From: Xylanimonas ulmi
GTDB lineage: Bacteria > Actinomycetota > Actinomycetes > Actinomycetales > Cellulomonadaceae
Assembly: GCF_004216535.1 (NCBI RefSeq)
Contig: NZ_SGWX01000001.1
Location: 3,410,001-3,474,000 of the forward strand
Direction of reading: 5' to 3'
DNA: 64,000 nt
Below are positions 1 to 64,000 of the stretch, one piece after another. The translations under genes were made by a program, and so were the position numbers. The notes under the pieces are model-generated. The model had not been told where the DNA came from and searched no databases. It saw only the letters and a program-made list of their open reading frames with translations. Numbering within the stretch: the stretch's first letter is position 1; each line of letters begins with the position of its first letter.

Positions 1-407
1 TCGCACAGGCGGTCGTCGCGATCCCGCTCGTGGTGCGCACGGTGCTGCCGGTGCTGCGAGCCATCGACCCGCGGCTGCGTGAGGCCGCCGCGGTGCTGGG
101 CGCCGCGCCAGGTCGCGTGCTGCGCGACGTCGACCTGCCGATCGCGCTGCGCTCGCTCGGGCTCGCCATCGGGTTCGCGTTCGCGGTCTCGCTCGGCGAG
201 TTCGGCGCGACGGCGTTCCTGGCCCGCCCCGACTCGGCGACGCTGCCCGTCGTGATCTTCCGGCTCATCGGGCGGCCGGGCGCGCAGAACTACGGCATGG
301 CGCTCGCGGCGTCGGTGGTGCTCGCGGCGCTCACCGCCGCCGTCATGATGCTGGCCGAGCGGCTGCGCGGGGACCGCGCGGCGGGCGCGGTCGGAGGGGA
401 GTTCTGA
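1..407 (+). CDS. ABC transporter permease, ThiP-like, 3' part only
   Basis: This is the C-terminal end of an inner-membrane ABC permease; the gene starts before the window and the reading frame is open from base 3. The visible 134 residues contain the EAA-type cytoplasmic loop (REAAAVLGAAPGRVLRDVDL) that contacts the ATPase. Two hydrophobic helices follow, with the sequence SLGEFGATAFL between them, which is characteristic of the ThiP/iron (FbpB) type permeases with fused halves. The stop overlaps the start of the ATPase gene (TGATG), so the two are translationally coupled. Substrate is not certain: thiamine or its precursors and ferric iron are the usual choices for this family. The binding protein would lie upstream, outside the window. 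Confidence 0.85.
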   Translation, partial: AQAVVAIPLVVRTVLPVLRAIDPRLREAAAVLGAAPGRVLRDVDLPIALRSLGLAIGFAFAVSLGEFGATAFLARPDSATLPVVIFRLIGRPGAQNYGMALAASVVLAALTAAVMMLAERLRGDRAAGAVGGEF

Positions 408-1480
408 TGGACGGTCTCGCGGTGCGGGGCGCCGTCGTGCGCTACGGGGGCGCGGGCGGCACGACGGCGGTCGACGGCGTCGACCTGGACGTCGCCGACG
501 GCGAGATCCTCGCGCTGCTGGGGCCCAGCGGCTGCGGCAAATCGTCGCTGCTGCGGGCCGTGGCGGGCCTGGAGCCGCTGGCGGCGGGATCGGTCACCTA
601 CGACGGCGCCGACCTGACGGGCGTGCCGGTGCACCGGCGCGGATTCGGGCTGCTGTTCCAGGACGGGCAGCTCTTCGCGCACCGTGACGTCGCGCGCAAC
701 GTCGCCTACGGGTTGGAGACCATGCGCACGCCGCGGGCCGAGCGCGCCGCGCGGGTGCGCGAGCTGCTCGACGCCGTCGGGCTCGCCGGGTACGAGCGGC
801 GCGCCGTCTCGACGCTGTCGGGCGGCGAGCGGCAGCGGGTGGCGCTCGCTCGGGCGCTGGCCCCCCGGCCGCGGTTGCTGCTGCTCGACGAGCCGTTCTC
901 GGCGCTCGACCGCGCGCTGCGCGAGCGGCTCGCCGTCGAGGTGCGCGACGTGCTGCGCGGCACCGGGACGACGGCGGTGTTCGTCACGCACGACCATGAC
1001 GAGGCGTTCACCGTGGCCGACCGGGTCGGCGTCATGCGCGCGGGGCGGCTGTTGCAGGCGGCGGCGCCCGAGGAGCTGTGGCGGGCGCCGGCCTCACGCG
1101 CGGTCGCGGAGTTCCTCGGCTACCAGGCGTTCGTGCCGCGCGACGGCGGCTGGCTCGCCGTCGGCCCTAACGGGCTGCGCGTCGAGGCCAGCGCGCGGCC
1201 CGACGCGAGCGCTCGGCCCGACGGCGCCGCGTTGCTCGACGCGAGCGCGCCGCCCGGCGGCGCCGTTGTGGACGGCGCCGCGGGCGACGGCGTGTGGCGC
1301 GCGGTCGTGGTCGCCGCGGCCTTCCGGCGCGGGCGGGTCGAGGTGACCGTCGACGTCGACCTCGGTGGCGGTGTGGAGCGGTTGGTCGCGCACCTGACCG
1401 CGGACGCTCCCGCGCCTGCGCCGGGCGACAAGGTCGCGGTGCGGCTCGATGCGGCGGGCTGCGCCGTCGTCCCCGCCTGA
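407..1480 (+). CDS. ABC transporter ATP-binding protein, ThiQ/FbpC-like
   Basis: The protein is a 357-residue ATPase that powers the adjacent permease. Walker A is GPSGCGKS (residues 39-46), the signature is LSGGERQR (from residue 137), Walker B is LLLLDEP (about 158-164) and the switch histidine is in FVTHDHDEA. After the ATPase domain (about 240 residues) there is a roughly 110-residue C-terminal extension that fits a TOBE-like regulatory domain but is rich in Ala/Pro/Asp repeats (ASARPDASARPDG). The ATG overlaps the permease stop. A hairpin spanning the stop codon probably ends the operon. Family points to uptake of thiamine-like compounds or ferric iron; which one cannot be decided from this gene. 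Confidence 0.88.
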   Translation: MDGLAVRGAVVRYGGAGGTTAVDGVDLDVADGEILALLGPSGCGKSSLLRAVAGLEPLAAGSVTYDGADLTGVPVHRRGFGLLFQDGQLFAHRDVARNVAYGLETMRTPRAERAARVRELLDAVGLAGYERRAVSTLSGGERQRVALARALAPRPRLLLLDEPFSALDRALRERLAVEVRDVLRGTGTTAVFVTHDHDEAFTVADRVGVMRAGRLLQAAAPEELWRAPASRAVAEFLGYQAFVPRDGGWLAVGPNGLRVEASARPDASARPDGAALLDASAPPGGAVVDGAAGDGVWRAVVVAAAFRRGRVEVTVDVDLGGGVERLVAHLTADAPAPAPGDKVAVRLDAAGCAVVPA

Positions 1481-1499
1481 GGACGACGGCGCAGCCCGC
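1454..1499 (+). terminator. 19-bp perfect hairpin spanning the stop codon of the ATPase gene
   Basis: Bases 1454-1472 are the exact reverse complement of 1481-1499, with an 8-base loop (1473-1480) that contains the TGA stop. There is no U-tract, so this would be a GC-rich, non-canonical terminator or mRNA 3'-end stabiliser rather than a classical intrinsic terminator. It is partly coding, which is unusual. Confidence 0.6.
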
Positions 1500-1510
1500 G
1501 GGACAACGGC

Positions 1511-1554
1511 GCGGCCCGCGTGCCGCAGGCGGTGACGCGGCCCGCGTGCCGCAG
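1511..1554. repeat. Two direct copies of an 18-base unit (period 26)
   Basis: GCGGCCCGCGTGCCGCAG occurs at 1511-1528 and again at 1537-1554, with a more degraded third copy further on. It fills most of the 130-base gap between the ABC operon and the convergent aldo/keto reductase gene. No gene or promoter is visible here. Confidence 0.6.
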
Positions 1555-1610
1555 ACGTCGGCGCAGCCCGCGCGCGGCGGACGGCGGCGCCGCGCGCGTG
1601 ACCGGGCGGG

Positions 1611-2477
<867 letters not shown>

Positions 2478-2488
2478 GGATCTCCTCC

Positions 2489-2515
2489 AAGATCGAATCG
2501 TTCCGATTCGATCTT
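2489..2515. promoter_or_regulatory. Palindromic operator (or leader hairpin) of the aldo/keto reductase gene
   Basis: AAGATCGAATC at 2489-2499 and its exact reverse complement at 2505-2515 are separated by 5 bases. The site ends directly against the ribosome binding site of the reductase gene (start at 2477). The lower GC and symmetry fit a TetR- or MerR-type operator. No regulator gene is adjacent, so the binding protein is unknown. Confidence 0.65.
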
Positions 2516-2524
2516 ACGCCCGGC

Positions 2525-2579
2525 GAGCGTCCCGGAATGTCGGCCAAGACCCTCGGGATGCCGACTTTCCGGGACGCTC
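2525..2579 (-). terminator. Long hairpin downstream of pgi
   Basis: GAGCGTCCCGGAA (2525-2537) pairs exactly with TTCCGGGACGCTC (2567-2579); an inner GTCGG/CCGAC pair (2539-2543 with 2561-2565) extends the stem. It begins 8 bases after the pgi stop codon and lies between pgi and the next gene on the same strand, so it is best read as the pgi terminator, although no clear U-tract follows. Confidence 0.6.
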
Positions 2580-2587
2580 GACCGACC

Positions 2588-4303
<1,716 letters not shown>

Positions 4304-4376
4304 GGGTCCCAACCTAGTGATCCAGGGCGCCATGCGCGCTGCTCAGACGCGACCGTTGCGTGGACAACGCCGTGTG

Positions 4377-5153
4377 ATGACCGGCAGGATTCCGTGCGTG
4401 GCCTCCGTTGACGTACGCCCCCTTGCCCTTGAGATCGCCGTCCAAGATGTCGCTGGCGCATTGATCGCCGCCCGCAGCGGCGCCAGGCGCATCGAGCTGT
4501 GCTCGGCGCTCGCCGCGACCGGCGGCCTGACGCCGTCGGCCGGGCTGGTCGCCGCGGTCGCCGAGGCGCTCGCCGGCACGGGCACCGGCGTGCACGTGCT
4601 GGTCCGCCCGCGCCCGGGCGGCTTCACCTACGACGCCGTCGAGCTCGACGTGCAGGTGCGCGATGTGCGCGCGGTGCTCGACGCCGGCGCCGACGGCGTC
4701 GTCGTGGGCGCGCTGACCGGGTCGGGTGACGTGGACCTCGCCGCGCTCGACGCGCTGGTCGCCGCCGCGGACGGCGCCGAGGTGACCTTCCACCGGGCGT
4801 TCGACGTCGCCGGCGACCGCGGGCTCGCGCTGCGCCAGGTGCGCGAGGCGGGCGCGCGGCGCGTGCTGACCTCGGGCGGCGCCGCGGCGGCCGGGGCCGG
4901 CGTCCCCGAGCTGGCGCGGCTCGCGCCGATCGCCGCAGACCTCGGCGTCGAGCTCATGGCCGGGGGCGGCGTCAAGCCCGAGGACGTCGCCGCGCTGGTC
5001 GCGGCGGGCGTCGACGCGGTGCACCTGTCGGCCCGCCGGGTCGTGGCGGGCGACGGCGGCCCGGGCGGCGGCGACGGCGCCCGCGACGTCACGGACCCCG
5101 ACGTCGTCGCGGCGGCGGCCGCGGCGCTCGCGGCCGCCACACGCCCGGCGTAG
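4377..5153 (+). CDS. cutC: CutC family protein
   Basis: This is a TIM-barrel protein of the CutC family (about 250 residues), historically linked to copper homeostasis though its biochemical role is unsettled. Family segments are clear: RIELCSALAATGGLTPS near the N-terminus, HVLVRPRPGGF, DGVVVGAL, TFHRAFD, RVLTSGG and MAGGGVKPEDV. ATG 4377 gives 258 residues. GTG 4398, which begins right at the conserved VASVDVRPLALEIA, is an equally plausible start because neither has a strong ribosome binding site. It is divergent from pgi with a gap of only about 75 bases, so the promoters must overlap. Confidence 0.88.
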   Translation: MTGRIPCVASVDVRPLALEIAVQDVAGALIAARSGARRIELCSALAATGGLTPSAGLVAAVAEALAGTGTGVHVLVRPRPGGFTYDAVELDVQVRDVRAVLDAGADGVVVGALTGSGDVDLAALDALVAAADGAEVTFHRAFDVAGDRGLALRQVREAGARRVLTSGGAAAAGAGVPELARLAPIAADLGVELMAGGGVKPEDVAALVAAGVDAVHLSARRVVAGDGGPGGGDGARDVTDPDVVAAAAAALAAATRPA

Positions 5154-5211
5154 GCGCTGAGTACGGCGCCGCCGCGACGCCTGGCGTCGGCGCTGACTGC
5201 GGCGTCGGCGC

Positions 5212-6399
5212 TCAGACCGGCGCGGGCGCCTCCTCGGGCGCGGCGACCTTCTGGAGCACCGCCGCGCCGCCCGCGGGGCGGAACCCGAGCGCGACGTTGA
5301 TCGCGAGCATGGGCCCGTTCTCCTCGGCGTTCCAGGTGTGGACGCGGCGGACGGCCGGACACAGCTCGGCCAGACGTCGCAGGTTGGCGCACTTGACCAG
5401 CATCCCGAGCCGGTGGCCCCGGTGCGGGCGCAGCACGATCGTGTCCCACTGCATGGCGAAGTCGGCGCGCGAGCGCGACCAGTCGAGCATGGTCATGGCC
5501 GCGAGCTCGCCGGTGGCGACGTGCTCCGCCGCGGTGATGACGAAGTCGTGGCCCATGGCCGCCCGGTCGCGCTGCATGCGCAGCACGCGGCCGGCGTCCC
5601 ACACGTCCTCGCGGAGGTCGAGGCCGCCCATCGGGGCGTCGGTGGACATGCGGGTCTCCAGCAGCGCAAACCCGTCGAGCCACCGCTCGGGGATCTCGCC
5701 GTGCCAGGTGTGCAGGCGGTACCCCGCCGCGTGTGAGGCGGCGTCGGCGGCGAGGGCCTCGACGGCGGCGCGCGCGTCGGGCGCGAGGGGCAGAGCCAGC
5801 GTCGAGCGGCGGTCGACCTGCACGAGGTCGAAGCCGTGGGCGAGCGCGAACCGGACACCGGGCGCGGCCAGGGGCGCCGCGCCCGCCCCGGTCGGCGCGG
5901 GCGCCTGCGGCCCGTCGCTGTCCTCAGCGAAGGACACCTCGGCCTGGAGCGTGCCGCGCCCGGCCTCGTGCGCGACGCGCTGGGCATGGGCGAGCAGGTG
6001 GGCGCCGATCCCGCGACGGCGGTGGTCGGGGTGCGTGTGGACGAGCGTCCAGGCGGCGTGCAGGTTCGCCGTCCGTGTGCGGTCGACCCGCGCCCAGCCC
6101 AGCACCGCCTGCGGTTCGGGTGCGCCGGCCCCGACGGCGATCAGCAGCGTGCGCTCCTCGTCGTCCTGGTGGGCGAGGTCGGCCGCGGACTCGGCGGCGA
6201 ACAACGCGTCGTCGTCGTGCCCGTCGCGCTCCATGGCGCACGCCCTCCCGACGCGCTCGACACCGCGGTGCGCCCAGCCGTCGGCGGGCTCGTCGGGCGA
6301 GACCTCGACGATCCGCCACGCGGGCTCGACAACCTGCCACTTGGGGGCGTGCGAGCCCGTAGGCCCGAGGTGCGAGAGGGTCGGATGTGTGGCGCTCAT
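5212..6399 (-). CDS. GNAT family N-acetyltransferase with two GNAT domains
   Basis: The protein has 395 residues and would transfer an acyl group from acyl-CoA to an unknown amine. The N-terminal half has the acetyl-CoA pyrophosphate loop HPDHRRRGIGAHLLAHA. The C-terminal half has a second copy, RPHRGHRLGMLVKCANL, followed by VHTWNAEENGPMLAINVALGF. Tandem GNAT proteins of this size are common in Actinobacteria; some resemble mycothiol synthase, but I see no specific evidence for that. ATG 6399 was chosen over an upstream in-frame start because GGTTGAGG precedes it and family-like sequence begins there. The gene converges with cutC. Confidence 0.85.
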   Translation of the reverse strand: MSATHPTLSHLGPTGSHAPKWQVVEPAWRIVEVSPDEPADGWAHRGVERVGRACAMERDGHDDDALFAAESAADLAHQDDEERTLLIAVGAGAPEPQAVLGWARVDRTRTANLHAAWTLVHTHPDHRRRGIGAHLLAHAQRVAHEAGRGTLQAEVSFAEDSDGPQAPAPTGAGAAPLAAPGVRFALAHGFDLVQVDRRSTLALPLAPDARAAVEALAADAASHAAGYRLHTWHGEIPERWLDGFALLETRMSTDAPMGGLDLREDVWDAGRVLRMQRDRAAMGHDFVITAAEHVATGELAAMTMLDWSRSRADFAMQWDTIVLRPHRGHRLGMLVKCANLRRLAELCPAVRRVHTWNAEENGPMLAINVALGFRPAGGAAVLQKVAAPEEAPAPV

Positions 6400-6504
6400 A
6401 CGCCCAGCCTCAACCCTCACGCGCCCGCGCGTCACGCGCAATCCGGAGCGCGGCGCTCGCTGCGCAGAGCCTGCGCGTCCCCGCAGGGTGTCCGGCCCCG
6501 AGGT

Positions 6505-6568
6505 GTTCGAGCATTCGTCAGGGTTTTCGAGCGCTCGGGTGCTCGAAAACCGCGACGAATGCTCGAAC
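6505..6568. repeat. Nested palindromic element, copy 1
   Basis: Outer arms GTTCGAGCATTCGTC (6505-6519) and GACGAATGCTCGAAC (6554-6568) are exact reverse complements. Inside them, TTTTCGAGC (6524-6532) pairs with GCTCGAAAA (6541-6549). The whole would fold into a long cruciform or RNA hairpin. It sits in the gap between the end of the LacI-type gene and the start of the GNAT gene. The same outer arm occurs at 53675-53689 inside a coding region, so this is a dispersed element rather than a local terminator. Confidence 0.8.
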
Positions 6569-6613
6569 TCTCCGCAAGGGCTCGAACGCGGCGGCGGGCG
6601 GCGAGCGGGGCCG

Positions 6614-7666
6614 TCAGGGGGCGTTTGGCTCGGGCGGCGGGGCCGTCGAGCGGCGGACCACGAGACGCGAGGGGAGCTGGACGTGCGCCTCGACCTCGCG
6701 GCCCTCGAGCAGCGCGATCAGCATGGTCACGGCGCGGGCGCCCATCTCCTGGAGCGGCTGGGCGATGGTCGTCAGGCGCGGGGTGGCGCTGCCGGCCTCG
6801 GGGATGTCGTCGAAGCCCACGATCGACAGATCCTGGGGGATGCGCAGGCCGAGCTCATGGGCGACCTCCATGACGCCGAAGGCCGACAGGTCGTTCGCGG
6901 CGAACACGGCGGTGGGTCGGTCGGGCAGTGTCAGCAGCTCGCGCGCCGCGTCGATGGCCCACGCGGCGCGGTAGCCGCCGTCGCGCACGAGCCCGGGGTC
7001 GTAGGCGATGCCCGCGGCCTCCAGCGCGTCGCGGTAGCCCTGCTCGCGCAGCAGCGCGGACTCCAGGTCGGTGCGGCCGCGCACGTGCGCGATGCGAGTG
7101 TGGCCGAGCTCGATGAGGTGCCGGGTCGCCGCGCGGGCGCCCTCGATGTTGTCGCAGTCGATCGTCGACGGTCCGCCCGAGCCGGTGTGCGGGTCGACCG
7201 CGATGACCGGGACGCTCGACGTCGGGACGGAGACCGTGGGCGTGAGGATGATGGCGCCGTCGATGAGCGTGCCGCCCAGCCGGGACAGCGAGCGCCGCTC
7301 CCAGCCGACGGCGTTGTCGTCGCTGATGGCGCCCGAGTAGGCGAGCAGTTCGTAGCCCTTGCCGACGGCCTCGGCCGAGATGCCCTTGAGGATCTCGGTG
7401 GCGAACGGGTCGAATCCCGCGAGCAGGATGCCGATGACGTTGGTGCGGCTGCGGCGCAGAGAGCTCGCGACGAGCGAGGTCTCATAGCCGAGCTGCGCGA
7501 CGACCTCCAGAACTCTCTCGGCCGTGCTCGACGCGACGCCGTAGCGGCCGTTGACGACCTTGGAGACGGTCGCGACCGAGACTCCCGCTGCGCGGGCGAC
7601 ATCGGTGATCGTCACGCGACCGATCGTTGTGGGCGGGTTGTCTCGGGGGTGGGCTTCGGTGCTCAC
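6614..7666 (-). CDS. LacI family transcriptional regulator of the adjacent sugar locus
   Basis: The protein has 350 residues. The N-terminal DNA-binding domain is clear (VTITDVARAAGVSVATVSKV followed by the hinge helix region ASSLRR), and the rest is a periplasmic-binding-protein-like sugar sensor domain. It is divergent from the binding-protein gene, and a perfect 20-bp palindrome lies between them. It therefore most likely represses the transporter and glycosidase genes until an oligosaccharide ligand binds, and may repress its own gene. By analogy with CebR/BglR-type regulators the ligand could be a cello- or xylo-oligosaccharide, but this is inference. Confidence 0.93.
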   Translation of the reverse strand: MSTEAHPRDNPPTTIGRVTITDVARAAGVSVATVSKVVNGRYGVASSTAERVLEVVAQLGYETSLVASSLRRSRTNVIGILLAGFDPFATEILKGISAEAVGKGYELLAYSGAISDDNAVGWERRSLSRLGGTLIDGAIILTPTVSVPTSSVPVIAVDPHTGSGGPSTIDCDNIEGARAATRHLIELGHTRIAHVRGRTDLESALLREQGYRDALEAAGIAYDPGLVRDGGYRAAWAIDAARELLTLPDRPTAVFAANDLSAFGVMEVAHELGLRIPQDLSIVGFDDIPEAGSATPRLTTIAQPLQEMGARAVTMLIALLEGREVEAHVQLPSRLVVRRSTAPPPEPNAP

Positions 7667-7742
7667 AAGTGAACATTAGCCTGTCATGTCGCTTTCGTGA
7701 CCAGTTCAAGGCTCGTGACGCTCCCGTGACCCTCCGAAGCGA

Positions 7743-7762
7743 AATCGTTATCGATAACGATT
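7743..7762. promoter_or_regulatory. LacI-type operator overlapping a promoter -35 element
   Basis: AATCGTTATCGATAACGATT is a perfect 20-bp palindrome with the central CG expected for LacI-family operators. It overlaps a TTGACA hexamer at 7761-7766. A GACAGT hexamer 18 bases later could be a weak -10. Binding here would block transcription of the binding-protein operon; the divergent lacI-type gene starts 77 bases away on the other side. Confidence 0.8.
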
Positions 7763-7846
7763 GACACTCGATCGATCATCCTGCGACAGTCCCGGTTGAC
7801 AGATTTCCCTGTCGATGTTGTCGACGATGACCAAGGGGTTTCCACG

Positions 7847-9175
7847 ATGACGAGGAAGATGCGCGGAGGGGCGATCGTCGCCCTCGGTGCGACCGTCGCG
7901 CTGCTCGCCGCGGGTTGTGCGGGATCGGGCGGCGCGGCCACCACGGGCGCCAGCGGATCGCCGAAGGCGGCGGACGCGGACGCCAAGACCATCACCTGGT
8001 GGCACAACTCGAACACCGGTGACGGCAAGGACTACTACGACCAGGTCGCCAAGGACTTCGAGGAGAAGACCGGCGTCCACGTCGAGGTCAGCGCCATGCA
8101 GCACGAGGACATGCTGACCAAGCTCTCGGCCGCCCTGCAGTCGGGCGACCCGGACCAGATCCCGGACGTCTTCATGTCCCGCGGTGGCGGCGAGCTCCAG
8201 AACGAGGTCGACTCGGGCGTCACGCGCGACCTGACCGACGTCGCCTCGGACACCATCTCGAAGATCTCGGCCTTCACCGGCCAGTACACGGTCGACGGCA
8301 AGGTCTACGCCCTGCCGTTCTCGATCGGCCTGGTGGGCTTCTGGTACAACAAGGACCTGTTCGCCCAGGCGGGCATCACCGACGTCAACCCGGCCCCGAC
8401 GATCGATGAGTTCAACGGCTACATCGACAAGCTCAAGGCCGCGGGCATCGCCCCGGCGTCGGTCGGCGCCGGCGACAAGTGGCCGGCCGCGCACTACTGG
8501 TACTACAACGTCGTCCGCGAGTGCCCCTTCGACACGGTCGAGAGCGCCATCGCCGACAAGGACTACTCGGACCCGTGCTTCCTCAAGGCGGGCGAGCACC
8601 TGCAGGACCTCGTGGCCACCCAGCCGTTCAACGACGGCTTCCTGTCGACCAAGGCGCAGGAGGGTCCGACGTCGGCGTCCGGCCTGCTCGCGACCGGCAA
8701 GGTCGCCATGGAGCTCGCCGGCCACTGGGAGCCCGGTGTGGCGGGCGGCCTGACGGCCGACGGCAAGGTCCCCAGCTTCCTGGGCTGGTTCGCCTACCCG
8801 ACCTTCCCGGGCCAGGGCGGCGACCCCAAGGACCAGATGGGTGGCGGTGACGCGTGGGAGGTCTCGACCAGCGCCCCCGACGCGGCCGTCGACTTCGCCA
8901 AGTACCTGCTGTCCGACGAGGTCCAGCAGGGCTTCGCCGAGCGTGACATGGGCCTGCCGACCAACCCCGCCGCGACCGACTCGATCTCGAACGCGACGCT
9001 CAAGCAGCTCATCCCGGTGCGCGACGCCGGTGGCAACACGCAGCTGTACCTCGACACCCGCCTCGGCGCCGCCATCGGCAACCCGATGAACGACGCGATC
9101 GCGCAGGTGTTCGCCGGAAACCCCGGTCCGCAGGAGATCGTCGACGCGATCCAGAGCGCGGCCGACTCGGAGTAA
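7847..9175 (+). CDS. Sugar ABC transporter substrate-binding lipoprotein
   Basis: This is an extracellular solute-binding protein (family 1, MalE-like) of 442 residues. It begins with a lipoprotein signal ending in the lipobox LLAAGC, so the mature protein is tethered outside the membrane. The mature domain starts TITWWHNSNTGDG and has the usual alpha/beta binding-protein pattern, including WYNKDLF and KVAMELAGHWEPG. ATG 7847 is preceded by AAGGGG at a good distance and gives a normal signal peptide; a more upstream in-frame start would add hydrophilic residues before it. It delivers an oligosaccharide to the two permeases encoded next. No ATPase gene is in the locus, so a shared MsiK-like ATPase elsewhere is likely. 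Confidence 0.94.
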   Translation: MTRKMRGGAIVALGATVALLAAGCAGSGGAATTGASGSPKAADADAKTITWWHNSNTGDGKDYYDQVAKDFEEKTGVHVEVSAMQHEDMLTKLSAALQSGDPDQIPDVFMSRGGGELQNEVDSGVTRDLTDVASDTISKISAFTGQYTVDGKVYALPFSIGLVGFWYNKDLFAQAGITDVNPAPTIDEFNGYIDKLKAAGIAPASVGAGDKWPAAHYWYYNVVRECPFDTVESAIADKDYSDPCFLKAGEHLQDLVATQPFNDGFLSTKAQEGPTSASGLLATGKVAMELAGHWEPGVAGGLTADGKVPSFLGWFAYPTFPGQGGDPKDQMGGGDAWEVSTSAPDAAVDFAKYLLSDEVQQGFAERDMGLPTNPAATDSISNATLKQLIPVRDAGGNTQLYLDTRLGAAIGNPMNDAIAQVFAGNPGPQEIVDAIQSAADSE

Positions 9176-9179
9176 GGAC

Positions 9180-10217
9180 GTGGCAGACGACGTGACCACC
9201 CCTCGTGTGGCCGCCTCGCCTGCGGCGTTCGTCAGCTCAGCCGGGCCCGCCCCCCTCGCTCACGCGAGGGTGGCGGGCTCCGGCCTGGGCCGGCGCCGCG
9301 GGAGGAGTGCCGCAGCCTGGCGCAAGCGTGCGGAGATCGCCTTCTTCGTCGCGCCCGCCCTTGTCCTCTTCCTCATGTTCGTGGTCTGGCCGATCATCAC
9401 GGCGGTCCAGATCTCGCTGTACAAGTGGAAGGGCATCGGACCCCTGGTCGACTTCGTCGGCCTGCACAACTACGTGTCGGTGCTGACCAACCAGCTGTTC
9501 ACCGACGCCCTGACGCACAACCTCATCATCATCGTGGTCTCGATCGCGGTGCAGCTCCCGCTCGGTCTGGGGATCGCGCTGCTGCTCAACCGCAAGATGT
9601 GGGGCCAGGGACTGCTGCGCACGCTCATCTTCGTGCCCTACGTCCTGTCCGAGGTCGTCGCGGGCGTCGTATGGCGCCAGCTCCTGGTGCCGACTTACGG
9701 CGGCGTCGACGCGATCGCCCGCTTTTTGCACATCCCGACGCCGCAGCAGGGCTTCCTCGGCACACCCGACATCGCGCTGTGGACCGTGCTGTTCGTGCTC
9801 ACCTGGAAGTACCTGGGCCTGGCGGTCATCCTGTTCCTCGCCGGCTTGCAGGGCGTGCCTGAGGACCTGTACGAGGCCGCGCAGCTCGACGGCGCCTCGT
9901 GGTGGCAGGTGCAGCGCAAGATCACCGTGCCGCTGCTCGGGCCGACGGTGCGCACGTGGGCGTTCCTGTCGATGATCGGCTCGCTGCAGATCTTCGACAT
10001 GGTCTGGATCCTGACCGGCGGCGGCCCCATCGGGCGGACGTCCACGATGGCGACCTTCCTCATCTACCAGGGCACCAAGAGCCAGGCGTTCGGCATCGCC
10101 AGCGCCGCCTCCGTGATCCTGTTCGTGATCGCGCTGGTCCTCGCGGTGGCGTATCAGCAGCTCGTCCTGCGCCGCGACACGCGCCCGGACCAGCCCCGGC
10201 GAAAGGCCAAGCGATGA
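9180..10217 (+). CDS. Sugar ABC transporter permease, MalF-like
   Basis: The protein has up to 345 residues and six predicted membrane helices. The EAA loop is YEAAQLDGASWWQVQRKITV, which docks the ATPase. It follows the binding-protein gene with a 4-base gap. The GTG at 9180 is very close to the AAGGA that overlaps the preceding stop, while GTG 9192 is rather far from it, so the exact start is uncertain. The N-terminal 40 residues are polar and poorly conserved. The C-terminus overlaps the next permease gene by 4 bases (ATGA), indicating a heterodimeric importer made from one transcript. Confidence 0.93.
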   Translation: MADDVTTPRVAASPAAFVSSAGPAPLAHARVAGSGLGRRRGRSAAAWRKRAEIAFFVAPALVLFLMFVVWPIITAVQISLYKWKGIGPLVDFVGLHNYVSVLTNQLFTDALTHNLIIIVVSIAVQLPLGLGIALLLNRKMWGQGLLRTLIFVPYVLSEVVAGVVWRQLLVPTYGGVDAIARFLHIPTPQQGFLGTPDIALWTVLFVLTWKYLGLAVILFLAGLQGVPEDLYEAAQLDGASWWQVQRKITVPLLGPTVRTWAFLSMIGSLQIFDMVWILTGGGPIGRTSTMATFLIYQGTKSQAFGIASAASVILFVIALVLAVAYQQLVLRRDTRPDQPRRKAKR

Positions 10218-11095
10218 GCGCGACGACGCTGACCCGGCACGCGGCCCCCGCGGCTGTCCGCCGCCCCCGGCGGTTCGACCTCAAGCCGTCGACGGCGGCG
10301 GTGTACTTCGTCGCGCTGGTCGTCGTGGCCCTCACGCTCGGCCCTGTGATCTACGGCGTGCTCGGGGGTTTTCGCACCAACGCGCAGATCGCCGAGAACC
10401 CGGCGGCGCTGCCGCACCCGTGGGTGCTGTTCAACTACACGGGCGTGCTGACCAACCCGGACTTTTGGCGGTACGCGCTCAACTCGACGGGCATCGCGGT
10501 CATCACCACGGCGCTCGTGGTGATCTGCGGCATCATGGCGGCCTACCCGCTCGCGCGGTACGAGTTCAAGTACCGCGAGGGCGTCTTCATGGTGTTCGTC
10601 GTCGGGCTGCTGTTCCCCGCGTCGGTCGCGATCATCCCGCTGTTCATCCTCATCACGCAGAACTTCCACCTCGGCAACACGTGGATCGGCATCGCGCTGC
10701 CTCAGGCCGCGTTCGCGCTGCCCACGACGGTGGTCATCCTGCGCCCGTTCCTCGTGGCGCTGCCCAAGGAGCTTGAGGAGGCGGCCCAGCTCGACGGCGC
10801 CAGCCGGATCGGGTTCTTCTGGCGGATTTTGCTGCCGCTGTCGGGGCCTGGCATGGTGACGGTAGGTGTCCTGGCGTTCGTCGGCTCGTGGAACGCGTAT
10901 CTGTTGCCGCTGCTCCTGCTCGGGCCGCAGAACAAGACCCTGCCGCTCGGTGTCGCCGACTTCTCCTCGGAGCACGGCTCCGACACGGCCGGCGTCTTCG
11001 CGTTCACGAGCCTCGCGATGATCCCCGCACTGGTCTTCTTCTTGGCGATGCAGAAGCGCATCGTCAGCGGTCTTCAGGGCGCTGTGAAGGGGTGA
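10214..11095 (+). CDS. Sugar ABC transporter permease, MalG-like
   Basis: The protein has 293 residues and six predicted membrane helices, with the EAA loop EEAAQLDGASRIGFFWRILL. It is the second half of the heterodimeric importer. The start ATG overlaps the stop of the first permease gene (ATGA). Together with the lipoprotein and the following GH3 enzyme it fits uptake of a short beta-linked oligosaccharide that is cut inside the cell. Confidence 0.93.
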   Translation: MSATTLTRHAAPAAVRRPRRFDLKPSTAAVYFVALVVVALTLGPVIYGVLGGFRTNAQIAENPAALPHPWVLFNYTGVLTNPDFWRYALNSTGIAVITTALVVICGIMAAYPLARYEFKYREGVFMVFVVGLLFPASVAIIPLFILITQNFHLGNTWIGIALPQAAFALPTTVVILRPFLVALPKELEEAAQLDGASRIGFFWRILLPLSGPGMVTVGVLAFVGSWNAYLLPLLLLGPQNKTLPLGVADFSSEHGSDTAGVFAFTSLAMIPALVFFLAMQKRIVSGLQGAVKG

Positions 11096-11182
11096 GCGCG
11101 GCGCGTTGGACGACGCAGTTGGAGCCTCGATGCCACAACCGCGGCGTTGTGCGCCAAAATCGATTTCTGTGAGCGGGGGCCT

Positions 11183-11202
11183 CGTAGCGTGGAAGCGCTA
11201 CG
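11183..11202 (+). promoter_or_regulatory. Hairpin or operator between the permease and GH3 genes
   Basis: CGTAGCG (11183-11189) pairs with CGCTACG (11196-11202) across a 6-base loop. It could be a weak terminator or processing site inside the operon. The core TGGAAGCGCTAC also resembles the CebR-type operator TGGGAGCGCTCCCA in 10 of 14 positions over its length, so a regulatory site for the GH3 gene is possible. Confidence 0.35.
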
Positions 11203-11244
11203 GGGCCGCCCCGTGACCTTGACCGTGTCATAAGGAGACGACCC

Positions 11245-13692
11245 GTGACCGACGCCCTGTCCCCGGCCCCCGTGCGGGCCATGCCCGAGGTGTCCGACCG
11301 CGTGCGTGAGCTGCACGCGCAGATGACTCTCGAGGAGAAGCTGGCGCAGATCGTCGGCTACTGGCTCGACCAGGGCGGCAACGTCGTCGCCCCCATGCAG
11401 GGCGAGATGGCGGCCGAGACGGCCGGCACTCCGCTCAACGAGATCACCAAGGACGGCCTGGGCCAGTACACGCGCGTGTACGGCACGCGCCCCGTCGACC
11501 CGGTCTCGCGCGCCGCGTGGCTGTGGGCCGAGCAGCGCCGCCTGAAGAAGGAGACGCGCCTGGGCATCCCCGCGCTGGTGCACGAGGAGTGCCTGACCGG
11601 CCTCGCCGCCTGGCAGGCCGCGACCTTCCCGACGCCGCTGGCCTGGGGCGCCTCGTTCGACCCCGAGCTGGTCTACGAGGCCGGCCACGTCATCGGTGAG
11701 TCGATGCGGACCCTCGGCGTCCACCAGGGCCTCGCGCCTGTCATGGACGTGGTGCGCGACCCGCGCTGGGGCCGCGTCGACGAGTGCATCGGCGAGGACC
11801 CCTACCTCGTCGGCACCGTCGGCACCTCCTACGTGCGCGGCCTGCAGGACGCGGGCGTGCATGCGACGCTCAAGCACTTCGTCGGCTACTCCGGCTCGCG
11901 CGCCGGGCGCAACCACGCCCCGGTCTACGCCGGGCCGCGCGAGGTCGCCGACGTGTTCCTGCCCCCGTTCGAGATGGCCATCCTCGACGGCGGCGTCAAG
12001 TCGGTCATGAACTCCTACACCGACCTCGACGGCGTGCCGATGGCGGCGAACGTCGACTACCTCACCGGCATCCTGCGCGAGAAGCTCGGGTTCGACGGCG
12101 TCGTCGTCGCCGACTACTTCGCCGTCGCGTTCCTCGAGGTCATGCACGCCGTCGCCGCCGACCGCGGCGAGGCCGCGGCCCTGGCGATCGAGGCCGGCAT
12201 CGACATCGAGCTGCCCACGGGCGACGCCTACCTCAAGCCGCTCGCCGCCAAGGTGCGCGCGGGCGAGGTCGACGAGGCGTTCATCGACCGCGCCGCGCTG
12301 CGCGCGCTGCGCCAGAAGGAGGAGCTCGGCCTGCTCGAGCCCGGCGCCTTCGAGGACGAGCCGCCGACGTCGATCGACCTCGACTCCCCGAAGCACCAGG
12401 ACATCGCGCGCCGCCTGGCGCAGGAGTCCGTCGTGCTGCTGTCGAACGACGGCGTGCTGCCGCTCGGCCGCGGTGGCGCGGCGCCCGCGCGCGTCGCCGT
12501 CATCGGCCCCAACGCGGACCGCACCGAGGCGCTGCAGGGCTGCTACTCGTTCGCCAACCACGTGCTGGCGCACTTCCCCGACCACGAGCCGGGCTTCCAC
12601 ATCCCCACGGTGCGCCAGGCGCTCGACACCGCGTTCGCCGACGCCGGACTGGCCCAGCCGCAGTTCGTCCAGGTCGCCGGGTGCGACGTCGAGGGCGAGG
12701 ACCGCTCCGGGTTCCCCGCCGCCGTCGAGGCCGCCTCGGGCGCCGACGTCGCCGTCGTCGTCGTGGGTGACCAGGCCGGCCTGTTCGGCCGTGGCACCGT
12801 GGGCGAGGGCAACGACTCCGAGTCGCTCGAGCTGCCGGGCGTGCAGCGTGAGCTGGTCGAGGCCGTCGTGGCGACGGGCACGCCCGTCGTCATGGTGCTG
12901 CTGACCGGCCGCCCGTACGCGATCAACTGGGCTCTCGACGCCGCGGGACCGCAGACCGGCGACAAGCGGCCCGGCGCGGTGCTTCAGGCGTTCTTCCCGG
13001 GGGAGGGCGGCGGTCTGGCGATCGCCGACGTGCTCACCGGGCGCGTCAACCCCTCGGGCCGCCTGCCCGTGTCGCTGCCGCGCTCGACCGGCTCGCAGCC
13101 CTACTCCTACCTGCACCCGATCCTGGGTGGCCCGTCCGACGTCACCTCGACCGACTCGACGCCGCTGCGTCCGTTCGGCTTCGGCCTGTCGTACACGACG
13201 TTCGCGTACACCGACCTCGTCGTGGACGAGTCCGTGGCCGCGGGCGGCACGTTCACCGCGTCGGTCACCGTGACCAACACGGGCGACGTCGCCGGCGCCG
13301 AGCCCGTGCAGCTGTACGGGCACGACGTCGTGGGCTCGATCACGCGCCCCGTGGTCCAGCTGCTCGGCTACCAGCGCGTGACGCTCGAGCCGGGCGCCTC
13401 GGCGCGGCTGACCTTCGAGGTCCCCACGACGCGCTTCGCGTTCTCCGACCGCCGCATGGTCAAGGTCGTCGAGCCCGGCGACGTCGAGGTGTGGGTCGGC
13501 TCGCACGCCGCGGCCTCGGCGGCCTCGGCCTCGACCGAGGAGTCGACGGGCGGCGCGATCACCAACGAGAAGGCCGCCGCGAAGGTCGAGATCCCGGGCG
13601 CGGCGACCGCGCGCGCGACGCTCACGATCACGGGCCCGCTGCACGAGGTCACCAACGCCGACGCCCGCTGGGTCACCGCCACCACGGCCTGA
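11245..13692 (+). CDS. GH3 beta-glucosidase / beta-xylosidase
   Basis: This is a glycoside hydrolase family 3 enzyme of 815 residues with the standard three-part layout. An (alpha/beta)8 domain contains LKHFVGYSG and the likely catalytic Asp near residue 290 in VVVADYF. An alpha/beta sandwich follows (VAVIGPNAD ... VVVVGDQAG), then a C-terminal fibronectin-III-like domain (NTGDVAGAEPVQLYGHD). No signal peptide is visible, so it should cleave imported oligosaccharides in the cytoplasm. GTG 11245 follows AAGGAG with 7-base spacing. Beta-glucosidase and beta-xylosidase cannot be separated with confidence from sequence alone. It completes the LacI-controlled locus. Confidence 0.92.
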   Translation: MTDALSPAPVRAMPEVSDRVRELHAQMTLEEKLAQIVGYWLDQGGNVVAPMQGEMAAETAGTPLNEITKDGLGQYTRVYGTRPVDPVSRAAWLWAEQRRLKKETRLGIPALVHEECLTGLAAWQAATFPTPLAWGASFDPELVYEAGHVIGESMRTLGVHQGLAPVMDVVRDPRWGRVDECIGEDPYLVGTVGTSYVRGLQDAGVHATLKHFVGYSGSRAGRNHAPVYAGPREVADVFLPPFEMAILDGGVKSVMNSYTDLDGVPMAANVDYLTGILREKLGFDGVVVADYFAVAFLEVMHAVAADRGEAAALAIEAGIDIELPTGDAYLKPLAAKVRAGEVDEAFIDRAALRALRQKEELGLLEPGAFEDEPPTSIDLDSPKHQDIARRLAQESVVLLSNDGVLPLGRGGAAPARVAVIGPNADRTEALQGCYSFANHVLAHFPDHEPGFHIPTVRQALDTAFADAGLAQPQFVQVAGCDVEGEDRSGFPAAVEAASGADVAVVVVGDQAGLFGRGTVGEGNDSESLELPGVQRELVEAVVATGTPVVMVLLTGRPYAINWALDAAGPQTGDKRPGAVLQAFFPGEGGGLAIADVLTGRVNPSGRLPVSLPRSTGSQPYSYLHPILGGPSDVTSTDSTPLRPFGFGLSYTTFAYTDLVVDESVAAGGTFTASVTVTNTGDVAGAEPVQLYGHDVVGSITRPVVQLLGYQRVTLEPGASARLTFEVPTTRFAFSDRRMVKVVEPGDVEVWVGSHAAASAASASTEESTGGAITNEKAAAKVEIPGAATARATLTITGPLHEVTNADARWVTATTA

Positions 13693-13711
13693 CCTGGCCC
13701 ACCCGGCCGCG

Positions 13712-13761
13712 AAGCCCGGCGCCGAGGACGAGAGGACGCTCTCGACCTCGGCGCCGGGCTT
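13712..13761 (+). terminator. Intrinsic-type terminator after the GH3 gene
   Basis: A 16-bp perfect stem, AAGCCCGGCGCCGAGG (13712-13727) with its reverse complement at 13746-13761, is extended inside by CGAGAG/CTCTCG (13729-13734 with 13739-13744). It starts 20 bases after the GH3 stop and is followed by only a short T-rich run, as is common in high-GC genomes. Confidence 0.8.
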
Positions 13762-13780
13762 GTCTGCGTAGGGTGGGGCG

Positions 13781-14143
13781 ATGCGGGTCGACGTGTGGTT
13801 GTGGGCGGTGCGGCTGTTCAAGAGCCGGTCGGCCGCGGCGACGGCGCTGCGCGCCGGGCGGGTGCGCGTGAACGGCGTCATCGCCAAGGCGTCCAGCGCG
13901 GTCAGGCCCGGCGACCGGGTCACGTGGCGCGAGCCGCTGCGCGAGCGCGTCGTCGAGGTCGTCGAGCTGTTGCCCAAGCGGGTCGGCGCGCCCCTGGCCG
14001 TCAAGGCCTACACCGATCACAGCCCCGCGCTGCCCACCCGCGAGGAGCGCTTCGCCGTCGGCGTCCGCGACCGCGGAGCGGGCCGTCCCACCAAGCGCGA
14101 GCGGCGCGAGATCGACCGCCTGCGGGGCGACCGGCGCGCCTGA
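13781..14143 (+). CDS. S4-domain RNA-binding protein, Hsp15-like
   Basis: The protein has 120 residues. The S4 RNA-binding fold occupies residues 1-60 (DVWLWAVRLFKSRSAAATAL then GRVRVNG and RPGDRV). The basic C-terminal tail (GRPTKRERREIDRLRGDRRA) fits RNA contact. Hsp15 (HslR) in other bacteria binds stalled 50S subunits that carry nascent chains and helps recycle them; that role here is by family. A GGTGGGG ribosome binding site precedes the ATG. It stands alone behind the GH3 terminator. Confidence 0.88.
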   Translation: MRVDVWLWAVRLFKSRSAAATALRAGRVRVNGVIAKASSAVRPGDRVTWREPLRERVVEVVELLPKRVGAPLAVKAYTDHSPALPTREERFAVGVRDRGAGRPTKRERREIDRLRGDRRA

Positions 14144-14343
14144 GCGCCGTCGTCGGGCGGCGGGGGTGAGCACGGCGAGTCCGGGCCGATCGCGGGCGCC
14201 GCCGGCCGACTCACCTGGGTGAATCTGCGGCCGCGCAAGACCGCGCGTGACGTGGTCGGCGACCGCGTGAGCGCCCGCGACCGCCGCTCGCCGGGGCCGC
14301 CCGCGCGCCCAGCGAGGTTGCGGACGCCGATAGCGTGGGCGTC

Positions 14344-14988
14344 ATGAACCCCGTACGCGTGTTCCTGGTGGACGACCATGAGGTCGTCCGGCGCGGCGTC
14401 GCCGACCTGCTCGGCGCCGAGCCCGATCTGGAGGTGGTGGGCGAGGCGGGCACAGCCGCCGAGGCCCTCACCCGTGTGCCCGTGCTCGCCCCCGACGTCG
14501 TCGTGCTCGACGTGCGCCTGCCCGACGGCGACGGCGTGACCGTCTGCCGCGAGCTCAAGGCGAGGCTCGACGTCGCGTGCCTGATGCTCACCTCGTTCGA
14601 CGACGACGAGGCCCTGTTCGACGCGATCCTCGCTGGGGCCGCCGGGTACGTGCTCAAGCAGGTGCGGGGAACCGACCTGGTCGAGGCGATCCGCACAGTC
14701 GCGGCGGGCGGCTCGACGCTCGACCCGCGCGCGGCCGAGCGCGTCATGGCCCGGATGCGCTCGCAGGCGGACTACGAGGACCCGCTGGCCGCGCTGACGG
14801 CGCAGGAGCAGCGCATCCTCGCGCTCATCGGGCAGGGCATGACCAACCGGCAGATCGGCGGCGAGCTCTTCCTCGCCGAGAAGACGGTCAAGAACTACGT
14901 GTCGAGCCTGCTGGCGAAGCTGGGCCTGGAGCGCCGGGTCCAGGCCGCGGTCCTGGCGACCAAGCTGGGCCGCGCCGAGCCGCGCTAG
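14344..14988 (+). CDS. Response regulator, NarL/DevR (DosR)-like
   Basis: The protein has 214 residues from ATG 14344; an in-frame GTG 9 bases upstream is an alternative. A receiver domain has the acidic pocket DDH (residues 10-12), the phosphorylated Asp56 in [10 protein letters not shown] and the conserved Lys in VLKQV. The C-terminal LuxR-type helix-turn-helix reads [20 protein letters not shown] with [16 protein letters not shown], a form typical of mycobacterial DevR/DosR. The convergent neighbour is a DevS-like kinase, its likely partner. A role in hypoxia or energy-limitation response is an inference supported by the nearby universal stress protein and hydrogenase genes. Confidence 0.9.
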
Positions 14989-15004
14989 CGGCTGCCCGGC
15001 CCGC

Positions 15005-16651
15005 TCACCTCGCGGGCAGGGGGACCCGCCAACGCAGGTGGGTTCCCCGGCCCCCGGGGCAGGCGGTCACCGACAGGCTGCCGTTCAGGTCGCGCGCCCG
15101 GGTGCGCAGGTTCTCCAGTCCGCTCAGCCGGGCGCCCGGCCCGATCCCGACGCCGTCGTCGGACACCGTGAGCACCACGTCGTCGGCGGCGACCAGCAGC
15201 ACCTCGACCGCCCCGGCGTGCGCGTGCCGCGCCACGTTCGACAGGCTCTCGCGCACGACGGCGATGAGGTGGTCCGCGGTCGCCGCAGGCACCAGGGCGT
15301 CCACGGGCCCCTCGAAGCGCAGCGCGGGCGCGAACCCGAGCGCGCGCGAGGCGGCCTCGACCTCCGCGATCACGCGCGAGCGCACCCCGACGCGCCGTGC
15401 GTCGTCGGTGGGCGGCTGCAACCCGCGGATGGTGGTGCGGATCAGGCCGATCGTCTCGTCGACCTCGTCGACCGCCCCCAGGACGCGCGCGGCGCCGTCG
15501 GCGTCCTCGGCGCGCTCAAGGCGCCGCGCCACCCCCTGCAGTCCGAGCCCGGTCGCGTACAGGCGCTGGATCGCCAGGTCGTGCAGGTCGCGCGCGATGC
15601 GGTCGCGGTCGCGCACGACGGCGAGGCGCTCGGCGTCGCGCCGTCGCTCGGCGAGCTCGATCGCCACCGCTGCCTGGGACGCGAACGCCTGCAACGCCTC
15701 GATGACGACGTTGGAGAACGCGAGCTCGCCGCGCGTGCGGCCCACCGACAGCACGCCCAGCGTCCGGCCCGGCTCACCCAGGGGGAGCGCGGCGAACGGC
15801 CCGATGGTCTCCTGCGCCGCCGTGAACGCGGCGGCCGCCCGCGGGTCGCGCGCGGCGTCCACGGTGACGATGGGCAGCCCCGAGTCGTAGACCTCGGCCG
15901 CGAACGAGCCCTCGGGCGGCAGCGTCTTGCCGCGGATGTCGTCGGCGCCGACGACGGCGCGCACCACGAGCCCGTCAGGTCCGGGGACGATGAGCGCCGC
16001 CAGGTCGGCCCGCGCGACGTGCGCGGCGTGCACCGCGACGAGGTCGAGCACCTCGTCGGGCGCGTCGCCGGCGAGCAGCCGACGTGAGATCTCGTCGCTC
16101 GCCACGGCCCACCGCTCACGCAGCCGGGCGTCGGAGTACAGCCGGGCGTTCTCGACCGCGACGCTGGCCGCCGCGGCGAGCGCCTCGATGCGCCGCTCGT
16201 CGGCGTCGGTGAAGTCGCCCCCGCCGCGCTTGCTGGTGAGGTAGAGGTTGCCGAACGGGGTGCCGTGCACGCGTAGCGGCATCCCGAGGAACGAGCGCAT
16301 CGGGGGGTGGTTCGGCGGGAATCCGACCGAGCGCGGGTCGGCGGTCAGGTCGTGCAGGCGCAGCGGACGCGGGTCGCGGATCAGCTCGCCGAGGATGCCG
16401 CGCCCGGTGGGGTAGGGGCCGACGGCGCGCACCTCGTCCTCGCTCATCCCCACGGTGAGGAACTGGCCGATACGCCCCTCGGCGTCCAGGACGCCGAGCG
16501 CCGCGTACCGCGCGTCGGCGAGGTCGGCGGCCGCCTGGACGATCCGCTGGAGCGTCGCGCCGAGCTCAAGTCCGCGCCCGACGGCCAGGACCGCCTCGAG
16601 CAGGACGTCCACCTCGCTCGGGCAGGGGGTCTGGGGCGGTCGCGCGTCCAC
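15005..16651 (-). CDS. Sensor histidine kinase with two GAF domains, DevS/DosT-like
   Basis: The protein is soluble, with 548 residues: GAF-A (about 20-185), GAF-B (about 200-335), a HisKA_3 dimerisation helix with His357 in RIARDLHDLAIQRL, and a HATPase_c domain (VSDDGVGIG). Overall order matches the DevS/DosT gas-sensing kinases. GAF-A has the motif GFPPNHPPMRSFLG; the His at residue 115 appears to align with the haem-ligating His of DevS, judged from memory of that family, so this could be a haem-based O2/NO/CO or redox sensor. It converges with its likely response regulator, 16 bases apart, and is divergent from a universal stress protein gene. Confidence 0.9.
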   Translation of the reverse strand: MDARPPQTPCPSEVDVLLEAVLAVGRGLELGATLQRIVQAAADLADARYAALGVLDAEGRIGQFLTVGMSEDEVRAVGPYPTGRGILGELIRDPRPLRLHDLTADPRSVGFPPNHPPMRSFLGMPLRVHGTPFGNLYLTSKRGGGDFTDADERRIEALAAAASVAVENARLYSDARLRERWAVASDEISRRLLAGDAPDEVLDLVAVHAAHVARADLAALIVPGPDGLVVRAVVGADDIRGKTLPPEGSFAAEVYDSGLPIVTVDAARDPRAAAAFTAAQETIGPFAALPLGEPGRTLGVLSVGRTRGELAFSNVVIEALQAFASQAAVAIELAERRRDAERLAVVRDRDRIARDLHDLAIQRLYATGLGLQGVARRLERAEDADGAARVLGAVDEVDETIGLIRTTIRGLQPPTDDARRVGVRSRVIAEVEAASRALGFAPALRFEGPVDALVPAATADHLIAVVRESLSNVARHAHAGAVEVLLVAADDVVLTVSDDGVGIGPGARLSGLENLRTRARDLNGSLSVTACPGGRGTHLRWRVPLPAR

Positions 16652-16688
16652 GCCCCCAACCTATCGGTCGGCCCCCGGGCCCCGGGCC

Positions 16689-16700
16689 GGGACCTTTGGC
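16689..16700. promoter_or_regulatory. DosR-box-like motif in front of the universal stress protein gene
   Basis: GGGACCTTTGGC differs at one position from the half-site form GGGACTTTNGGC reported for mycobacterial DosR. It lies in the divergent gap between the kinase gene and the universal stress protein gene, about 110 bases before the latter. The motif is short and the region is GC-rich, so chance is possible. Confidence 0.4.
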
Positions 16701-16806
16701 GTGCGCGACGGGGCCCGGGGCCCCTGTGCTGCGCTCGGGGCCGGTTGTCCACTGGGGTTGAGTCGACGGTGCGCGCACCGTAAACGATGTCCGGAGGGGG
16801 GTCATC

Positions 16807-17694
16807 ATGGTCAGGTGGTGCCAGGGGGTCGTCGTCGGGGTGGACGGCTCGCAGGAGGGGTATCAGGCGCTGGACTGGGCGGCCGCGGCGGCCGACCGCC
16901 ACGACGCGCGGCTGACTGTCGTCGGCACCTATGTCGTGCCGCTCGCTCCCGTGCCGGCGGGGGGCCTGCTCATCCCCGACAGCCTGCACGCGGGCGCGGA
17001 CCAGGCGGTCGATCGCGCGCTGGCCCGGCTGGGCCCCCACCGTCCGGGTGGACGCACGCCGTCGACCGAGCTCGTCCCGGGCGCGGCCGCCCACGTCCTG
17101 GTGCAGCGCTCGCGCCACGCGGACCTCGTCGTCGTCGGGCGGCGTGGGCTGGGCGCCGTGAGCCGGGCGCTGGCCGGCTCGGTGTCATCCGCCGTGGCGG
17201 CGATGGCGCACGGGCTGGTCGCCGTCGTGCCCGCCTGCGCGAGCGGGACGACGCCGCAGCGCGTCGTGGTGGGCGTGGCCGCGGACGTGCGGCCCGAACC
17301 GCTGCTCGACGCCGCGTTCAGCGAGGCCGAGCCGCTCGGCGCGAGCGTCGAGGTGGTCCACGCCGTCGACCCGGGGCCGCTGGAGGCGGTGCTCGACGCC
17401 TACGCGGGTTGGGGCCAGGCATGGCGGGCCTCCACACTCGAAGCCGTGCGCGACGACATCGACCGCTGGGCCGCCAAACACCCGCAGGTCCCGTGCACGA
17501 CCCGCATCGAGGACGGGCGGGCGGCCGACGTGCTCATGCGGACGCTGACCCCCCACGACCTCGTCGTCGTCGGCGGGCGGTCACACCGACGCGCGGCGGG
17601 ACGGCTGCTCGGGTCCGTGCCCGACACGCTGCTGCGCTCGGCGCCGTGCGCGACGCTGGTGGTGCACCAGCCCGACAAGACGCGCGACGGTTGA
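16807..17694 (+). CDS. Universal stress protein, tandem UspA domains
   Basis: The protein has 295 residues with two UspA folds. Domain 1 runs from VVVGVDGSQEGYQALDWA to about residue 145 with the ATP-loop pattern VVVGRRGLGAVSRALAGSVS. Domain 2 ends with VVGGRSHRRAAGRLLGSV. The glycine-rich ATP-binding motif G-x2-G-x9-G(S/T) is therefore kept in both. The start has a strong GGAGGGGGG upstream. Proteins of this double type are prominent members of the DosR regulon in mycobacteria, and a DosR-like box lies upstream, so induction by the adjacent two-component system is plausible. Confidence 0.9.
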   Translation: MVRWCQGVVVGVDGSQEGYQALDWAAAAADRHDARLTVVGTYVVPLAPVPAGGLLIPDSLHAGADQAVDRALARLGPHRPGGRTPSTELVPGAAAHVLVQRSRHADLVVVGRRGLGAVSRALAGSVSSAVAAMAHGLVAVVPACASGTTPQRVVVGVAADVRPEPLLDAAFSEAEPLGASVEVVHAVDPGPLEAVLDAYAGWGQAWRASTLEAVRDDIDRWAAKHPQVPCTTRIEDGRAADVLMRTLTPHDLVVVGGRSHRRAAGRLLGSVPDTLLRSAPCATLVVHQPDKTRDG

Positions 17695-17705
17695 GCCGCG
17701 GCGCG

Positions 17706-17972
17706 TCACAACGACAGGCGGCGGCGCTCCCAGCCCACGCCGAGCGAGTGCAGCACGGCCTCGCGGTCGCGCTGCGTGGCGTCGGTGAACGCCCGCAGCG
17801 ACACCACCGACGCCGTCAGCATCGTGGTCAGGACGGCGCGCGCGAGCTGCGGGTCGGCGCTGGCCTCGTCCAGCAACTCCTGGACGACGCGTGAGCCGAT
17901 GCCCGGCCCCTGCGGGTCCGAGCACGCGGTGAGCAATGCGATGGTCAGCGAGCCTGCGTCGACGTCGGTCAT
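17706..17972 (-). CDS. Small protein of unknown function
   Basis: The protein has 88 residues and no family that I recognise. It looks helical and soluble, with alternating Leu/Ala and acidic residues (VVQELLDEASADPQLARAVL) and a basic end (WERRRLSL). AGGGGGA at the right distance before the ATG and normal codon use support a real gene. It converges with the universal stress protein gene (11-base gap), which hints that it belongs to the same stress-response neighbourhood, but nothing in the sequence shows what it does. Confidence 0.7.
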   Translation of the reverse strand: MTDVDAGSLTIALLTACSDPQGPGIGSRVVQELLDEASADPQLARAVLTTMLTASVVSLRAFTDATQRDREAVLHSLGVGWERRRLSL

Positions 17973-18075
17973 GAGTCCCCCTGCTCGGCCGTGCCTGGTC
18001 CACTGTTACCCCACGCGGCGTGACCTCGCACGTGGAGGGGGTCCACGGTGTGACCTGGCGCGACACGGCGCGCGG

Positions 18076-18088
18076 GGGGACCGTCCCC
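18076..18088. promoter_or_regulatory. Short perfect palindrome GGGGAC-C-GTCCCC
   Basis: The palindrome lies directly after the stop of the acyltransferase gene and upstream of the small unknown gene on the same strand. It could be part of a short terminator hairpin or a regulator half-site pair; there is no further evidence for either. Confidence 0.3.
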
Positions 18089-18089
18089 G

Positions 18090-18677
18090 TCAGTCGCGCG
18101 GCCGCTCGTTCGCCAGGCGCGGCTCGCGGCGCCGGGACGGGTCGTCGCCGGCCTTGTCGGCGTAGAACGCGCGGATGACGTCCATGTCGGCGCCGACGTC
18201 GCCCGTGAGCTCGATGGTCGGGCCGACGCCGAGCGTCATCGTGGTGCGGTCGACGAAGCCCAGCGTGACCGGCAGGTGAGCCTCGCGCGCGATGCGGTAG
18301 AAGCCGCTCTTCCACGGGCCGCTCGCCGAGCGCGTGCCGTCGGGGGTGATGATGAGGTGGAAGACGCGGCCCTCGGCGACCTCGGCCAGCACGTTCTCGA
18401 CCACGCGGTACGGGTTGCCGCGGTCGACCGGGATTCCTCCCAGCCGACGCATGATCGGGCCCCGCCATCCGGTGAACAGCGTGTGCTTGCCCAGCCAGCG
18501 GATCGGCGCGTCATTGCGCCACGCGAGGGCGAGCATGTGCACAAAGTCCCAGTTGGACGTGTGTGGGGCGCCCAGCACGATGCCGGGATGCTGGGGGAAG
18601 GCCTCGTCGACGGGCGTCCAGCGGCTCAGCCGCCAGAAGAGGGCGGCGATCGCGCGGGTGGGCGAAAAGCGGCGCAT
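18090..18677 (-). CDS. PlsC-type 1-acyl-glycerol-3-phosphate acyltransferase family protein
   Basis: The protein has 195 residues and is shorter than typical PlsC. The catalytic HX4D box is APHTSNWDF, and the second block is IIRPDGTRS-like (LIITPDGTRSASG) with GIPVDRG between, as in the lysophospholipid acyltransferase superfamily. It may transfer a fatty acyl chain to a phospholipid or glycolipid precursor at the membrane; an N-terminal hydrophobic stretch (AIAALFWRL) could attach it. The exact acceptor is unknown. It is not obviously part of an operon. Confidence 0.82.
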   Translation of the reverse strand: MRRFSPTRAIAALFWRLSRWTPVDEAFPQHPGIVLGAPHTSNWDFVHMLALAWRNDAPIRWLGKHTLFTGWRGPIMRRLGGIPVDRGNPYRVVENVLAEVAEGRVFHLIITPDGTRSASGPWKSGFYRIAREAHLPVTLGFVDRTTMTLGVGPTIELTGDVGADMDVIRAFYADKAGDDPSRRREPRLANERPRD

Positions 18678-18852
18678 CGGGACACTCTAGGCCAGCGCCG
18701 CGCCGGCGCCGCCCGCGTCCTGCGGCGCCGCAGGTCGCTCCGCACGTGCCACCCGCGCGGGGCGCGACGCGTCACGAGACCTGGCCGCGGGCCGGCGGCG
18801 GCCTAGCGTCGCAGCCGGACCACGCCCACGGGGCCCGTCGACAGGAGGCCCG

Positions 18853-21294
18853 ATGCCCGACGAGCGCGCCACGTTCCTGGTGCGCGGCGTCGTGCAGGGC
18901 GTCGGGTTCCGCCCGTTCGTCCACCGCCTCGCGCATGAGCTGGGCCTGGCCGGGTCGGTGCGCAACACCAGCGTGCAGGTGGTCGTCGACGCCCAGGGGC
19001 CGCCCGGCGCCCTGCGCGAGCTCGGGCGGCGGCTGCGCGACGACGCCCCGGCCCTCGCGGCGGTCATCGACGTCGAGGCCGTGCCCGCCGTCGTCGACCC
19101 GGCGCTGCGCGGCTTCGCCATCCTCGGGTCCGACGACGAGGCGGGGGCGCGCACGCTGGCGCCGCCCGACAGCGCGACCTGCCCCGACTGCCTGCGCGAG
19201 CTGTTCGACCCCGCCGACCGCCGCCATCGGCACGCGTTCATCACCTGCACGGGTTGCGGGCCGCGGCTCACGATCATCCGCGACCTGCCGTACGACCGTC
19301 CACGCACCACATTGGCGCACCTGCCGATGTGCGCGCGCTGCGCGGGCGAATACGACGACCCGCTCGACCGCCGGTTCCACGCCCAGCCCATCTCGTGCCA
19401 TGACTGCGGCCCGCGGCTGTGGTGGGCCGTGGTCCGTGGTGGCCGACCGGCGCGCGTGCGGGCCAGTGACGACGAGTGTCTGCGCCGCGCCGTGCGGTCG
19501 CTGCGCGCCGGGGGGATCGTGGCGGTCAAGGGCGTGGGCGGCTTCCACCTCGCGTGCTCGGCGCTCGACGGGCACGCGGTGCGCGCGCTGCGGGCGCGCA
19601 AGGGGCGTGAGGCCAAGCCGTTGGCCGTCATGGTGCGCGACCTGGACACGGCGCGCGCCCTCACGCACGTGAGCGATGCCGAGGCCGCGCAGCTCACGCG
19701 TCCCGCCCGCCCTATCGTGCTGCTGCGCCGTCGCGACGACGCCGCCTGGCCCGTCGCCGCCGAGGTGGCGCCTGGCACGGGCGAGCTGGGGGTCATGCTG
19801 GCCTACGCCCCCGTCCACCACCTGCTGTTCGCCGACGGCGCCCCGCCGGTGCTCGTCATGACGTCGGCGAACCTGTCGGGCGAGCCGATCTGCTACCGCG
19901 ACGAGGACGCGCTCACACACCTCGCCGGGGTCGCGGACGCGCTGCTGGGGCACGACCGCCCGATCGCCGTGCCGTGCGACGACTCGGTGGTCCGCGTGGT
20001 CGACGGCGCCGTGATGCCGCTGCGCCGCTCGCGCGGCTTCGCCCCGCTGCCCGTGGCCCTCGGCGTCGGCCCGGCCGGGGCGACGACGCCGGTCGTGCTC
20101 GCCGTCGGCGGGGAGCTCAAGGCGACCGCCTGCCTGCTGGTGGGCGACCGCGCGCTCCTGTCGCAGCACCTGGGTGACATGCAGTCGCTCGCGGGGCAGG
20201 ACGCGCTCGCGTTCGCGGCCCGGCATCTCGCGCGGCTCGCCGACGCGCGGCCCGAGGCGTGGGCGTGCGACCTGCATCCCGACTACCACTCGACGCGCTG
20301 GGCGCAGCGGCGCCACGGCGACCTGCCCGTGGTGCGCGTCCAGCACCATCACGCTCACGCGGCCGCGCTGCTCGCCGAACACGGGCGGCTCGGCGACGAC
20401 GCCCTGGTGCTGACCTTCGACGGCACGGGCTATGGGAGCGACGGCGGTGTGTGGGGCGGCGAGGCGCTGCTGCTCGGCGCCGACGTCGGCCGGTTCGCGC
20501 GCGTGGGCCACCTGCGCGCCGTCGCGCTGCCCGGCGGTGACGCGGCGGTGGCCGAGCCCTGGCGCGTCGCCCTGGCCCACTTGGCGCAGGCGGGCGTCGC
20601 ATGGACGCGGGACCTGGCGCCGGTGCGCGCGGCCGGGTCGCGCGCGTTGCTGTTGCGGCAGGTGCTCGGCTCGGGAGTCGGGGCGGCGCGGTCGACCTCG
20701 ATGGGCCGGCTGTTCGACGCCGTCGCCTCGCTGCTCGACGTGTGCCAGGACCAGCGATACGAGGCGCAGGCCGCGATCGAGCTCGAGCAGGCGGCGCTCG
20801 CGGCGGCGCGCGGGCGGCCCGCGCGCGCATGCCCGGTGACGCTGCCGGTGACGGCGACGGGCGTGGCGTTGATGGGCGCGGCGGTGACGGGCGTGGCCGA
20901 GGACCACGCCGACCGCGATCCCGTGGTGATCGACCCGGCGCCGGCGCTCGCCGCGATCGTCGCCGCGCTGCGGCGCGGCGCGCCGGCCGAAGTGATCGCC
21001 TGGGCCTTCCACTCCTGGGTCGCCGACTGTGCCGTGACCTGGGCCGAGGCGATCCGCGCGCGGACGGGCACGGCGACCGTCGGGCTCTCGGGCGGCGTGT
21101 TCTCGAACGCCCTCCTGGTCGCGGCCACGCGGGACGCGCTGGCCGCGCGCGGGTTCGAGGTGCTCACGCACGCCGTCGTGCCGGCCGGAGACGGCGGCCT
21201 CGCGCTCGGGCAGGCGGTCGTGGCCGCCGCCCGGCTCGCTCCGGGATGGCCCGGCGCCCGCGCGAGCCGCAGCGGCGTCGTCGTCGAGACGTAG
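18853..21294 (+). CDS. hypF: Carbamoyltransferase HypF, hydrogenase maturation
   Basis: HypF makes the thiocarbamoylated HypE that becomes the cyanide ligands of the NiFe centre, using carbamoyl phosphate and ATP. The 813 residues show all parts: an N-terminal acylphosphatase domain (VRGVVQGVGFRPFVHRLA), two zinc-finger modules (CPDCLRE...CTGCGPR and CARCAGE...CHDCGPR), a YrdC-like domain (GGIVAVKGVGGFHLAC ... KGREAKPLAVMVRD) and a Kae1/TobZ-like domain (VQHHHAHAAALLAEHG, TFDGTGYG, GLSGGVF). GGAGG precedes the ATG. It opens the hypF-hypA-hypB block. Confidence 0.96.
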   Translation: MPDERATFLVRGVVQGVGFRPFVHRLAHELGLAGSVRNTSVQVVVDAQGPPGALRELGRRLRDDAPALAAVIDVEAVPAVVDPALRGFAILGSDDEAGARTLAPPDSATCPDCLRELFDPADRRHRHAFITCTGCGPRLTIIRDLPYDRPRTTLAHLPMCARCAGEYDDPLDRRFHAQPISCHDCGPRLWWAVVRGGRPARVRASDDECLRRAVRSLRAGGIVAVKGVGGFHLACSALDGHAVRALRARKGREAKPLAVMVRDLDTARALTHVSDAEAAQLTRPARPIVLLRRRDDAAWPVAAEVAPGTGELGVMLAYAPVHHLLFADGAPPVLVMTSANLSGEPICYRDEDALTHLAGVADALLGHDRPIAVPCDDSVVRVVDGAVMPLRRSRGFAPLPVALGVGPAGATTPVVLAVGGELKATACLLVGDRALLSQHLGDMQSLAGQDALAFAARHLARLADARPEAWACDLHPDYHSTRWAQRRHGDLPVVRVQHHHAHAAALLAEHGRLGDDALVLTFDGTGYGSDGGVWGGEALLLGADVGRFARVGHLRAVALPGGDAAVAEPWRVALAHLAQAGVAWTRDLAPVRAAGSRALLLRQVLGSGVGAARSTSMGRLFDAVASLLDVCQDQRYEAQAAIELEQAALAAARGRPARACPVTLPVTATGVALMGAAVTGVAEDHADRDPVVIDPAPALAAIVAALRRGAPAEVIAWAFHSWVADCAVTWAEAIRARTGTATVGLSGGVFSNALLVAATRDALAARGFEVLTHAVVPAGDGGLALGQAVVAAARLAPGWPGARASRSGVVVET

Positions 21295-21302
21295 GAGGGC
21301 GT

Positions 21303-21683
21303 GTGCACGAGCTCTCGCTGTGCGGGTCGATCGCGCGCATCGCCGAGCGGCGCCGCGCGGGACGCCGGGTCGAGCGCGTGGGCGTCCGCCTCGGGGCGCT
21401 GCGCCAGGCCGTTCCCGAGGCCATGGACAGGTGCTGGGCCGTGGTCACCGCGGGCACCGCGCTGGCGGGCAGCCGGCTCGTGTTCGAGCTCGTCCCGCTC
21501 GTCGTGCGCTGCGACGCGTGCGGCGCCCGCACGCGCCTGGACGAGGTGTGGCTGCGCTGCGGGTCCTGCGCCGGCTCGCGCGTCGAGGTGGTCGAGGGCG
21601 ACGAGTTCCTGCTGACCCATCTCGACCTGGCCGACGACGTCGAATCGCGTCACCGCGCCGCGCCGCCGGGGGCGTCGTCCTAG
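21303..21683 (+). CDS. hypA: Hydrogenase nickel incorporation protein HypA
   Basis: HypA hands Ni2+ to the hydrogenase large subunit together with HypB. The protein has 126 residues. It starts with the invariant M-H-E-L (His2 binds nickel), which fixes GTG 21303 as the start over the GTG two bases earlier. The zinc site is CDAC followed by CGSC. AGGAGG overlaps the hypF stop. A second HypA homologue is encoded at 25671. This one lies with hypF and hypB in an operon. Confidence 0.93.
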   Translation: MHELSLCGSIARIAERRRAGRRVERVGVRLGALRQAVPEAMDRCWAVVTAGTALAGSRLVFELVPLVVRCDACGARTRLDEVWLRCGSCAGSRVEVVEGDEFLLTHLDLADDVESRHRAAPPGASS

Positions 21684-21749
21684 CCTCGGGCCAGCCCGCC
21701 CGGACCCGGCGACGCCGCCGGGGCACACGGAGGCGACGAAGGAGAGACC

Positions 21750-22535
21750 ATGGGCCGCTTCCACCGGCACGACGACGCGCAAGACCACGGCCACGACCAC
21801 GGCCACGAGGGTGGCCACGACCACCTGGGCGACCACTCGGGCTACGGCACGGGCTCGGACCGCATCGCGGTGCTCGAGCGCATCTTCGACGAGAACGACC
21901 ACTGCGCGGCGCACAACCGCGCGGACTTCGACGCCGCGGGCGTGCGGGCGGTCAACGTCATGTCGTCGCCCGGCGCCGGCAAGACGGCGCTGCTCGCGCG
22001 CACGCTCGACGCGCTCGACGCGAGCCGGGTCGGCGTCATCGAAGGCGACATCGAGACGGCGCTCGACGCCGACCGGCTCGCCGCCACGGGGGCGCGGGTC
22101 AGCCTGCTCAACACCGCGCACGGGTTCGGCGGCGAGTGCCACCTCGACGCCCCGATGGTGCGCGACGCGCTCGGCCGGCTGCCGCTCGACGGGCTCGACC
22201 TGGTGTTCGTCGAGAACGTCGGCAACCTCGTGTGCCCGGCCGAGTTCGCCGTCGGGGAGCATCTGCGGGTCATGGTCTATGCGATCACCGAGGGTGAGGA
22301 GAAGCCCGCCAAGTACCCGGTGATGTTCCGCTCGGCCGACGTGGTGCTGGTCAACAAGACCGACCTGCTGCCGCACCTGGACGTCGACCTCGGCCGGTTC
22401 TACGACTACCTGGCACGGGTCCACCCGGGCGTGACGACCATCGAGCTGTCCGCCCGCACCGGCGAGGGCGTCGAGGCCTGGATCGGGTGGCTGCGCGAGC
22501 ACGCGAACGCCCCGCTGCGCGAGGCGCCCGCCTGA
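21750..22535 (+). CDS. hypB: Hydrogenase nickel incorporation GTPase HypB
   Basis: HypB is the GTPase that drives nickel delivery. It has 261 residues. A His-rich N-terminus (about ten His in residues 5-30, [13 protein letters not shown]) can store nickel. The P-loop is SSPGAGKT (72-79), followed by [12 protein letters not shown] and the NKTD guanine motif. The Cys/His metal site of the G domain is in the segment [11 protein letters not shown]. The N-terminal CxxCGC of the E. coli protein is absent, as in many actinobacterial HypB. It follows hypA after a 66-base gap and leads into a beta-glucosidase gene. Confidence 0.95.
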
Positions 22536-22578
22536 GACGGATCGGGCGCGCAGCGCGGGCGGGTGTGACGATACGGGC

Positions 22579-24026
<1,448 letters not shown>

Positions 24027-24030
<4 letters not shown>

Positions 24031-24287
24031 CCAGGCGCGTCCAACAGCCCGTCCCCCAGCCCGTCCCACAGTCCCAGGTCGGCGAACGCGGCGAGTGACT
24101 CCGCCGCGGACAGCGGGTCCAGCAGCAGGACGGCGAACCCGTTCTGAACGAGCACGTAGTCGCCCACGGCGGCCTGGGGGAGGTAGGCCAGGCAGCACGA
24201 CGCGGATCGCCCCGCGACGTCGAGGCGCGCCGTCGGCAGCGGGCCTGGGGTGATCTCCTCGATCCGCGCCGGGATCGCGACGCACAT
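24027..24287 (-). CDS. HypC/HupF family chaperone, second copy
   Basis: The protein has 86 residues and begins MCVAIPARI, with Cys2 that in HypC carries the Fe(CN)2CO unit. The small barrel sequence ([25 protein letters not shown]) and the tail ([16 protein letters not shown]) are family-like. A separate HypC lies with hypD. This copy starts 1 base after the stop of the orphan large-subunit-like gene and is translated from GGGGGA within its end, so it is likely the dedicated chaperone of that protein. It may correspond to the HupF/HybG division of labour seen in other hydrogenase systems. Confidence 0.9.
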
Positions 24288-24288
24288 G

Positions 24289-25629
24289 TCAGGTCCCCCT
24301 CGGTACGCGTGCGTCGGTGACCGTGAGCCGCATCGTCCCGAGCGGCGCGGCGGTGCACGGCAGGCACGGGTCGGCCTCGCGCACCGCCCGTTCGAGCGCG
24401 CCCGCGGCCGCGCTACGGGCCACCGCCGCGCGCAGCAGGTCGGCCAGCCACGGCTCGTTCTGGGCCGTAGGCGTCAGGATCGTGGCGGCCCGCAGCAGCC
24501 CGTCGCCGCCTGCGACGTAGCGGTGGACCAGCAGTCCCCGCGGTCCGTCGACCCAGCCGACGCCCACGGCGCCGGCGGGCACGCCCGCGAGGGCGGCCAG
24601 GTCCACCGGGGCCCCTGGGACCACGGGGAGGGACACGTCGTCGTCGCCCAGCACCTCGGCGATGGCCTCGACCGCGGCCAGCACCATGACCGCGCGGGCC
24701 GCGCTCGCGGTGCGTGCCCCGTCGGACCAACGGGCCTGCGCGTCCGCGGCGAGCGGGGTGGTCAGCGGACCGACGCCGAGCTGGGCCGCGGGGCCGACCC
24801 GGTAACGACCGCGGTCGGCGCCCAGCGCGCGCAGGTACGGTCGCGGCGCGGGCGCGCCGGGACGCGACTCGGCGAGCACCGCGTCGAAGCGCGCGGCGGG
24901 CTCGGCCGCGTGGAGCACGCCGCCGTCGGCGGCCACCACGCGCAGGTGCGTGCCGAGCAGGTCGGGTCGGCCGTCGGCGTCGACCAACGCGACGTCGGCG
25001 CCCGTGAACGACGGGTCCGCCCCGGCGTCGCCGGCCCCGCCGCGCGCGCCGGACTCACCCCGCGCGCCGGACTGATCCAGCGCGTCGGACTGATCCAGCG
25101 CGTCGAGCGCGAGCCGGTGCGCCGCGGCCAGGGCCTCGGGCGCGGCGTGGCGCAGCGCGTCACGGGTCGCCGGCGAGACGCCCACGCGCACGCCGCCGGG
25201 CGCCGCCGTCGTCGGGAAGTGGGACTGCGCGCCCACCGCGTCGAGCGTGGATCGCGCGAACCCGGCCAGCGCGGCGAGGGCGGACCGCTCCCCGCCGACG
25301 GCGCCCGCGCGCTCGGCATGGGCCGCGACGGCCGACGCGTGGTGCAGCAGCCGCCGGATCGCGACGGCCTGTGGGGGCAACGGCCCGATCCCGGCCAGCG
25401 CCTCCAGCGCGCGCACGCCTGCGAGGTGGTGGGCGGCGGGGCACAGCCCGCACAGGCGCTCGACGAACGCGGGGACGCGTGCGATCGGGCGGCCCACGAG
25501 CAGCGGCTCGACGCGGGGCAGGTCGGCCAGCGAGAGCCGTGCGCCCGTCAGGCGTCCGTCGGCGGCCCGCTCGACGACGACGCGGACCTCGGACGGGTCG
25601 AGGAGCTCGTCGAGCACGAGGCGCGTCAC
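24289..25629 (-). CDS. Orphan [NiFe]-hydrogenase large-subunit-like protein
   Basis: The protein has about 446 residues from GTG 25629 (upstream in-frame starts give an Arg-rich, unlikely N-terminus). It keeps the L1 motif RLCGLC-PAAH (Cys60, Cys63) and the L2 cysteines in DPCLPC (Cys422, Cys425). After the last Cys comes TAAPLG instead of the usual (A/T)TH, so the histidine at the normal protease cleavage position is missing. The segment GPRGLLVHRYVAGGDG resembles group 3/4 large subunits rather than HyaB. No small subunit is nearby; a hypC copy follows and a hypA copy is divergent. It may be a HupK/HoxV-like cofactor-assembly scaffold or part of a second, incomplete hydrogenase. Function is not settled. 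Confidence 0.75.
   Translation of the reverse strand: MTRLVLDELLDPSEVRVVVERAADGRLTGARLSLADLPRVEPLLVGRPIARVPAFVERLCGLCPAAHHLAGVRALEALAGIGPLPPQAVAIRRLLHHASAVAAHAERAGAVGGERSALAALAGFARSTLDAVGAQSHFPTTAAPGGVRVGVSPATRDALRHAAPEALAAAHRLALDALDQSDALDQSGARGESGARGGAGDAGADPSFTGADVALVDADGRPDLLGTHLRVVAADGGVLHAAEPAARFDAVLAESRPGAPAPRPYLRALGADRGRYRVGPAAQLGVGPLTTPLAADAQARWSDGARTASAARAVMVLAAVEAIAEVLGDDDVSLPVVPGAPVDLAALAGVPAGAVGVGWVDGPRGLLVHRYVAGGDGLLRAATILTPTAQNEPWLADLLRAAVARSAAAGALERAVREADPCLPCTAAPLGTMRLTVTDARVPRGT
25042..25104. repeat. Degenerate 18-base tandem repeat inside the large-subunit-like gene
   Basis: Units of the type CGCGTCGGACTGATCCAG are repeated about three to four times with changes, giving the peptide repeat DALDQS-DALDQS-GARGES in the middle of the protein. 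It probably lengthens a surface loop. Confidence 0.6.
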
Positions 25630-25670
25630 CCGCAGGCGCCCGTCGCCGGGGAGCGTGTCACGATCGCCCC

Positions 25671-26117
25671 ATGCATGAGCTGAGCCTGTTGCGCGCCGTC
25701 GTCGACTCGGTGGCGCGTGTCGCCGCGCAACGCAGGGCGCGTGGCGTCGAGGCTGTGGGTCTGCGCGTCGGGACGCTCGCCAGTGCGACACCGGAGGCGC
25801 TGCGCACCGCGTGGCCGCTCGCCATCTCGGGGACGGCCGTGGCCGGGGCGCGCCTCGACATCGACGTCGTCCAGGCGGCGGTGCGCTGCGCCGAGTGCGC
25901 CAGGGACGTGCCGGTCGACCGGTTCTACGCGCTGGTCTGCCCGGTGTGCGCGACGCCGACGGGCGAGCTGGTGACGGGCCGCGAGCTCGCGGTGGCCTAT
26001 GCCGACCTCGCCGACGACGCCGCCGCCGAGAACCCTGCCGAGAACCCTGGCGACGCTGCGCTCCCTGCGCGCGACCGGCCGGCGGCCTCGTGCCCGGGTC
26101 ATGACCACCGCCGCTGA
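25671..26117 (+). CDS. HypA-like nickel incorporation protein, second copy
   Basis: The protein has 148 residues and begins MHELSLLRAVVDSV with nickel-binding His2. Zinc cysteines are CAEC and CPVC. The C-terminus is longer than in the first HypA, with a repeat (AAENPAENPG) and a His end (CPGHDHRR) that might bind metal. It is divergent from the orphan large-subunit-like gene (41-base gap) and its 3' end overlaps the convergent protease gene hyaD by 19 bases. A dedicated partner of the orphan protein is a reasonable inference. Confidence 0.9.
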   Translation: MHELSLLRAVVDSVARVAAQRRARGVEAVGLRVGTLASATPEALRTAWPLAISGTAVAGARLDIDVVQAAVRCAECARDVPVDRFYALVCPVCATPTGELVTGRELAVAYADLADDAAAENPAENPGDAALPARDRPAASCPGHDHRR

Positions 26118-26608
26118 GTGACGCAGTCCAACTCCCGATAGTCGGCCTCCGCGAGCCAGTGCTCGACGACCTCGTACGCCATCGCGGCCGCCTCGTCCAG
26201 GGCCTCGGTGACGACGTCGGACAGGGAGAAGCGCAGGTCCACGACCTCCGGAACGATCCCGACGATCACGACCTCGCGCGGTTCGCGGCCCAGCAGCCGG
26301 GCGACGGAGAGCACGTCGAGCAGGCCGACCTGGTGGGGCGAGAGCTTGCTCGCGAGCAGGCGCGGGACCTGGTCTCCGGTCAACAGCACGACCGTTCCGG
26401 GCTCGGGGCCCGCGACCGCGTCGAGCACCAGCAGGCGCTCGGAGTCCTGCACCACGGGCACGAGCTCCATGCCCCCGGTGCCGCCGTCGATGATCTGGAC
26501 CCGCGGGTCGGTCACCGAGCGCGACAGGTAGGCGATGAGCGCGAGGCCGACGCCGTCGTCGGCCATGATCGGGTTGCCGATCCCCAGCACAGTGATGGTG
26601 GCGGCCAT
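26099..26608 (-). CDS. hyaD: Hydrogenase maturation protease, HyaD/HupD-like
   Basis: The 169-residue endopeptidase removes the C-terminal tail of the NiFe large subunit after nickel insertion. Landmarks of the family are GIGNPIMADDGVG (metal-binding acidic residue), LLVLDAV (Asp) and SPHQVGLLD (His), the three nickel-sensing ligands. It starts 6 bases after the cytochrome b stop, as the last gene of the structural operon. Its substrate HyaB here has the expected 14-residue tail after the DPCMSCAVH motif. Confidence 0.92.
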   Translation of the reverse strand: MAATITVLGIGNPIMADDGVGLALIAYLSRSVTDPRVQIIDGGTGGMELVPVVQDSERLLVLDAVAGPEPGTVVLLTGDQVPRLLASKLSPHQVGLLDVLSVARLLGREPREVVIVGIVPEVVDLRFSLSDVVTEALDEAAAMAYEVVEHWLAEADYRELDCVTQRRWS

Positions 26609-26614
26609 GGCGGA

Positions 26615-27820
26615 TCACTCGATCGGAGGGCCGTCGACGGGTCGGGCGCCGCGGCGCACCCACACCCCACCGTTGACCATCGAGGAGACCCCGCCGTGGC
26701 GTTCGAGCGAGTCGGCGCGCACCGCGAGGTAGATGTGCATGATCACGAAGGCCCACAGCGCGAACATCAGGAGCGTGTGCGCCAGGCGCACGACGCCGAT
26801 GCCCACCCAGCCGCTCGGCGCGGCGACCAGCGCCCAGAACGGCGAGTCGACCCGTGCCAGCCCGTAGAGCATGAGCCCCGTCGCCATCTGGAGGGCGCAG
26901 GCCGCGTACACGCCGGTGTAGGCGAGTTGCTGGAGCGGGTTGTGCGACAGGTACAGCGGGCTGTGGTCCCTGATGAGCGCGTAGTGCTGCGCCACATGTC
27001 CGAGGTTGCGCAGGTCGGCGCGCGACCACAGCGGCCAGAACGAGCGCCACCGCATGGTGCGGTAACGCGAGGTGAAGGTGAGCACGAACCGGGTGGCGCC
27101 CAGCACGATCCACGCGAACCCCGCCACGAAGTGCGCCAGGCGCATGCCGCCCATGAGGAACCCGGAGGCGGCGCCGTCGACCGGGGTGGGGCCGAAGAAC
27201 GGGTCCATGACGTAGTAGCCCGTGGCGCTCAGCACGCCGATCAGGGCGACGTTGGCCCAGTGCTGCAGGCGCAGCGCGGCCGGCCACAAGGCCACGCGGG
27301 TCCAGCCGCTCTCGGCGGCGCCGGGGTCACTGGTGTCATGCGGCCCCTGCGGGGTCACCGCGACGAGTCCCTGCAGGTGGAAGCGGCCGACAACGCCGTC
27401 GCTGACCGCGGCGGCGGCGACGGCGAGCGGGCGCTCGCCGCGCACGAACGCGCGGTCGGCGTTGCGGCGCACGAGGGATCGCTCCTGCCGGGTGCTGATC
27501 GAGGTGGCCAACACCTCGCGCACGGCCCCGCGCATGACGACGACGTCGCGCGTCGCGCCGCTCGGCAGCGCCAGTTCGCGCACCCGCACCAGCGTGTAGC
27601 GCCGTTGGGGCGTGGCCGGGTCGACGTCGTCGGCGCCGACCCACGGGACGGGGATCTCGTGGTGGTCGGACTCGAGCGCGGCGGCGGCGGCGCGCACCAC
27701 CGGGTCGTCGCCGCCCGGGGCCGCGGCGGCGGCGAGCGCGAGCAGTCGCCCATGACTGAGGCCGTCGCTGCTGTGGATCTCCCCGACGTGCAGGACGGCG
27801 GCGGGAGACGGCGCGCTCAT
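26615..27820 (-). CDS. hyaC: Hydrogenase cytochrome b subunit with an extra N-terminal P-type-ATPase-like domain
   Basis: The protein has 401 residues, against roughly 230 usual for HyaC. Residues about 175-390 form the four-helix di-haem cytochrome b that passes electrons from the hydrogenase to quinone; likely haem His lie in RLQHW, RLAHF, RLAHTLL and IMHIYL. Residues about 10-165 are soluble and unlike any HyaC. In order they show HVGE, LLALAAAA, DDPVVRAA, a basic stretch before VVVMRGAVREVLA, then RGERPLAVA and GRFHLQGLVAVTP. This is the order of blocks in the nucleotide-binding domain of P-type (H+-type) ATPases, without the DKTGT phosphorylation motif. The ATG overlaps the hyaB stop (ATGA). 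Confidence 0.88.
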   Translation of the reverse strand: MSAPSPAAVLHVGEIHSSDGLSHGRLLALAAAAAPGGDDPVVRAAAAALESDHHEIPVPWVGADDVDPATPQRRYTLVRVRELALPSGATRDVVVMRGAVREVLATSISTRQERSLVRRNADRAFVRGERPLAVAAAAVSDGVVGRFHLQGLVAVTPQGPHDTSDPGAAESGWTRVALWPAALRLQHWANVALIGVLSATGYYVMDPFFGPTPVDGAASGFLMGGMRLAHFVAGFAWIVLGATRFVLTFTSRYRTMRWRSFWPLWSRADLRNLGHVAQHYALIRDHSPLYLSHNPLQQLAYTGVYAACALQMATGLMLYGLARVDSPFWALVAAPSGWVGIGVVRLAHTLLMFALWAFVIMHIYLAVRADSLERHGGVSSMVNGGVWVRRGARPVDGPPIE

Positions 27821-29559
27821 GGCCCCACGACCGGGGGCCGGGCGTCGCCCAGGTCGAGCACGTGCACGGCGCACGACATGCACGGGTCGAAGGAGTGGAT
27901 GGTGCGCAGCGGCTCGAGGGGCCGGGCCGGGTCGCGCAGCGGGTGGAGCCCGTCACCGGCGAGCGACTCCTCGTAGGGGCCCTGCCGCCCGCCGACGTCG
28001 CGCCCGCCGGCGAGCCAGGTCGTGGGCACCACCGCCTGGTAGCGGGCGACCTTGCCGTCCTCGATCGTGACCCAGTGGCTGAGGTTGCCGCGCGCGACCT
28101 CGACGAACGAATAGCCCTCGGCTGTGGCCGGCCAGGTCTTCGGCTCCCAGCGGGAGTTGTCGAACACGTCGAGGTCGCCTTGCGCGATATTGGCCACGAG
28201 TTCGGGGAAGGTCACCTCGGCGAGCGTCTCGGCCGAGACCATCGCCTCGATCGCCCGGGCGAGGGTGCGGCCCGCCGTCGAGTTGAGTTGGCCGACGGTG
28301 ATGCCGAGCTGCCGGGCGGCGTCGTCGACCAGCTCCGTCATGCGGGCGTGCCCCTGGGCGTAGGCGAGCAGCACGCGTGCGACCGGGCCCACCTGGATGG
28401 GTCGGCCGTCGTAGCGCGGGGCCTTGCACCACGTGTACCGCTCGGAGTCCGCCAGCCAGTCGAAGGGCGGCTTCGGGCCGGTGTACCGCGGCGTCGTCTC
28501 GCCCTGTGCGGGCGGCAGGCCGACGTCGTCGCCGTCCTCGTAGGCGTACCAGGCGGACGCGATGTACTCGGCGATCTTGGTCGGGTCGAACGGGTGCACG
28601 GTGGACAGGTCGCCGTCGAGCAGCACGCCGGGCTTGACCGCGGTGTGGGCCGTCGTGGTCCGGGCCGTGTTCGGGTCGCCGCCGAACGTCGCCCCCGCCA
28701 GCCCGACCGCGAGGTAGTTCGGCTGGGCGGCGCCGATGTCGAAGTAGTCGCGGTAGGCGCCCATGATCGCGATCGCGTCGGGCAGGTAGCAGTCCCGCAC
28801 GAACTGGCGCGTCTGGTCGACCCAGTCGGTGATCTGGTCGATCTGGACCTGGTTGATCGACTCCGAGCGGTCGGGGTCGATGGTGCAGGCCATGCCACCC
28901 ACGAGGAAGTTGGGGTGCGGGTTCTTGCCGCCGAACACCGTGTGGATGCGGATCATCGACCGCTGGAACTCCAGCGCGTCCAGGTAGTGGGCGACGGCCA
29001 TGAGGTTCGCCTCTGGCGGCAGGCGGTAGTCCGGGTGATCCCAGTAGCCGCCCGTGAAGATCGACAGCTGGCCCGAGTCCAGGAGTTGCCGGACGGTGTC
29101 GCGCACCTCGGTCATCCGTTCGAGCGTGTTGCCCCTCCAGGTCGAGCCGATGGCGCGCGCGAACGCGACGGCCGCGGCCGGGTCGGCGGTGGCGGCCGAG
29201 GGGACGTGGACCCAGTCGAGCGCGTGCAGGTGGTAGAAGTGGATGACGTGGTCCTGGACCTCCTGCGAGGCCAGCACGATGTCGCGGATGAGCCGAGCCT
29301 GCGTGGGCGGGTGGGAGCCGATCGCGTGCTCGACGGCGACGACCGAGGCGATGGCGTGCACCGAGGTGCACACGCCGCAGATGCGCTGCACGAACACCCA
29401 GGCGTCGCGCGGGTCGCGGTCCTGCACGATGGTCTCGATGCCGCGGAACTGGGTGGTCTCGCTCCAGGCCCGGGCGATGGTCTCGCCCTGTGTCTCGAGC
29501 TCGACGCGCAGGTGGCCCTCGATGCGGGTGATGGGGTCGATGACGACGCGGGTCGACAT
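27817..29559 (-). CDS. hyaB: [NiFe]-hydrogenase large subunit
   Basis: The catalytic subunit holds the NiFe(CN)2CO centre. It has 580 residues. The N-terminus is VVIDPITRIEGHLRVE. Nickel ligands are Cys61 and Cys64 in RICGVCTSVH and Cys560 and Cys563 in DPCMSCAVH. The last 14 residues after this His are the peptide removed by HyaD. The start ATG has GAGGAGGAG upstream inside the end of hyaA. Sequence and partner subunits fit a group 1 respiratory uptake enzyme on the outer face of the membrane, exported together with the Tat-carrying small subunit. Confidence 0.96.
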   Translation of the reverse strand: MSTRVVIDPITRIEGHLRVELETQGETIARAWSETTQFRGIETIVQDRDPRDAWVFVQRICGVCTSVHAIASVVAVEHAIGSHPPTQARLIRDIVLASQEVQDHVIHFYHLHALDWVHVPSAATADPAAAVAFARAIGSTWRGNTLERMTEVRDTVRQLLDSGQLSIFTGGYWDHPDYRLPPEANLMAVAHYLDALEFQRSMIRIHTVFGGKNPHPNFLVGGMACTIDPDRSESINQVQIDQITDWVDQTRQFVRDCYLPDAIAIMGAYRDYFDIGAAQPNYLAVGLAGATFGGDPNTARTTTAHTAVKPGVLLDGDLSTVHPFDPTKIAEYIASAWYAYEDGDDVGLPPAQGETTPRYTGPKPPFDWLADSERYTWCKAPRYDGRPIQVGPVARVLLAYAQGHARMTELVDDAARQLGITVGQLNSTAGRTLARAIEAMVSAETLAEVTFPELVANIAQGDLDVFDNSRWEPKTWPATAEGYSFVEVARGNLSHWVTIEDGKVARYQAVVPTTWLAGGRDVGGRQGPYEESLAGDGLHPLRDPARPLEPLRTIHSFDPCMSCAVHVLDLGDARPPVVGP

Positions 29560-29561
29560 GG

Positions 29562-30806
29562 TCACTCCTCCTCGGTGGAGCGGGATGGGAGGGCGTCGTG
29601 GCGCACCGACGGGTCGGGGAGCCAGACCTTCTCGCCGAGGGCGTCCAGCGGCGCGCCGTCGGCCCGTCTGCGGGCGGCCGTCCGGCGCAGCGCCGTGAGG
29701 CCCGCGTGGGCCGCCACGCCGGCCGCCGTCGCGCCGACCAGCCCCCAGCCGACGGCCTCGGCGGTGGCCTCGACGCCCAGCCCGGCGACGTCGGGCAGGG
29801 TTTGGTAGAAGGGCGTGAACCGGTCGAAGAACCGCCTCTCGGTGCAGCCGACACACGGGTGCCCGGCCCCGATGGGCCAGCTCGTGTGCTGGTTCCACTG
29901 GATGATCGGGCAGGCGGAGAACGTGCTGGGACCCTTGCAGCCGACGTCGTACAGGCACCAGCCCATGCGCGCGGCCTCGTCGTCGAAGGTCCGCACGAAC
30001 TGGCCGGCGTCGAAGTGCGGGCGGCGCGGGCACGAGTCGTGCACGCGCTGGTCGTAGGCGAACAGGGGCCGGCCCTCGCCGTCGACGGCGGGCAGGTCGT
30101 CGTGGGTCAGGATGTAGGAGACGGCGGCCGTGATGACCTCGCCGATGGGTGGGCAGCCCGCGATGTTGACGATCGGCTTGTCGGTGATGATCTGGTCGAC
30201 GCCGACCGCGTCCGTCGGGTTGGGGCGTGACGCCTGCACCGAGCCCCAGACCGCGCAGGCGCCGACGGCGAGGATCGCCGAGGCGTGCTCGGCCGACTCG
30301 CGCAGCACCTGCTCGGCCGACTTGCCGCCGATGGTGCAGTACGCGCCGCCCTCGCCCCGCGGCACCGAGCCGTTGACGACGAGGATGTGGTCGGACGCGT
30401 TGGTCTCGTCGAGCGCGCGGTTGGCGGCGTCGCCCGCGGCCGCCATGACGAGTTCGTTGTAGTTGACCGACAGCAGGCGCAGCACGGCCTCCTCGATCGT
30501 GGCGCCGCCCGAGCGCAGCGTCGACTCCACGCATCCGGTGCACTCCTGGAGCTGGAGCCAGACGACGGGGGGCTTGGTCACGGCGGAGAGCCGGTCCGCG
30601 ATGAGCTCGGCGGTGATCGGCTGGGCCGACGCCGGGCGCGCGAGGGCGGCGTCTCCCATCGCGAAGACGCCCGCGAGGACGCCGCAGAAGGCGAGGAAGT
30701 CGCGGCGGCTGACGCCGACATGGGCGAGGTTGCCTCCGAGCGTCGGCGCCCTCCAGCGGCTGGCCTCGACCGGTGTGGCTCCGGTGGGCGGCGGCAGAGA
30801 CGTCAT
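29562..30806 (-). CDS. hyaA: [NiFe]-hydrogenase small subunit, Tat-exported and membrane-anchored
   Basis: The iron-sulfur subunit has 414 residues. The N-terminus has a twin-arginine signal, SRRDFLAF (residues 33-40), then a hydrophobic stretch and the AxA-like end ARPASA. Cluster ligands are visible in ECTGCVES, GACAVWGS and GCPP for the proximal cluster. DSCPRRPHF, GWCLYDVGCKGP and CPIIQWNQ...HPCVGC supply the medial and distal clusters. A C-terminal hydrophobic helix (GWGLVGATAAGVAAHAG) anchors it, followed by a basic cytoplasmic tail. ATG 30806 has AAGGGG upstream. It is the first gene of hyaABCD. Confidence 0.96.
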   Translation of the reverse strand: MTSLPPPTGATPVEASRWRAPTLGGNLAHVGVSRRDFLAFCGVLAGVFAMGDAALARPASAQPITAELIADRLSAVTKPPVVWLQLQECTGCVESTLRSGGATIEEAVLRLLSVNYNELVMAAAGDAANRALDETNASDHILVVNGSVPRGEGGAYCTIGGKSAEQVLRESAEHASAILAVGACAVWGSVQASRPNPTDAVGVDQIITDKPIVNIAGCPPIGEVITAAVSYILTHDDLPAVDGEGRPLFAYDQRVHDSCPRRPHFDAGQFVRTFDDEAARMGWCLYDVGCKGPSTFSACPIIQWNQHTSWPIGAGHPCVGCTERRFFDRFTPFYQTLPDVAGLGVEATAEAVGWGLVGATAAGVAAHAGLTALRRTAARRRADGAPLDALGEKVWLPDPSVRHDALPSRSTEEE

Positions 30807-31090
30807 CGTCTGACCCCTTCGTGGCTGAGGTGGTGACGGCAATCTAGGAAGGAAGCGCGGGCGGGCCGCGTCCGCGTCGTGCCACGTTCACCGCGCGGCG
30901 CGGATCGTGCGACGGCGAGGCCGTGCTGCGAGGCAGTGCGGCGAGCCGGCGGCCGAGGCGAACTGACATATGGATGCTGTTCGTCCGGATCGATGCGCTG
31001 CTGGGCGATCGTGACGCGTCGCGCGCGGCGGGCCGCGGGCGGCCCGGGGCCACGATGTCCCGGTTCACTGTGGAGCGGGAGGACGTGCGG
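30807..31090. promoter_or_regulatory. Divergent promoter region of the hydrogenase structural and hypCDE operons
   Basis: This 284-base gap separates hyaA (minus) from hypC (plus) and must hold both promoters. It is less regular than coding sequence and contains the somewhat AT-richer segments CAATCTAGGAAGG (around 30840) and GACATATGGATG (around 30964). I found no clear DosR-like box or strong -35/-10 pair. Confidence 0.4.
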
Positions 31091-31378
31091 ATGTGCCTCG
31101 GCATCCCCGGCAGGATCGTGCGCGTCTGGGACGACCAGGGCACGCGCATGGCCGACGTCGACTTCGGCGGCGCGACCAAGGACGTGTGCCTGGCCTACCT
31201 CCCGCACGCGCGCGCCGGCCAGTACACCATCGTGCACGCGGGGTTCGGGCTGACCCTCGTGGACGAGGCCTCCGCGGTGGAGTCGCTGCGGGTCTTCCAC
31301 GAGCTCGGCATGCTGGAGGACGAGCTCGGCATCCCCTCACGCGCCGGGTCGCCGGGCCGCGTCTCGGCGGCCGGGTGA
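31091..31378 (+). CDS. hypC: Hydrogenase assembly chaperone HypC
   Basis: The protein has 95 residues beginning MCLGIPGRI with the essential Cys2; this decides the start at 31091, which is preceded by GGGAGGA. HypC binds iron with HypD while cyanide and CO are attached and carries the unit to the large subunit. Its tail ([21 protein letters not shown]) is typical. It stands directly before hypD and hypE, so this is the main HypC, in contrast to the copy at 24027. Confidence 0.95.
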
Positions 31379-31388
31379 GGAGCCCGGG

Positions 31389-32484
<1,096 letters not shown>

Positions 32485-32492
<8 letters not shown>

Positions 32493-33558
32493 GATCTCCC
32501 CTCCCGATCAGTGGAGCTGCCCGCTGCCCGTGCGCGCGGGCGAGCGCGTCGTCCTGGGCCACGGGGGCGGCGGCGTCCTGTCGGCCGAGCTGATCGAGCA
32601 GGTCATCCTGCCCGCGTTCGGTGGCGCCCCCGCCGGCGGCCTGCGCGACTCCGCGCTCGTGGACGTGCCCGCCGCACTCGCCGACGGCGGCCGCCTCGCG
32701 TTCTCGACCGACTCCTACGTCGTCGCGCCCCTGTTCTTCCCCGGCGGGTCGATCGGGGACCTGGCGGTGCACGGCACCATCAACGACCTGGCGATGTCGG
32801 GCGCGCTCCCGCTCATGCTCTCGTGCGGGCTCATCCTCGAGGAGGGCCTTGAGATCGACACGCTCGCGCGCGTCGCGCGTGACATGGGCCGGGCGGCGCA
32901 CGCGGCCGGCGTGCCGATCGGCACGGGGGACACCAAGGTCGTCGGCCAGGGCCACGCCGACGGTCTGTATGTCAACACCGCCGGCATCGGCGTCGTGCCC
33001 GCGGGCGTCGAGATCGGCCCCGCACGGGCCCGCCCGGGCGACGTCGTCATCGTCTCGGGGCCCATCGGCGAGCACGGCGTCGCCATCCTCTCCCAGCGCG
33101 AGGGCCTGGAGTTCGGCACCACGCTGCGGACCGACTCCGCGTCGCTGCACCGCATGGTCGCCGGGCTGCTGTCCGCCGGGATCGACGTGCGCGTGCTGCG
33201 CGACCCCACACGCGGCGGCCTCGCGGCCTCGCTGACCGAGATCGCCGCCGACTCCCGGGTCGGCGTCGTGCTCGACGAGGCCGCGGTGCCTGTGCCCGAC
33301 GCCGTCGCCGCGGCGTGCGGGTTCCTGGGGCTCGACCCGCTGCACGTGGCCAACGAGGGCAAGCTCGTCGCCGTCGTCGCGCCCGACGACGCCGACCCGG
33401 CGCTCGCGGTGATGGGCGCCGACCCCGCGGGGCGCGGCGCCGCCGTCGTCGGCTCGATCACCGACGCGCACCCGGGCCTGCTCGTGGGCCGCACCCGGCT
33501 CGGGGCGCGGCGCGTGATCGACCGGCCGCTGGGTGAGCAGCTTCCGCGGATCTGCTGA
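32485..33558 (+). CDS. hypE: Hydrogenase expression/formation protein HypE
   Basis: HypE dehydrates the thiocarboxamide on its C-terminal Cys to thiocyanate for transfer to iron. It has 357 residues and the PurM-like ATP-binding fold ([31 protein letters not shown]). The last residues are LPRIC, the invariant C-terminal Cys that accepts the carbamoyl group from HypF. GTG 32485 overlaps the hypD stop; GGAGG lies 9 bases before it. Confidence 0.95.
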
Positions 33559-33661
33559 CGCCGCCGCCTCGACGCCCCCGCCTCGACGCCCCCCGCCTCG
33601 GTGCCCCACCGCCTCGACGCTCCGCGAACGCCGCGCGCACACTGACGTGAGGGAGACACCG

Positions 33662-34669
33662 ATGAGCGTACCCACCCCGACCCCGGCAGCCGCGCGCGTC
33701 GTGGGACTGCGCGTCGCGGGACTGCGCGCCGTCGCGCTGGGCGTGGTGGCCGCGCACCTGGCCGCCGCGCTCGCACTGGCCGCGGCCGTCCTGGCGGGCC
33801 ATGCCGCCGCGCTCGCGCTGGTGGGGACCGCGTACCTGCTGGGGCTGCGGCACGCGCTCGACGCCGACCACATCGCCGTCATCGACTCCGCGACGCGGCG
33901 CCTGACGACGCGCGGCCTGCCCGCGGGCGCCATGGGGCTGTGGTTCTCGCTCGGGCACTCGACGGTCGTGCTCGTCGCGACCGTGGCCGGGTGGGCCGGG
34001 CTGCGCTGGCTCGCGGCGGGCGCCGCGCAGAGCGCGGTGGACGCGCTCGCGCGCGTCGGGACGGTCTCGGCCGCCGTGGTGCTCTCGGCGCTCGCCGTCG
34101 TCAACGGCGTCACCTGGTGGCGTCAGCTCCGCTCGGCGGCGCCCGTGCGCCCGGGGCCGTCCGGGGTGCTGACGCCGCTGCTGCGGCGCCTGACCGCGCG
34201 CGGCTCGCGCGCCTCGGGCCTGTTCCCCGTGGGGCTGATGATGGGGCTCGGGCTCGACACCGCGTCGTCGGTCACGCTGCTGGTGCTGGCCGCGGGCGCC
34301 GAGGCGTCGGCGTGGAGCGCCCTGGCCGCCCCGCTCGCCTTCGCCGCCGGGATGTCGCTGCTCGACACCTTCGACGGCGTCCTGATGTCGCAGGCGTACG
34401 GGTTCGCCGCGCACGGCTCGCCCGCCGCGCGGCGGCGCTACAACCTGACGGTCACGGGCGTGTGCGTCTCGGCGGCCTCGGTGATCGGCGCGCTGCTCTG
34501 GGCCGGGCTCGCGGCCGACACATGGCCCGGAGCGGCGGCGCTCGGCCGCCTCGGCGCGGTCGACACGACGGCGGTGGGCGTCGGGCTCGTCCTCGTGCTG
34601 GCCCTCGCCTGGGGCGTCGCGCTGGCCCGGGGCCGCAGGCGGCCCGACCGCCGCGGACCCCAGGTGTGA
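33662..34669 (+). CDS. NiCoT family nickel/cobalt permease
   Basis: This high-affinity Ni2+ uptake permease (HoxN/NixA type) has 335 residues and about eight membrane helices. The signature in helix II is RHALDADHI (residues 63-71), whose His and Asp bind the metal. Further family motifs are WFSLGHSTVV and GLGLDTASSV. It follows hypE by about 100 bases filled with short CCGCCTCGACGC-type repeats and has GAGGGAG upstream. Its place at the end of hypCDE indicates that it supplies nickel to the hydrogenase. Confidence 0.93.
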   Translation: MSVPTPTPAAARVVGLRVAGLRAVALGVVAAHLAAALALAAAVLAGHAAALALVGTAYLLGLRHALDADHIAVIDSATRRLTTRGLPAGAMGLWFSLGHSTVVLVATVAGWAGLRWLAAGAAQSAVDALARVGTVSAAVVLSALAVVNGVTWWRQLRSAAPVRPGPSGVLTPLLRRLTARGSRASGLFPVGLMMGLGLDTASSVTLLVLAAGAEASAWSALAAPLAFAAGMSLLDTFDGVLMSQAYGFAAHGSPAARRRYNLTVTGVCVSAASVIGALLWAGLAADTWPGAAALGRLGAVDTTAVGVGLVLVLALAWGVALARGRRRPDRRGPQV

Positions 34670-34677
34670 GGGGAAGG

Positions 34678-35529
34678 TCAGCGCCAGCGGAAGAGCTTGA
34701 CCGCGAGCGGGGCGCACACCAGCGTCCAGGCGGCCAGCACCACCATCTGGATCCACGGGAAGGTCTCGCCGCCGATCCAGCCGTACTGCATGATCTGCGC
34801 GGCCGCGCCCATCGGCGTCGCGCGCGCGATCTCGTACAGCAGGTCGCCCGGAGCCGCGGAGCCGCCCATGGCGCCCGAGACGAACAGGAAGATGAAGAAC
34901 AGCGTGTTGCCGACGATCGTGCCGACGTTGGTCTTGGGGACGACGGCGGCCACGAGCGACCCGATCGCCAGCAGCGCGGCCAGGCCCAGCAGGATGCCGA
35001 CCAGGGTGAGGGCCAGGTTCTGCGGCATCGCGATGGGCGTCATCGCGGCGGCGACGGCGACCATGACCACTGCGCCCAGCAGGGAGGCGGCCACGTTGAT
35101 CAGGGCGTGCGCGGCGAACAGGGCCTGCGGGCGCATGGGCGAGGCTGAGAACAGCGTGAGCACTCCCTTCTCGCGGAACCCGCCGAAGGTGGCCGGGAGG
35201 ATCGCGAGCGTGGTCATCCCCATACCCATCGCGATGAACCCGGGGATCAGCGCCAGGATGACGGCCGACCCGTAGATCGGGTGGCCCTGGGCGTCCTGCC
35301 ACCCATACCCCTGGGCGACCTCGCGCAGCTCGGGCGCCATGAGCATGTTCACCAGCAGTATCAGCGTCGGGAACGCGACCCAGAAGATCGAGGAGTCGCG
35401 CAGCCACACCTTGGCCTCGGTGGCCAGCAGCGTGGTGAAGCCGCGCCCGAGCAGGCCGGGGCGCGCGGCTCGCGTCGGGGCGGTCTGCGGCGCGGCGGTC
35501 GGCGGCGCGTCAGTGGCGATGGAGGTCAT
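34678..35529 (-). CDS. ABC-2 type transporter permease (DrrB-like)
   Basis: The protein has 283 residues and six predicted membrane helices after a polar Ala/Thr/Pro-rich N-terminus. The helix pattern and segments such as FREKGVLTLFSASPMRP place it in the ABC-2 export permeases (DrrB/YadH type). AAGGA precedes the ATG. It lies 83 bases downstream of its ATPase gene on the same strand. The pair probably exports a hydrophobic compound such as a drug or lipid; the substrate is unknown. Confidence 0.88.
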   Translation of the reverse strand: MTSIATDAPPTAAPQTAPTRAARPGLLGRGFTTLLATEAKVWLRDSSIFWVAFPTLILLVNMLMAPELREVAQGYGWQDAQGHPIYGSAVILALIPGFIAMGMGMTTLAILPATFGGFREKGVLTLFSASPMRPQALFAAHALINVAASLLGAVVMVAVAAAMTPIAMPQNLALTLVGILLGLAALLAIGSLVAAVVPKTNVGTIVGNTLFFIFLFVSGAMGGSAAPGDLLYEIARATPMGAAAQIMQYGWIGGETFPWIQMVVLAAWTLVCAPLAVKLFRWR

Positions 35530-35612
35530 GTCGGCGGTCCTTCGGATGTCCGGGGGAGGTCAGCGGCTCGGCGCGGGCGCGGGCGCGGGGGCGCTCAAGA
35601 GGCTCAGGAGGC

Positions 35613-36353
35613 TCAGGCGAAGACGTGTCGCGGCGAGCTGGCGGCGGTGCGCGCGACGAACACGTCCTCGAGCGAGGCGGCGTCGGGGGTCGCGGCGATG
35701 AGGTCGGCGGGTGTGCCCTCGGCGACGACGCGGCCTGAGTCGATGAGCACGAGGCGGTCGCACAGCCGCTCGGCCTCCTCCATGAAGTGGGTGACCAGCA
35801 GCACCGTGGTCCCCGCCTCGCGCACCGCGCGGATCGCGTCCCAGACGTCGCGGCGCGCCTGGGGGTCCAGTCCGGTGGTCATCTCGTCCAGGATCGCCAC
35901 GGCGGGCTTGCCGATGAGCGCGAGCGCGATCGACACCCGCTGCTTCTGCCCACCCGAGAGCGTCTTGAACCGGGCGTCGGCCTTCTCGGTCAGGCCCAGC
36001 ATGCCGATGAGGTTGTCGACGTCGGCCGGGTTCGCGTGGAATGCGGCGAACATGCCCAGCGCCTCGCGCACCGTGATCTTGTCGTGGAGGTGGGTCTCCT
36101 GGAACTGGACGCCGATGTGCTCGCGCACCGCCTCGGGGTGGGCCTGCGGGTCCACGCCGAGCACCGTGATCTGGCCGCCGTCGGCCTGGCGCAGCCCGGC
36201 GACGCACTCGACCGTTGTCGTCTTGCCGGCGCCGTTCGGGCCGAGCACCCCGAAGATCTCACCGGGGCGCACCTCGAACGACACGTCCTGGACGGCGACC
36301 TTGCCCGGGTAGGCCTTGCGGAGGTGGGTGACCCGGATGGCTGCGCTCGTCAT
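35613..36353 (-). CDS. ABC transporter ATP-binding protein (DrrA-like)
   Basis: The ATPase has 246 residues: Walker A GPNGAGKTT, signature LSGGQKQRV, Walker B VAILDEMTTGLD, switch His in LLVTHFMEEAE. The form 'DEMTTGLDPQARR' is typical of drug/lipid exporters. ATG 36353 was chosen because family sequence begins there; ATG 36362 (three codons upstream) is also possible. It is the first gene of the two-gene exporter operon and is divergent from the dnaK operon. Confidence 0.9.
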   Translation of the reverse strand: MTSAAIRVTHLRKAYPGKVAVQDVSFEVRPGEIFGVLGPNGAGKTTTVECVAGLRQADGGQITVLGVDPQAHPEAVREHIGVQFQETHLHDKITVREALGMFAAFHANPADVDNLIGMLGLTEKADARFKTLSGGQKQRVSIALALIGKPAVAILDEMTTGLDPQARRDVWDAIRAVREAGTTVLLVTHFMEEAERLCDRLVLIDSGRVVAEGTPADLIAATPDAASLEDVFVARTAASSPRHVFA

Positions 36354-36475
36354 GGCGACCATGGTCCGTGACCGTCGCCATCCCGATTCATGCCTGTGAG
36401 CAGAAGGTTCCATGACCTGGCCGCAAGTGAGCGACGGTCGCCGGCGTCGCACGGGGATTTCGCTGCGCGTGAAAG

Positions 36476-36494
36476 TTGAGCGGGCCAGGCTCAA
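36476..36494. promoter_or_regulatory. HAIR-like operator 1 (HspR binding site)
   Basis: TTGAGC-N7-GCTCAA matches the HAIR pattern CTTGAGT-N7-ACTCAAG with the outer C/G replaced by G/G and a C/G change at the inner position. It lies about 90 bases before the dnaK start and 15 bases upstream of the proposed -35. HspR, encoded at the end of the operon, is the expected repressor. Confidence 0.75.
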
Positions 36495-36510
36495 GTTTCG
36501 CGACGCTGGC

Positions 36511-36556
36511 TTGCCTTGCCGGGAGACGCGAACTAAGTTGAGCGCAGCAGACTCAA
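36511..36556 (+). promoter_or_regulatory. dnaK promoter with overlapping HAIR-like operator 2
   Basis: A TTGCCT (36511-36516) and a TAAGTT (36534-36539) 17 bases apart form a plausible sigma70-type promoter. TTGAGC-N7-ACTCAA at 36538-36556 is a second HAIR element that overlaps the -10 end and the start point, an ideal place for repression by HspR. Confidence 0.7.
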
Positions 36557-36582
36557 CCCAGTACCACCGGAGGAACACCACC

Positions 36583-38435
<1,853 letters not shown>

Positions 38436-38439
<4 letters not shown>

Positions 38440-39050
38440 CGGACGAGTCGCAGGGCGCCGGTCAGGTGCCGGAGGGCGACAAGCCCTTCACGTTCTCCGA
38501 CAAGCGCAAGGTCGACCCGGCGACCGGCGCCCCCCGTGAGGGGGGCGCCCCCGCCGCCGACGAGGCGTCCGACGTCGACCCGCTGTCCGGGCTCGACTTC
38601 GAGCCCTCGGCCGAGACCGCCGAGCTGGAGAAGGCCAAGGCGGAGGCGGCCGAGCACCTCGACGCGCTGCAGCGCGAGCGGGCGTCGTTCACGAACTACC
38701 GCAACCGTGCGCTGCGCGACCAGGAGGCCGCGCGCGCCCGGGGGCTGGAGGACGTGCTGACGGCGCTGCTGCCCGTGCTCGACGACATCGAGCGGGCCAA
38801 GGCGCACGCCGAGCTCACGGGCCCGATGGCGGCGATCGCGGAGAAGCTCGACGCGTCGCTGGCGAGGTTCGGGATCGAGCGCTACGGCGTCGTGGGCGAG
38901 GAGTTCGACCCCACGGTGCACGACGCGCTCATGCACCGCACCACCGCCGACGCGGAGTCGACCACCATCGAGTTGGTCATCGAACCGGGCTACCGCATCG
39001 CCGACCGCGTCGTCCGCGCCGCCCGCGTCGGCGTCGTCGGCCCCGAATGA
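38436..39050 (+). CDS. grpE: Nucleotide exchange factor GrpE
   Basis: The protein has 204 residues. The N-terminal 60 are acidic and disordered; a coiled coil follows ([20 protein letters not shown]) with [14 protein letters not shown] and the C-terminal beta domain ([17 protein letters not shown]). It promotes ADP release from DnaK. The GTG start overlaps the dnaK stop, so translation is coupled. A remarkable 35-bp inverted repeat separates it from dnaJ. Confidence 0.95.
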
Positions 39051-39054
39051 CCCG

Positions 39055-39131
39055 CGAGGTACCGGTCCTCGGTCGAGGTACCGGTCCTCAATCACCGAGG
39101 ACCGGTACCTCGACCGAGGACCGGTACCTCG
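39055..39131. repeat. 35-bp perfect inverted repeat between grpE and dnaJ
   Basis: Bases 39055-39089 and 39097-39131 are exact reverse complements with a 7-base loop (AATCACC). Each arm is itself nearly two tandem copies of the 19-base unit CGAGGTACCGGTCCTCGGT, which contains an inner self-complementary GGTACC. The structure lies 4 bases after the grpE stop and 30 bases before dnaJ. It could act as an mRNA processing or attenuation element or be a dispersed palindromic repeat. Confidence 0.85.
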
Positions 39132-39160
39132 GCGGGGTGGAGTGAAGGGAGGCGGGGGTT

Positions 39161-40180
39161 GTGACCGGGCAGGATTGGATCGAGAAGGACTTCTATAGCG
39201 CGTTGGGCGTCGCCAAGGACGCTGACGACGCGGCGATCAAGAAGGCGTACCGCAAGCTCGCGCGCCAGTACCACCCCGACCAGAACCAGGGCGACGCCAA
39301 GGCGGAGGCCAAGTTCAAGGAGATCGGCGAGGCGTACGCCGTGCTGTCCGACGCCGAGCAGCGCAAGCAGTACGACGCCATCCGGACGATGGCGGGCGGC
39401 GGCGCGCGGTTCCAGGCCGGCGGCCCAGGCGCGGGCGGCGGCGGGTTCGAGGACATCTTCGGCGCGATGTTCGGCGGGGGAGCCCCCGGCGACTCGCGCG
39501 TGCGCTACTCGACGGCGGGCGGCGGCGGATTCGAGGACATCCTCGGGTCGATGTTCGCCGGAGCCGGAGCCGGAGCCGGAGGCGGGCGCGGCTTCGGCGG
39601 CGGGCGCCGTGCGGGCTTCCAAGCACCCGAGAAGGGCGCCGACCTCGCCGCCGAGACGACGCTGCCGCTGCGCACCGCGGTGCAGGGCGCCACCGTCGAG
39701 CTCACCGTCGACGGCAAGAAGGTCACGACCCGCATCCCCGCGGGCGTCAACGACGGGCAGAAGCTGCGCATCCGCGGCAAGGGCCGACCCGGCGGCGCCG
39801 GAGGCGCGGCGGGCGACCTGGTCATCACCGTCCACGTGGGCGCCCACCCGGTGTTCACCCTGTCGGGCCGCGACCTGCGCGCGAGCGCGCCGGTCACGTT
39901 CGCGGAGGCCGCGCTCGGCGCGCAGATCGAGGTGCCGACGCTCGGCGGCGACACGGTGCGCCTCAAGGTTCCGGCCGGCACGCCGTCGGGCCGCGTGCTG
40001 CGCGTCAAGGGCCGCGGCGTGACGACGCCCAAGGGCACGGGCGACCTGCTCGTGACGGTGCAGGTCGTGGTGCCGCAGAAACTCAGCAAGAAGGCCAAGG
40101 AGGCGCTGGAGGCGTTCGCCGCCGAGAGCGACCACGTCGACCTGCGCGCCGACCTGGTGGCGCGCGCCGCCCAGGCCTGA
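39161..40180 (+). CDS. dnaJ: DnaJ/CbpA-type co-chaperone without zinc finger
   Basis: The protein has 339 residues. A J domain (residues 8-73) has HPD at 38-40, which stimulates DnaK ATPase. A long Gly/Phe-rich linker follows (repeated GGGGFEDI and a GAGAGAGGG run), then two C-terminal beta domains ([20 protein letters not shown] ... [20 protein letters not shown]). No CxxCxGxG repeats are present, so it is a class II/CbpA type, whereas actinobacterial dnaK-operon DnaJ1 is usually described with the zinc domain. GTG 39161 is the start. It is followed 3 bases later by hspR. Confidence 0.93.
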
Positions 40181-40183
40181 GCC

Positions 40184-40639
40184 ATGAGTGACGACGCCCC
40201 TGTCCTGACCGTCTCCCAGGCCGCCGCGCTCGCGGGCATGCACCCGCAGACGCTGCGCCAGTACGACCGGCTGGGCCTGGTCGTGCCGCGGCGGACGATC
40301 GGGCGGGGGCGGCGCTACTCGCGCCGCGACGTCGAGAACCTGCTCGAGGTGCAGCGGCTCGCGCAGGTCGAGGGCATCAACCTCGCCGGGATCAAGCGCA
40401 TCCTCGACCTGGAGCGGCACGTCAGCGCACTGGAGGGGCAACTCGCCCAACTTCTGGCCTACCAGGCCGAGCAGTACCAGGCCGAGCGCCGCGTGTTCGC
40501 CGCGGGCACGGAGGGCGACGTCGTCGTGGTGCAGCGTGGGCGGCGCGTGCGGTATTCGGACCTGCGTGAGGGCGACTCGCGGGCCGCGAGCGGCGCGCTC
40601 GTGCTGTGGCGTCCGAGCCGGGGGTCGCGCGAGGGCTGA
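40184..40639 (+). CDS. hspR: Heat-shock repressor HspR (MerR family)
   Basis: The protein has 151 residues. The N-terminal winged helix-turn-helix of the MerR superfamily reads LTVSQAAALAGMHPQTLRQY with DRLGLVVPRRTIGRGRRYS. A coiled-coil helix (LERHVSALEGQLAQLLAYQ) and a C-terminal tail complete it. HspR binds HAIR sites together with DnaK and represses the operon until misfolded proteins titrate DnaK; two such sites precede dnaK here. The gene is the last of dnaK-grpE-dnaJ-hspR. Confidence 0.95.
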   Translation: MSDDAPVLTVSQAAALAGMHPQTLRQYDRLGLVVPRRTIGRGRRYSRRDVENLLEVQRLAQVEGINLAGIKRILDLERHVSALEGQLAQLLAYQAEQYQAERRVFAAGTEGDVVVVQRGRRVRYSDLREGDSRAASGALVLWRPSRGSREG

Positions 40640-40659
40640 CGCCGGCGCGCACCGTCAGC
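40635..40659 (+). terminator. Possible terminator hairpin overlapping the hspR stop
   Basis: GCTGACG (40635-40641, containing the stop codon) pairs with CGTCAGC (40653-40659) over an 11-base loop. It is short and has no U-tract, so it is only a candidate end of the heat-shock operon. Confidence 0.35.
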
Positions 40660-40721
40660 GCGTGCGGCCGGTCTGTGTTTCGGCGCGTCGGCGGATGTGG
40701 CGCTCTCCGCGTGCGCGCGGG

Positions 40722-41483
40722 TCAACGCCCGAGGTGGCCCAAGAGGTCGACGGCGTCGGCGTGCGTGGCCGGCAGCCTCTCGATCCACACGCGTGTGGGA
40801 CGGCGCATCGCGCCCGCCAAGCCGAGGATCTCGGCGTTCTTCTCCACCACGCGACGCAGCGTCTGCGCCAGGTGCGGGGTGACGTTCGTGCGCGAGGTCA
40901 GGACGGCGTACAGGCCGTCGGTCAGCACCGCCATGGGGTGCCCTTCGCCGAAGACTTGGTCGAGGGTGCGCCCCACGGTCGCCGACCGTGCGGTGCGCCG
41001 CCACGTGTCGAGGTCGTCGAGCGCGACGTCGAGCACCACGAGGCACGCGGTCTCAGCCACCGCGGTCCCCGAGCGCTGCGCCTCTCCGTACGCCTCGCGG
41101 AGGCGTTCGCCCAGGTAGTCGGCCGTGGGCAGCCCCGTCGAGGGGTCGCGGACGGATGCCTGGCTCGCGGCTCCCTGGCTCTCGGCCCAGCCGACCGCCA
41201 CGGCGCGCAGCGCCGCCGGGTCCGTGGGGCAGCCGGTCGTGCGGTACAGGCACATGACATCGTCGAGGGCCTCGCCCATTCCGACACCGGCCACGGCGCG
41301 CGCGGCGCCCAAGCGCTGGGCGGCGGCGACGGGGCTGCGGTCGGCCTCGACGGCCTCGGCGAGCGCGTCGACGGCGGGGTGATACCAGTCACTCGGTCGC
41401 AGCCAGACGTCCGCGAGGCTCGTGGCGCGCCAGCGGTCGCGCAACTCGGCGGCCCTTGGCACGCCAGCCTGGAACCTGCTCAC
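40722..41483 (-). CDS. Protein with a degenerate GGDEF-like domain
   Basis: The protein has about 253 residues from GTG 41483, the start best placed behind a GGGGGG stretch (GTG 41492 is also possible). The first 110 residues are helical. From about residue 115 a GGDEF-type domain start is visible (RDPSTGLPTADYLGERLREA and VVLDVALDDL), but the catalytic GGDEF position reads LTDGLYAVL. It therefore should not make cyclic di-GMP; such domains often bind nucleotides or act as interaction modules. It is divergent from the large sigma factor gene 130 bases away, so a regulatory link is possible but unproven. Confidence 0.7.
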   Translation of the reverse strand: MSRFQAGVPRAAELRDRWRATSLADVWLRPSDWYHPAVDALAEAVEADRSPVAAAQRLGAARAVAGVGMGEALDDVMCLYRTTGCPTDPAALRAVAVGWAESQGAASQASVRDPSTGLPTADYLGERLREAYGEAQRSGTAVAETACLVVLDVALDDLDTWRRTARSATVGRTLDQVFGEGHPMAVLTDGLYAVLTSRTNVTPHLAQTLRRVVEKNAEILGLAGAMRRPTRVWIERLPATHADAVDLLGHLGR

Positions 41484-41592
41484 GTCACACACCCCCCATG
41501 GCGTCCCATCATCGCCCACCGTCGCGCGTTCAACCACCCATCGCTTCTGTCCACAGTGTGGTTTCACCCTCGGCAGGTGGGTGACACGCACC

Positions 41593-41598
41593 TATAGT
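41593..41598 (+). promoter_or_regulatory. Probable -10 element (TATAGT) of the sigma factor gene
   Basis: TATAGT ends 17 bases before the GTG at 41616, so the transcript would have a leader of only about 10 bases. No convincing -35 is seen at the normal distance, which would fit an activator-dependent promoter. Right at the start, CCAAGG-TGTC-CCTTGG (41611-41626) forms a small palindrome. Confidence 0.4.
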
Positions 41599-41615
41599 GA
41601 CCAAGGTAACCCAAG

Positions 41616-44600
41616 GTGTCCCTTGGGATAGGTGTGGCTGCCCGAGGTCGGGAGTACGGAACGGACGTCTATGTCGAATCAGACGATCAGTTCCCTTCGC
41701 CGAGCGATGCGGAGCTGATCGTCGGGGTGCGCTCGGGAGACCTGAGCGCGTACGGCGAGCTCTACGGGCGGCACGCCGCCGCGGCTCGGCGGCTGGCGCA
41801 GTCGTACGTCCGCAACGCCTCCGACGCCGACGACGTCGTCTCGGACGCCTTCGCCCGGGTGCTCGGCGTTCTGCAGGCAGGCCAGGGTCCCGACCAGATG
41901 TTCCGCGCCTACCTCTTCACCGTCGTGCGCAATGTCGCGGTCGAGATGACCCGCGGTAACCAGCGCATGCGCCCGACCGGGGACACCGCCACGTTCGAGT
42001 CGGCCCTGTCTGCGGAGCCCTCGTCGGAGGACCCGGCTCTGGCCGGCTTCGAGAAGACCGTCGTGTCGCGCGCCTACCAGAGCCTGCCCGAACGCTGGCA
42101 GGCCGTGCTCTGGTACACCGAGGTCGAGGGCTGCACGCCCGCTCAGATCGCGCCGATCCTCGGCCTGACCCCGAACGGCGTCTCGGCGCTCGCCTACCGT
42201 GCGCGCGAGGGCCTGCGGGTCGGATACCTCCAGCAGCACCTGTCGAGCGAGCCCGCCGATGGGTGTCGGACGGTCAACGCGCTGCTGGGCGGGTACGTGC
42301 GTGGTGCGCTCGCCAACCGTGAGGTCGCGAAGGTCGACGCCCACCTCAAGGAGTGCGGCGACTGCCGCACCCTCGTTCTTGAGCTGTCCGACGTCGCACA
42401 CGGGATGCGTGGCGTGATCGCGCCGCTCGTGCTCGGCGTCGCCGGGCTCGGGCTGCTCGGCGCGCTCCCGTTGGGCGCCCTTGCCGGTTCGACGGCGGCC
42501 GCGGCGGCCACCGGGGCCGCTGCGACGGGCGCGGCTGCGACCGGCGCGGCTGCGACGGGCGCGGCGTCCGCTGCGGGTACGGCCGCCGCCGGAACTGCTG
42601 CTGCGGGTACGGCCGCCGCCGGAACTGCTGCCGCAGGCACCGCCGCCGCCGCCGGCACGGCCGCCGCCGGGACCGCCGCGGCTGCCACCGGGTCCGCCGT
42701 CGCCACCTCGGTCGCCGTGACGGCGGGCGCCGGAGCGCTCGTCGGCGGCACCGGCATGGCCGCAGCGGCGGGCGCGGTCGCCGTCGCCGCCGTCGGTGTG
42801 GTGACGATGCTTCAGACCTTGGCGCCGGTCACCGACGTCCCCGCGCCCACGCCGACGTCGATCGTCCAGCAGGCGCCCTCGGTCTTCGATCCGCCGTCGA
42901 TCTCCGGCCCGGTGGACATCGGGCCGTCGGACACCTCGGTGCTGGGGCAGGCGATGATCGTCGCCGAGCCGGCGAAGCTCTCGGTCGTGCCGGTCATCAC
43001 GGGAACGCTGGAGCCGCGCGTCCCGCAGCGGGTCGCGATGCGTGTGGTCAACACCGGCGAGCAGATCGCGCGGGACGCCACGGCCCGTCTCACGCTGGCG
43101 CCCGGTCTCGAACCTGACTTCACCCACCTGGTGTTCGGGAATGCCGCGTCGGTCCTCGGCCTGCCGATCTCGGCCGCGGCGCTGCGCTGCGAGCTGGCGG
43201 ACGACGGCAGCGGCGACGTCGTGTGCCACCTCGGTGACATCGAGGGTGGGGCGACCGCGACGGTGGAGTTCGACGTCGTCGCACGCGCTGGGGGCACGTA
43301 CGGGATCGACGGGGAGGTGTGGGCCGCTGGGGTCGAGCGCACCGCTGTCGCGTTGCCGCCTGCCGCAGTCGACACGTTCGGTCCGGAGCTGACGGCCCAG
43401 CTGGGTGACGTGCCGAGCCTGGCGAACCCCGGGACGGGCGACCTGCCGCTGAGCGTCGTCAACACGGGTGACCAGGACGCCCCCGTGGGCTGGTCGCTCA
43501 GCGTCACCCTGCCTGACGGGCTGCTGCTCGCGGGAGCCGACGGCGTCGCCTGCGCGCCGGACGATGGCGCGCCGCAGACCGTGACCTGCGCCGCGGTCGA
43601 GGCAGCGCCGATGGCGCCGGGCGACGGGTTGTTGGCGACGCTGCACCTGGTCGCCGCGGCGACGGCCCACGACGGCGTGCGCCGCGTCGACGCGGTTCCC
43701 GTCGTCGCCGACGGCGGTCACGTCGTCTCGGGCAGGAGCGCCGTGACCGTGGCGCCCGCGTGGCAGGGCGCCGCGCCCGACGGCGGCGTCGTCGCGCAGT
43801 GCGCCGCGACGGGTGGGGTCGGGGTGGCCGACGCCGTCGTCGCCGGCACGTACCGCAACACGACGACGCAGCCGCTCACCGTCCGACTCGACGCGGCCGG
43901 ATCCTCGGCGACCTCGCGCGTGCTGGCTCCTGGGGAGAGCGTCGACCTGGTGGCCCACGACGGCATCCGCGTGCCCGCGGGCGCCGCCACCTGGACCGTC
44001 ACGGTGCCGGCCGGCGGCGTCGACTACTCGACGACCTTCTCCGCCGGCGGGTTCGACGCCGTGGACTGCTACGACCCGCCGTGGGACGTCACGACCGATG
44101 TGATCGCGCAGAACGTCGGCGGGCAGGTGCGCCTGATCGGTGTGATCACCAACGCGACGAACGAGCCGTTCCGGGCCGACATGAGCGCGGGCGGACTCAC
44201 GAGCGCGTCGGTGAGCGTCGCCGCCGGTGAGACGGCCCGCCTGCCGATCGACACGGGCCGGACCTCGGCGCCGGACGGCGTGGCGACCTTCGACCTGTAC
44301 CGCTGGGTGGCCGACTCCGACGGCGACCTGCCGACCAAGGGGGTCGTTCCGCGGGAGGTTCCGACCGCCGCGTACACGGGCGCCACGGTGGCGCCCGCCC
44401 TCGGCGCGCTCGACGGCGACATCCTCGATCCGGCCTGCGTCTACGACCCGAGCACCGAGACGTCGACCCAGGTGGCGCGCATCCCGCTCGACAACACCGG
44501 CTCGACGCTGCCCGTCACGTTCACGGTCGGAGGTCTGACGTTCCCGGTGCCGGCGGGCGCATCGCGGATCGCCGACGTGCCCGTCGCCTTCGGGACGACG

Positions 44601-45692
44601 TCGCTGGCGGTGCTCGCCGATGGGCGTCCGATCGGTGAGGCGCCGACGCCGGTGTCGAGCTGCGCGGCGCTCGACTGGCCGCAGGGTGTGACCGCCTCTG
44701 CGCCGACCCAGTGCTCGGCGCAGTCGCGGCCCGAGGTCGCCGTGTCACTGGCCTCGGACGGCGCCGCCGCGTACACGGCCAGGGCCAAGCGCGGTGGTGG
44801 CCCGTGGAGCGACGACGTCGCGGCCGAGTCGGGCAACGTGACCGTGGCCTCGTGGCCCCTCGGCCGGGGCCTGACCGCCCGGGGCGGGAAGGTGACCGTC
44901 GAGCTCGCGCGTGTGATCGAGGGCAAGGAGCACTCGGTGACACGCACGGTCGAGTACGACGCCGTCGACTGCACCGTCGTCGCGCCCGACGCCCACCTGG
45001 AGCTCGGAGACATCACGGTCACCGACAAGGGCAGCCCGACCTCGACGCGCAGCGCCCAGGTGGTGCTCGACAACCGCGGCTCCAACGTGTCGGTGCGCTT
45101 CACCGTCGACGGTGGCGCGCACGACACCGTGGTGGTGCCCGCGGGCGCGACCAGGACGGTGGACGCCGGCGTCGTGCTCGGCCGCACGGGCGCCAGCTAC
45201 GCGGTCTCGACGCGGACCTGGTCGACGACGCTGACGGTCGATCCGTTCACCGGGACGACCGGCTGGTGCGCTCCGGCCTGGGACCGCGCGACTGAGGCGA
45301 GCGGGGGCTACGGCGTCGGCGCCCAGGTGAGCTTCGGGTCGAAGGGCTACACCTACCTCGGTCCGGCGGCGCCGCAGTCCCCGTCCTCGGCGCCGCAGTC
45401 CCCGTCATCCCCGTCATCCCCGTCATCCCCGTCGTCGTCCGAGGCGGCCTCCGCCGAGCAGACCTCGACGGCGTCACAGTCCGCGGGCGGTGACGCCGAC
45501 CGCGACCGAGGCGCGACGTGGGGCTCGAACTGGGGCGCGGGCTGGGGTCAGGAGCGCGGTCGCCACGCGGCCGGCGCCGGCGCCGGCGCCTCGCGCGGCG
45601 TGATCGGGGTCGTGTTCGCCTCGGACGCGTGGGTCGTGACGCCGCAGTGGAGCCGCGCCTGGCAGTCCACGGGGGTCTGCGAGTCGCGCTGA
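41616..45692 (+). CDS. Membrane-tethered ECF sigma factor with built-in anti-sigma zinc finger and large extracellular region
   Basis: The protein has 1358 residues in one frame. Residues 30-118 are sigma region 2 (AELIVGVRSGDLSAYGELY ... AYLFTVVRNVAVEMTRGNQR), and 145-208 are region 4 (LPERWQAVLWYTEVEG ... NGVSALAYRAREGL). A zf-HC2 anti-sigma zinc finger follows with HLKECGDC at 243-250. A hydrophobic helix (about 267-290), an Ala/Gly/Thr low-complexity spacer (291-365) and a second hydrophobic stretch come next. The remaining about 950 residues are beta-rich, DUF11/Ig-like and Val/Thr-rich, with Cys pairs, and end in Ser/Pro repeats and a WGSNWGAGWGQ segment. GTG 41616 or GTG 41634 is the start. 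Layout resembles actinobacterial ECF groups with fused anti-sigma domains (ECF52/53). Signal and targets are unknown. Confidence 0.88.
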   Translation: MSLGIGVAARGREYGTDVYVESDDQFPSPSDAELIVGVRSGDLSAYGELYGRHAAAARRLAQSYVRNASDADDVVSDAFARVLGVLQAGQGPDQMFRAYLFTVVRNVAVEMTRGNQRMRPTGDTATFESALSAEPSSEDPALAGFEKTVVSRAYQSLPERWQAVLWYTEVEGCTPAQIAPILGLTPNGVSALAYRAREGLRVGYLQQHLSSEPADGCRTVNALLGGYVRGALANREVAKVDAHLKECGDCRTLVLELSDVAHGMRGVIAPLVLGVAGLGLLGALPLGALAGSTAAAAATGAAATGAAATGAAATGAASAAGTAAAGTAAAGTAAAGTAAAGTAAAAGTAAAGTAAAATGSAVATSVAVTAGAGALVGGTGMAAAAGAVAVAAVGVVTMLQTLAPVTDVPAPTPTSIVQQAPSVFDPPSISGPVDIGPSDTSVLGQAMIVAEPAKLSVVPVITGTLEPRVPQRVAMRVVNTGEQIARDATARLTLAPGLEPDFTHLVFGNAASVLGLPISAAALRCELADDGSGDVVCHLGDIEGGATATVEFDVVARAGGTYGIDGEVWAAGVERTAVALPPAAVDTFGPELTAQLGDVPSLANPGTGDLPLSVVNTGDQDAPVGWSLSVTLPDGLLLAGADGVACAPDDGAPQTVTCAAVEAAPMAPGDGLLATLHLVAAATAHDGVRRVDAVPVVADGGHVVSGRSAVTVAPAWQGAAPDGGVVAQCAATGGVGVADAVVAGTYRNTTTQPLTVRLDAAGSSATSRVLAPGESVDLVAHDGIRVPAGAATWTVTVPAGGVDYSTTFSAGGFDAVDCYDPPWDVTTDVIAQNVGGQVRLIGVITNATNEPFRADMSAGGLTSASVSVAAGETARLPIDTGRTSAPDGVATFDLYRWVADSDGDLPTKGVVPREVPTAAYTGATVAPALGALDGDILDPACVYDPSTETSTQVARIPLDNTGSTLPVTFTVGGLTFPVPAGASRIADVPVAFGTTSLAVLADGRPIGEAPTPVSSCAALDWPQGVTASAPTQCSAQSRPEVAVSLASDGAAAYTARAKRGGGPWSDDVAAESGNVTVASWPLGRGLTARGGKVTVELARVIEGKEHSVTRTVEYDAVDCTVVAPDAHLELGDITVTDKGSPTSTRSAQVVLDNRGSNVSVRFTVDGGAHDTVVVPAGATRTVDAGVVLGRTGASYAVSTRTWSTTLTVDPFTGTTGWCAPAWDRATEASGGYGVGAQVSFGSKGYTYLGPAAPQSPSSAPQSPSSPSSPSSPSSSEAASAEQTSTASQSAGGDADRDRGATWGSNWGAGWGQERGRHAAGAGAGASRGVIGVVFASDAWVVTPQWSRAWQSTGVCESR
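42505..42700 (+). repeat. Low-complexity Ala-Gly-Thr coding repeats in the sigma factor gene
   Basis: Fifteen-base units such as GCTGCGACGGGCGCG and GGAACTGCTGCTGCG are repeated over about 200 bases, giving (A)TGAA and AAGTA peptide repeats between two hydrophobic segments. Such a tract is prone to length change and would act as a flexible or membrane-crossing spacer. Confidence 0.75.
45381..45435 (+). repeat. Ser-Pro tandem coding repeat near the C-terminus of the sigma factor
   Basis: Nine-base units of the type CCGTCATCC are repeated in tandem and encode the peptide SPSSPSSPSS just before the C-terminal domain. Likely an extended linker. Confidence 0.7.
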
Positions 45693-45731
45693 GTCGCTCT
45701 GGGTCGCTCCGGGTCGCTCAGACCGAGCCGC

Positions 45732-46367
45732 TCAGACGATGCCGTACAGCCGGTCGCCCGCGTCGCCGAGCCCGGGGACGATGTACTTCTTGTCGTTGAG
45801 CCGCTCGTCGACGGCGGCCACGACGACCTGGACGTCGACGCGGTCGCCGACAGCCTTCTCGACGACCTCCAGGCCCTCGGGCGCGGCGAGCAGGCACACG
45901 CAGGTGACGTCGCGCGCGCCGCGCTCGAGCGCATAGTCGATCGCGGCGACCAGCGTGCCGCCCGTCGCGAGCATCGGGTCGAGCAGGAAGACCTGCCGGT
46001 CGGTCAGGTCGTCGGGCAGCCGGTTGGCGTAGGTGACCGCCTCGTAGGTGGTCTCGTCGCGCAGCAGGCCCAGGAATCCGACCTCGGCCGTGGGCAGCAG
46101 GCGGGTCATGCCGTCGAGCATGCCGAGGCCGGCGCGCAGGATCGGGATGACGATCGGGCTGGGCTCGGACAGCTTGACGCCGGTGGTCGCGGTCACGGGC
46201 GTCTCGATGTCGTGCGGGTGCGTGCGCACGTGCCGGGTCGCCTCGTAGGCGAGTAGGGTCACCAACTCGTCGACGAGCAGCCGGAACGTCGCCGACGGCG
46301 TGTTCTTGTCGCGCAGGACGGTGAGCTTGTGGGCGACCAGCGGGTGGTCGGCGACGTGCAGGCGCAT
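45732..46367 (-). CDS. upp: Uracil phosphoribosyltransferase
   Basis: The enzyme converts uracil and PRPP to UMP in pyrimidine salvage. It has 211 residues from ATG 46367, the normal length for Upp. The PRPP-binding loop is [18 protein letters not shown]. The N-terminus [20 protein letters not shown] and the C-terminus [15 protein letters not shown] with the uracil-binding GDAGDR are diagnostic. It is divergent from tadA. Confidence 0.96.
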
Positions 46368-46544
46368 GGGCCCCACGCTACCGGCCCGACCGCGTTGACG
46401 ACGGCCGGCCTGGCGCGAAGCCCGCGGGGCGTGACCGGGGCGCGGGCGACGACGTCGTCCGGGGACACGCGCGCCGTCGCACGCCACCTGCGCAGGGGCG
46501 CGGTCTATAGGCTGCTTGCGAGCCTGAGGACCGCGGGAGGGTGC

Positions 46545-47099
46545 GTGAGCGACGACGACGCCGGAGGCGTGCGCGCCGCAGGCCTCGCGCTGCCCTGGGC
46601 GCAGGGCACGTTCCCGCCCGCAGGCCTGTCCGAGCGGCGCGTGGTGTGGGACGCCCTCATGGGCATGGCGCTGCACGAGGCGAGCCACGCGATCGCGTCA
46701 GGCGACGTGCCGGTCGGCGCCCTCGTCGTCGGACCGGATGGGCGGCTGCTGGGGTTGGGCCGCAACCGGCGCGAGGAGACGGGCGACCCGACCGCGCACG
46801 CCGAGGTGCTCGCGCTGCGCCAGGCCGCGATGTCGCGCGGACAGTGGCGGCTGGATGGCTGCACCCTGGTCGTGACGCTTGAGCCGTGCGCCATGTGCGC
46901 CGGGGCGCTCGTCGCGGCGCGTGTGCGCCGGCTCGTGCTGGGCGCCTGGGACCCCAAGGCCGGGGCGAGTGGATCGGTGTGGGACCTGGTGCGCGACCAG
47001 CGGGCCAACCACGCCGTCGAAGTCGTGGGCGGCGTGCGCGAGCAGGAGTGCGCCGACCTGCTGAGGGCATTCTTCGAGCCGCATCGGGAGCGAACGTGA
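46545..47099 (+). CDS. tadA: tRNA-specific adenosine deaminase TadA
   Basis: TadA converts A34 to inosine in the anticodon of tRNA-Arg(ACG). The deaminase motif is HAE (His85, Glu87) with the zinc cysteines 115 and 118 in [11 protein letters not shown] 46545, behind GGGAGG, gives 184 residues with an N-terminal extension of about 35; an internal ATG just before [10 protein letters not shown] would give the classic length. The stop overlaps the start of the next gene (GTGA). Confidence 0.92.
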
Positions 47100-48400
47100 A
47101 GGTCGTCTTCGAACCGGGCAACATCTGGCGCACGGGGTTGGTGGTGCTCGCGCTCATCGCGCTCGCCGCCACCGTGATGGCGGTGCTGGACGCGGGTGGC
47201 TCGCTGCTGTTCACCGTGTTCACCGCGTGGTTCGTGTCGCTCGCGATGGAGCCCGCGGTCAGCCGACTGGCCCGGCGCATGCCCCGGGCCGCGGCGACCG
47301 GGCTGGTCATGCTCGCCGTCGTGCTGTTCCTGGGGACCTTCTTCACGCTGTTCGGCAACCTCGTGGTCCAGCAGATCTCGTCGCTGGTGCAGGGGATCCC
47401 GGGGCTCATCGACCAGGCGCTCGACTGGTCCTACGAGCAGTTCGGCGTGCGCTACTCGCTGGAGGACCTGCTCGCCCAGGTCCAGGCCAACGCGGGCAGC
47501 GCCGCCACCTTCGCGACCCAGATCGCCGGCGGCATCGTGGCGGTCATCGGCTCGATCGCGGGCGCCGTGGGCACGTTCTTCATCTTCGCGCTCATGCTCT
47601 TCTACCTGTCGGCCGACGGCCCGCGCCTGCGCCGCTGGATGGCGTCGCTATTCCCGCCCCGCGCGCAGGAGGCGACGCTCGTGGTGTGGGACACCATGGC
47701 CGACAAGACCGGCCGATACGTCGGCGCGCGCCTGCTGCTGGCGACCGTCAACGCGTTCTGCAGCGCCATCGTGTTCGGGGTCATCGGGCTGCCCTCCTGG
47801 CTGGCGCTCGCGCTGTGGACGGGCATCCTGGCGCAGTTCATCCCCGCGATCGGCACGTACATCTCGATCGCCCTGCCGGTGCTTGTGGGCCTGCTGAGCC
47901 CCAACCCGTGGCTCGGGGTCATCGTGCTCGGCTGGGGTGTGCTGTACCAGCAGGTCGAGAACCTGACGATCGAGCCGCGCATCAGCTCGCGCGCCGTCAA
48001 CGTGCACCCGGCGGTGAGCTTCGGGTCCGTGATCCTCGGGTCCTCGATGTTCGGCATCGCGGGAGCGCTGCTCGCCGTGCCCGTCGTGGCCATGCTGCTT
48101 TCCTTGCTGGAGCTGTACCGCACGCGGTACGAGCTGGTGCCCGCGCTCGCCGCCGACGCCGCCGCGCCCGATCCTGGCGCGACGCGGACCTCGGACGGGG
48201 CCCGGGCCGCGAGGGCCGGTGCCGCCGGCGCCCCCGGAGCAGGGGCGGCGTCGGGCGCGGGCGCGTCGCGGGACCGAGCAGCGGGCCCGGCACACGACGG
48301 GACCGGGAGGCTCGACAGGCCCGAGGGGTCCCCGGGGCCCGACGCGCCGGGCACGGAGCCCGGGGCAACCACGCCGCGCGAACCAGGCCCGACGGGCTGA
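47096..48400 (+). CDS. AI-2E family transporter-like membrane protein
   Basis: The protein has 434 residues and about eight membrane helices. Helix pairs flank a soluble segment (GIPGLIDQALDWSYEQFG). The conserved block near the C-terminus, PNPWLGVIVLGWGVLYQQVENLTIEPRI followed by hydrophobic helices (shown here as family landmarks), is typical of the AI-2E/PerM family. Members are permeases of varied or unknown substrate, including autoinducer-2 and Na+/H+. The last 70 residues are an Ala/Gly/Arg/Pro-rich cytoplasmic tail. It is translationally coupled to tadA and 10 bases ahead of an ABC exporter gene. Confidence 0.87.
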   Translation: MKVVFEPGNIWRTGLVVLALIALAATVMAVLDAGGSLLFTVFTAWFVSLAMEPAVSRLARRMPRAAATGLVMLAVVLFLGTFFTLFGNLVVQQISSLVQGIPGLIDQALDWSYEQFGVRYSLEDLLAQVQANAGSAATFATQIAGGIVAVIGSIAGAVGTFFIFALMLFYLSADGPRLRRWMASLFPPRAQEATLVVWDTMADKTGRYVGARLLLATVNAFCSAIVFGVIGLPSWLALALWTGILAQFIPAIGTYISIALPVLVGLLSPNPWLGVIVLGWGVLYQQVENLTIEPRISSRAVNVHPAVSFGSVILGSSMFGIAGALLAVPVVAMLLSLLELYRTRYELVPALAADAAAPDPGATRTSDGARAARAGAAGAPGAGAASGAGASRDRAAGPAHDGTGRLDRPEGSPGPDAPGTEPGATTPREPGPTG

Positions 48401-48410
48401 GCATGGGGGA

Positions 48411-50945
48411 ATGGCCGCACCCGACCCCGACGAGCCCGGCTCTACGGGCATAGCGAAGCCCGCCCCCGTCGCCGCAGACGCGTCGTCGCCGGCAACCGCG
48501 GCCGCGTCGTCGTCGTCGCCCATCGCGGGCACACCCGGGCAGCCGGTGTTGCGTCGCGTCGCGACGCTGCTCGCCCCCTACAAGGGCCAGCTGCTGCTGG
48601 TGGCGGTGGCCGTCGTCATCAGCGCCGGGCTCACGAGCGTGGCCCCGTTCCTGACCCGCGCGGTGTTCGACGACGCGCTGTTCCCGGTGGGCCCGACGGG
48701 CGCCGTCGCGCCGCCGGACCTGCGGCTGCTCGCCTGGCTCATCGGGGGGCTCGTCGCGATCCCGCTGGTGAGCGCGCTCATCGGCGTCGGGCAGACCTGG
48801 CTGACCACGCGCATCGGCAACGGCGCCATGGCCGATCTGCGCGTCGCGCTGTTCGAGCATCTGGAGCGCATGGAGCTCGCGTTCTTCACCTCGACGCGCA
48901 CGGGCGACATCCAGTCGCGCCTGGCCAACGACGTCAGCGGGGTGCGCTCGGTGCTCACCTCGACCGCGACCACCATCCTGCAGAACGTCGTCACCGTCAT
49001 CGCGGCATTCGTGTCGATGGTCCTGCTGAGCTGGCAGCTCACCATCATCACGCTCGTGCTCATGCCGCTGTTCATGGTCATCCAGGTGCGGGTGGGCAAG
49101 CGGCGCAAGGCGCTGCAGCGGCGCACGCAGGAGTCGCTGTCGGAGATGACCGCGATCACCGAGGAGTCGCTCGGCGTCTCGGGCGTGCTGCTGGCCAAGG
49201 TGTTCAACCGCGCCGACGTCGAGGTGGCCCGCTACCGGCGCGAGAACCGCCGCCAGACGCGTCTTCAGGTGCGCAACGCGATGACCGGGCAGACCTTCTT
49301 CTCGATCGTCTCGACCTTCTTCGGCCTCACGCCCGCGATCGTGTACCTGGTGGCTGGGCTGCTCATCAACGGAGGCACGCTGGTCGGCGGCGCCACCCTG
49401 ACGGCCGGCACCATCATCGCGTTCACCACGTTGCAGTCACGGCTGCAGCAGCCGCTCGTGCAGCTCATGCGCGTCACGCTCGACGTGCAGACGTCGTTCG
49501 CGCTGTTCGCGCGCCTGTTCGAGTACCTCGACCTTGAGCCCGCGATCACCGACCGCCCGGGCGCGCGCGTGCTGCGCAAGAGCGACGTGCGCGGCGATGT
49601 CGAACTGCGTGACGTGTGGTTCCGCTACCCGTCCACCCGCGCCGAGTCCGCGCCCGGCGGGGCGGCGTCGTCGTCGTCCGACGGCGGTGGGCGCCGCGGG
49701 GCTGGTGGGCGCGGCGGGGCTGGCGGCGGCACAGGTGGCGGCGCAGGCGGCCGCCGCGGGCCGCGGGGCCGCTCCGGGCGCGGGTATCGGGCGCTCGAGG
49801 TGCCCATGGTCGCGGCCCTGACCGACATGGCGGGCGCCAACGTGCTGCCGCCGACGTCGGCGCCAGGCCTCGCGGCGGCCGTCTCCCTGCGCGTCTCCGA
49901 GCCTCTGGTCGTGCCCGCCGAAACCACGCGAGGCGCCACGCACCCGCTGGTTGAGCCTGTCGAAACCACGCGAGGCGCCACGCACCCGCTGGTTGAGCCT
50001 GTCGAAACCACGCGTCGCGCCACCCACTCGCCGATTGAGCCCGCCGAAACCGCCCCGCCGTCCCCGACCCCGCTGCCCGAGGCCCGCAAGTACCTCGACA
50101 TCGACGTGACCGACCTCGCCCAGGTGGGCGAAGACCTCGACGCAGACGGCCGCATCTCCGACGACGAGAAGTGGGCGCTCGCGGACCTCTCACTCACGGT
50201 GCGCGCCGGGCAGCTCGCGGCGCTCGTCGGGCCGTCGGGCTCGGGCAAGACCACGCTGACGTACCTGGTGCCGCGCCTGCACGAGGTGACCCGCGGCGCC
50301 GTCCTCGTCGACGGCGTCGACGTGCGCGACGTGACGCTCGGATCGCTGGCCGACGTCGTCGGCATGGTCACGCAGGAGCCCTACCTGTTCCACGGCACGA
50401 TCACCGAGAACCTGCGCTACGCCCGCGCCGACGCGACGGACGCGGAGATTGTGGAGGCGTGCCGCGCGGCCAACATCCACGACCGGATCATGAGCTTCGC
50501 CGACGGGTACGAGACGATCACGGGGGAGCGCGGATTCCGGCTGTCGGGCGGCGAGAAGCAGCGGTTGTCGATCGCGCGCGTGCTCATCAAGGACCCGCGC
50601 ATCCTCATCCTCGACGAGGCGACCTCGGCCCTGGACACCGCCACCGAGCGACTGGTGCAGCAGGCGCTCGAACGCGCCATGGCCGACCGCACGACGTTCG
50701 CGATCGCGCATCGCCTGTCGACCATCATGAACGCCGACGTCATCTTCGGAATCGCTGACGGGCGCCTCGTGGAGCAGGGCACGCACGCCGAGCTCTTGGA
50801 GCGCGGAGGGCTGTACGCGCGGCTGTACCAGGAGCAGTTCGGCGCGGGCGCGGTCGAGGCGCGACTCGCAGACGCAGTCCAGTTCGCCGACGGCGCCACG
50901 CTGCCGCGCGCGGCCACGCACCCGAAGCCCGACGTCGCGATCTGA
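48411..50945 (+). CDS. ABC exporter (fused TM-ATPase) with a 180-residue insertion in the ATPase domain
   Basis: The protein has 844 residues. After a polar N-terminus, six membrane helices (about 50-330) form the exporter half (EHLERMELAFFTSTRTGDIQ is the coupling region). The ATPase domain begins VELRDVWFRYPS (397-408), where the A-loop Tyr lies. Before the core resumes at WALADLSLTVRAG (about 590) there is an insertion. It is Gly/Arg-rich, has 14-residue repeats (LVEPVETTRGATHP), then a segment with a perfect EF-hand loop, DLDADGRISDDE (575-586). Walker A is GPSGSGKT (607-614), signature LSGGEKQRLS, Walker B ILILDEATSALD. It likely works as a homodimer or with another half; substrate unknown. 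Confidence 0.9.
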   Translation: MAAPDPDEPGSTGIAKPAPVAADASSPATAAASSSSPIAGTPGQPVLRRVATLLAPYKGQLLLVAVAVVISAGLTSVAPFLTRAVFDDALFPVGPTGAVAPPDLRLLAWLIGGLVAIPLVSALIGVGQTWLTTRIGNGAMADLRVALFEHLERMELAFFTSTRTGDIQSRLANDVSGVRSVLTSTATTILQNVVTVIAAFVSMVLLSWQLTIITLVLMPLFMVIQVRVGKRRKALQRRTQESLSEMTAITEESLGVSGVLLAKVFNRADVEVARYRRENRRQTRLQVRNAMTGQTFFSIVSTFFGLTPAIVYLVAGLLINGGTLVGGATLTAGTIIAFTTLQSRLQQPLVQLMRVTLDVQTSFALFARLFEYLDLEPAITDRPGARVLRKSDVRGDVELRDVWFRYPSTRAESAPGGAASSSSDGGGRRGAGGRGGAGGGTGGGAGGRRGPRGRSGRGYRALEVPMVAALTDMAGANVLPPTSAPGLAAAVSLRVSEPLVVPAETTRGATHPLVEPVETTRGATHPLVEPVETTRRATHSPIEPAETAPPSPTPLPEARKYLDIDVTDLAQVGEDLDADGRISDDEKWALADLSLTVRAGQLAALVGPSGSGKTTLTYLVPRLHEVTRGAVLVDGVDVRDVTLGSLADVVGMVTQEPYLFHGTITENLRYARADATDAEIVEACRAANIHDRIMSFADGYETITGERGFRLSGGEKQRLSIARVLIKDPRILILDEATSALDTATERLVQQALERAMADRTTFAIAHRLSTIMNADVIFGIADGRLVEQGTHAELLERGGLYARLYQEQFGAGAVEARLADAVQFADGATLPRAATHPKPDVAI
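49905..50057 (+). repeat. 42-bp tandem repeat (about 3.6 copies) inside the ABC exporter gene
   Basis: Units at 49947-49988 and 49989-50030 are nearly identical, with diverged copies on both sides. The core TTGAGCCTGTCGAAACC is a sequence known to recur in many high-GC genomes. Because 42 is a multiple of 3, the frame is kept and 14-residue peptide repeats result. A related copy lies between genes at 50951. Confidence 0.8.
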
Positions 50946-50950
50946 CCCCC

Positions 50951-50977
50951 GGGTGGTCGAGCCCGTCGAAACCACCC
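50951..50977. repeat. Intergenic palindromic copy of the GAGCC(T/C)GTCGAAACC repeat
   Basis: GGGTGGT (50951-50957) pairs with ACCACCC (50971-50977), enclosing GAGCCCGTCGAA. It lies 6 bases after the ABC exporter stop and could serve as its terminator. It is a relative of the coding repeat within that gene. Confidence 0.65.
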
Positions 50978-51100
50978 CCACACCCTGCTCGCTCAAGGCG
51001 TCCGCGCTGGCCACGAGGTTATCCACAGGGCGCTTGGGCGTGGTCGTCGGCCTGGCTATCTTGACGCCTGTTGGGGTCGGTCGACGAGGGGACTGCTCGG

Positions 51101-51727
51101 ATGGGTCACAGGGTGCGTCGGGGCGCCGCGGTGCTGGGGGCGCTCATACTGCTGGGCGGCGTCGGGTGCTCGCCTGATGGCCGCGGGCCCGATGGGAGCC
51201 GGTTCGACGGGAGTTCGCCGGCTGGCGTCGCGAGCGCCGACACCGAGGTGACCGACTCGCCGCCGGAGCCCAGCCCAACGCCGTCGCGCGTCGTGGTCAA
51301 GCCCGAGCGTCCCGCCGCGATGGACGACGACGGCCCCGCCGGCGCCGAGGCCGCAGCGGTCTATTTCGTGAAACTGGACTCGTATACGCAGGCGACCGGA
51401 GACACGGCCGAGTGGGAGGCGATGTCACACGAGGTCTGTGGCTTTTGTGCAGGGCGACTCGCGCAGGCGCAGAGGATCGCGGAGCGCGGCGATGCTTTTG
51501 TCGGAGGCGAACTCTGTGCCGAGGTTCGGCACACCTATCGGATGGACTTGCCAACCGGAATCTGGCCCATCGACCTCGATATCGCCGAAAGCCCAACGCG
51601 GATCATCAGGCCAGATGGGACCGTTGCCTTCGAGACGGGTGAGTCGCGTTACGTCAAACGCGTTGAGGTCGCGCGTCGCCATGGCGCCTGGGTCGTGTTC
51701 ACCGTCGGTTCAATTCCGGAGAGCTAG
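51101..51727 (+). CDS. DUF6318-like lipoprotein
   Basis: The protein has 208 residues. The signal peptide ends in the lipobox LLGGVGC, so the mature protein is anchored outside the membrane. A Pro/Asp/Ser-rich linker follows (residues 25-75). The globular part then has the pattern AAVYFVKLDSYTQATGDTAE and EVCGFCAGRLAQAQ that I associate with the DUF6318 family of actinobacterial lipoproteins of unknown function. ATG 51101 is the start that gives a proper signal. The next gene starts 1 base after the stop and is also secreted, so the pair probably works together outside the cell. Confidence 0.8.
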   Translation: MGHRVRRGAAVLGALILLGGVGCSPDGRGPDGSRFDGSSPAGVASADTEVTDSPPEPSPTPSRVVVKPERPAAMDDDGPAGAEAAAVYFVKLDSYTQATGDTAEWEAMSHEVCGFCAGRLAQAQRIAERGDAFVGGELCAEVRHTYRMDLPTGIWPIDLDIAESPTRIIRPDGTVAFETGESRYVKRVEVARRHGAWVVFTVGSIPES

Positions 51728-51728
51728 C

Positions 51729-52733
51729 GTGCGAGTGACAACAGGACTCCTGGCGGCGAGCCTCGCCGCTGGATCTCTGACCGGCGTTCCATCCGCTGTC
51801 GGCGCCGATCGCGAGGGCTACTACGGGTTCGTCGATGGTGACGTTGGCGAGTTCCAGGTCGAGGCGGAGGATTCTGCGTGGGAGTCGTCGGGTGGGGGCC
51901 GGACGGAGAAGGAGCAGTCGTTGCCGGCGGAGTTGTTCTTCCGGGCGGATGCGACCTATTGCGCGCTCGCCTCTGCGGGGTCGGACTGGATCGAGTCGTC
52001 TCCGAGCGGCCCGTGTGGCGAGGACGCCCTGTATGAGTTCACGCTGCCGCCCTGCCAGGACGGGTCCTACGAGCTCGCCCCCCTGTGGGTCCAACGCCTG
52101 CGGCCGGACGGGACGTACGGGACCCCCGAGCTCGTCTCGGGACGTCAGTGCGTGACCGCCGCGGACCTGCAGGCCGAGGCGCGTCGGGAGTTCGCGACCC
52201 TGCACGTGCCCACCCCCGACGCGACCTTGCAGACCGCGTCCCCGACCCTGCTGGTCAACGCCTGGTACCCCGCCCACACCACCGCCACCCCCATCACGCG
52301 CGAGGCCACCCTGCTCGGCGTGCCCGTCCAGGTCCGCGCCATCCCCACCCAGTACACCTGGGACTTCGACGACCCGTTCTCCCCCACCGGACCCACCCTG
52401 ACCACCACCGACCCCGGCAGGGCGTGGACCCCCGGCGACGGCGACGTCGACCACACCTGGACCGCGCACGCCTGGACCCGCCTCGGCGACCCCGACACCC
52501 CCACCGGCAAGAACGCCGAAACCCACCGCGCCGCCAACGGCGCGAAATACCGCACCAACGTCACCATCACCCTGACCACCACCTGGCAAGGCCAATACCG
52601 CATCCTCGGCGCCCCGACCTGGACCACCATCCCCGACACCCTCACCACCACCAGCCCCGCCGGGACCTACACCCTCACCGAGGCCCGCACCCACCTGTAC
52701 TGCGACACCCTCAACGGGGACACCACCTGCTAA
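51729..52733 (+). CDS. Secreted protein of unknown function with a PKD-like C-terminal part
   Basis: The protein has 334 residues from GTG 51729. The N-terminus is a Sec signal (TGLLAASLAAGSLTGVPSAVGA). The C-terminal half has a PKD/immunoglobulin-like stretch (PTQYTWDFDDPFSPTG and VDHTWTAHAWTRLGDPDTP). Four Cys may form disulfides. The last 400 bases are strikingly rich in CCACC/ACC codons (Thr, Pro), unlike neighbouring genes. It follows the lipoprotein gene by one base; a joint surface role is inferred, no activity can be named. Confidence 0.8.
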   Translation: MRVTTGLLAASLAAGSLTGVPSAVGADREGYYGFVDGDVGEFQVEAEDSAWESSGGGRTEKEQSLPAELFFRADATYCALASAGSDWIESSPSGPCGEDALYEFTLPPCQDGSYELAPLWVQRLRPDGTYGTPELVSGRQCVTAADLQAEARREFATLHVPTPDATLQTASPTLLVNAWYPAHTTATPITREATLLGVPVQVRAIPTQYTWDFDDPFSPTGPTLTTTDPGRAWTPGDGDVDHTWTAHAWTRLGDPDTPTGKNAETHRAANGAKYRTNVTITLTTTWQGQYRILGAPTWTTIPDTLTTTSPAGTYTLTEARTHLYCDTLNGDTTC

Positions 52734-52775
52734 GAGGGCGGGAGGGGCTGGGGCCTTCGGCTTGCCTGCGACGAC

Positions 52776-54428
52776 TCACAGCGCAGGGATGCGCACCCCG
52801 AAGACCTCGCGGAGCGCCCGGCGGGCGGCGTGGTAGCCCGTCATCCCATGCACGCCGGGACCGGGAGGCGTCGACGCGGAGCACAGGTAGACCCCGCCGC
52901 CGACGCCATACGGGTCGAGCCGAGCCGAGGGGCGCGCGATCATCTGCCACATCGTGACGGCTCCGGCCGCGATGTCCCCGCCCACATAGTTCGCGTTGTG
53001 ATCCGGCATGCGGGATGCCGGCACGCACCGCGAGGCGACGACGACGTCGCGGAAGCCGGGGGCGAACCGTTCGATCTGCGCGGTGACGGCCTGCGTGACG
53101 TCGAGCGTCGACCCTGACGGCACGTGCGCGTATGCCCACAGGGGGCGTCGTCCGTCGACGGCGCGTCCTGGGTCGACGACCGATGGGTCGCTGACCAGCA
53201 CCATCGGGCGGTCTGCGTGCCGCCCGGCGTGCACTTCGGCCTCGGCGTGCGCCATCTGGGCTCGCGTCCCGCCGACGTGCACCGTCCCGGCGCGGGCGAT
53301 CGCGCCGTCGTGCTCGGGATCGGACCAGGGCACCGGTCCGGAGAGCACGAAGTCGACCTTCGCGGCGGCGTCGCCGTGGCGGAACCGCGTCAGCGCGCGC
53401 CGCACGCGCTCGGGCACGGCGTCGCCGACGACGTCGAGCAGCGTGCGGGGAGTGGTGTCGAACAGGTAGGCGCGGGCCGGTGGCAGATCGGCGCGCGACC
53501 GCACCCGGTGTCCCGTGACGACGTCGCCGCCGTGCGCCCGCAGGTCCCGCAGGAGAGCGTCGACGATCGCCTGCGAACCGCCTCGCGGAATCGGCCACCC
53601 GCCGCCAACGCCGCCGCCACCACCACCACCACCGCTGCCGCCGCCGCCGCTGCCTCCAACGTCGTCGTCGTCGTGTTCGAGCATTCGTCGCGAGTTCGAG
53701 TCCCCGGGTGCTCGAACTCTCGACGGATGCTCGAACTCGCGGGGTGGGGGTGCTGCTGCGGGGGTGGCGTGGGCGAGGGCGCCGAGGAGGAGCGCGGTTC
53801 CTGACGCGGCGAGCGACGGCAGCGGCGTGATCGTGTGCGCGGCGACGCCGGTCAGCAGCGCGGCCGCCTCCGGGGTTCGCCAACGCAGGTTCCACGCGGG
53901 GCTGCCCTGCTCCAGCACGCCGAGCCCGAATCGGGCGGCGCCAAGCAGGCCCGCGCCGAGCGCGCCGCCGCCGAGCGCGCCCCCACTGAGTCCTGGGGGC
54001 GCCGACCGCTTGTCGCCCAGCCCGACGGCGGTCACCGCCCGCCACTGGTCCGACGCCGGGCCCAGGAGCGAGCGCCAGGCGCCGCCGTCGGGCCCGAGCC
54101 GCTCGATGGTCGCGTCGAGCGAGTGGAACGCGACCGCCGCGGGCCGCCCGTCGATCGGCTGCGTGTACGACACCTCGGGGGTGAGCAGCTCCACGCCGTG
54201 CGCCGCGAGGTCGAACGCGCGGAAGAACGGCGACGCCCACGCCATCGGGTGCACGGCCGAGCACACGTCATGCACGACGCCGGGCGCGAGCCCGAGGTCG
54301 AGCGTGCGCGCACCGCCGCCGATGGTCTCTTCAGCCTCGAGGACCGTCACGCGCAGCCCCGCGCGGGCGAGCGTCACGGCCGCGGCGAGTCCGCCGGGCC
54401 CCGAGCCGATGACGACGGCGTCGTCCAC
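52776..54428 (-). CDS. CrtI/phytoene-desaturase-like FAD-dependent oxidoreductase with an internal palindromic insert
   Basis: The protein has 550 residues. The N-terminal dinucleotide fold is DDAVVIGSGPGGLAAAVTLARAGLRVTVLEAE, described here by its GxGPGG core, with GGGARTLDL after it. The C-terminal FAD part is YVGGDIAAGAVTM and STPPGPGVHGM. These fit actinobacterial relatives of carotenoid desaturases that act on unknown substrates. Between LAHATP and WPIPRGGSQAI, which I would expect to be nearly adjacent, there is an extra stretch of about 55 residues: a charged part encoded by a palindromic element and a poly-Gly/Ser part. The frame is intact. No carotenoid genes are nearby. Confidence 0.85.
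   Translation of the reverse strand: MDDAVVIGSGPGGLAAAVTLARAGLRVTVLEAEETIGGGARTLDLGLAPGVVHDVCSAVHPMAWASPFFRAFDLAAHGVELLTPEVSYTQPIDGRPAAVAFHSLDATIERLGPDGGAWRSLLGPASDQWRAVTAVGLGDKRSAPPGLSGGALGGGALGAGLLGAARFGLGVLEQGSPAWNLRWRTPEAAALLTGVAAHTITPLPSLAASGTALLLGALAHATPAAAPPPREFEHPSRVRAPGDSNSRRMLEHDDDDVGGSGGGGSGGGGGGGGVGGGWPIPRGGSQAIVDALLRDLRAHGGDVVTGHRVRSRADLPPARAYLFDTTPRTLLDVVGDAVPERVRRALTRFRHGDAAAKVDFVLSGPVPWSDPEHDGAIARAGTVHVGGTRAQMAHAEAEVHAGRHADRPMVLVSDPSVVDPGRAVDGRRPLWAYAHVPSGSTLDVTQAVTAQIERFAPGFRDVVVASRCVPASRMPDHNANYVGGDIAAGAVTMWQMIARPSARLDPYGVGGGVYLCSASTPPGPGVHGMTGYHAARRALREVFGVRIPAL
53598..53650. repeat. Gly/Ser-coding trinucleotide-rich tract
   Basis: Runs of CCGCCGCCACCACC on the plus strand encode a GGSGGGGSGGGG-type linker on the minus strand, next to the palindromic element in the oxidoreductase gene. 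Together they form the extra segment of that protein. Confidence 0.65.
53675..53736. repeat. Nested palindromic element, copy 2, inside a coding region
   Basis: The outer arm GTTCGAGCATTCGTC (53675-53689) is identical to that of the element at 6505, and pairs with GACGGATGCTCGAAC (53722-53736) with one G-T mismatch. The inner arms GAGTTCGAG and CTCGAACTC (53692-53700, 53711-53719) differ from copy 1. Here the element is translated as part of an oxidoreductase (REFEHPSRVRAPGDSNSRRM). Confidence 0.85.
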
Positions 54429-54561
54429 ATGCGCCTCCCCGTTTCAGGCCACCATCCAATCACCGCGACGGGGGCGAGCCGCTGTCCGGCGGCCCTGGAC
54501 CCTGTCCCGCCGCCGTCGGACGGTGCTACCTTGCCAGCGCCCGCAACCTTGAGGAGCCTTG

Positions 54562-54969
54562 ATGGTCTGCGCCGAAGCGCGGCAGCGACGCCGCGCCCGA
54601 GCGGTCACGTACGGCATGGTCGCGGTGCTGCTGGTGGCCGCGGTCACCCACGTCGAGCTGTGGCCGTTGACGTCCTTCCGCCTGTTCAGCAGCGTGCGCA
54701 CTGGAGGCGGCGCCGCCTACGAGCTCACCGCCGTCGCCGACGACGGCGCGCGCACCCGCGTCCCGGCCCGCGGGCAACTGCTCGCCGCGCTCCCGCGCCG
54801 ATCGCCCGACGCCGCCGTCGCGCAGGTGGACGCGTGGCTCGGCGATGCCGGGATCGACCCGGCGTCGGTCGACGTCGTCGTCCTGGAGCGCGCGTCCTGG
54901 CGCCTCGACCCGGAGACGCTCACGCGCCGGGAGACCGGCCGCGAGGTCGTCCTGGAGGTGCGGCCGTGA
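54562..54969 (+). CDS. Small membrane-anchored protein of unknown function
   Basis: The protein has 135 residues from ATG 54562 (a TTG directly before it is also possible), behind GAGGAG. An N-terminal hydrophobic helix (VAVLLVAAVTHVELWPLTSF) is followed by a soluble domain with a beta-rich pattern (AYELTAVADDGARTRVPA). The stop overlaps the start of the HTTM protein gene (GTGA), so both are made together. The name is unknown; by context it is an accessory subunit of the HTTM protein. Confidence 0.75.
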   Translation: MVCAEARQRRRARAVTYGMVAVLLVAAVTHVELWPLTSFRLFSSVRTGGGAAYELTAVADDGARTRVPARGQLLAALPRRSPDAAVAQVDAWLGDAGIDPASVDVVVLERASWRLDPETLTRRETGREVVLEVRP

Positions 54970-55892
54970 GCGCGGCCGCCTGGCTCGGGCGCGAGCGGCG
55001 CCGGTTCGACGCGCTGCTCATCGCCCCCGGCGAGGCGCGCCACGCCCGCTGGGTGCACGCGGGCGTCGCCGCCGTCGTCGGGCTGCGGTTGGCCGCGCGG
55101 GACTGGACCGTGCTCGCGGACCGCGATCCGGCCCTGCGCACGCACACCAACCTCTTGGGGTGGGCGCCGGACCTGCCCGCCTCGGCGCTGATCGCTCTAC
55201 AGGTGGTCGGTGTGCTGGCAGCGGTGGCGGCGATCGCGCGGCTGCGGCCGCGGGTGGCGTTCGCGGTCGCGTGGGCGTGCTATCTGGTGCTGTGCGGCCT
55301 GTGGACGAGCTCGGGCAAGGTCATGCACAACGACGTGCTGACGGTGTGGGTGGGCGCGGTGTGGCTGTTCGCGTCGCCGCCGGGGCGCGGTGTGCGGCCC
55401 AGGGAGCGCGGCGCGGGTTGGGGTTGGCCGCCGCGCGCGAGCCTCGCGGTGCTCGGCTGCGTCTACTTTCTGACGGGGTTCCAAAAGCTTGTCCACAGCG
55501 GGCCGCGGTGGGCGTTCTCGGACAACATGACGTGGGTGCTGCTCGAGGGCGCGCACGGCAGCCCGTTCGGGGCCGCGTTCCCGCAGGCGATCGCGCACCT
55601 TCCGGTGATCCCCCAGGCCCTCGCGACCGGGGCGCTTCTGCTCGAGCTGACGGCTCCGCTCTGGTTGTACTGGCGCTGGACGCGTGCGCCGTTCGCGCTC
55701 GCCGTGGCGGTGATGCACACGAGCATCTGGGCCTGCCTCGGCCTCGACTACTCGGCGTGGGTGCTCACGGCCGCGGCCGTCGCGCTGCCCACCGGGCTCA
55801 CGCCGTGGCTTGCGGCGCTCGAACGCCGACGTCGCCCCGACGGCGTCGGGCCGATGGCGAGCGCCGCCCGCGACCGCTCTACCGTGCGGTGA
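54966..55892 (+). CDS. HTTM-domain (vitamin K-dependent carboxylase-like) membrane protein
   Basis: The protein has 308 residues with about six membrane helices. Sequence pieces such as LRTHTNLLGWAPDLPASA, SSGKVMHNDVLTVWVGAVWL, YFLTGFQKLVHSGPRWAFSD and ELTAPLWLYWRWTR resemble the HTTM family related to gamma-carboxylase. Bacterial members have no agreed function; some act on thiol or peptide substrates. It is coupled to the small upstream gene, and its last 14 bases overlap the convergent sir2 gene. Confidence 0.75.
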   Translation: MSAAAWLGRERRRFDALLIAPGEARHARWVHAGVAAVVGLRLAARDWTVLADRDPALRTHTNLLGWAPDLPASALIALQVVGVLAAVAAIARLRPRVAFAVAWACYLVLCGLWTSSGKVMHNDVLTVWVGAVWLFASPPGRGVRPRERGAGWGWPPRASLAVLGCVYFLTGFQKLVHSGPRWAFSDNMTWVLLEGAHGSPFGAAFPQAIAHLPVIPQALATGALLLELTAPLWLYWRWTRAPFALAVAVMHTSIWACLGLDYSAWVLTAAAVALPTGLTPWLAALERRRRPDGVGPMASAARDRSTVR

Positions 55893-56808
55893 GCAGCGCC
55901 GTCAGCGCCGTGAGCGTCTCGGTGACCCCGGCGTCGACCTTGACCGTCGCGAGCGGGTCACCGCGCGTCTCGCCCCGGTTGACGATGACCACCGGCTTGC
56001 CCGCCTTGGCCGCGTGCCGCACGAATCGCAGCCCGCTCATCACCGTGAGCGACGTGCCCGCCACGAGCAGCGCGCCGGCGTCGTCGACCATGGCGTAGGC
56101 CCGCGCGACGCGCTCGCGCGGCACTGACTCGCCGAAGTAGACGATCTCGGGCTTGAGCACGCCGCCGCAGAACTCGCACGGCGCGGGCCGGAAATGGGCG
56201 GTCTGCTCGATGACGGCGTCGGCGTCGGGAGCGACCTCGACGTCGGTCACGCTGCGGACGCCGCCAACCACCTCGTCGAGGAAGTGCGGGTTGAGCGCGG
56301 TGAGCCGGTCGGCCAGGTGCGCACGGGAGATGACGCGGCCGCACTGCAGGCACACGACGCGGTCGGAGCGTCCGTGCAGGTCGATGACCTTGCGTGAGCC
56401 CGCCTCCTCATGCAGGAGGTCGACGTTCTGCGTGATGACGCCGCGCACCAGGCCGCGGTCCTCCAGGGCGGCGAGCGCGCGGTGTCCGCCGTTGGGCCGC
56501 GTGCGGCGCACGTGCTGCCAGCCCACGTGATTGCGCGCCCAGTAGTGGCGGCGGAACGCCTCGTCGCCGACGAACTGCTGGTAGGTCATGGGATTGCGGG
56601 GCGGCGCGTCGGGGCTGCGGTAGTCGGGGATGCCCGAGTCGGTCGAGACGCCCGCGCCGGTCAGGGCGGTGAACGTCAGGCCGCGCAGCACGCGGGCAGC
56701 GTCGTCGACCGTGCCGCGGCGCACGACGGCGTCGTCGGGCAGGGTCCAGGTGCGCTGTTGGTACGTGGGCGCCTTGAGGATCGGACTCGGGCGTGCGTCG
56801 GCGGGCAC
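55879..56808 (-). CDS. NAD-dependent protein deacylase, Sir2 family
   Basis: The enzyme removes acyl groups from lysine using NAD+. It has 309 residues. The NAD site is ALTGAGVSTDSGIPDYRSP, the ribose site TQNVDLLHEEAG, the catalytic His in IDLHGRSDRV, and the zinc cysteines in CLQC and CEFC. VAGTSLTVMSGLRFV and IVNRGETRGDP complete the fold. A longer N-terminal segment (about 45 residues) precedes the core. It stands alone and converges with the HTTM gene. Confidence 0.93.
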   Translation of the reverse strand: MPADARPSPILKAPTYQQRTWTLPDDAVVRRGTVDDAARVLRGLTFTALTGAGVSTDSGIPDYRSPDAPPRNPMTYQQFVGDEAFRRHYWARNHVGWQHVRRTRPNGGHRALAALEDRGLVRGVITQNVDLLHEEAGSRKVIDLHGRSDRVVCLQCGRVISRAHLADRLTALNPHFLDEVVGGVRSVTDVEVAPDADAVIEQTAHFRPAPCEFCGGVLKPEIVYFGESVPRERVARAYAMVDDAGALLVAGTSLTVMSGLRFVRHAAKAGKPVVIVNRGETRGDPLATVKVDAGVTETLTALTALLTAR

Positions 56809-56875
56809 GGGTCGAGCCTACGGCGCGCTCGCGCGTGCCCGCGCGCAGCGGGGACGCCCCGCTCATACTCCGAAG

Positions 56876-57160
56876 ATGGGCACTCACGAGCCGGAGGGCT
56901 GGTGGCGCAGGCTCAGCGCGGACGTGCGGCGTTGGCTCAAGGAGAATCCGCGCTCGGAGCTCAGCACCACGATCTTCGACGCCGTGATCGGCGCCGGCGG
57001 CCCCTACCGCAGCGACCCCGACCGGCATCCCGACGAGTTGCCCGATGGCCGCCTGCTGAGCGACGAGGCGTGGGAGTACATCAAGGAGCAGCCGCACCCC
57101 GACGAGGTGCTCGACGAGGGGCCCGACGCACTCGACGAGGGGCTCGACGACAGAGGGTAG
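56876..57160 (+). CDS. Small acidic protein of unknown function
   Basis: The protein has 94 residues: a basic N-terminus with Trp (EGWWRRLSADVRRWLKENP) and a very acidic C-terminus with repeats (DEVLDEGPDALDEGLDD). No family recognised. Normal codon use and position between sir2 and a tRNA support a real gene. It could be a regulator or interaction peptide, but nothing shows this. Confidence 0.65.
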   Translation: MGTHEPEGWWRRLSADVRRWLKENPRSELSTTIFDAVIGAGGPYRSDPDRHPDELPDGRLLSDEAWEYIKEQPHPDEVLDEGPDALDEGLDDRG

Positions 57161-57265
57161 GCGTCGCGCGGCGCGATCCGACGCGGTCGGCGGGCGCCGC
57201 CGGGAGCGGGATTTGGGGCGTGCGGTCGGAGCGGGTATCCTCGGACGGCCGGTTGCGACCGGCAA

Positions 57266-57352
57266 GGTAGCGTGTCCGAGCGGCCTAAGGAGCACGCCTC
57301 GAAAGCGTGTGTGGGTGAAAGTCCACCGTGGGTTCAAATCCCACCGCTACCG
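57266..57352 (+). tRNA. tRNA-Ser, anticodon CGA
   Basis: The acceptor stem GGTAGCG pairs with CGCTACC (57345-57351), discriminator G. The anticodon stem CACGC/GCGTG (57293-57297 and 57305-57309) encloses the loop CTCGAAA with anticodon CGA at 57300-57302. A long variable arm (GTGGGTGAAAGTCCAC region) and the T-loop GGTTCAAATCC are typical of the class II serine tRNA. CCA is not encoded. A tyrosine integrase gene points towards its 3' end, so it is the probable attachment site of the mobile element. Confidence 0.97.
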
Positions 57353-57359
57353 CCCCCGC

Positions 57360-57397
57360 AAGAGCCCCAGCCGCAGAATCGTGCGGCTGGGGCTCTT
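57360..57397. terminator. 16-bp perfect hairpin after tRNA-Ser
   Basis: AAGAGCCCCAGCCGCA (57360-57375) pairs with 57382-57397 over a 6-base loop. It starts 8 bases after the tRNA and ends 22 bases before the integrase stop, so it probably terminates both transcripts. It may mark the end of the original chromosomal tRNA unit. Confidence 0.85.
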
Positions 57398-57419
57398 CGC
57401 ATTCCGCCGTACTGCTTTT

Positions 57420-58634
57420 TCACTGCTTTTTCGTTCCCGCGGCCAGGTCTGCGGAGGCCTGGGTGACGAGCTGATCGATGACGACTCGCAGGTCCGGAGC
57501 GAGGCGATTCCGCTTCACGTAGTGCAGCCGCGTCGTCGCCTCGCCGGCGTGGCCCAGCTGCGCGGAGGCGGAGGCGATCGACGTCGTGTTGGCGACCATC
57601 GTGCCGACCGTGCGCCGGAAGTCGTGCGGTCGGATGTCGAGTCCGGTGCCCTGCTGCGCGTGCTTGAGTTGGGTCCGGACGTTCGAGGGCGAGCGCGGCC
57701 TTGCGGTCGACGTCGGGAACACGAGCCCGTCGGGACCGCCATCGAGGCCAAGGTCGAGAGCCTCGCGAAGCGCGACGACGACGAAGTTCGGCAGGCTGAT
57801 GGTTCGACGAGACGAGTCGGACTTCGGCATCGGTTGGCGCAGGAGCTTTCCGCCGGCCCGGACCACCGTCCCCTCGACCGTCAGGGTCGGCACCTCCGCA
57901 TCGAGGTCGAGATCCTCCTCCCGGAGTGCAAGACACTCGCCAATCCGTAGCCCGGTGCCGAGCATCGTGTCGACGATCTGCGGCAGCATCGACACGTTCC
58001 GCAACCCTCGGATGGCCGGCCTGTCCTCCCATGCCCGGACGGCCTTGCGGAGAAGGGCGATGTCCTCGAGCGGGATGGTCCTCACCTCGCCGCGCTTCGG
58101 CGTCCGCACGGTCATCGCGTCGCGCACGGGATTGTGGGGAGCGGCGCCGTACCGAACGCACAGCATCATGACCTGCTGCATGACGTTCCGGCACTGCCTT
58201 GCAGTCGCGTACTTCCGCGCCTTCGTGAGCGCCATGAGCACCCGGTTCACAGCGACCGGTGTCACCTCGCGGACGCGGAGTGCGCCGAGCGCTGGTCGGA
58301 GATCCCGGTCGAGCACCCCGACGTACTTCTCCATCGACTGCGGAACGACCTGAGCCTCCGCATGTTTCTCGGCGACCCACTGGTCGAAGACGACGTTCAT
58401 CCGGGTTTCGGGTGCGATCGGCATCAACCCGCCGACCGTGGCGTCGGTGACGACGCGATGGGGCTTGTCCTCCAGGCGGCGCTGCGCCTCGGCTCCCGAT
58501 GCACCACGCGCTTCGTACTTGCGGATCACTCCCGCGAAGTCCCGGTAGGACGCCCGAGCCCGCCACACGCCAGGGGACAGTTCCTGCCGCGTGATCACAC
58601 CCCAGCGACCGGGGTCGAGCGGAACCCTGGGCAT
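57420..58634 (-). CDS. int: Tyrosine-type site-specific integrase
   Basis: The protein has 404 residues. An N-terminal arm-binding part and a SAM-like core-binding domain (PQSMEKYVGVLDRDLRPALG) precede the catalytic domain. The catalytic set is visible: Arg in LGTGLRIGECLALR, Lys in KSDSSRRTISLP, H-x-x-R in RPHDFRRTVGTM, His in QLGHAGEATT and the nucleophile Tyr in RLHYVK. It would recombine the element with the tRNA-Ser gene. It follows the excisionase gene by 3 bases. Confidence 0.95.
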   Translation of the reverse strand: MPRVPLDPGRWGVITRQELSPGVWRARASYRDFAGVIRKYEARGASGAEAQRRLEDKPHRVVTDATVGGLMPIAPETRMNVVFDQWVAEKHAEAQVVPQSMEKYVGVLDRDLRPALGALRVREVTPVAVNRVLMALTKARKYATARQCRNVMQQVMMLCVRYGAAPHNPVRDAMTVRTPKRGEVRTIPLEDIALLRKAVRAWEDRPAIRGLRNVSMLPQIVDTMLGTGLRIGECLALREEDLDLDAEVPTLTVEGTVVRAGGKLLRQPMPKSDSSRRTISLPNFVVVALREALDLGLDGGPDGLVFPTSTARPRSPSNVRTQLKHAQQGTGLDIRPHDFRRTVGTMVANTTSIASASAQLGHAGEATTRLHYVKRNRLAPDLRVVIDQLVTQASADLAAGTKKQ

Positions 58635-58637
58635 CAG

Positions 58638-58850
58638 TCAGCCCTCCCGCCGGTCGTCGGTCACCGCGTCGAGCCATTCCTCGACGTCGTCGGGCCGGTA
58701 CCGCAGGCGGCCACCGACGTGGATCACCTTCGGCCCGCCGCCGTGGCTCGACCAGGCGTACACGCAGTACATCGTCACGCCGAGGTACTCGGCGAGTTCC
58801 GCGGGCGTCATCAGTCGCCGACGGGTGGTCTGTTCGGTCGTGCTGCTCAT
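58638..58850 (-). CDS. xis: Excisionase-type helix-turn-helix protein
   Basis: The protein has 70 residues with a winged helix (LMTPAELAEYLGVTMYCVYAW, GGRLRYRPDDVEEWLDA) of the MerR/excisionase type found beside actinobacterial integrases. It would bend the attachment-site DNA and favour excision. It lies directly upstream of int in the same operon. The N-terminus overlaps the end of the decayed replication gene. Confidence 0.9.
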   Translation of the reverse strand: MSSTTEQTTRRRLMTPAELAEYLGVTMYCVYAWSSHGGGPKVIHVGGRLRYRPDDVEEWLDAVTDDRREG

Positions 58851-59662
58851 CTCGGGTTCCCCTCTCTCGGATGGTGCTCGCTTGTTCGTGACGGTGCTCG
58901 GCTCGCCACTGCGCGTACTCGCGGGCGCGCGCGGCTGCGGCGTCGGCGAGAGCCGTGTCCCCGATGCGAGGCCAGCCGGTGCCCTGGAACGTCCAGGCGC
59001 CGACGACGAGCGTGGTCTCTTCCTCGTCGGCCAGGAGGCGGGCTTCGAGGTCGCGGGTGTCGAGGGTCTCGCCGCGGCGCCGGGACTCAGCGAGCAGCCG
59101 GGCCGCGCGAGGCCGGCGGGCGCGGAGGCGGCCGAGGGTCACGGAGTAGTGGCGTGACTTGGTGGAGAAGTGGCCCCGGAAGCCGAGCATGGTGGACCAG
59201 TGACCGAGGAGCGCGGAGGGGTTCTCCTTGCAGTCGCCGCACAGGCCAGGGTGACGATCCCCGGCGCGCTCGTCACACCCGAACGGGCAGCCCGTGAGCG
59301 CGCGAGCCGCGAGGGACCGGCACGTCTCCATGATCCGTTCGTGGTGCGGCGCCGGTCGCGAAGGGTCGACGCCGGCCGACTTCGTGGCGTACTTGGCGAG
59401 GAAGGCCGCCACCTGTTCAGCGGTGATCTCGTCGCCGACAACGCCGCCCTCGCGCACGACCCGCACGTTGGTCTGCACGCCGAGGTGGAGTTCGCGCGCG
59501 ATGTCCTCGTCGTCCACAGGGGCCGCGGTGACGACGACGGCAGTGGCGGCCGCGGTGACGATGTCGCACACCCGCGAGGCGGTGATCGGCGCGGGGAGCC
59601 CGGTCCGTCCGGCCCGTCGACACGGATGAGCGCGTGGAAGTGGACCACTCCACCGCCCGGAT
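58851..59662 (-). pseudogene. Remnant of a RepSA-like replication initiator, N-terminally truncated and frameshifted
   Basis: The C-terminal half of a RepSA-type protein is recognisable: GGVVHFHALIRVDGPDGPG (frame ending near 59608), then in another frame PITASRVCDIVTAA, GGVVGDEITAEQVAAFLAKY, MLGFRGHFSTKSRHYSVTLG and TLVVGAWTFQGTGWPRIGD. The family has these pieces in one frame, so a frameshift lies near 59608. There is no start codon for the first piece and no stop near xis in the second; the N-terminal half, with the zinc motif and 'LTAPSF'-type block, is absent. RepSA proteins start rolling-circle replication of excised AICEs. The product is most likely non-functional. Confidence 0.75.
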
Positions 59663-60091
59663 TGAGGCGGCCTCGTTGGCGTACGAGCGCCAGCGGAGCC
59701 GTCGGTCCGTTGCCACCAAGACGTGCTGCACGCCGAGGTCGCTGCGCCGACGCCGGAACGCGTTCGTCGTCGTGGACCGGAAGCCCTTCCGAGGGCGACG
59801 GACCGCGCCGAGCTCGTGCCCGAACGTCGCGGCCAGGACGGAGATCGGCCGCTCGCGTGAAGCGTGGTCAGCGATCCAGACGGACAGCCGCACGACGACG
59901 GCCAGGCCGATCCCGACGGACAGCAACGAGAAGCCGATGCCGGTGCGGTACAGCAGCGCCGCCCCAAGCGCAGCCAGCAGCGGGACGATCATCACCACGC
60001 GAAGGCGAAGGCGGGCGATGTAGTACCCGGGAGGGCCGAGGTACGTCATGTCGACGTCGTAGATCTCGTCGTCGTCGTCCGGGAGGCGCAT
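59417..60091 (-). CDS. VirB3/TrbD-like small membrane protein, 3' end fused to rep remnant
   Basis: The frame gives 224 residues, of which about the first 145 look natural. An acidic N-terminus (MRLPDDDDEIYDVDMTYLGP) precedes two membrane helices (VVMIVPLLAALGAALLY and SLLSVGIGLAVVVRLS), then a basic soluble part. Size and position just after a VirB2-like gene fit VirB3/TrbD-type conjugation proteins, but the identification is weak. From about 59660 the frame runs out of phase over the replication-gene remnant, so the last about 80 residues are probably junk after a deletion. It starts 6 bases after the upstream gene. Confidence 0.5.
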   Translation of the reverse strand: MRLPDDDDEIYDVDMTYLGPPGYYIARLRLRVVMIVPLLAALGAALLYRTGIGFSLLSVGIGLAVVVRLSVWIADHASRERPISVLAATFGHELGAVRRPRKGFRSTTTNAFRRRRSDLGVQHVLVATDRRLRWRSYANEAASIRAVEWSTSTRSSVSTGRTDRAPRADHRLAGVRHRHRGRHCRRRHRGPCGRRGHRARTPPRRADQRAGRARGRRCRRRDHR

Positions 60092-60097
60092 GATGGC

Positions 60098-60325
60098 TCA
60101 CGCCCCACCGACCAGGCCGAACAGCCAAGCGCTGATCTCGTCGGCCTTGCCAGACAGGACCATCCCGAGGAACAGCAACCCGACCAGGGCGACGCCCATC
60201 TTGGTCACCGCCTTCGAGACGTTGCCTGCGTTGCCGGCCCACAGCACCCCGATCGCGATGACGATCAGGATCAGCGGGACCAGGTTGGTCTCGATCCACC
60301 CGGCGATGCCGGTCGTAGCAAACAT
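60098..60325 (-). CDS. Small two-helix membrane protein, VirB2/TrbC-pilin-like
   Basis: The protein has 75 residues from ATG 60325 (GGGGA upstream); a longer start at 60355 is possible. Two hydrophobic helices (LVPLILIVIAIGVLW and MGVALVGLLFLGMVL) are joined by a short basic loop (AGNAGNVSKAVTK). This is the pattern of VirB2/TrbC pilin-type or TcpE-like components of actinobacterial conjugative elements. The next gene is also a small membrane protein; the rest of a transfer operon is missing. Confidence 0.65.
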   Translation of the reverse strand: MFATTGIAGWIETNLVPLILIVIAIGVLWAGNAGNVSKAVTKMGVALVGLLFLGMVLSGKADEISAWLFGLVGGA

Positions 60326-60452
60326 GAGGGTCCCCGTTCGTTCAGCGTGAAACACATACCGTCTAATGCGTTACACGTTGCGCCGATCTGGAGTGATCGC
60401 AAGGGGTCTGGCGGAACAGGTGGAGAACGGCTGCCGGACCGCCCGCCGAGGG

Positions 60453-60734
60453 TCAGGCGTCGGGGTGCTGCGCCAGGAACGCGCGGGCCTGCTCGGCCGT
60501 CGTGATCGTCTGCTGCTGCGTCCTCTGGATGTAGGCCACCATGCTCTTGGACAGGCCAACATCGGCGGCAACTTTCCCGAGCGTGGCCCCGGGGATCGCG
60601 AGCATCGCCAGCACCTCCGCGTCGCGGTCCAGACGCGCACGGCGGTCAGCTTCAGCCGCCTTCGCCTGACGCGTGATCGCAGCACGAGCGCGGGCGCGGT
60701 GCTCGTCGTACTCAGAGCTCGGCGACTCAACCAT
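60453..60734 (-). CDS. Helix-turn-helix regulator next to the methyltransferase
   Basis: The protein has 93 residues from ATG 60734. The first half is a basic/charged helix (DEHRARARAAITRQAKAAEA); the second has a helix-turn-helix (ATLGKVAADVGLSKSMVAYI). It is divergent from the methyltransferase gene, with a perfect palindrome in the 89-base gap. It may act like a controller (C) protein of restriction-modification systems, timing methylase and nuclease expression, or be a regulator of the mobile element. Confidence 0.75.
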   Translation of the reverse strand: MVESPSSEYDEHRARARAAITRQAKAAEADRRARLDRDAEVLAMLAIPGATLGKVAADVGLSKSMVAYIQRTQQQTITTAEQARAFLAQHPDA

Positions 60735-60753
60735 GCTCGAGACTGTACGCGCG

Positions 60754-60777
60754 CAACGTGCAGTATGGTGCACGTTG
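60754..60777. promoter_or_regulatory. Palindromic operator between HTH regulator and methyltransferase genes
   Basis: CAACGTGCA (60754-60762) and TGCACGTTG (60769-60777) are exact reverse complements with a 6-base spacer. The site lies 19 bases from the regulator start and 46 bases from the methyltransferase start, suited to control of both. A further half site, CACGTTG, occurs at about 60371. Confidence 0.75.
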
Positions 60778-60823
60778 ACCACGTCGCGTTGCCGTGTCAC
60801 ACCCGCGTGAAAGGATCCCGACC

Positions 60824-62500
60824 ATGGCCGTGGCAGAAGTGGGGTTCGTCGAGTACGGGGAGGTCTTCACCCGACGCTGGGTGGTCGAGACCATCCTCGA
60901 CCTCGTGGGCTACACGGCCGATCGGAACCTGGCCGCTACGACTCTCGTCGAGCCATCGGTGGGCTCAGGGGCGTTCATCGGCCCCGTCGTCGAGAGGCTC
61001 GCTGCCAGCGCGACGGCGCACGGCGTGCGCTTCGAGGATCTCGCCGACGCTGTCCGTGGGTATGACCTCCGGCCCCAGCACGTCGAGTCTTGTCAAGCGC
61101 TGGTCGCCGAGATCCTGCGCACGCACGGAGCGTCCGACGGCGTCGCGCGTTGGCTGGCGATGACGTGGCTTCGCAGCGCCGACTTCCTCTTGGACGACGC
61201 GGACACCCCGGCCGACTTCGTCGTCGGGAACCCGCCATACATTCGCTCTGACGACCTCGACGACGAGACCGAGGCGGCCTACCGCGCGCGATGGACCACG
61301 ATGTGGGGTCGCGCCGACATCTTCGTCGGGTTCTACGAGCGCGCACTCGCGATGCTCAAGCCTGACGGCAAACTCGGGTACATCTGCGCCGACCGGTGGA
61401 TGCGCAACGCATACGGTGCGCGCCTACGGGAGCTCGTCGCCGAGCGGTACGCGGTCGAGGCCTTGTGGCAGATGCACGACGTCGACGCGTTCCACGCCGA
61501 GGTATCTGCGTACCCGGCCATCACCATCCTTGCCCGGCACGAACAGGGCACCGTGGCCGTCCTCGACACGACGGACGAGTTCGGCCCGCGCGGTGCCGCT
61601 GAGGCGCTCAACTTCAGCAAGTCCGGCGCCGACGATGCGCACGGTCACGGATGGACCGGGTCACGGCTGGCTGACTGGTTCGAAGGGCGCGACCTGTGGC
61701 CGGCTGGCAGGCCAGCACTGATCCGGGTGCTTGAGCGGCTCAACGAGACGTTCCCGACGCTCGAGGAGACGGGCGGCACGACGAAGATCTCGATCGGCGT
61801 CGCGTCCGGGGCGGACAAGGCGTTCATCGTCGACGCGCACGCCGATGTCGAGGCTGATCGTCTCCTTCCCCTCGTCATGGCCGACGACATTCGCGCCGGA
61901 ACCCTCGGCACGGCTCGTCGACTCCTGATCAACCCGTGGGATGAGCGGGGCGAGCTCGTCGACCTGACCGCGTACCCGCGCATGGCTCGGACACTGGCGG
62001 CGCACCCGGCGGTCAAGCGACGCTTCGTCGCGCGCAAGAACCCTGGCCGGTGGCACCGGACGATCGACAAGGTCTACCCGGGCCTGGCCGAGCGTCCGAA
62101 GCTGCTTCTCCAGGACATGAAGGCGCAGATCACACCCGTCCTCGAGCCCGGCGGCCTCTACCCGCACCACAACCTGTACTACATCGTCTCGACGGGGTGG
62201 GACCTCGAGGTGCTCGGTGGCCTGCTGCTGAGCGAGGTCGCCGAGGCATTCGTCGACGCCTATGGCGTCAAGATGCGCGGGGGGACGCTACGGTTCCAGG
62301 CGCAGTACCTCCGCAAGATCCGGGTGCCCCGGCCTGAGGCGATTCCGCCCGAGATCGCGACACAACTGCGGAAGGCGTTCCGAGCGCGAGACCGCGCCGC
62401 GGCGACGCGGGCTGCAGAGGCGGCCTACGGCCTGCCCGAGGGAACGATGGCCGCTGTCCGAGGTGTCGGGCCCGGCAGATCACCGTCCTTGTTCGGGTGA
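60824..62500 (+). CDS. N6-adenine DNA methyltransferase (Eco57I/TaqI type)
   Basis: The protein has 558 residues. Motif I is EPSVGSGAF (43-51), which binds S-adenosylmethionine; motif IV is NPPY (136-139), the catalytic site for adenine N6. The C-terminal part (LEPGGLYPHHNLYYIVST, GGTLRFQAQYLRKIRVP) fits the target-recognition region of gamma-class enzymes. AAAGGA precedes the ATG. It converges with the putative restriction gene, so it likely protects host DNA from that nuclease. The recognition sequence is unknown. Confidence 0.92.
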   Translation: MAVAEVGFVEYGEVFTRRWVVETILDLVGYTADRNLAATTLVEPSVGSGAFIGPVVERLAASATAHGVRFEDLADAVRGYDLRPQHVESCQALVAEILRTHGASDGVARWLAMTWLRSADFLLDDADTPADFVVGNPPYIRSDDLDDETEAAYRARWTTMWGRADIFVGFYERALAMLKPDGKLGYICADRWMRNAYGARLRELVAERYAVEALWQMHDVDAFHAEVSAYPAITILARHEQGTVAVLDTTDEFGPRGAAEALNFSKSGADDAHGHGWTGSRLADWFEGRDLWPAGRPALIRVLERLNETFPTLEETGGTTKISIGVASGADKAFIVDAHADVEADRLLPLVMADDIRAGTLGTARRLLINPWDERGELVDLTAYPRMARTLAAHPAVKRRFVARKNPGRWHRTIDKVYPGLAERPKLLLQDMKAQITPVLEPGGLYPHHNLYYIVSTGWDLEVLGGLLLSEVAEAFVDAYGVKMRGGTLRFQAQYLRKIRVPRPEAIPPEIATQLRKAFRARDRAAATRAAEAAYGLPEGTMAAVRGVGPGRSPSLFG

Positions 62501-62508
62501 CGCCGGGG

Positions 62509-63528
62509 TCAGTACACGCTGTCGGCGACTTCCCTGATCCGCGCCCGTGCCTCACGGTGCATGGTCACGGGAGTTGCGTCGATGACACGGCGGACCATCG
62601 TCCCGAGAAACCGTGAAGGGGACAGCGCGGCCGGGATCTTGTCATGCAGGATCTTCACGGCGGGAAGTGCGGCAAGCACTGCATCGACGTCGGAGCTCGG
62701 CTCGCTAGGAACGTCCTCGTCTTCCGGTTCGCTCTCGAGCCCGGCGGACACCAGAGGGTTCTCGGCATCGAGGACGTCGTCATCCGCCGGTGCCTCAACG
62801 CTCCCGCCGTACTCGATCATGACTAGGCACGTCGCGTGGTACGCGTCGTCCTCACGGCCGAGCTTCTCCAGGAGATCGATCAGCCACTCCGCCTTGTCGG
62901 GCTCTTCGTCGAGGATCGTCGAGCGGAGCCCGAACAGGAAGCCCAGCGCTGCGAGCGGGTGACGGAGCCGAAGGTTCTTCGCGTCGCCATACGACTCCTC
63001 GACACGGTTCGCCGCGTTCTTCCCGAATGACGAGTCCATGCGCTTGGTCGAGATCAGCAACTCAGGCCCGGTCTGCCAGTCCGTCATGATGACGTCGACC
63101 TGCTTGAGGTAGTTCTTCCCGAGGATGCTCGCCGACGACGACGTCACGCCCTGGATCGACGTCTTCGTCGTCAGCAGCCTCGAGATCTCCGCCTGGAGCC
63201 GCTTCGGCGCACCATCCATCAGTTTGGCGACGGGCTGCGGCAGGATCCGTGGGTGCGCGGCGCGCGGCCAGACAGCGTCCTTGCCGAAGCCCGCACGTCG
63301 GAGTTCGTAGCTCAGCCACACATCGAGAGCGAGCGCGGGCACGCCGGTCGTTGTGGCGGCCTTGAGGTACAGAGGCACACCGAGCAGGCGCTCGAGCGTG
63401 TCAAAGTCCGCTGCGTAGGCCAGGAGCCCCTCAGGGTCGATGATCCACGGGTTGCTGTGGGCTCCGTCGAGAGCCGCGTCGGCGACTATGCGATCGAAGT
63501 AGGCCCAGGCTCTGGTCTTCACGCTCAC
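62509..63528 (-). CDS. Putative type II restriction endonuclease (PD-(D/E)XK-like)
   Basis: The protein has about 339 residues from GTG 63528; upstream in-frame starts exist and no clear ribosome binding site decides. A probable nuclease core is YLKQVDVIMTDWQTGPELLI followed by STKRM, giving Asp145, Glu156 and Lys162 in a PD-(D/E)XK-like spacing. The segment NRVEESYGDAKNLRLRHPLA follows. The rest resembles no family I can name. It ends 8 bases from the end of the methyltransferase gene on the opposite strand. The partnership, rather than the sequence alone, suggests a restriction enzyme. Confidence 0.65.
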   Translation of the reverse strand: MSVKTRAWAYFDRIVADAALDGAHSNPWIIDPEGLLAYAADFDTLERLLGVPLYLKAATTTGVPALALDVWLSYELRRAGFGKDAVWPRAAHPRILPQPVAKLMDGAPKRLQAEISRLLTTKTSIQGVTSSSASILGKNYLKQVDVIMTDWQTGPELLISTKRMDSSFGKNAANRVEESYGDAKNLRLRHPLAALGFLFGLRSTILDEEPDKAEWLIDLLEKLGREDDAYHATCLVMIEYGGSVEAPADDDVLDAENPLVSAGLESEPEDEDVPSEPSSDVDAVLAALPAVKILHDKIPAALSPSRFLGTMVRRVIDATPVTMHREARARIREVADSVY

Positions 63529-63630
63529 GCTGGGCAGCGTAGCGGTTGGCACGGCTCCCGATGCTCCGAAACTGTCGGCACGGCCACGTGACGCACATGA
63601 AGTGGCCGACCGTCGAGACAAGCTCGACGA

Positions 63631-64000
63631 CTACGTCGCCGCCGGGCTGTCCGAGGATCGATCAACTCGGTAGCGGCGTTGACGCGCGTAGTCGGCGATT
63701 TCGGACCCGATATGAAGGAGTACAAGCGTCGCATCTTCGATGTATCTGGCAATCTCCTTCGCTGACCGGGACTCGTCATCTCTATGGAACAACTCGTCGA
63801 TCGGCGCATTTGCATGTGCGACGTCGTTTCTGACGCTCGCGAGTTTTGTGATCGATGCATCCGCTGAGGCAGATGGCATCGCGTCGCCACCGATCTCAAG
63901 TAAGGACCATACCCGCCTAAGGTGACTTGGCCTAATGGTCCGACCGTCCAGAGGTGGTTGCGGTCCGCTCGATGTGGGCCCTGGCAGTCGAGCGATCTCC
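63631..64000 (-). CDS. HEPN-domain protein, 5' end beyond the window
   Basis: At least 122 C-terminal residues are encoded; the frame is open to the window edge (through PLDGRTIRPSHLRRVWSLL), so the ATG at 63879 is not the true start. The HEPN signature R-x4-H is RNDVAH, followed by helices (SAKEIARYIEDATLVLLHIG). HEPN proteins are often RNases in toxin-antitoxin and defence systems, or structural partners in them. Its base composition is lower in GC than the chromosome. It lies upstream of the putative restriction gene in the same direction. Confidence 0.65.
   Translation of the reverse strand, partial: EIARLPGPTSSGPQPPLDGRTIRPSHLRRVWSLLEIGGDAMPSASADASITKLASVRNDVAHANAPIDELFHRDDESRSAKEIARYIEDATLVLLHIGSEIADYARQRRYRVDRSSDSPAAT

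Follow-up and report, generated by a model that had tools for sequence, protein, structure and literature searches.

The window analysed here, a stretch of 64,000 nucleotides of the Xylanimonas ulmi genome (contig NZ_SGWX01000001.1, positions 3,410,001 to 3,474,000), holds a [NiFe]-hydrogenase cluster in which the structural genes follow the order hyaA-hyaB-hyaC-hyaD on the minus strand (all coordinates below are those of the window):

29562 to 30842, minus strand: hyaA, small subunit, with a Tat signal (SRRDFLAF); TIGR00391, 396.1 bits, cut-off 179.5
27817 to 29559, minus strand: hyaB, large subunit, with the C-terminal end DPCMSCAVH...; PF00374, E = 1.4e-200 on 549 of 580 residues
26615 to 27820, minus strand: hyaC, cytochrome b subunit with an N-terminal captured domain, 401 amino acids; Pfam and TIGR02125
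26099 to 26608, minus strand: hyaD, maturation protease; PF01750 (HycI), E = 2e-27

The Tat signal of HyaA is also recognized by TIGR01409 (17.6 bits against a cut-off of 16.7), and the true start of hyaA may lie a little inside the frame listed. hyaB starts near 29559, and the ATG of hyaC overlaps the stop codon of hyaB (ATGA, 27817-27820). Around hyaABCD are found hypF, hypB, two copies of hypC, hypD, an AIRS-type hypE and a nickel transporter. The Tat signal, the cytochrome b and the profile matches, taken together with knowledge of the family, indicate a group 1-type uptake [NiFe] hydrogenase; the enzyme was not classified with HydDB.

The cluster has further features of note. The two HypC-type chaperone genes are at 24027-24287 (minus strand) and 30923-31378 (plus strand), and two apparent hypA frames, named by reading only, lie near 21.3-21.7 kb and 25.7-26.1 kb. 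The maturation cluster also contains, between hypB and one of the hypC copies, a family 1 glycosidase gene on the plus strand (22579-24030; PF00232, E = 3e-153). The minus strand at 24289-25791 codes for a 500-residue protein with a DPCLPC end that matches PF00374 over residues 94-158 only (E = 1.6e-10); judging from its sequence it is probably a large-subunit-like paralogue or an assembly protein, presumably HupK-like, and a similar frame is also present downstream of the fusion in another locus (L004).

HyaC is the unusual member of the cluster. Its Pfam match to Ni_hydr_CYTB (PF01292, E = 1.6e-24) begins only at residue 179, and residues 179-384 match TIGR02125 with 125.4 bits, above the curated cut-off of 121.5; the protein therefore carries about 170 extra residues at its N-terminus. 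An earlier, sequence-only reading of this DNA had put the excess at about 165 residues and called it soluble, and both statements agree with what we find: in the full-length model the N-terminal part consists of the strands and helices of a globular, and hence by prediction soluble, domain, and the first membrane helix is at residues 181-204. The same reading had placed the domain at 27320-27795, which is essentially right, the domain proper occupying 27347-27799. Three parts of HyaC can be delimited:

27347 to 27799, minus strand: N domain of the P-type ATPase kind, residues 8-158 (about 150 residues); AlphaFold, structure match to Pma1, profile matches of relatives
27311 to 27346, minus strand: linker, residues 159-170; mostly low confidence, with pLDDT below 50 at residues 162-169
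26618 to 27310, minus strand: cytochrome b part, residues 171-401; Pfam, TIGR02125, structure match to 1kqf_C

The membrane part is an ordinary [NiFe]-hydrogenase cytochrome b. Residues H187, H230, H293, H348 and H362 are invariant in 25 of 25 fusions, in keeping with conserved histidines for two haems in four helices, the choice of haem ligands among them being inferred from the family alone; H187 follows the captured domain at a distance of about 30 residues. Lys and Arg residues number seven in the loop between the second and third transmembrane helices and four in the C-terminal tail, as against zero and one in the other two loops. This distribution predicts that the N-terminus, and with it the captured domain, is in the cytoplasm, on the side opposite to the Tat-exported HyaAB. 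The linker itself is not positively charged (one Lys or Arg, three Asp or Glu).

The extra domain had been read as the N domain of a P-type ATPase, nearest to those of H+-ATPases, on the basis of a series of motif blocks; these blocks are present in HyaC in the order given and are conserved in its relatives. The window's own sequence gives weak profile evidence. Against TIGR01647 (plasma-membrane H+ P-type ATPase) it reaches E = 0.081 over residues 90-164; Pfam returned no relevant match in the domain, only stray weak ones; and a phmmer search of the PDB with the window's own domain found no P-type ATPase, the eight matches at E ≤ 10 all being DNA polymerases (best, 1.5). The family as a whole is more informative. 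In the domain alignment, made of 19 fusion rows (L009, which ends at a contig end, was omitted), eight of the 19 domains match TIGR01647 at E ≤ 1, and this is the family matched by most members. When ten members were scanned singly six matched TIGR01647, the best of them colinearly through the N domain: L012 at 4.6e-6 (residues 21-155 on model positions 314-437), L013 at 8.5e-5, L022 at 5.9e-4 and L016 at 0.01, followed by weak matches of L011 (0.046) and L017 (0.19). No P-type ATPase was matched by L006, L010, L019 or L023 in these scans, so that six of the ten miss an E of 0.02. Colinear profile similarity over the domain is thus met, weakly for the window's own sequence and significantly for some relatives.

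Profile-profile comparison was done with hhalign. The domain family aligned with 31 pump N domains (P2/P3) at a probability of 96.8 (E = 3e-10, 137 columns), with 22 P2-like N domains alone at 96.0 and with nine P3-like ones alone at 92.9; the names of the P2, P3 and P1B sets were assigned by eye, because no pump in them passes the TIGR01647 cut-off. As controls, the P domains of the P2/P3 sets gave a probability of 0.1-0.3, and the best of 50 column shuffles, compared with the nine-row P3 set only, gave 0.9. P1B N domains reached 92.7, though the aligned part lies at the start of the domain and is no more than 45 columns long. Two small N domains, L076 and L080, taken together as one set, scored 1.3.

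The predicted fold points the same way. AlphaFold, run on HyaC residues 1-165 with the 19-row alignment, produced a model (pLDDT 90.7, pTM 0.84) with the element order strand-helix-helix-strand-strand-helix-helix-strand-strand, which meets, on a predicted model, the expectation of an N-domain fold with an antiparallel sheet and helix pairs. A Foldseek search of the PDB with this model gave 42 matches at E ≤ 0.001, led by SPCA1, Pma1 and AHA2 (5ksd); 41 are P-type ATPases by title, while the title of the remaining entry, 9byb, says no more than 'a membrane transport protein'. Realignment of the candidates put Pma1 first (Z 17.1), with 5ksd at 15.4 and the N domains of CopA and KdpB at 14.4-15.1. 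In the full-length model, residues 8-158 superpose on Pma1 386-535 (Z 17.0, rmsd 2.3, 141 residues) and residues 171-401 on 1kqf_C (Z 13.8, rmsd 3.9, 194 residues). This model is less sure (pLDDT 78.6, pTM 0.56) and, given so low a pTM, does not define how the domain packs on the cytochrome.

One set of results could be taken to mean something else. The 19-row profile found 13 PDB sequences at E ≤ 10, of which ten are P-type ATPases, none better than 0.011; the best are Cu-ATPases, matched by profile positions 83-128 (E = 0.011-0.02) in what is, by reading, the end of the P domain. In hhalign, P1B P-domain ends were matched at a probability of 90.4 over 48 columns. Together with the lack of a relevant Pfam match, this would suit the view that the motif order arose by chance in an alanine-rich sequence, or that the segment derives from the end of the P domain of a P1B heavy-metal pump. 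The N-domain match, however, spans nearly the whole domain, the P domains of the P2/P3 sets are hardly matched at all, and it is the modelled fold, that of an N domain with Z 17 to Pma1, which decides between the two similarities; we consider this view very improbable. A chance order was discarded in view of the profile and fold evidence, and a P1B P-domain origin of residues about 90-128 was rejected because no more than 48 columns are matched and the model has the fold of an N domain. Residues 90-128 (27437-27553; DVVVMRG..VL..ISR..R.L.RNA) do resemble the P-domain end of heavy-metal pumps, a likeness that is probably due to convergence.

Profile, profile-profile and structure comparisons therefore agree, and support the assignment of the N-terminal domain of HyaC as a P-type ATPase N domain, nearest to those of H+-ATPases; the class of the donor pump is not resolved by a tree. 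The sequence-only reading would have been refuted by the absence of any profile or structural similarity to such N domains, or by a different well-known domain at this place, and neither was the case. It had also noted that the phosphorylation motif DKTGT and the P and A domains are missing. Indeed, there is no DKTGT in the 401 residues of HyaC, no P-type ATPase family is matched in Pfam, and the P domain, the A domain and the transport helices are lacking. HyaC is not itself a P-type ATPase, that is, a transport enzyme.

The search was also run in the reverse direction. Among 396 genomes of the order, the fusion-domain profile had a match at E ≤ 1e-5 in 15; 11 of these carry the fusion, which in one (G605) is split by contig ends. 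The other four matches (E = 6.6e-7 to 1.5e-6) are in frames of 742 and 907 residues, all four with DKTGT. The best match outside the fusions, L125, scores 1049.7 bits against TIGR01647 (cut-off 615.5) and is a genuine H+-ATPase; its N domain is matched over profile positions 3-132 of 154. With L126, a Cu-type pump, and L127 the match is limited to the beginning of the N domain. In a phylum sample (396 genomes, E ≤ 0.01) there were weak matches in 33 genomes besides X. ulmi; 19 of the 29 loci obtained for them hold a DKTGT frame, not confirmed in each case as the matched frame. The set of 53 pumps used for hmmsearch includes loci picked by the same profile, only L054-L083 having been picked otherwise; of these, L071, L059 and L054 passed the inclusion threshold.

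Full-length homologues of HyaC are present in three of 98 relative genomes besides its own, at 76, 53 and 50% identity, and conservation of the extra domain is, as judged from these sequences, well beyond chance. The fusion was then sought more widely, as had been proposed for other actinobacterial hya operons. A scan that covered 84,980 species with one genome each, and that could detect only what its two peptide patterns match, yielded 18 loci: five in Bifidobacteriaceae, ten in Propionibacteriaceae, one labelled 'Actinomycetes', one in Cellulomonadaceae and one in Cellulomonas denverensis. L006 and L022 among them lie on contigs that also supplied two of the three relative-genome homologues, and 17 of the 18 are from metagenome-assembled genomes, the sample codes of which look to us like a termite-gut series. 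The end of hyaB lies directly upstream of the fusion in all 18 named loci and a hyaD motif downstream in 17, the eighteenth running off its contig; a hyaC encoded beside the hydrogenase large subunit is thus a feature of the family.

In the order, a related cytochrome b was detected at E ≤ 1e-8 in 15 of 392 genomes; the 11 strong ones (E < 1e-120) are in the same 11 genomes that have the domain, and the remaining four, three with E about 1e-38 and a weak one, are without it. Nor was the domain found at E ≤ 10 in 33 other cytochrome rows from the phylum and the order (L085-L113, L140-L143), of which L143 is probably not a hydrogenase cytochrome. The nearest domain-less cytochromes are L140, L141 and L142 (family f15) and L085; by eye, these have roughly 30-45 unrelated N-terminal residues after the end of hyaB. 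In a maximum-likelihood tree of 24 fusions and 29 plain cytochromes the fusions are on one branch (100/99), recovered in 100% of 200 bootstrap trees. This 53-row tree leaves out four long-branched plain rows (L143, L091, L104, L111) and L129, and the long row L086 may still attract. In a 58-row tree the very long and doubtful plain row L143 falls inside the fusions, so that two changes are needed, and only 20% of the bootstrap trees show a single change. The simplest reading of these sequence trees is that the domain was gained once, and no loss was seen among the sampled rows.

Conservation within the domain was assessed in 25 distinct fusions, 24 of them with a complete domain. L114, L115 and L118 duplicate other rows and were taken out. 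L004, L005 and L117, which stem from the contigs of L006 and L022, were left aside, as were further copies of the window; L124, a domain alone at a contig end that is apparently the same as that of L009, is absent, and L129, apparently the other half of the L124 gene in G605, was kept as a partial row. Twelve positions of the domain never vary: L29, A30, A31, D39, D92, R97, G98, R130, L132, A135, A137 and G151. Three sites among them fall on pump motifs:

27704 to 27706, minus strand: D39 of the DP motif, corresponding to DPID in H+-ATPases; unchanged in 24 of 24, in register with DDPID of L125
27527 to 27532, minus strand: R97-G98, at K-G of KGAP; invariant in 25 of 25, aligned with KG
27431 to 27433, minus strand: R130, counterpart of the Arg in the pump block G.R.L.VA; unchanged in 25 of 25

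D39 aligns with the first D of DPID, and L132 falls in the G.R.L.VA block in the alignment with pumps. The equivalents of D39, R97, G98, R130 and L132 are, we take it, ATP-site positions in P-type ATPases. These equivalences rest on sequence alignment with the ATP-site residues of the pumps (SERCA E442, F487, K492, K515, G516, R560 and L562), without mapping in three dimensions. Five of the seven pocket-equivalent positions are invariant, for which P is about 2e-5 if invariants were placed at random; the test is post hoc and depends on the list of pocket residues assumed. The Lys of KGAP, by contrast, is not kept, being Arg in 25 of 25 fusions, and neither is the adenine-stacking Phe, the counterpart of which is A69 or V66 depending on the alignment (the V66 column has Phe in 6 of 24, the A69 column is non-aromatic in 19 of 19); the Y75 column is aromatic or His in 24 of 24. 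Both residues are features of the P2, P3 and Kdp classes and not of the whole superfamily, the P1B members being without the KGAP Lys. In KdpB the docked nucleotide site is formed by Phe377, Ser384 and Lys395, according to PMC6255902. In the ten closest pairs of fusions (overlapping, and none including the window's own gene), dN/dS is 0.18-0.29 for the domain and 0.06-0.22 for the cytochrome. The captured domain is under purifying selection, but is less constrained and evolves faster than the cytochrome.

Nucleotide binding by the HyaC domain is, on these alignments, plausible; it is unproven, and there are no binding data. The pocket-equivalent residues that are kept, the predicted cytosolic place and the purifying selection speak for sensing; loss of the adenine-stacking Phe and the change of the KGAP Lys to Arg leave it open. 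Cellular ATP is in the millimolar range. Dissociation constants of isolated N domains for ATP, as given in PMC5089723, are 0.7-2.4 mM for SERCA, 1.4 mM for KdpB and 5-25 mM for the Na,K-ATPase. From this and the predicted place of the domain we favour a role as a non-hydrolysing adenylate gauge: the N domain of HyaC would be a weak, millimolar sensor of ATP or ADP that modulates the passage of electrons from H2 to menaquinone. Both binding and gating, the function already suggested by the sequence-only reading, are inferred, and our confidence in this proposal stops somewhat short of even. In this mechanism, the captured domain would sit on the cytosolic face, beside the haem and the quinone end of cytochrome b; it would bind ATP or ADP weakly and without hydrolysis; its occupancy would alter the ease with which electrons pass from H2 to menaquinone; and H2 oxidation might thereby follow the energy state of the cell. 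That a respiratory hydrogenase is directly gated by ATP/ADP in this manner, with an N domain freed from its pump as the allosteric, non-hydrolysing gauge, we regard as possible, if rather doubtful.

The reading ranked next is that the domain does descend from the N domain of a P-type ATPase but has ceased to be a nucleotide sensor and become a structural or docking module, which might for instance keep HyaC in a supercomplex or bind a maturation or partner protein on the cytosolic side. The same two replaced residues and the faster evolution of the domain speak for such a module, and no ATP binding was seen with the isolated N domains of HMA6 and HMA8, both P1B pumps (PMC5089723). It does not readily account for the invariant residues D39, R97, G98, R130 and L132 on pocket-equivalent sites, which exceed random expectation, even if some of them may be structural. 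We take a structural or docking role to be a real possibility without thinking it probable. It could also be that the old ATP pocket now takes some other small ligand that regulates the hydrogenase, for example a different nucleotide, NAD(P)H, a guanosine alarmone or some phosphorylated metabolite. Two invariant Arg residues at what we take to be phosphate-side positions, combined with a changed Phe on the presumed adenine side, would fit such a ligand, but there is no direct evidence for any, and we think it unlikely.

To our knowledge, no N domain of this kind is known outside the P-type ATPases themselves. No description of a fusion between such a domain and a hydrogenase was found in the open-access literature, outside which many subscription papers remain, so that this is not proof of absence. 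An [FeFe] hydrogenase has been described in termite-associated Bifidobacteriaceae (PMC11707648), and the main text does not contain the terms 'cytochrome b', 'P-type' or 'HyaC'. The parts are known; their combination, in which a hydrogenase of group 1 type has co-opted a domain of a pump, was not found described in the open-access literature searched. Here the N domain sits in a redox complex and has been kept across a clade. The link between energy charge and H2 respiration is usually ascribed to transcription or to substrate supply; if adenylate binding by the HyaC domain is true, there would be a direct link within one polypeptide. Even without a ligand, the fusion is a clear example of part of a pump being taken into service in another setting, and it marks a distinct lineage of actinobacterial hydrogenases, so far seen mostly in metagenome-assembled genomes.

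Among known systems the N domain of the plasma-membrane H+-ATPases (P3A; Pma1, AHA2; TIGR01647) is closest to the captured domain. Fold and element order are the same (in the full-length model, Z 17.0 to Pma1 and 15.8 to 5ksd), the relatives of HyaC give colinear profile matches, and the DP, [KR]G and G.R.L motifs of the H+-ATPase L125 are in register with the HyaC domain. Unlike these pumps, HyaC is devoid of DKTGT, of P and A domains and of transport helices, is attached to a cytochrome b, has Arg in place of the KGAP Lys and has not kept the FDP-type Phe. The N domains of KdpB and of P1B pumps (CopA, HMA8) share the fold and the small size (Z about 13-15), whereas their sequence matches are weaker or partial, those of P1B being confined to 45 columns at the start; the HP motif of P1B corresponds to DP in the HyaC domain. 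With the HyaC of group 1 [NiFe] hydrogenases (TIGR02125, PF01292) the protein shares a match above the cut-off over residues 179-384 and the gene order hyaA-hyaB-hyaC-hyaD, and differs by the roughly 170 additional N-terminal residues. The gamma subunit of formate dehydrogenase N (1kqf_C) superposes on HyaC residues 171-401 and is without the extra domain. That subunit has its N-terminus, as well as its inner haem and its quinone site, on the cytosolic side, where a haem ligand at the end of the first helix lies close to the quinone site.
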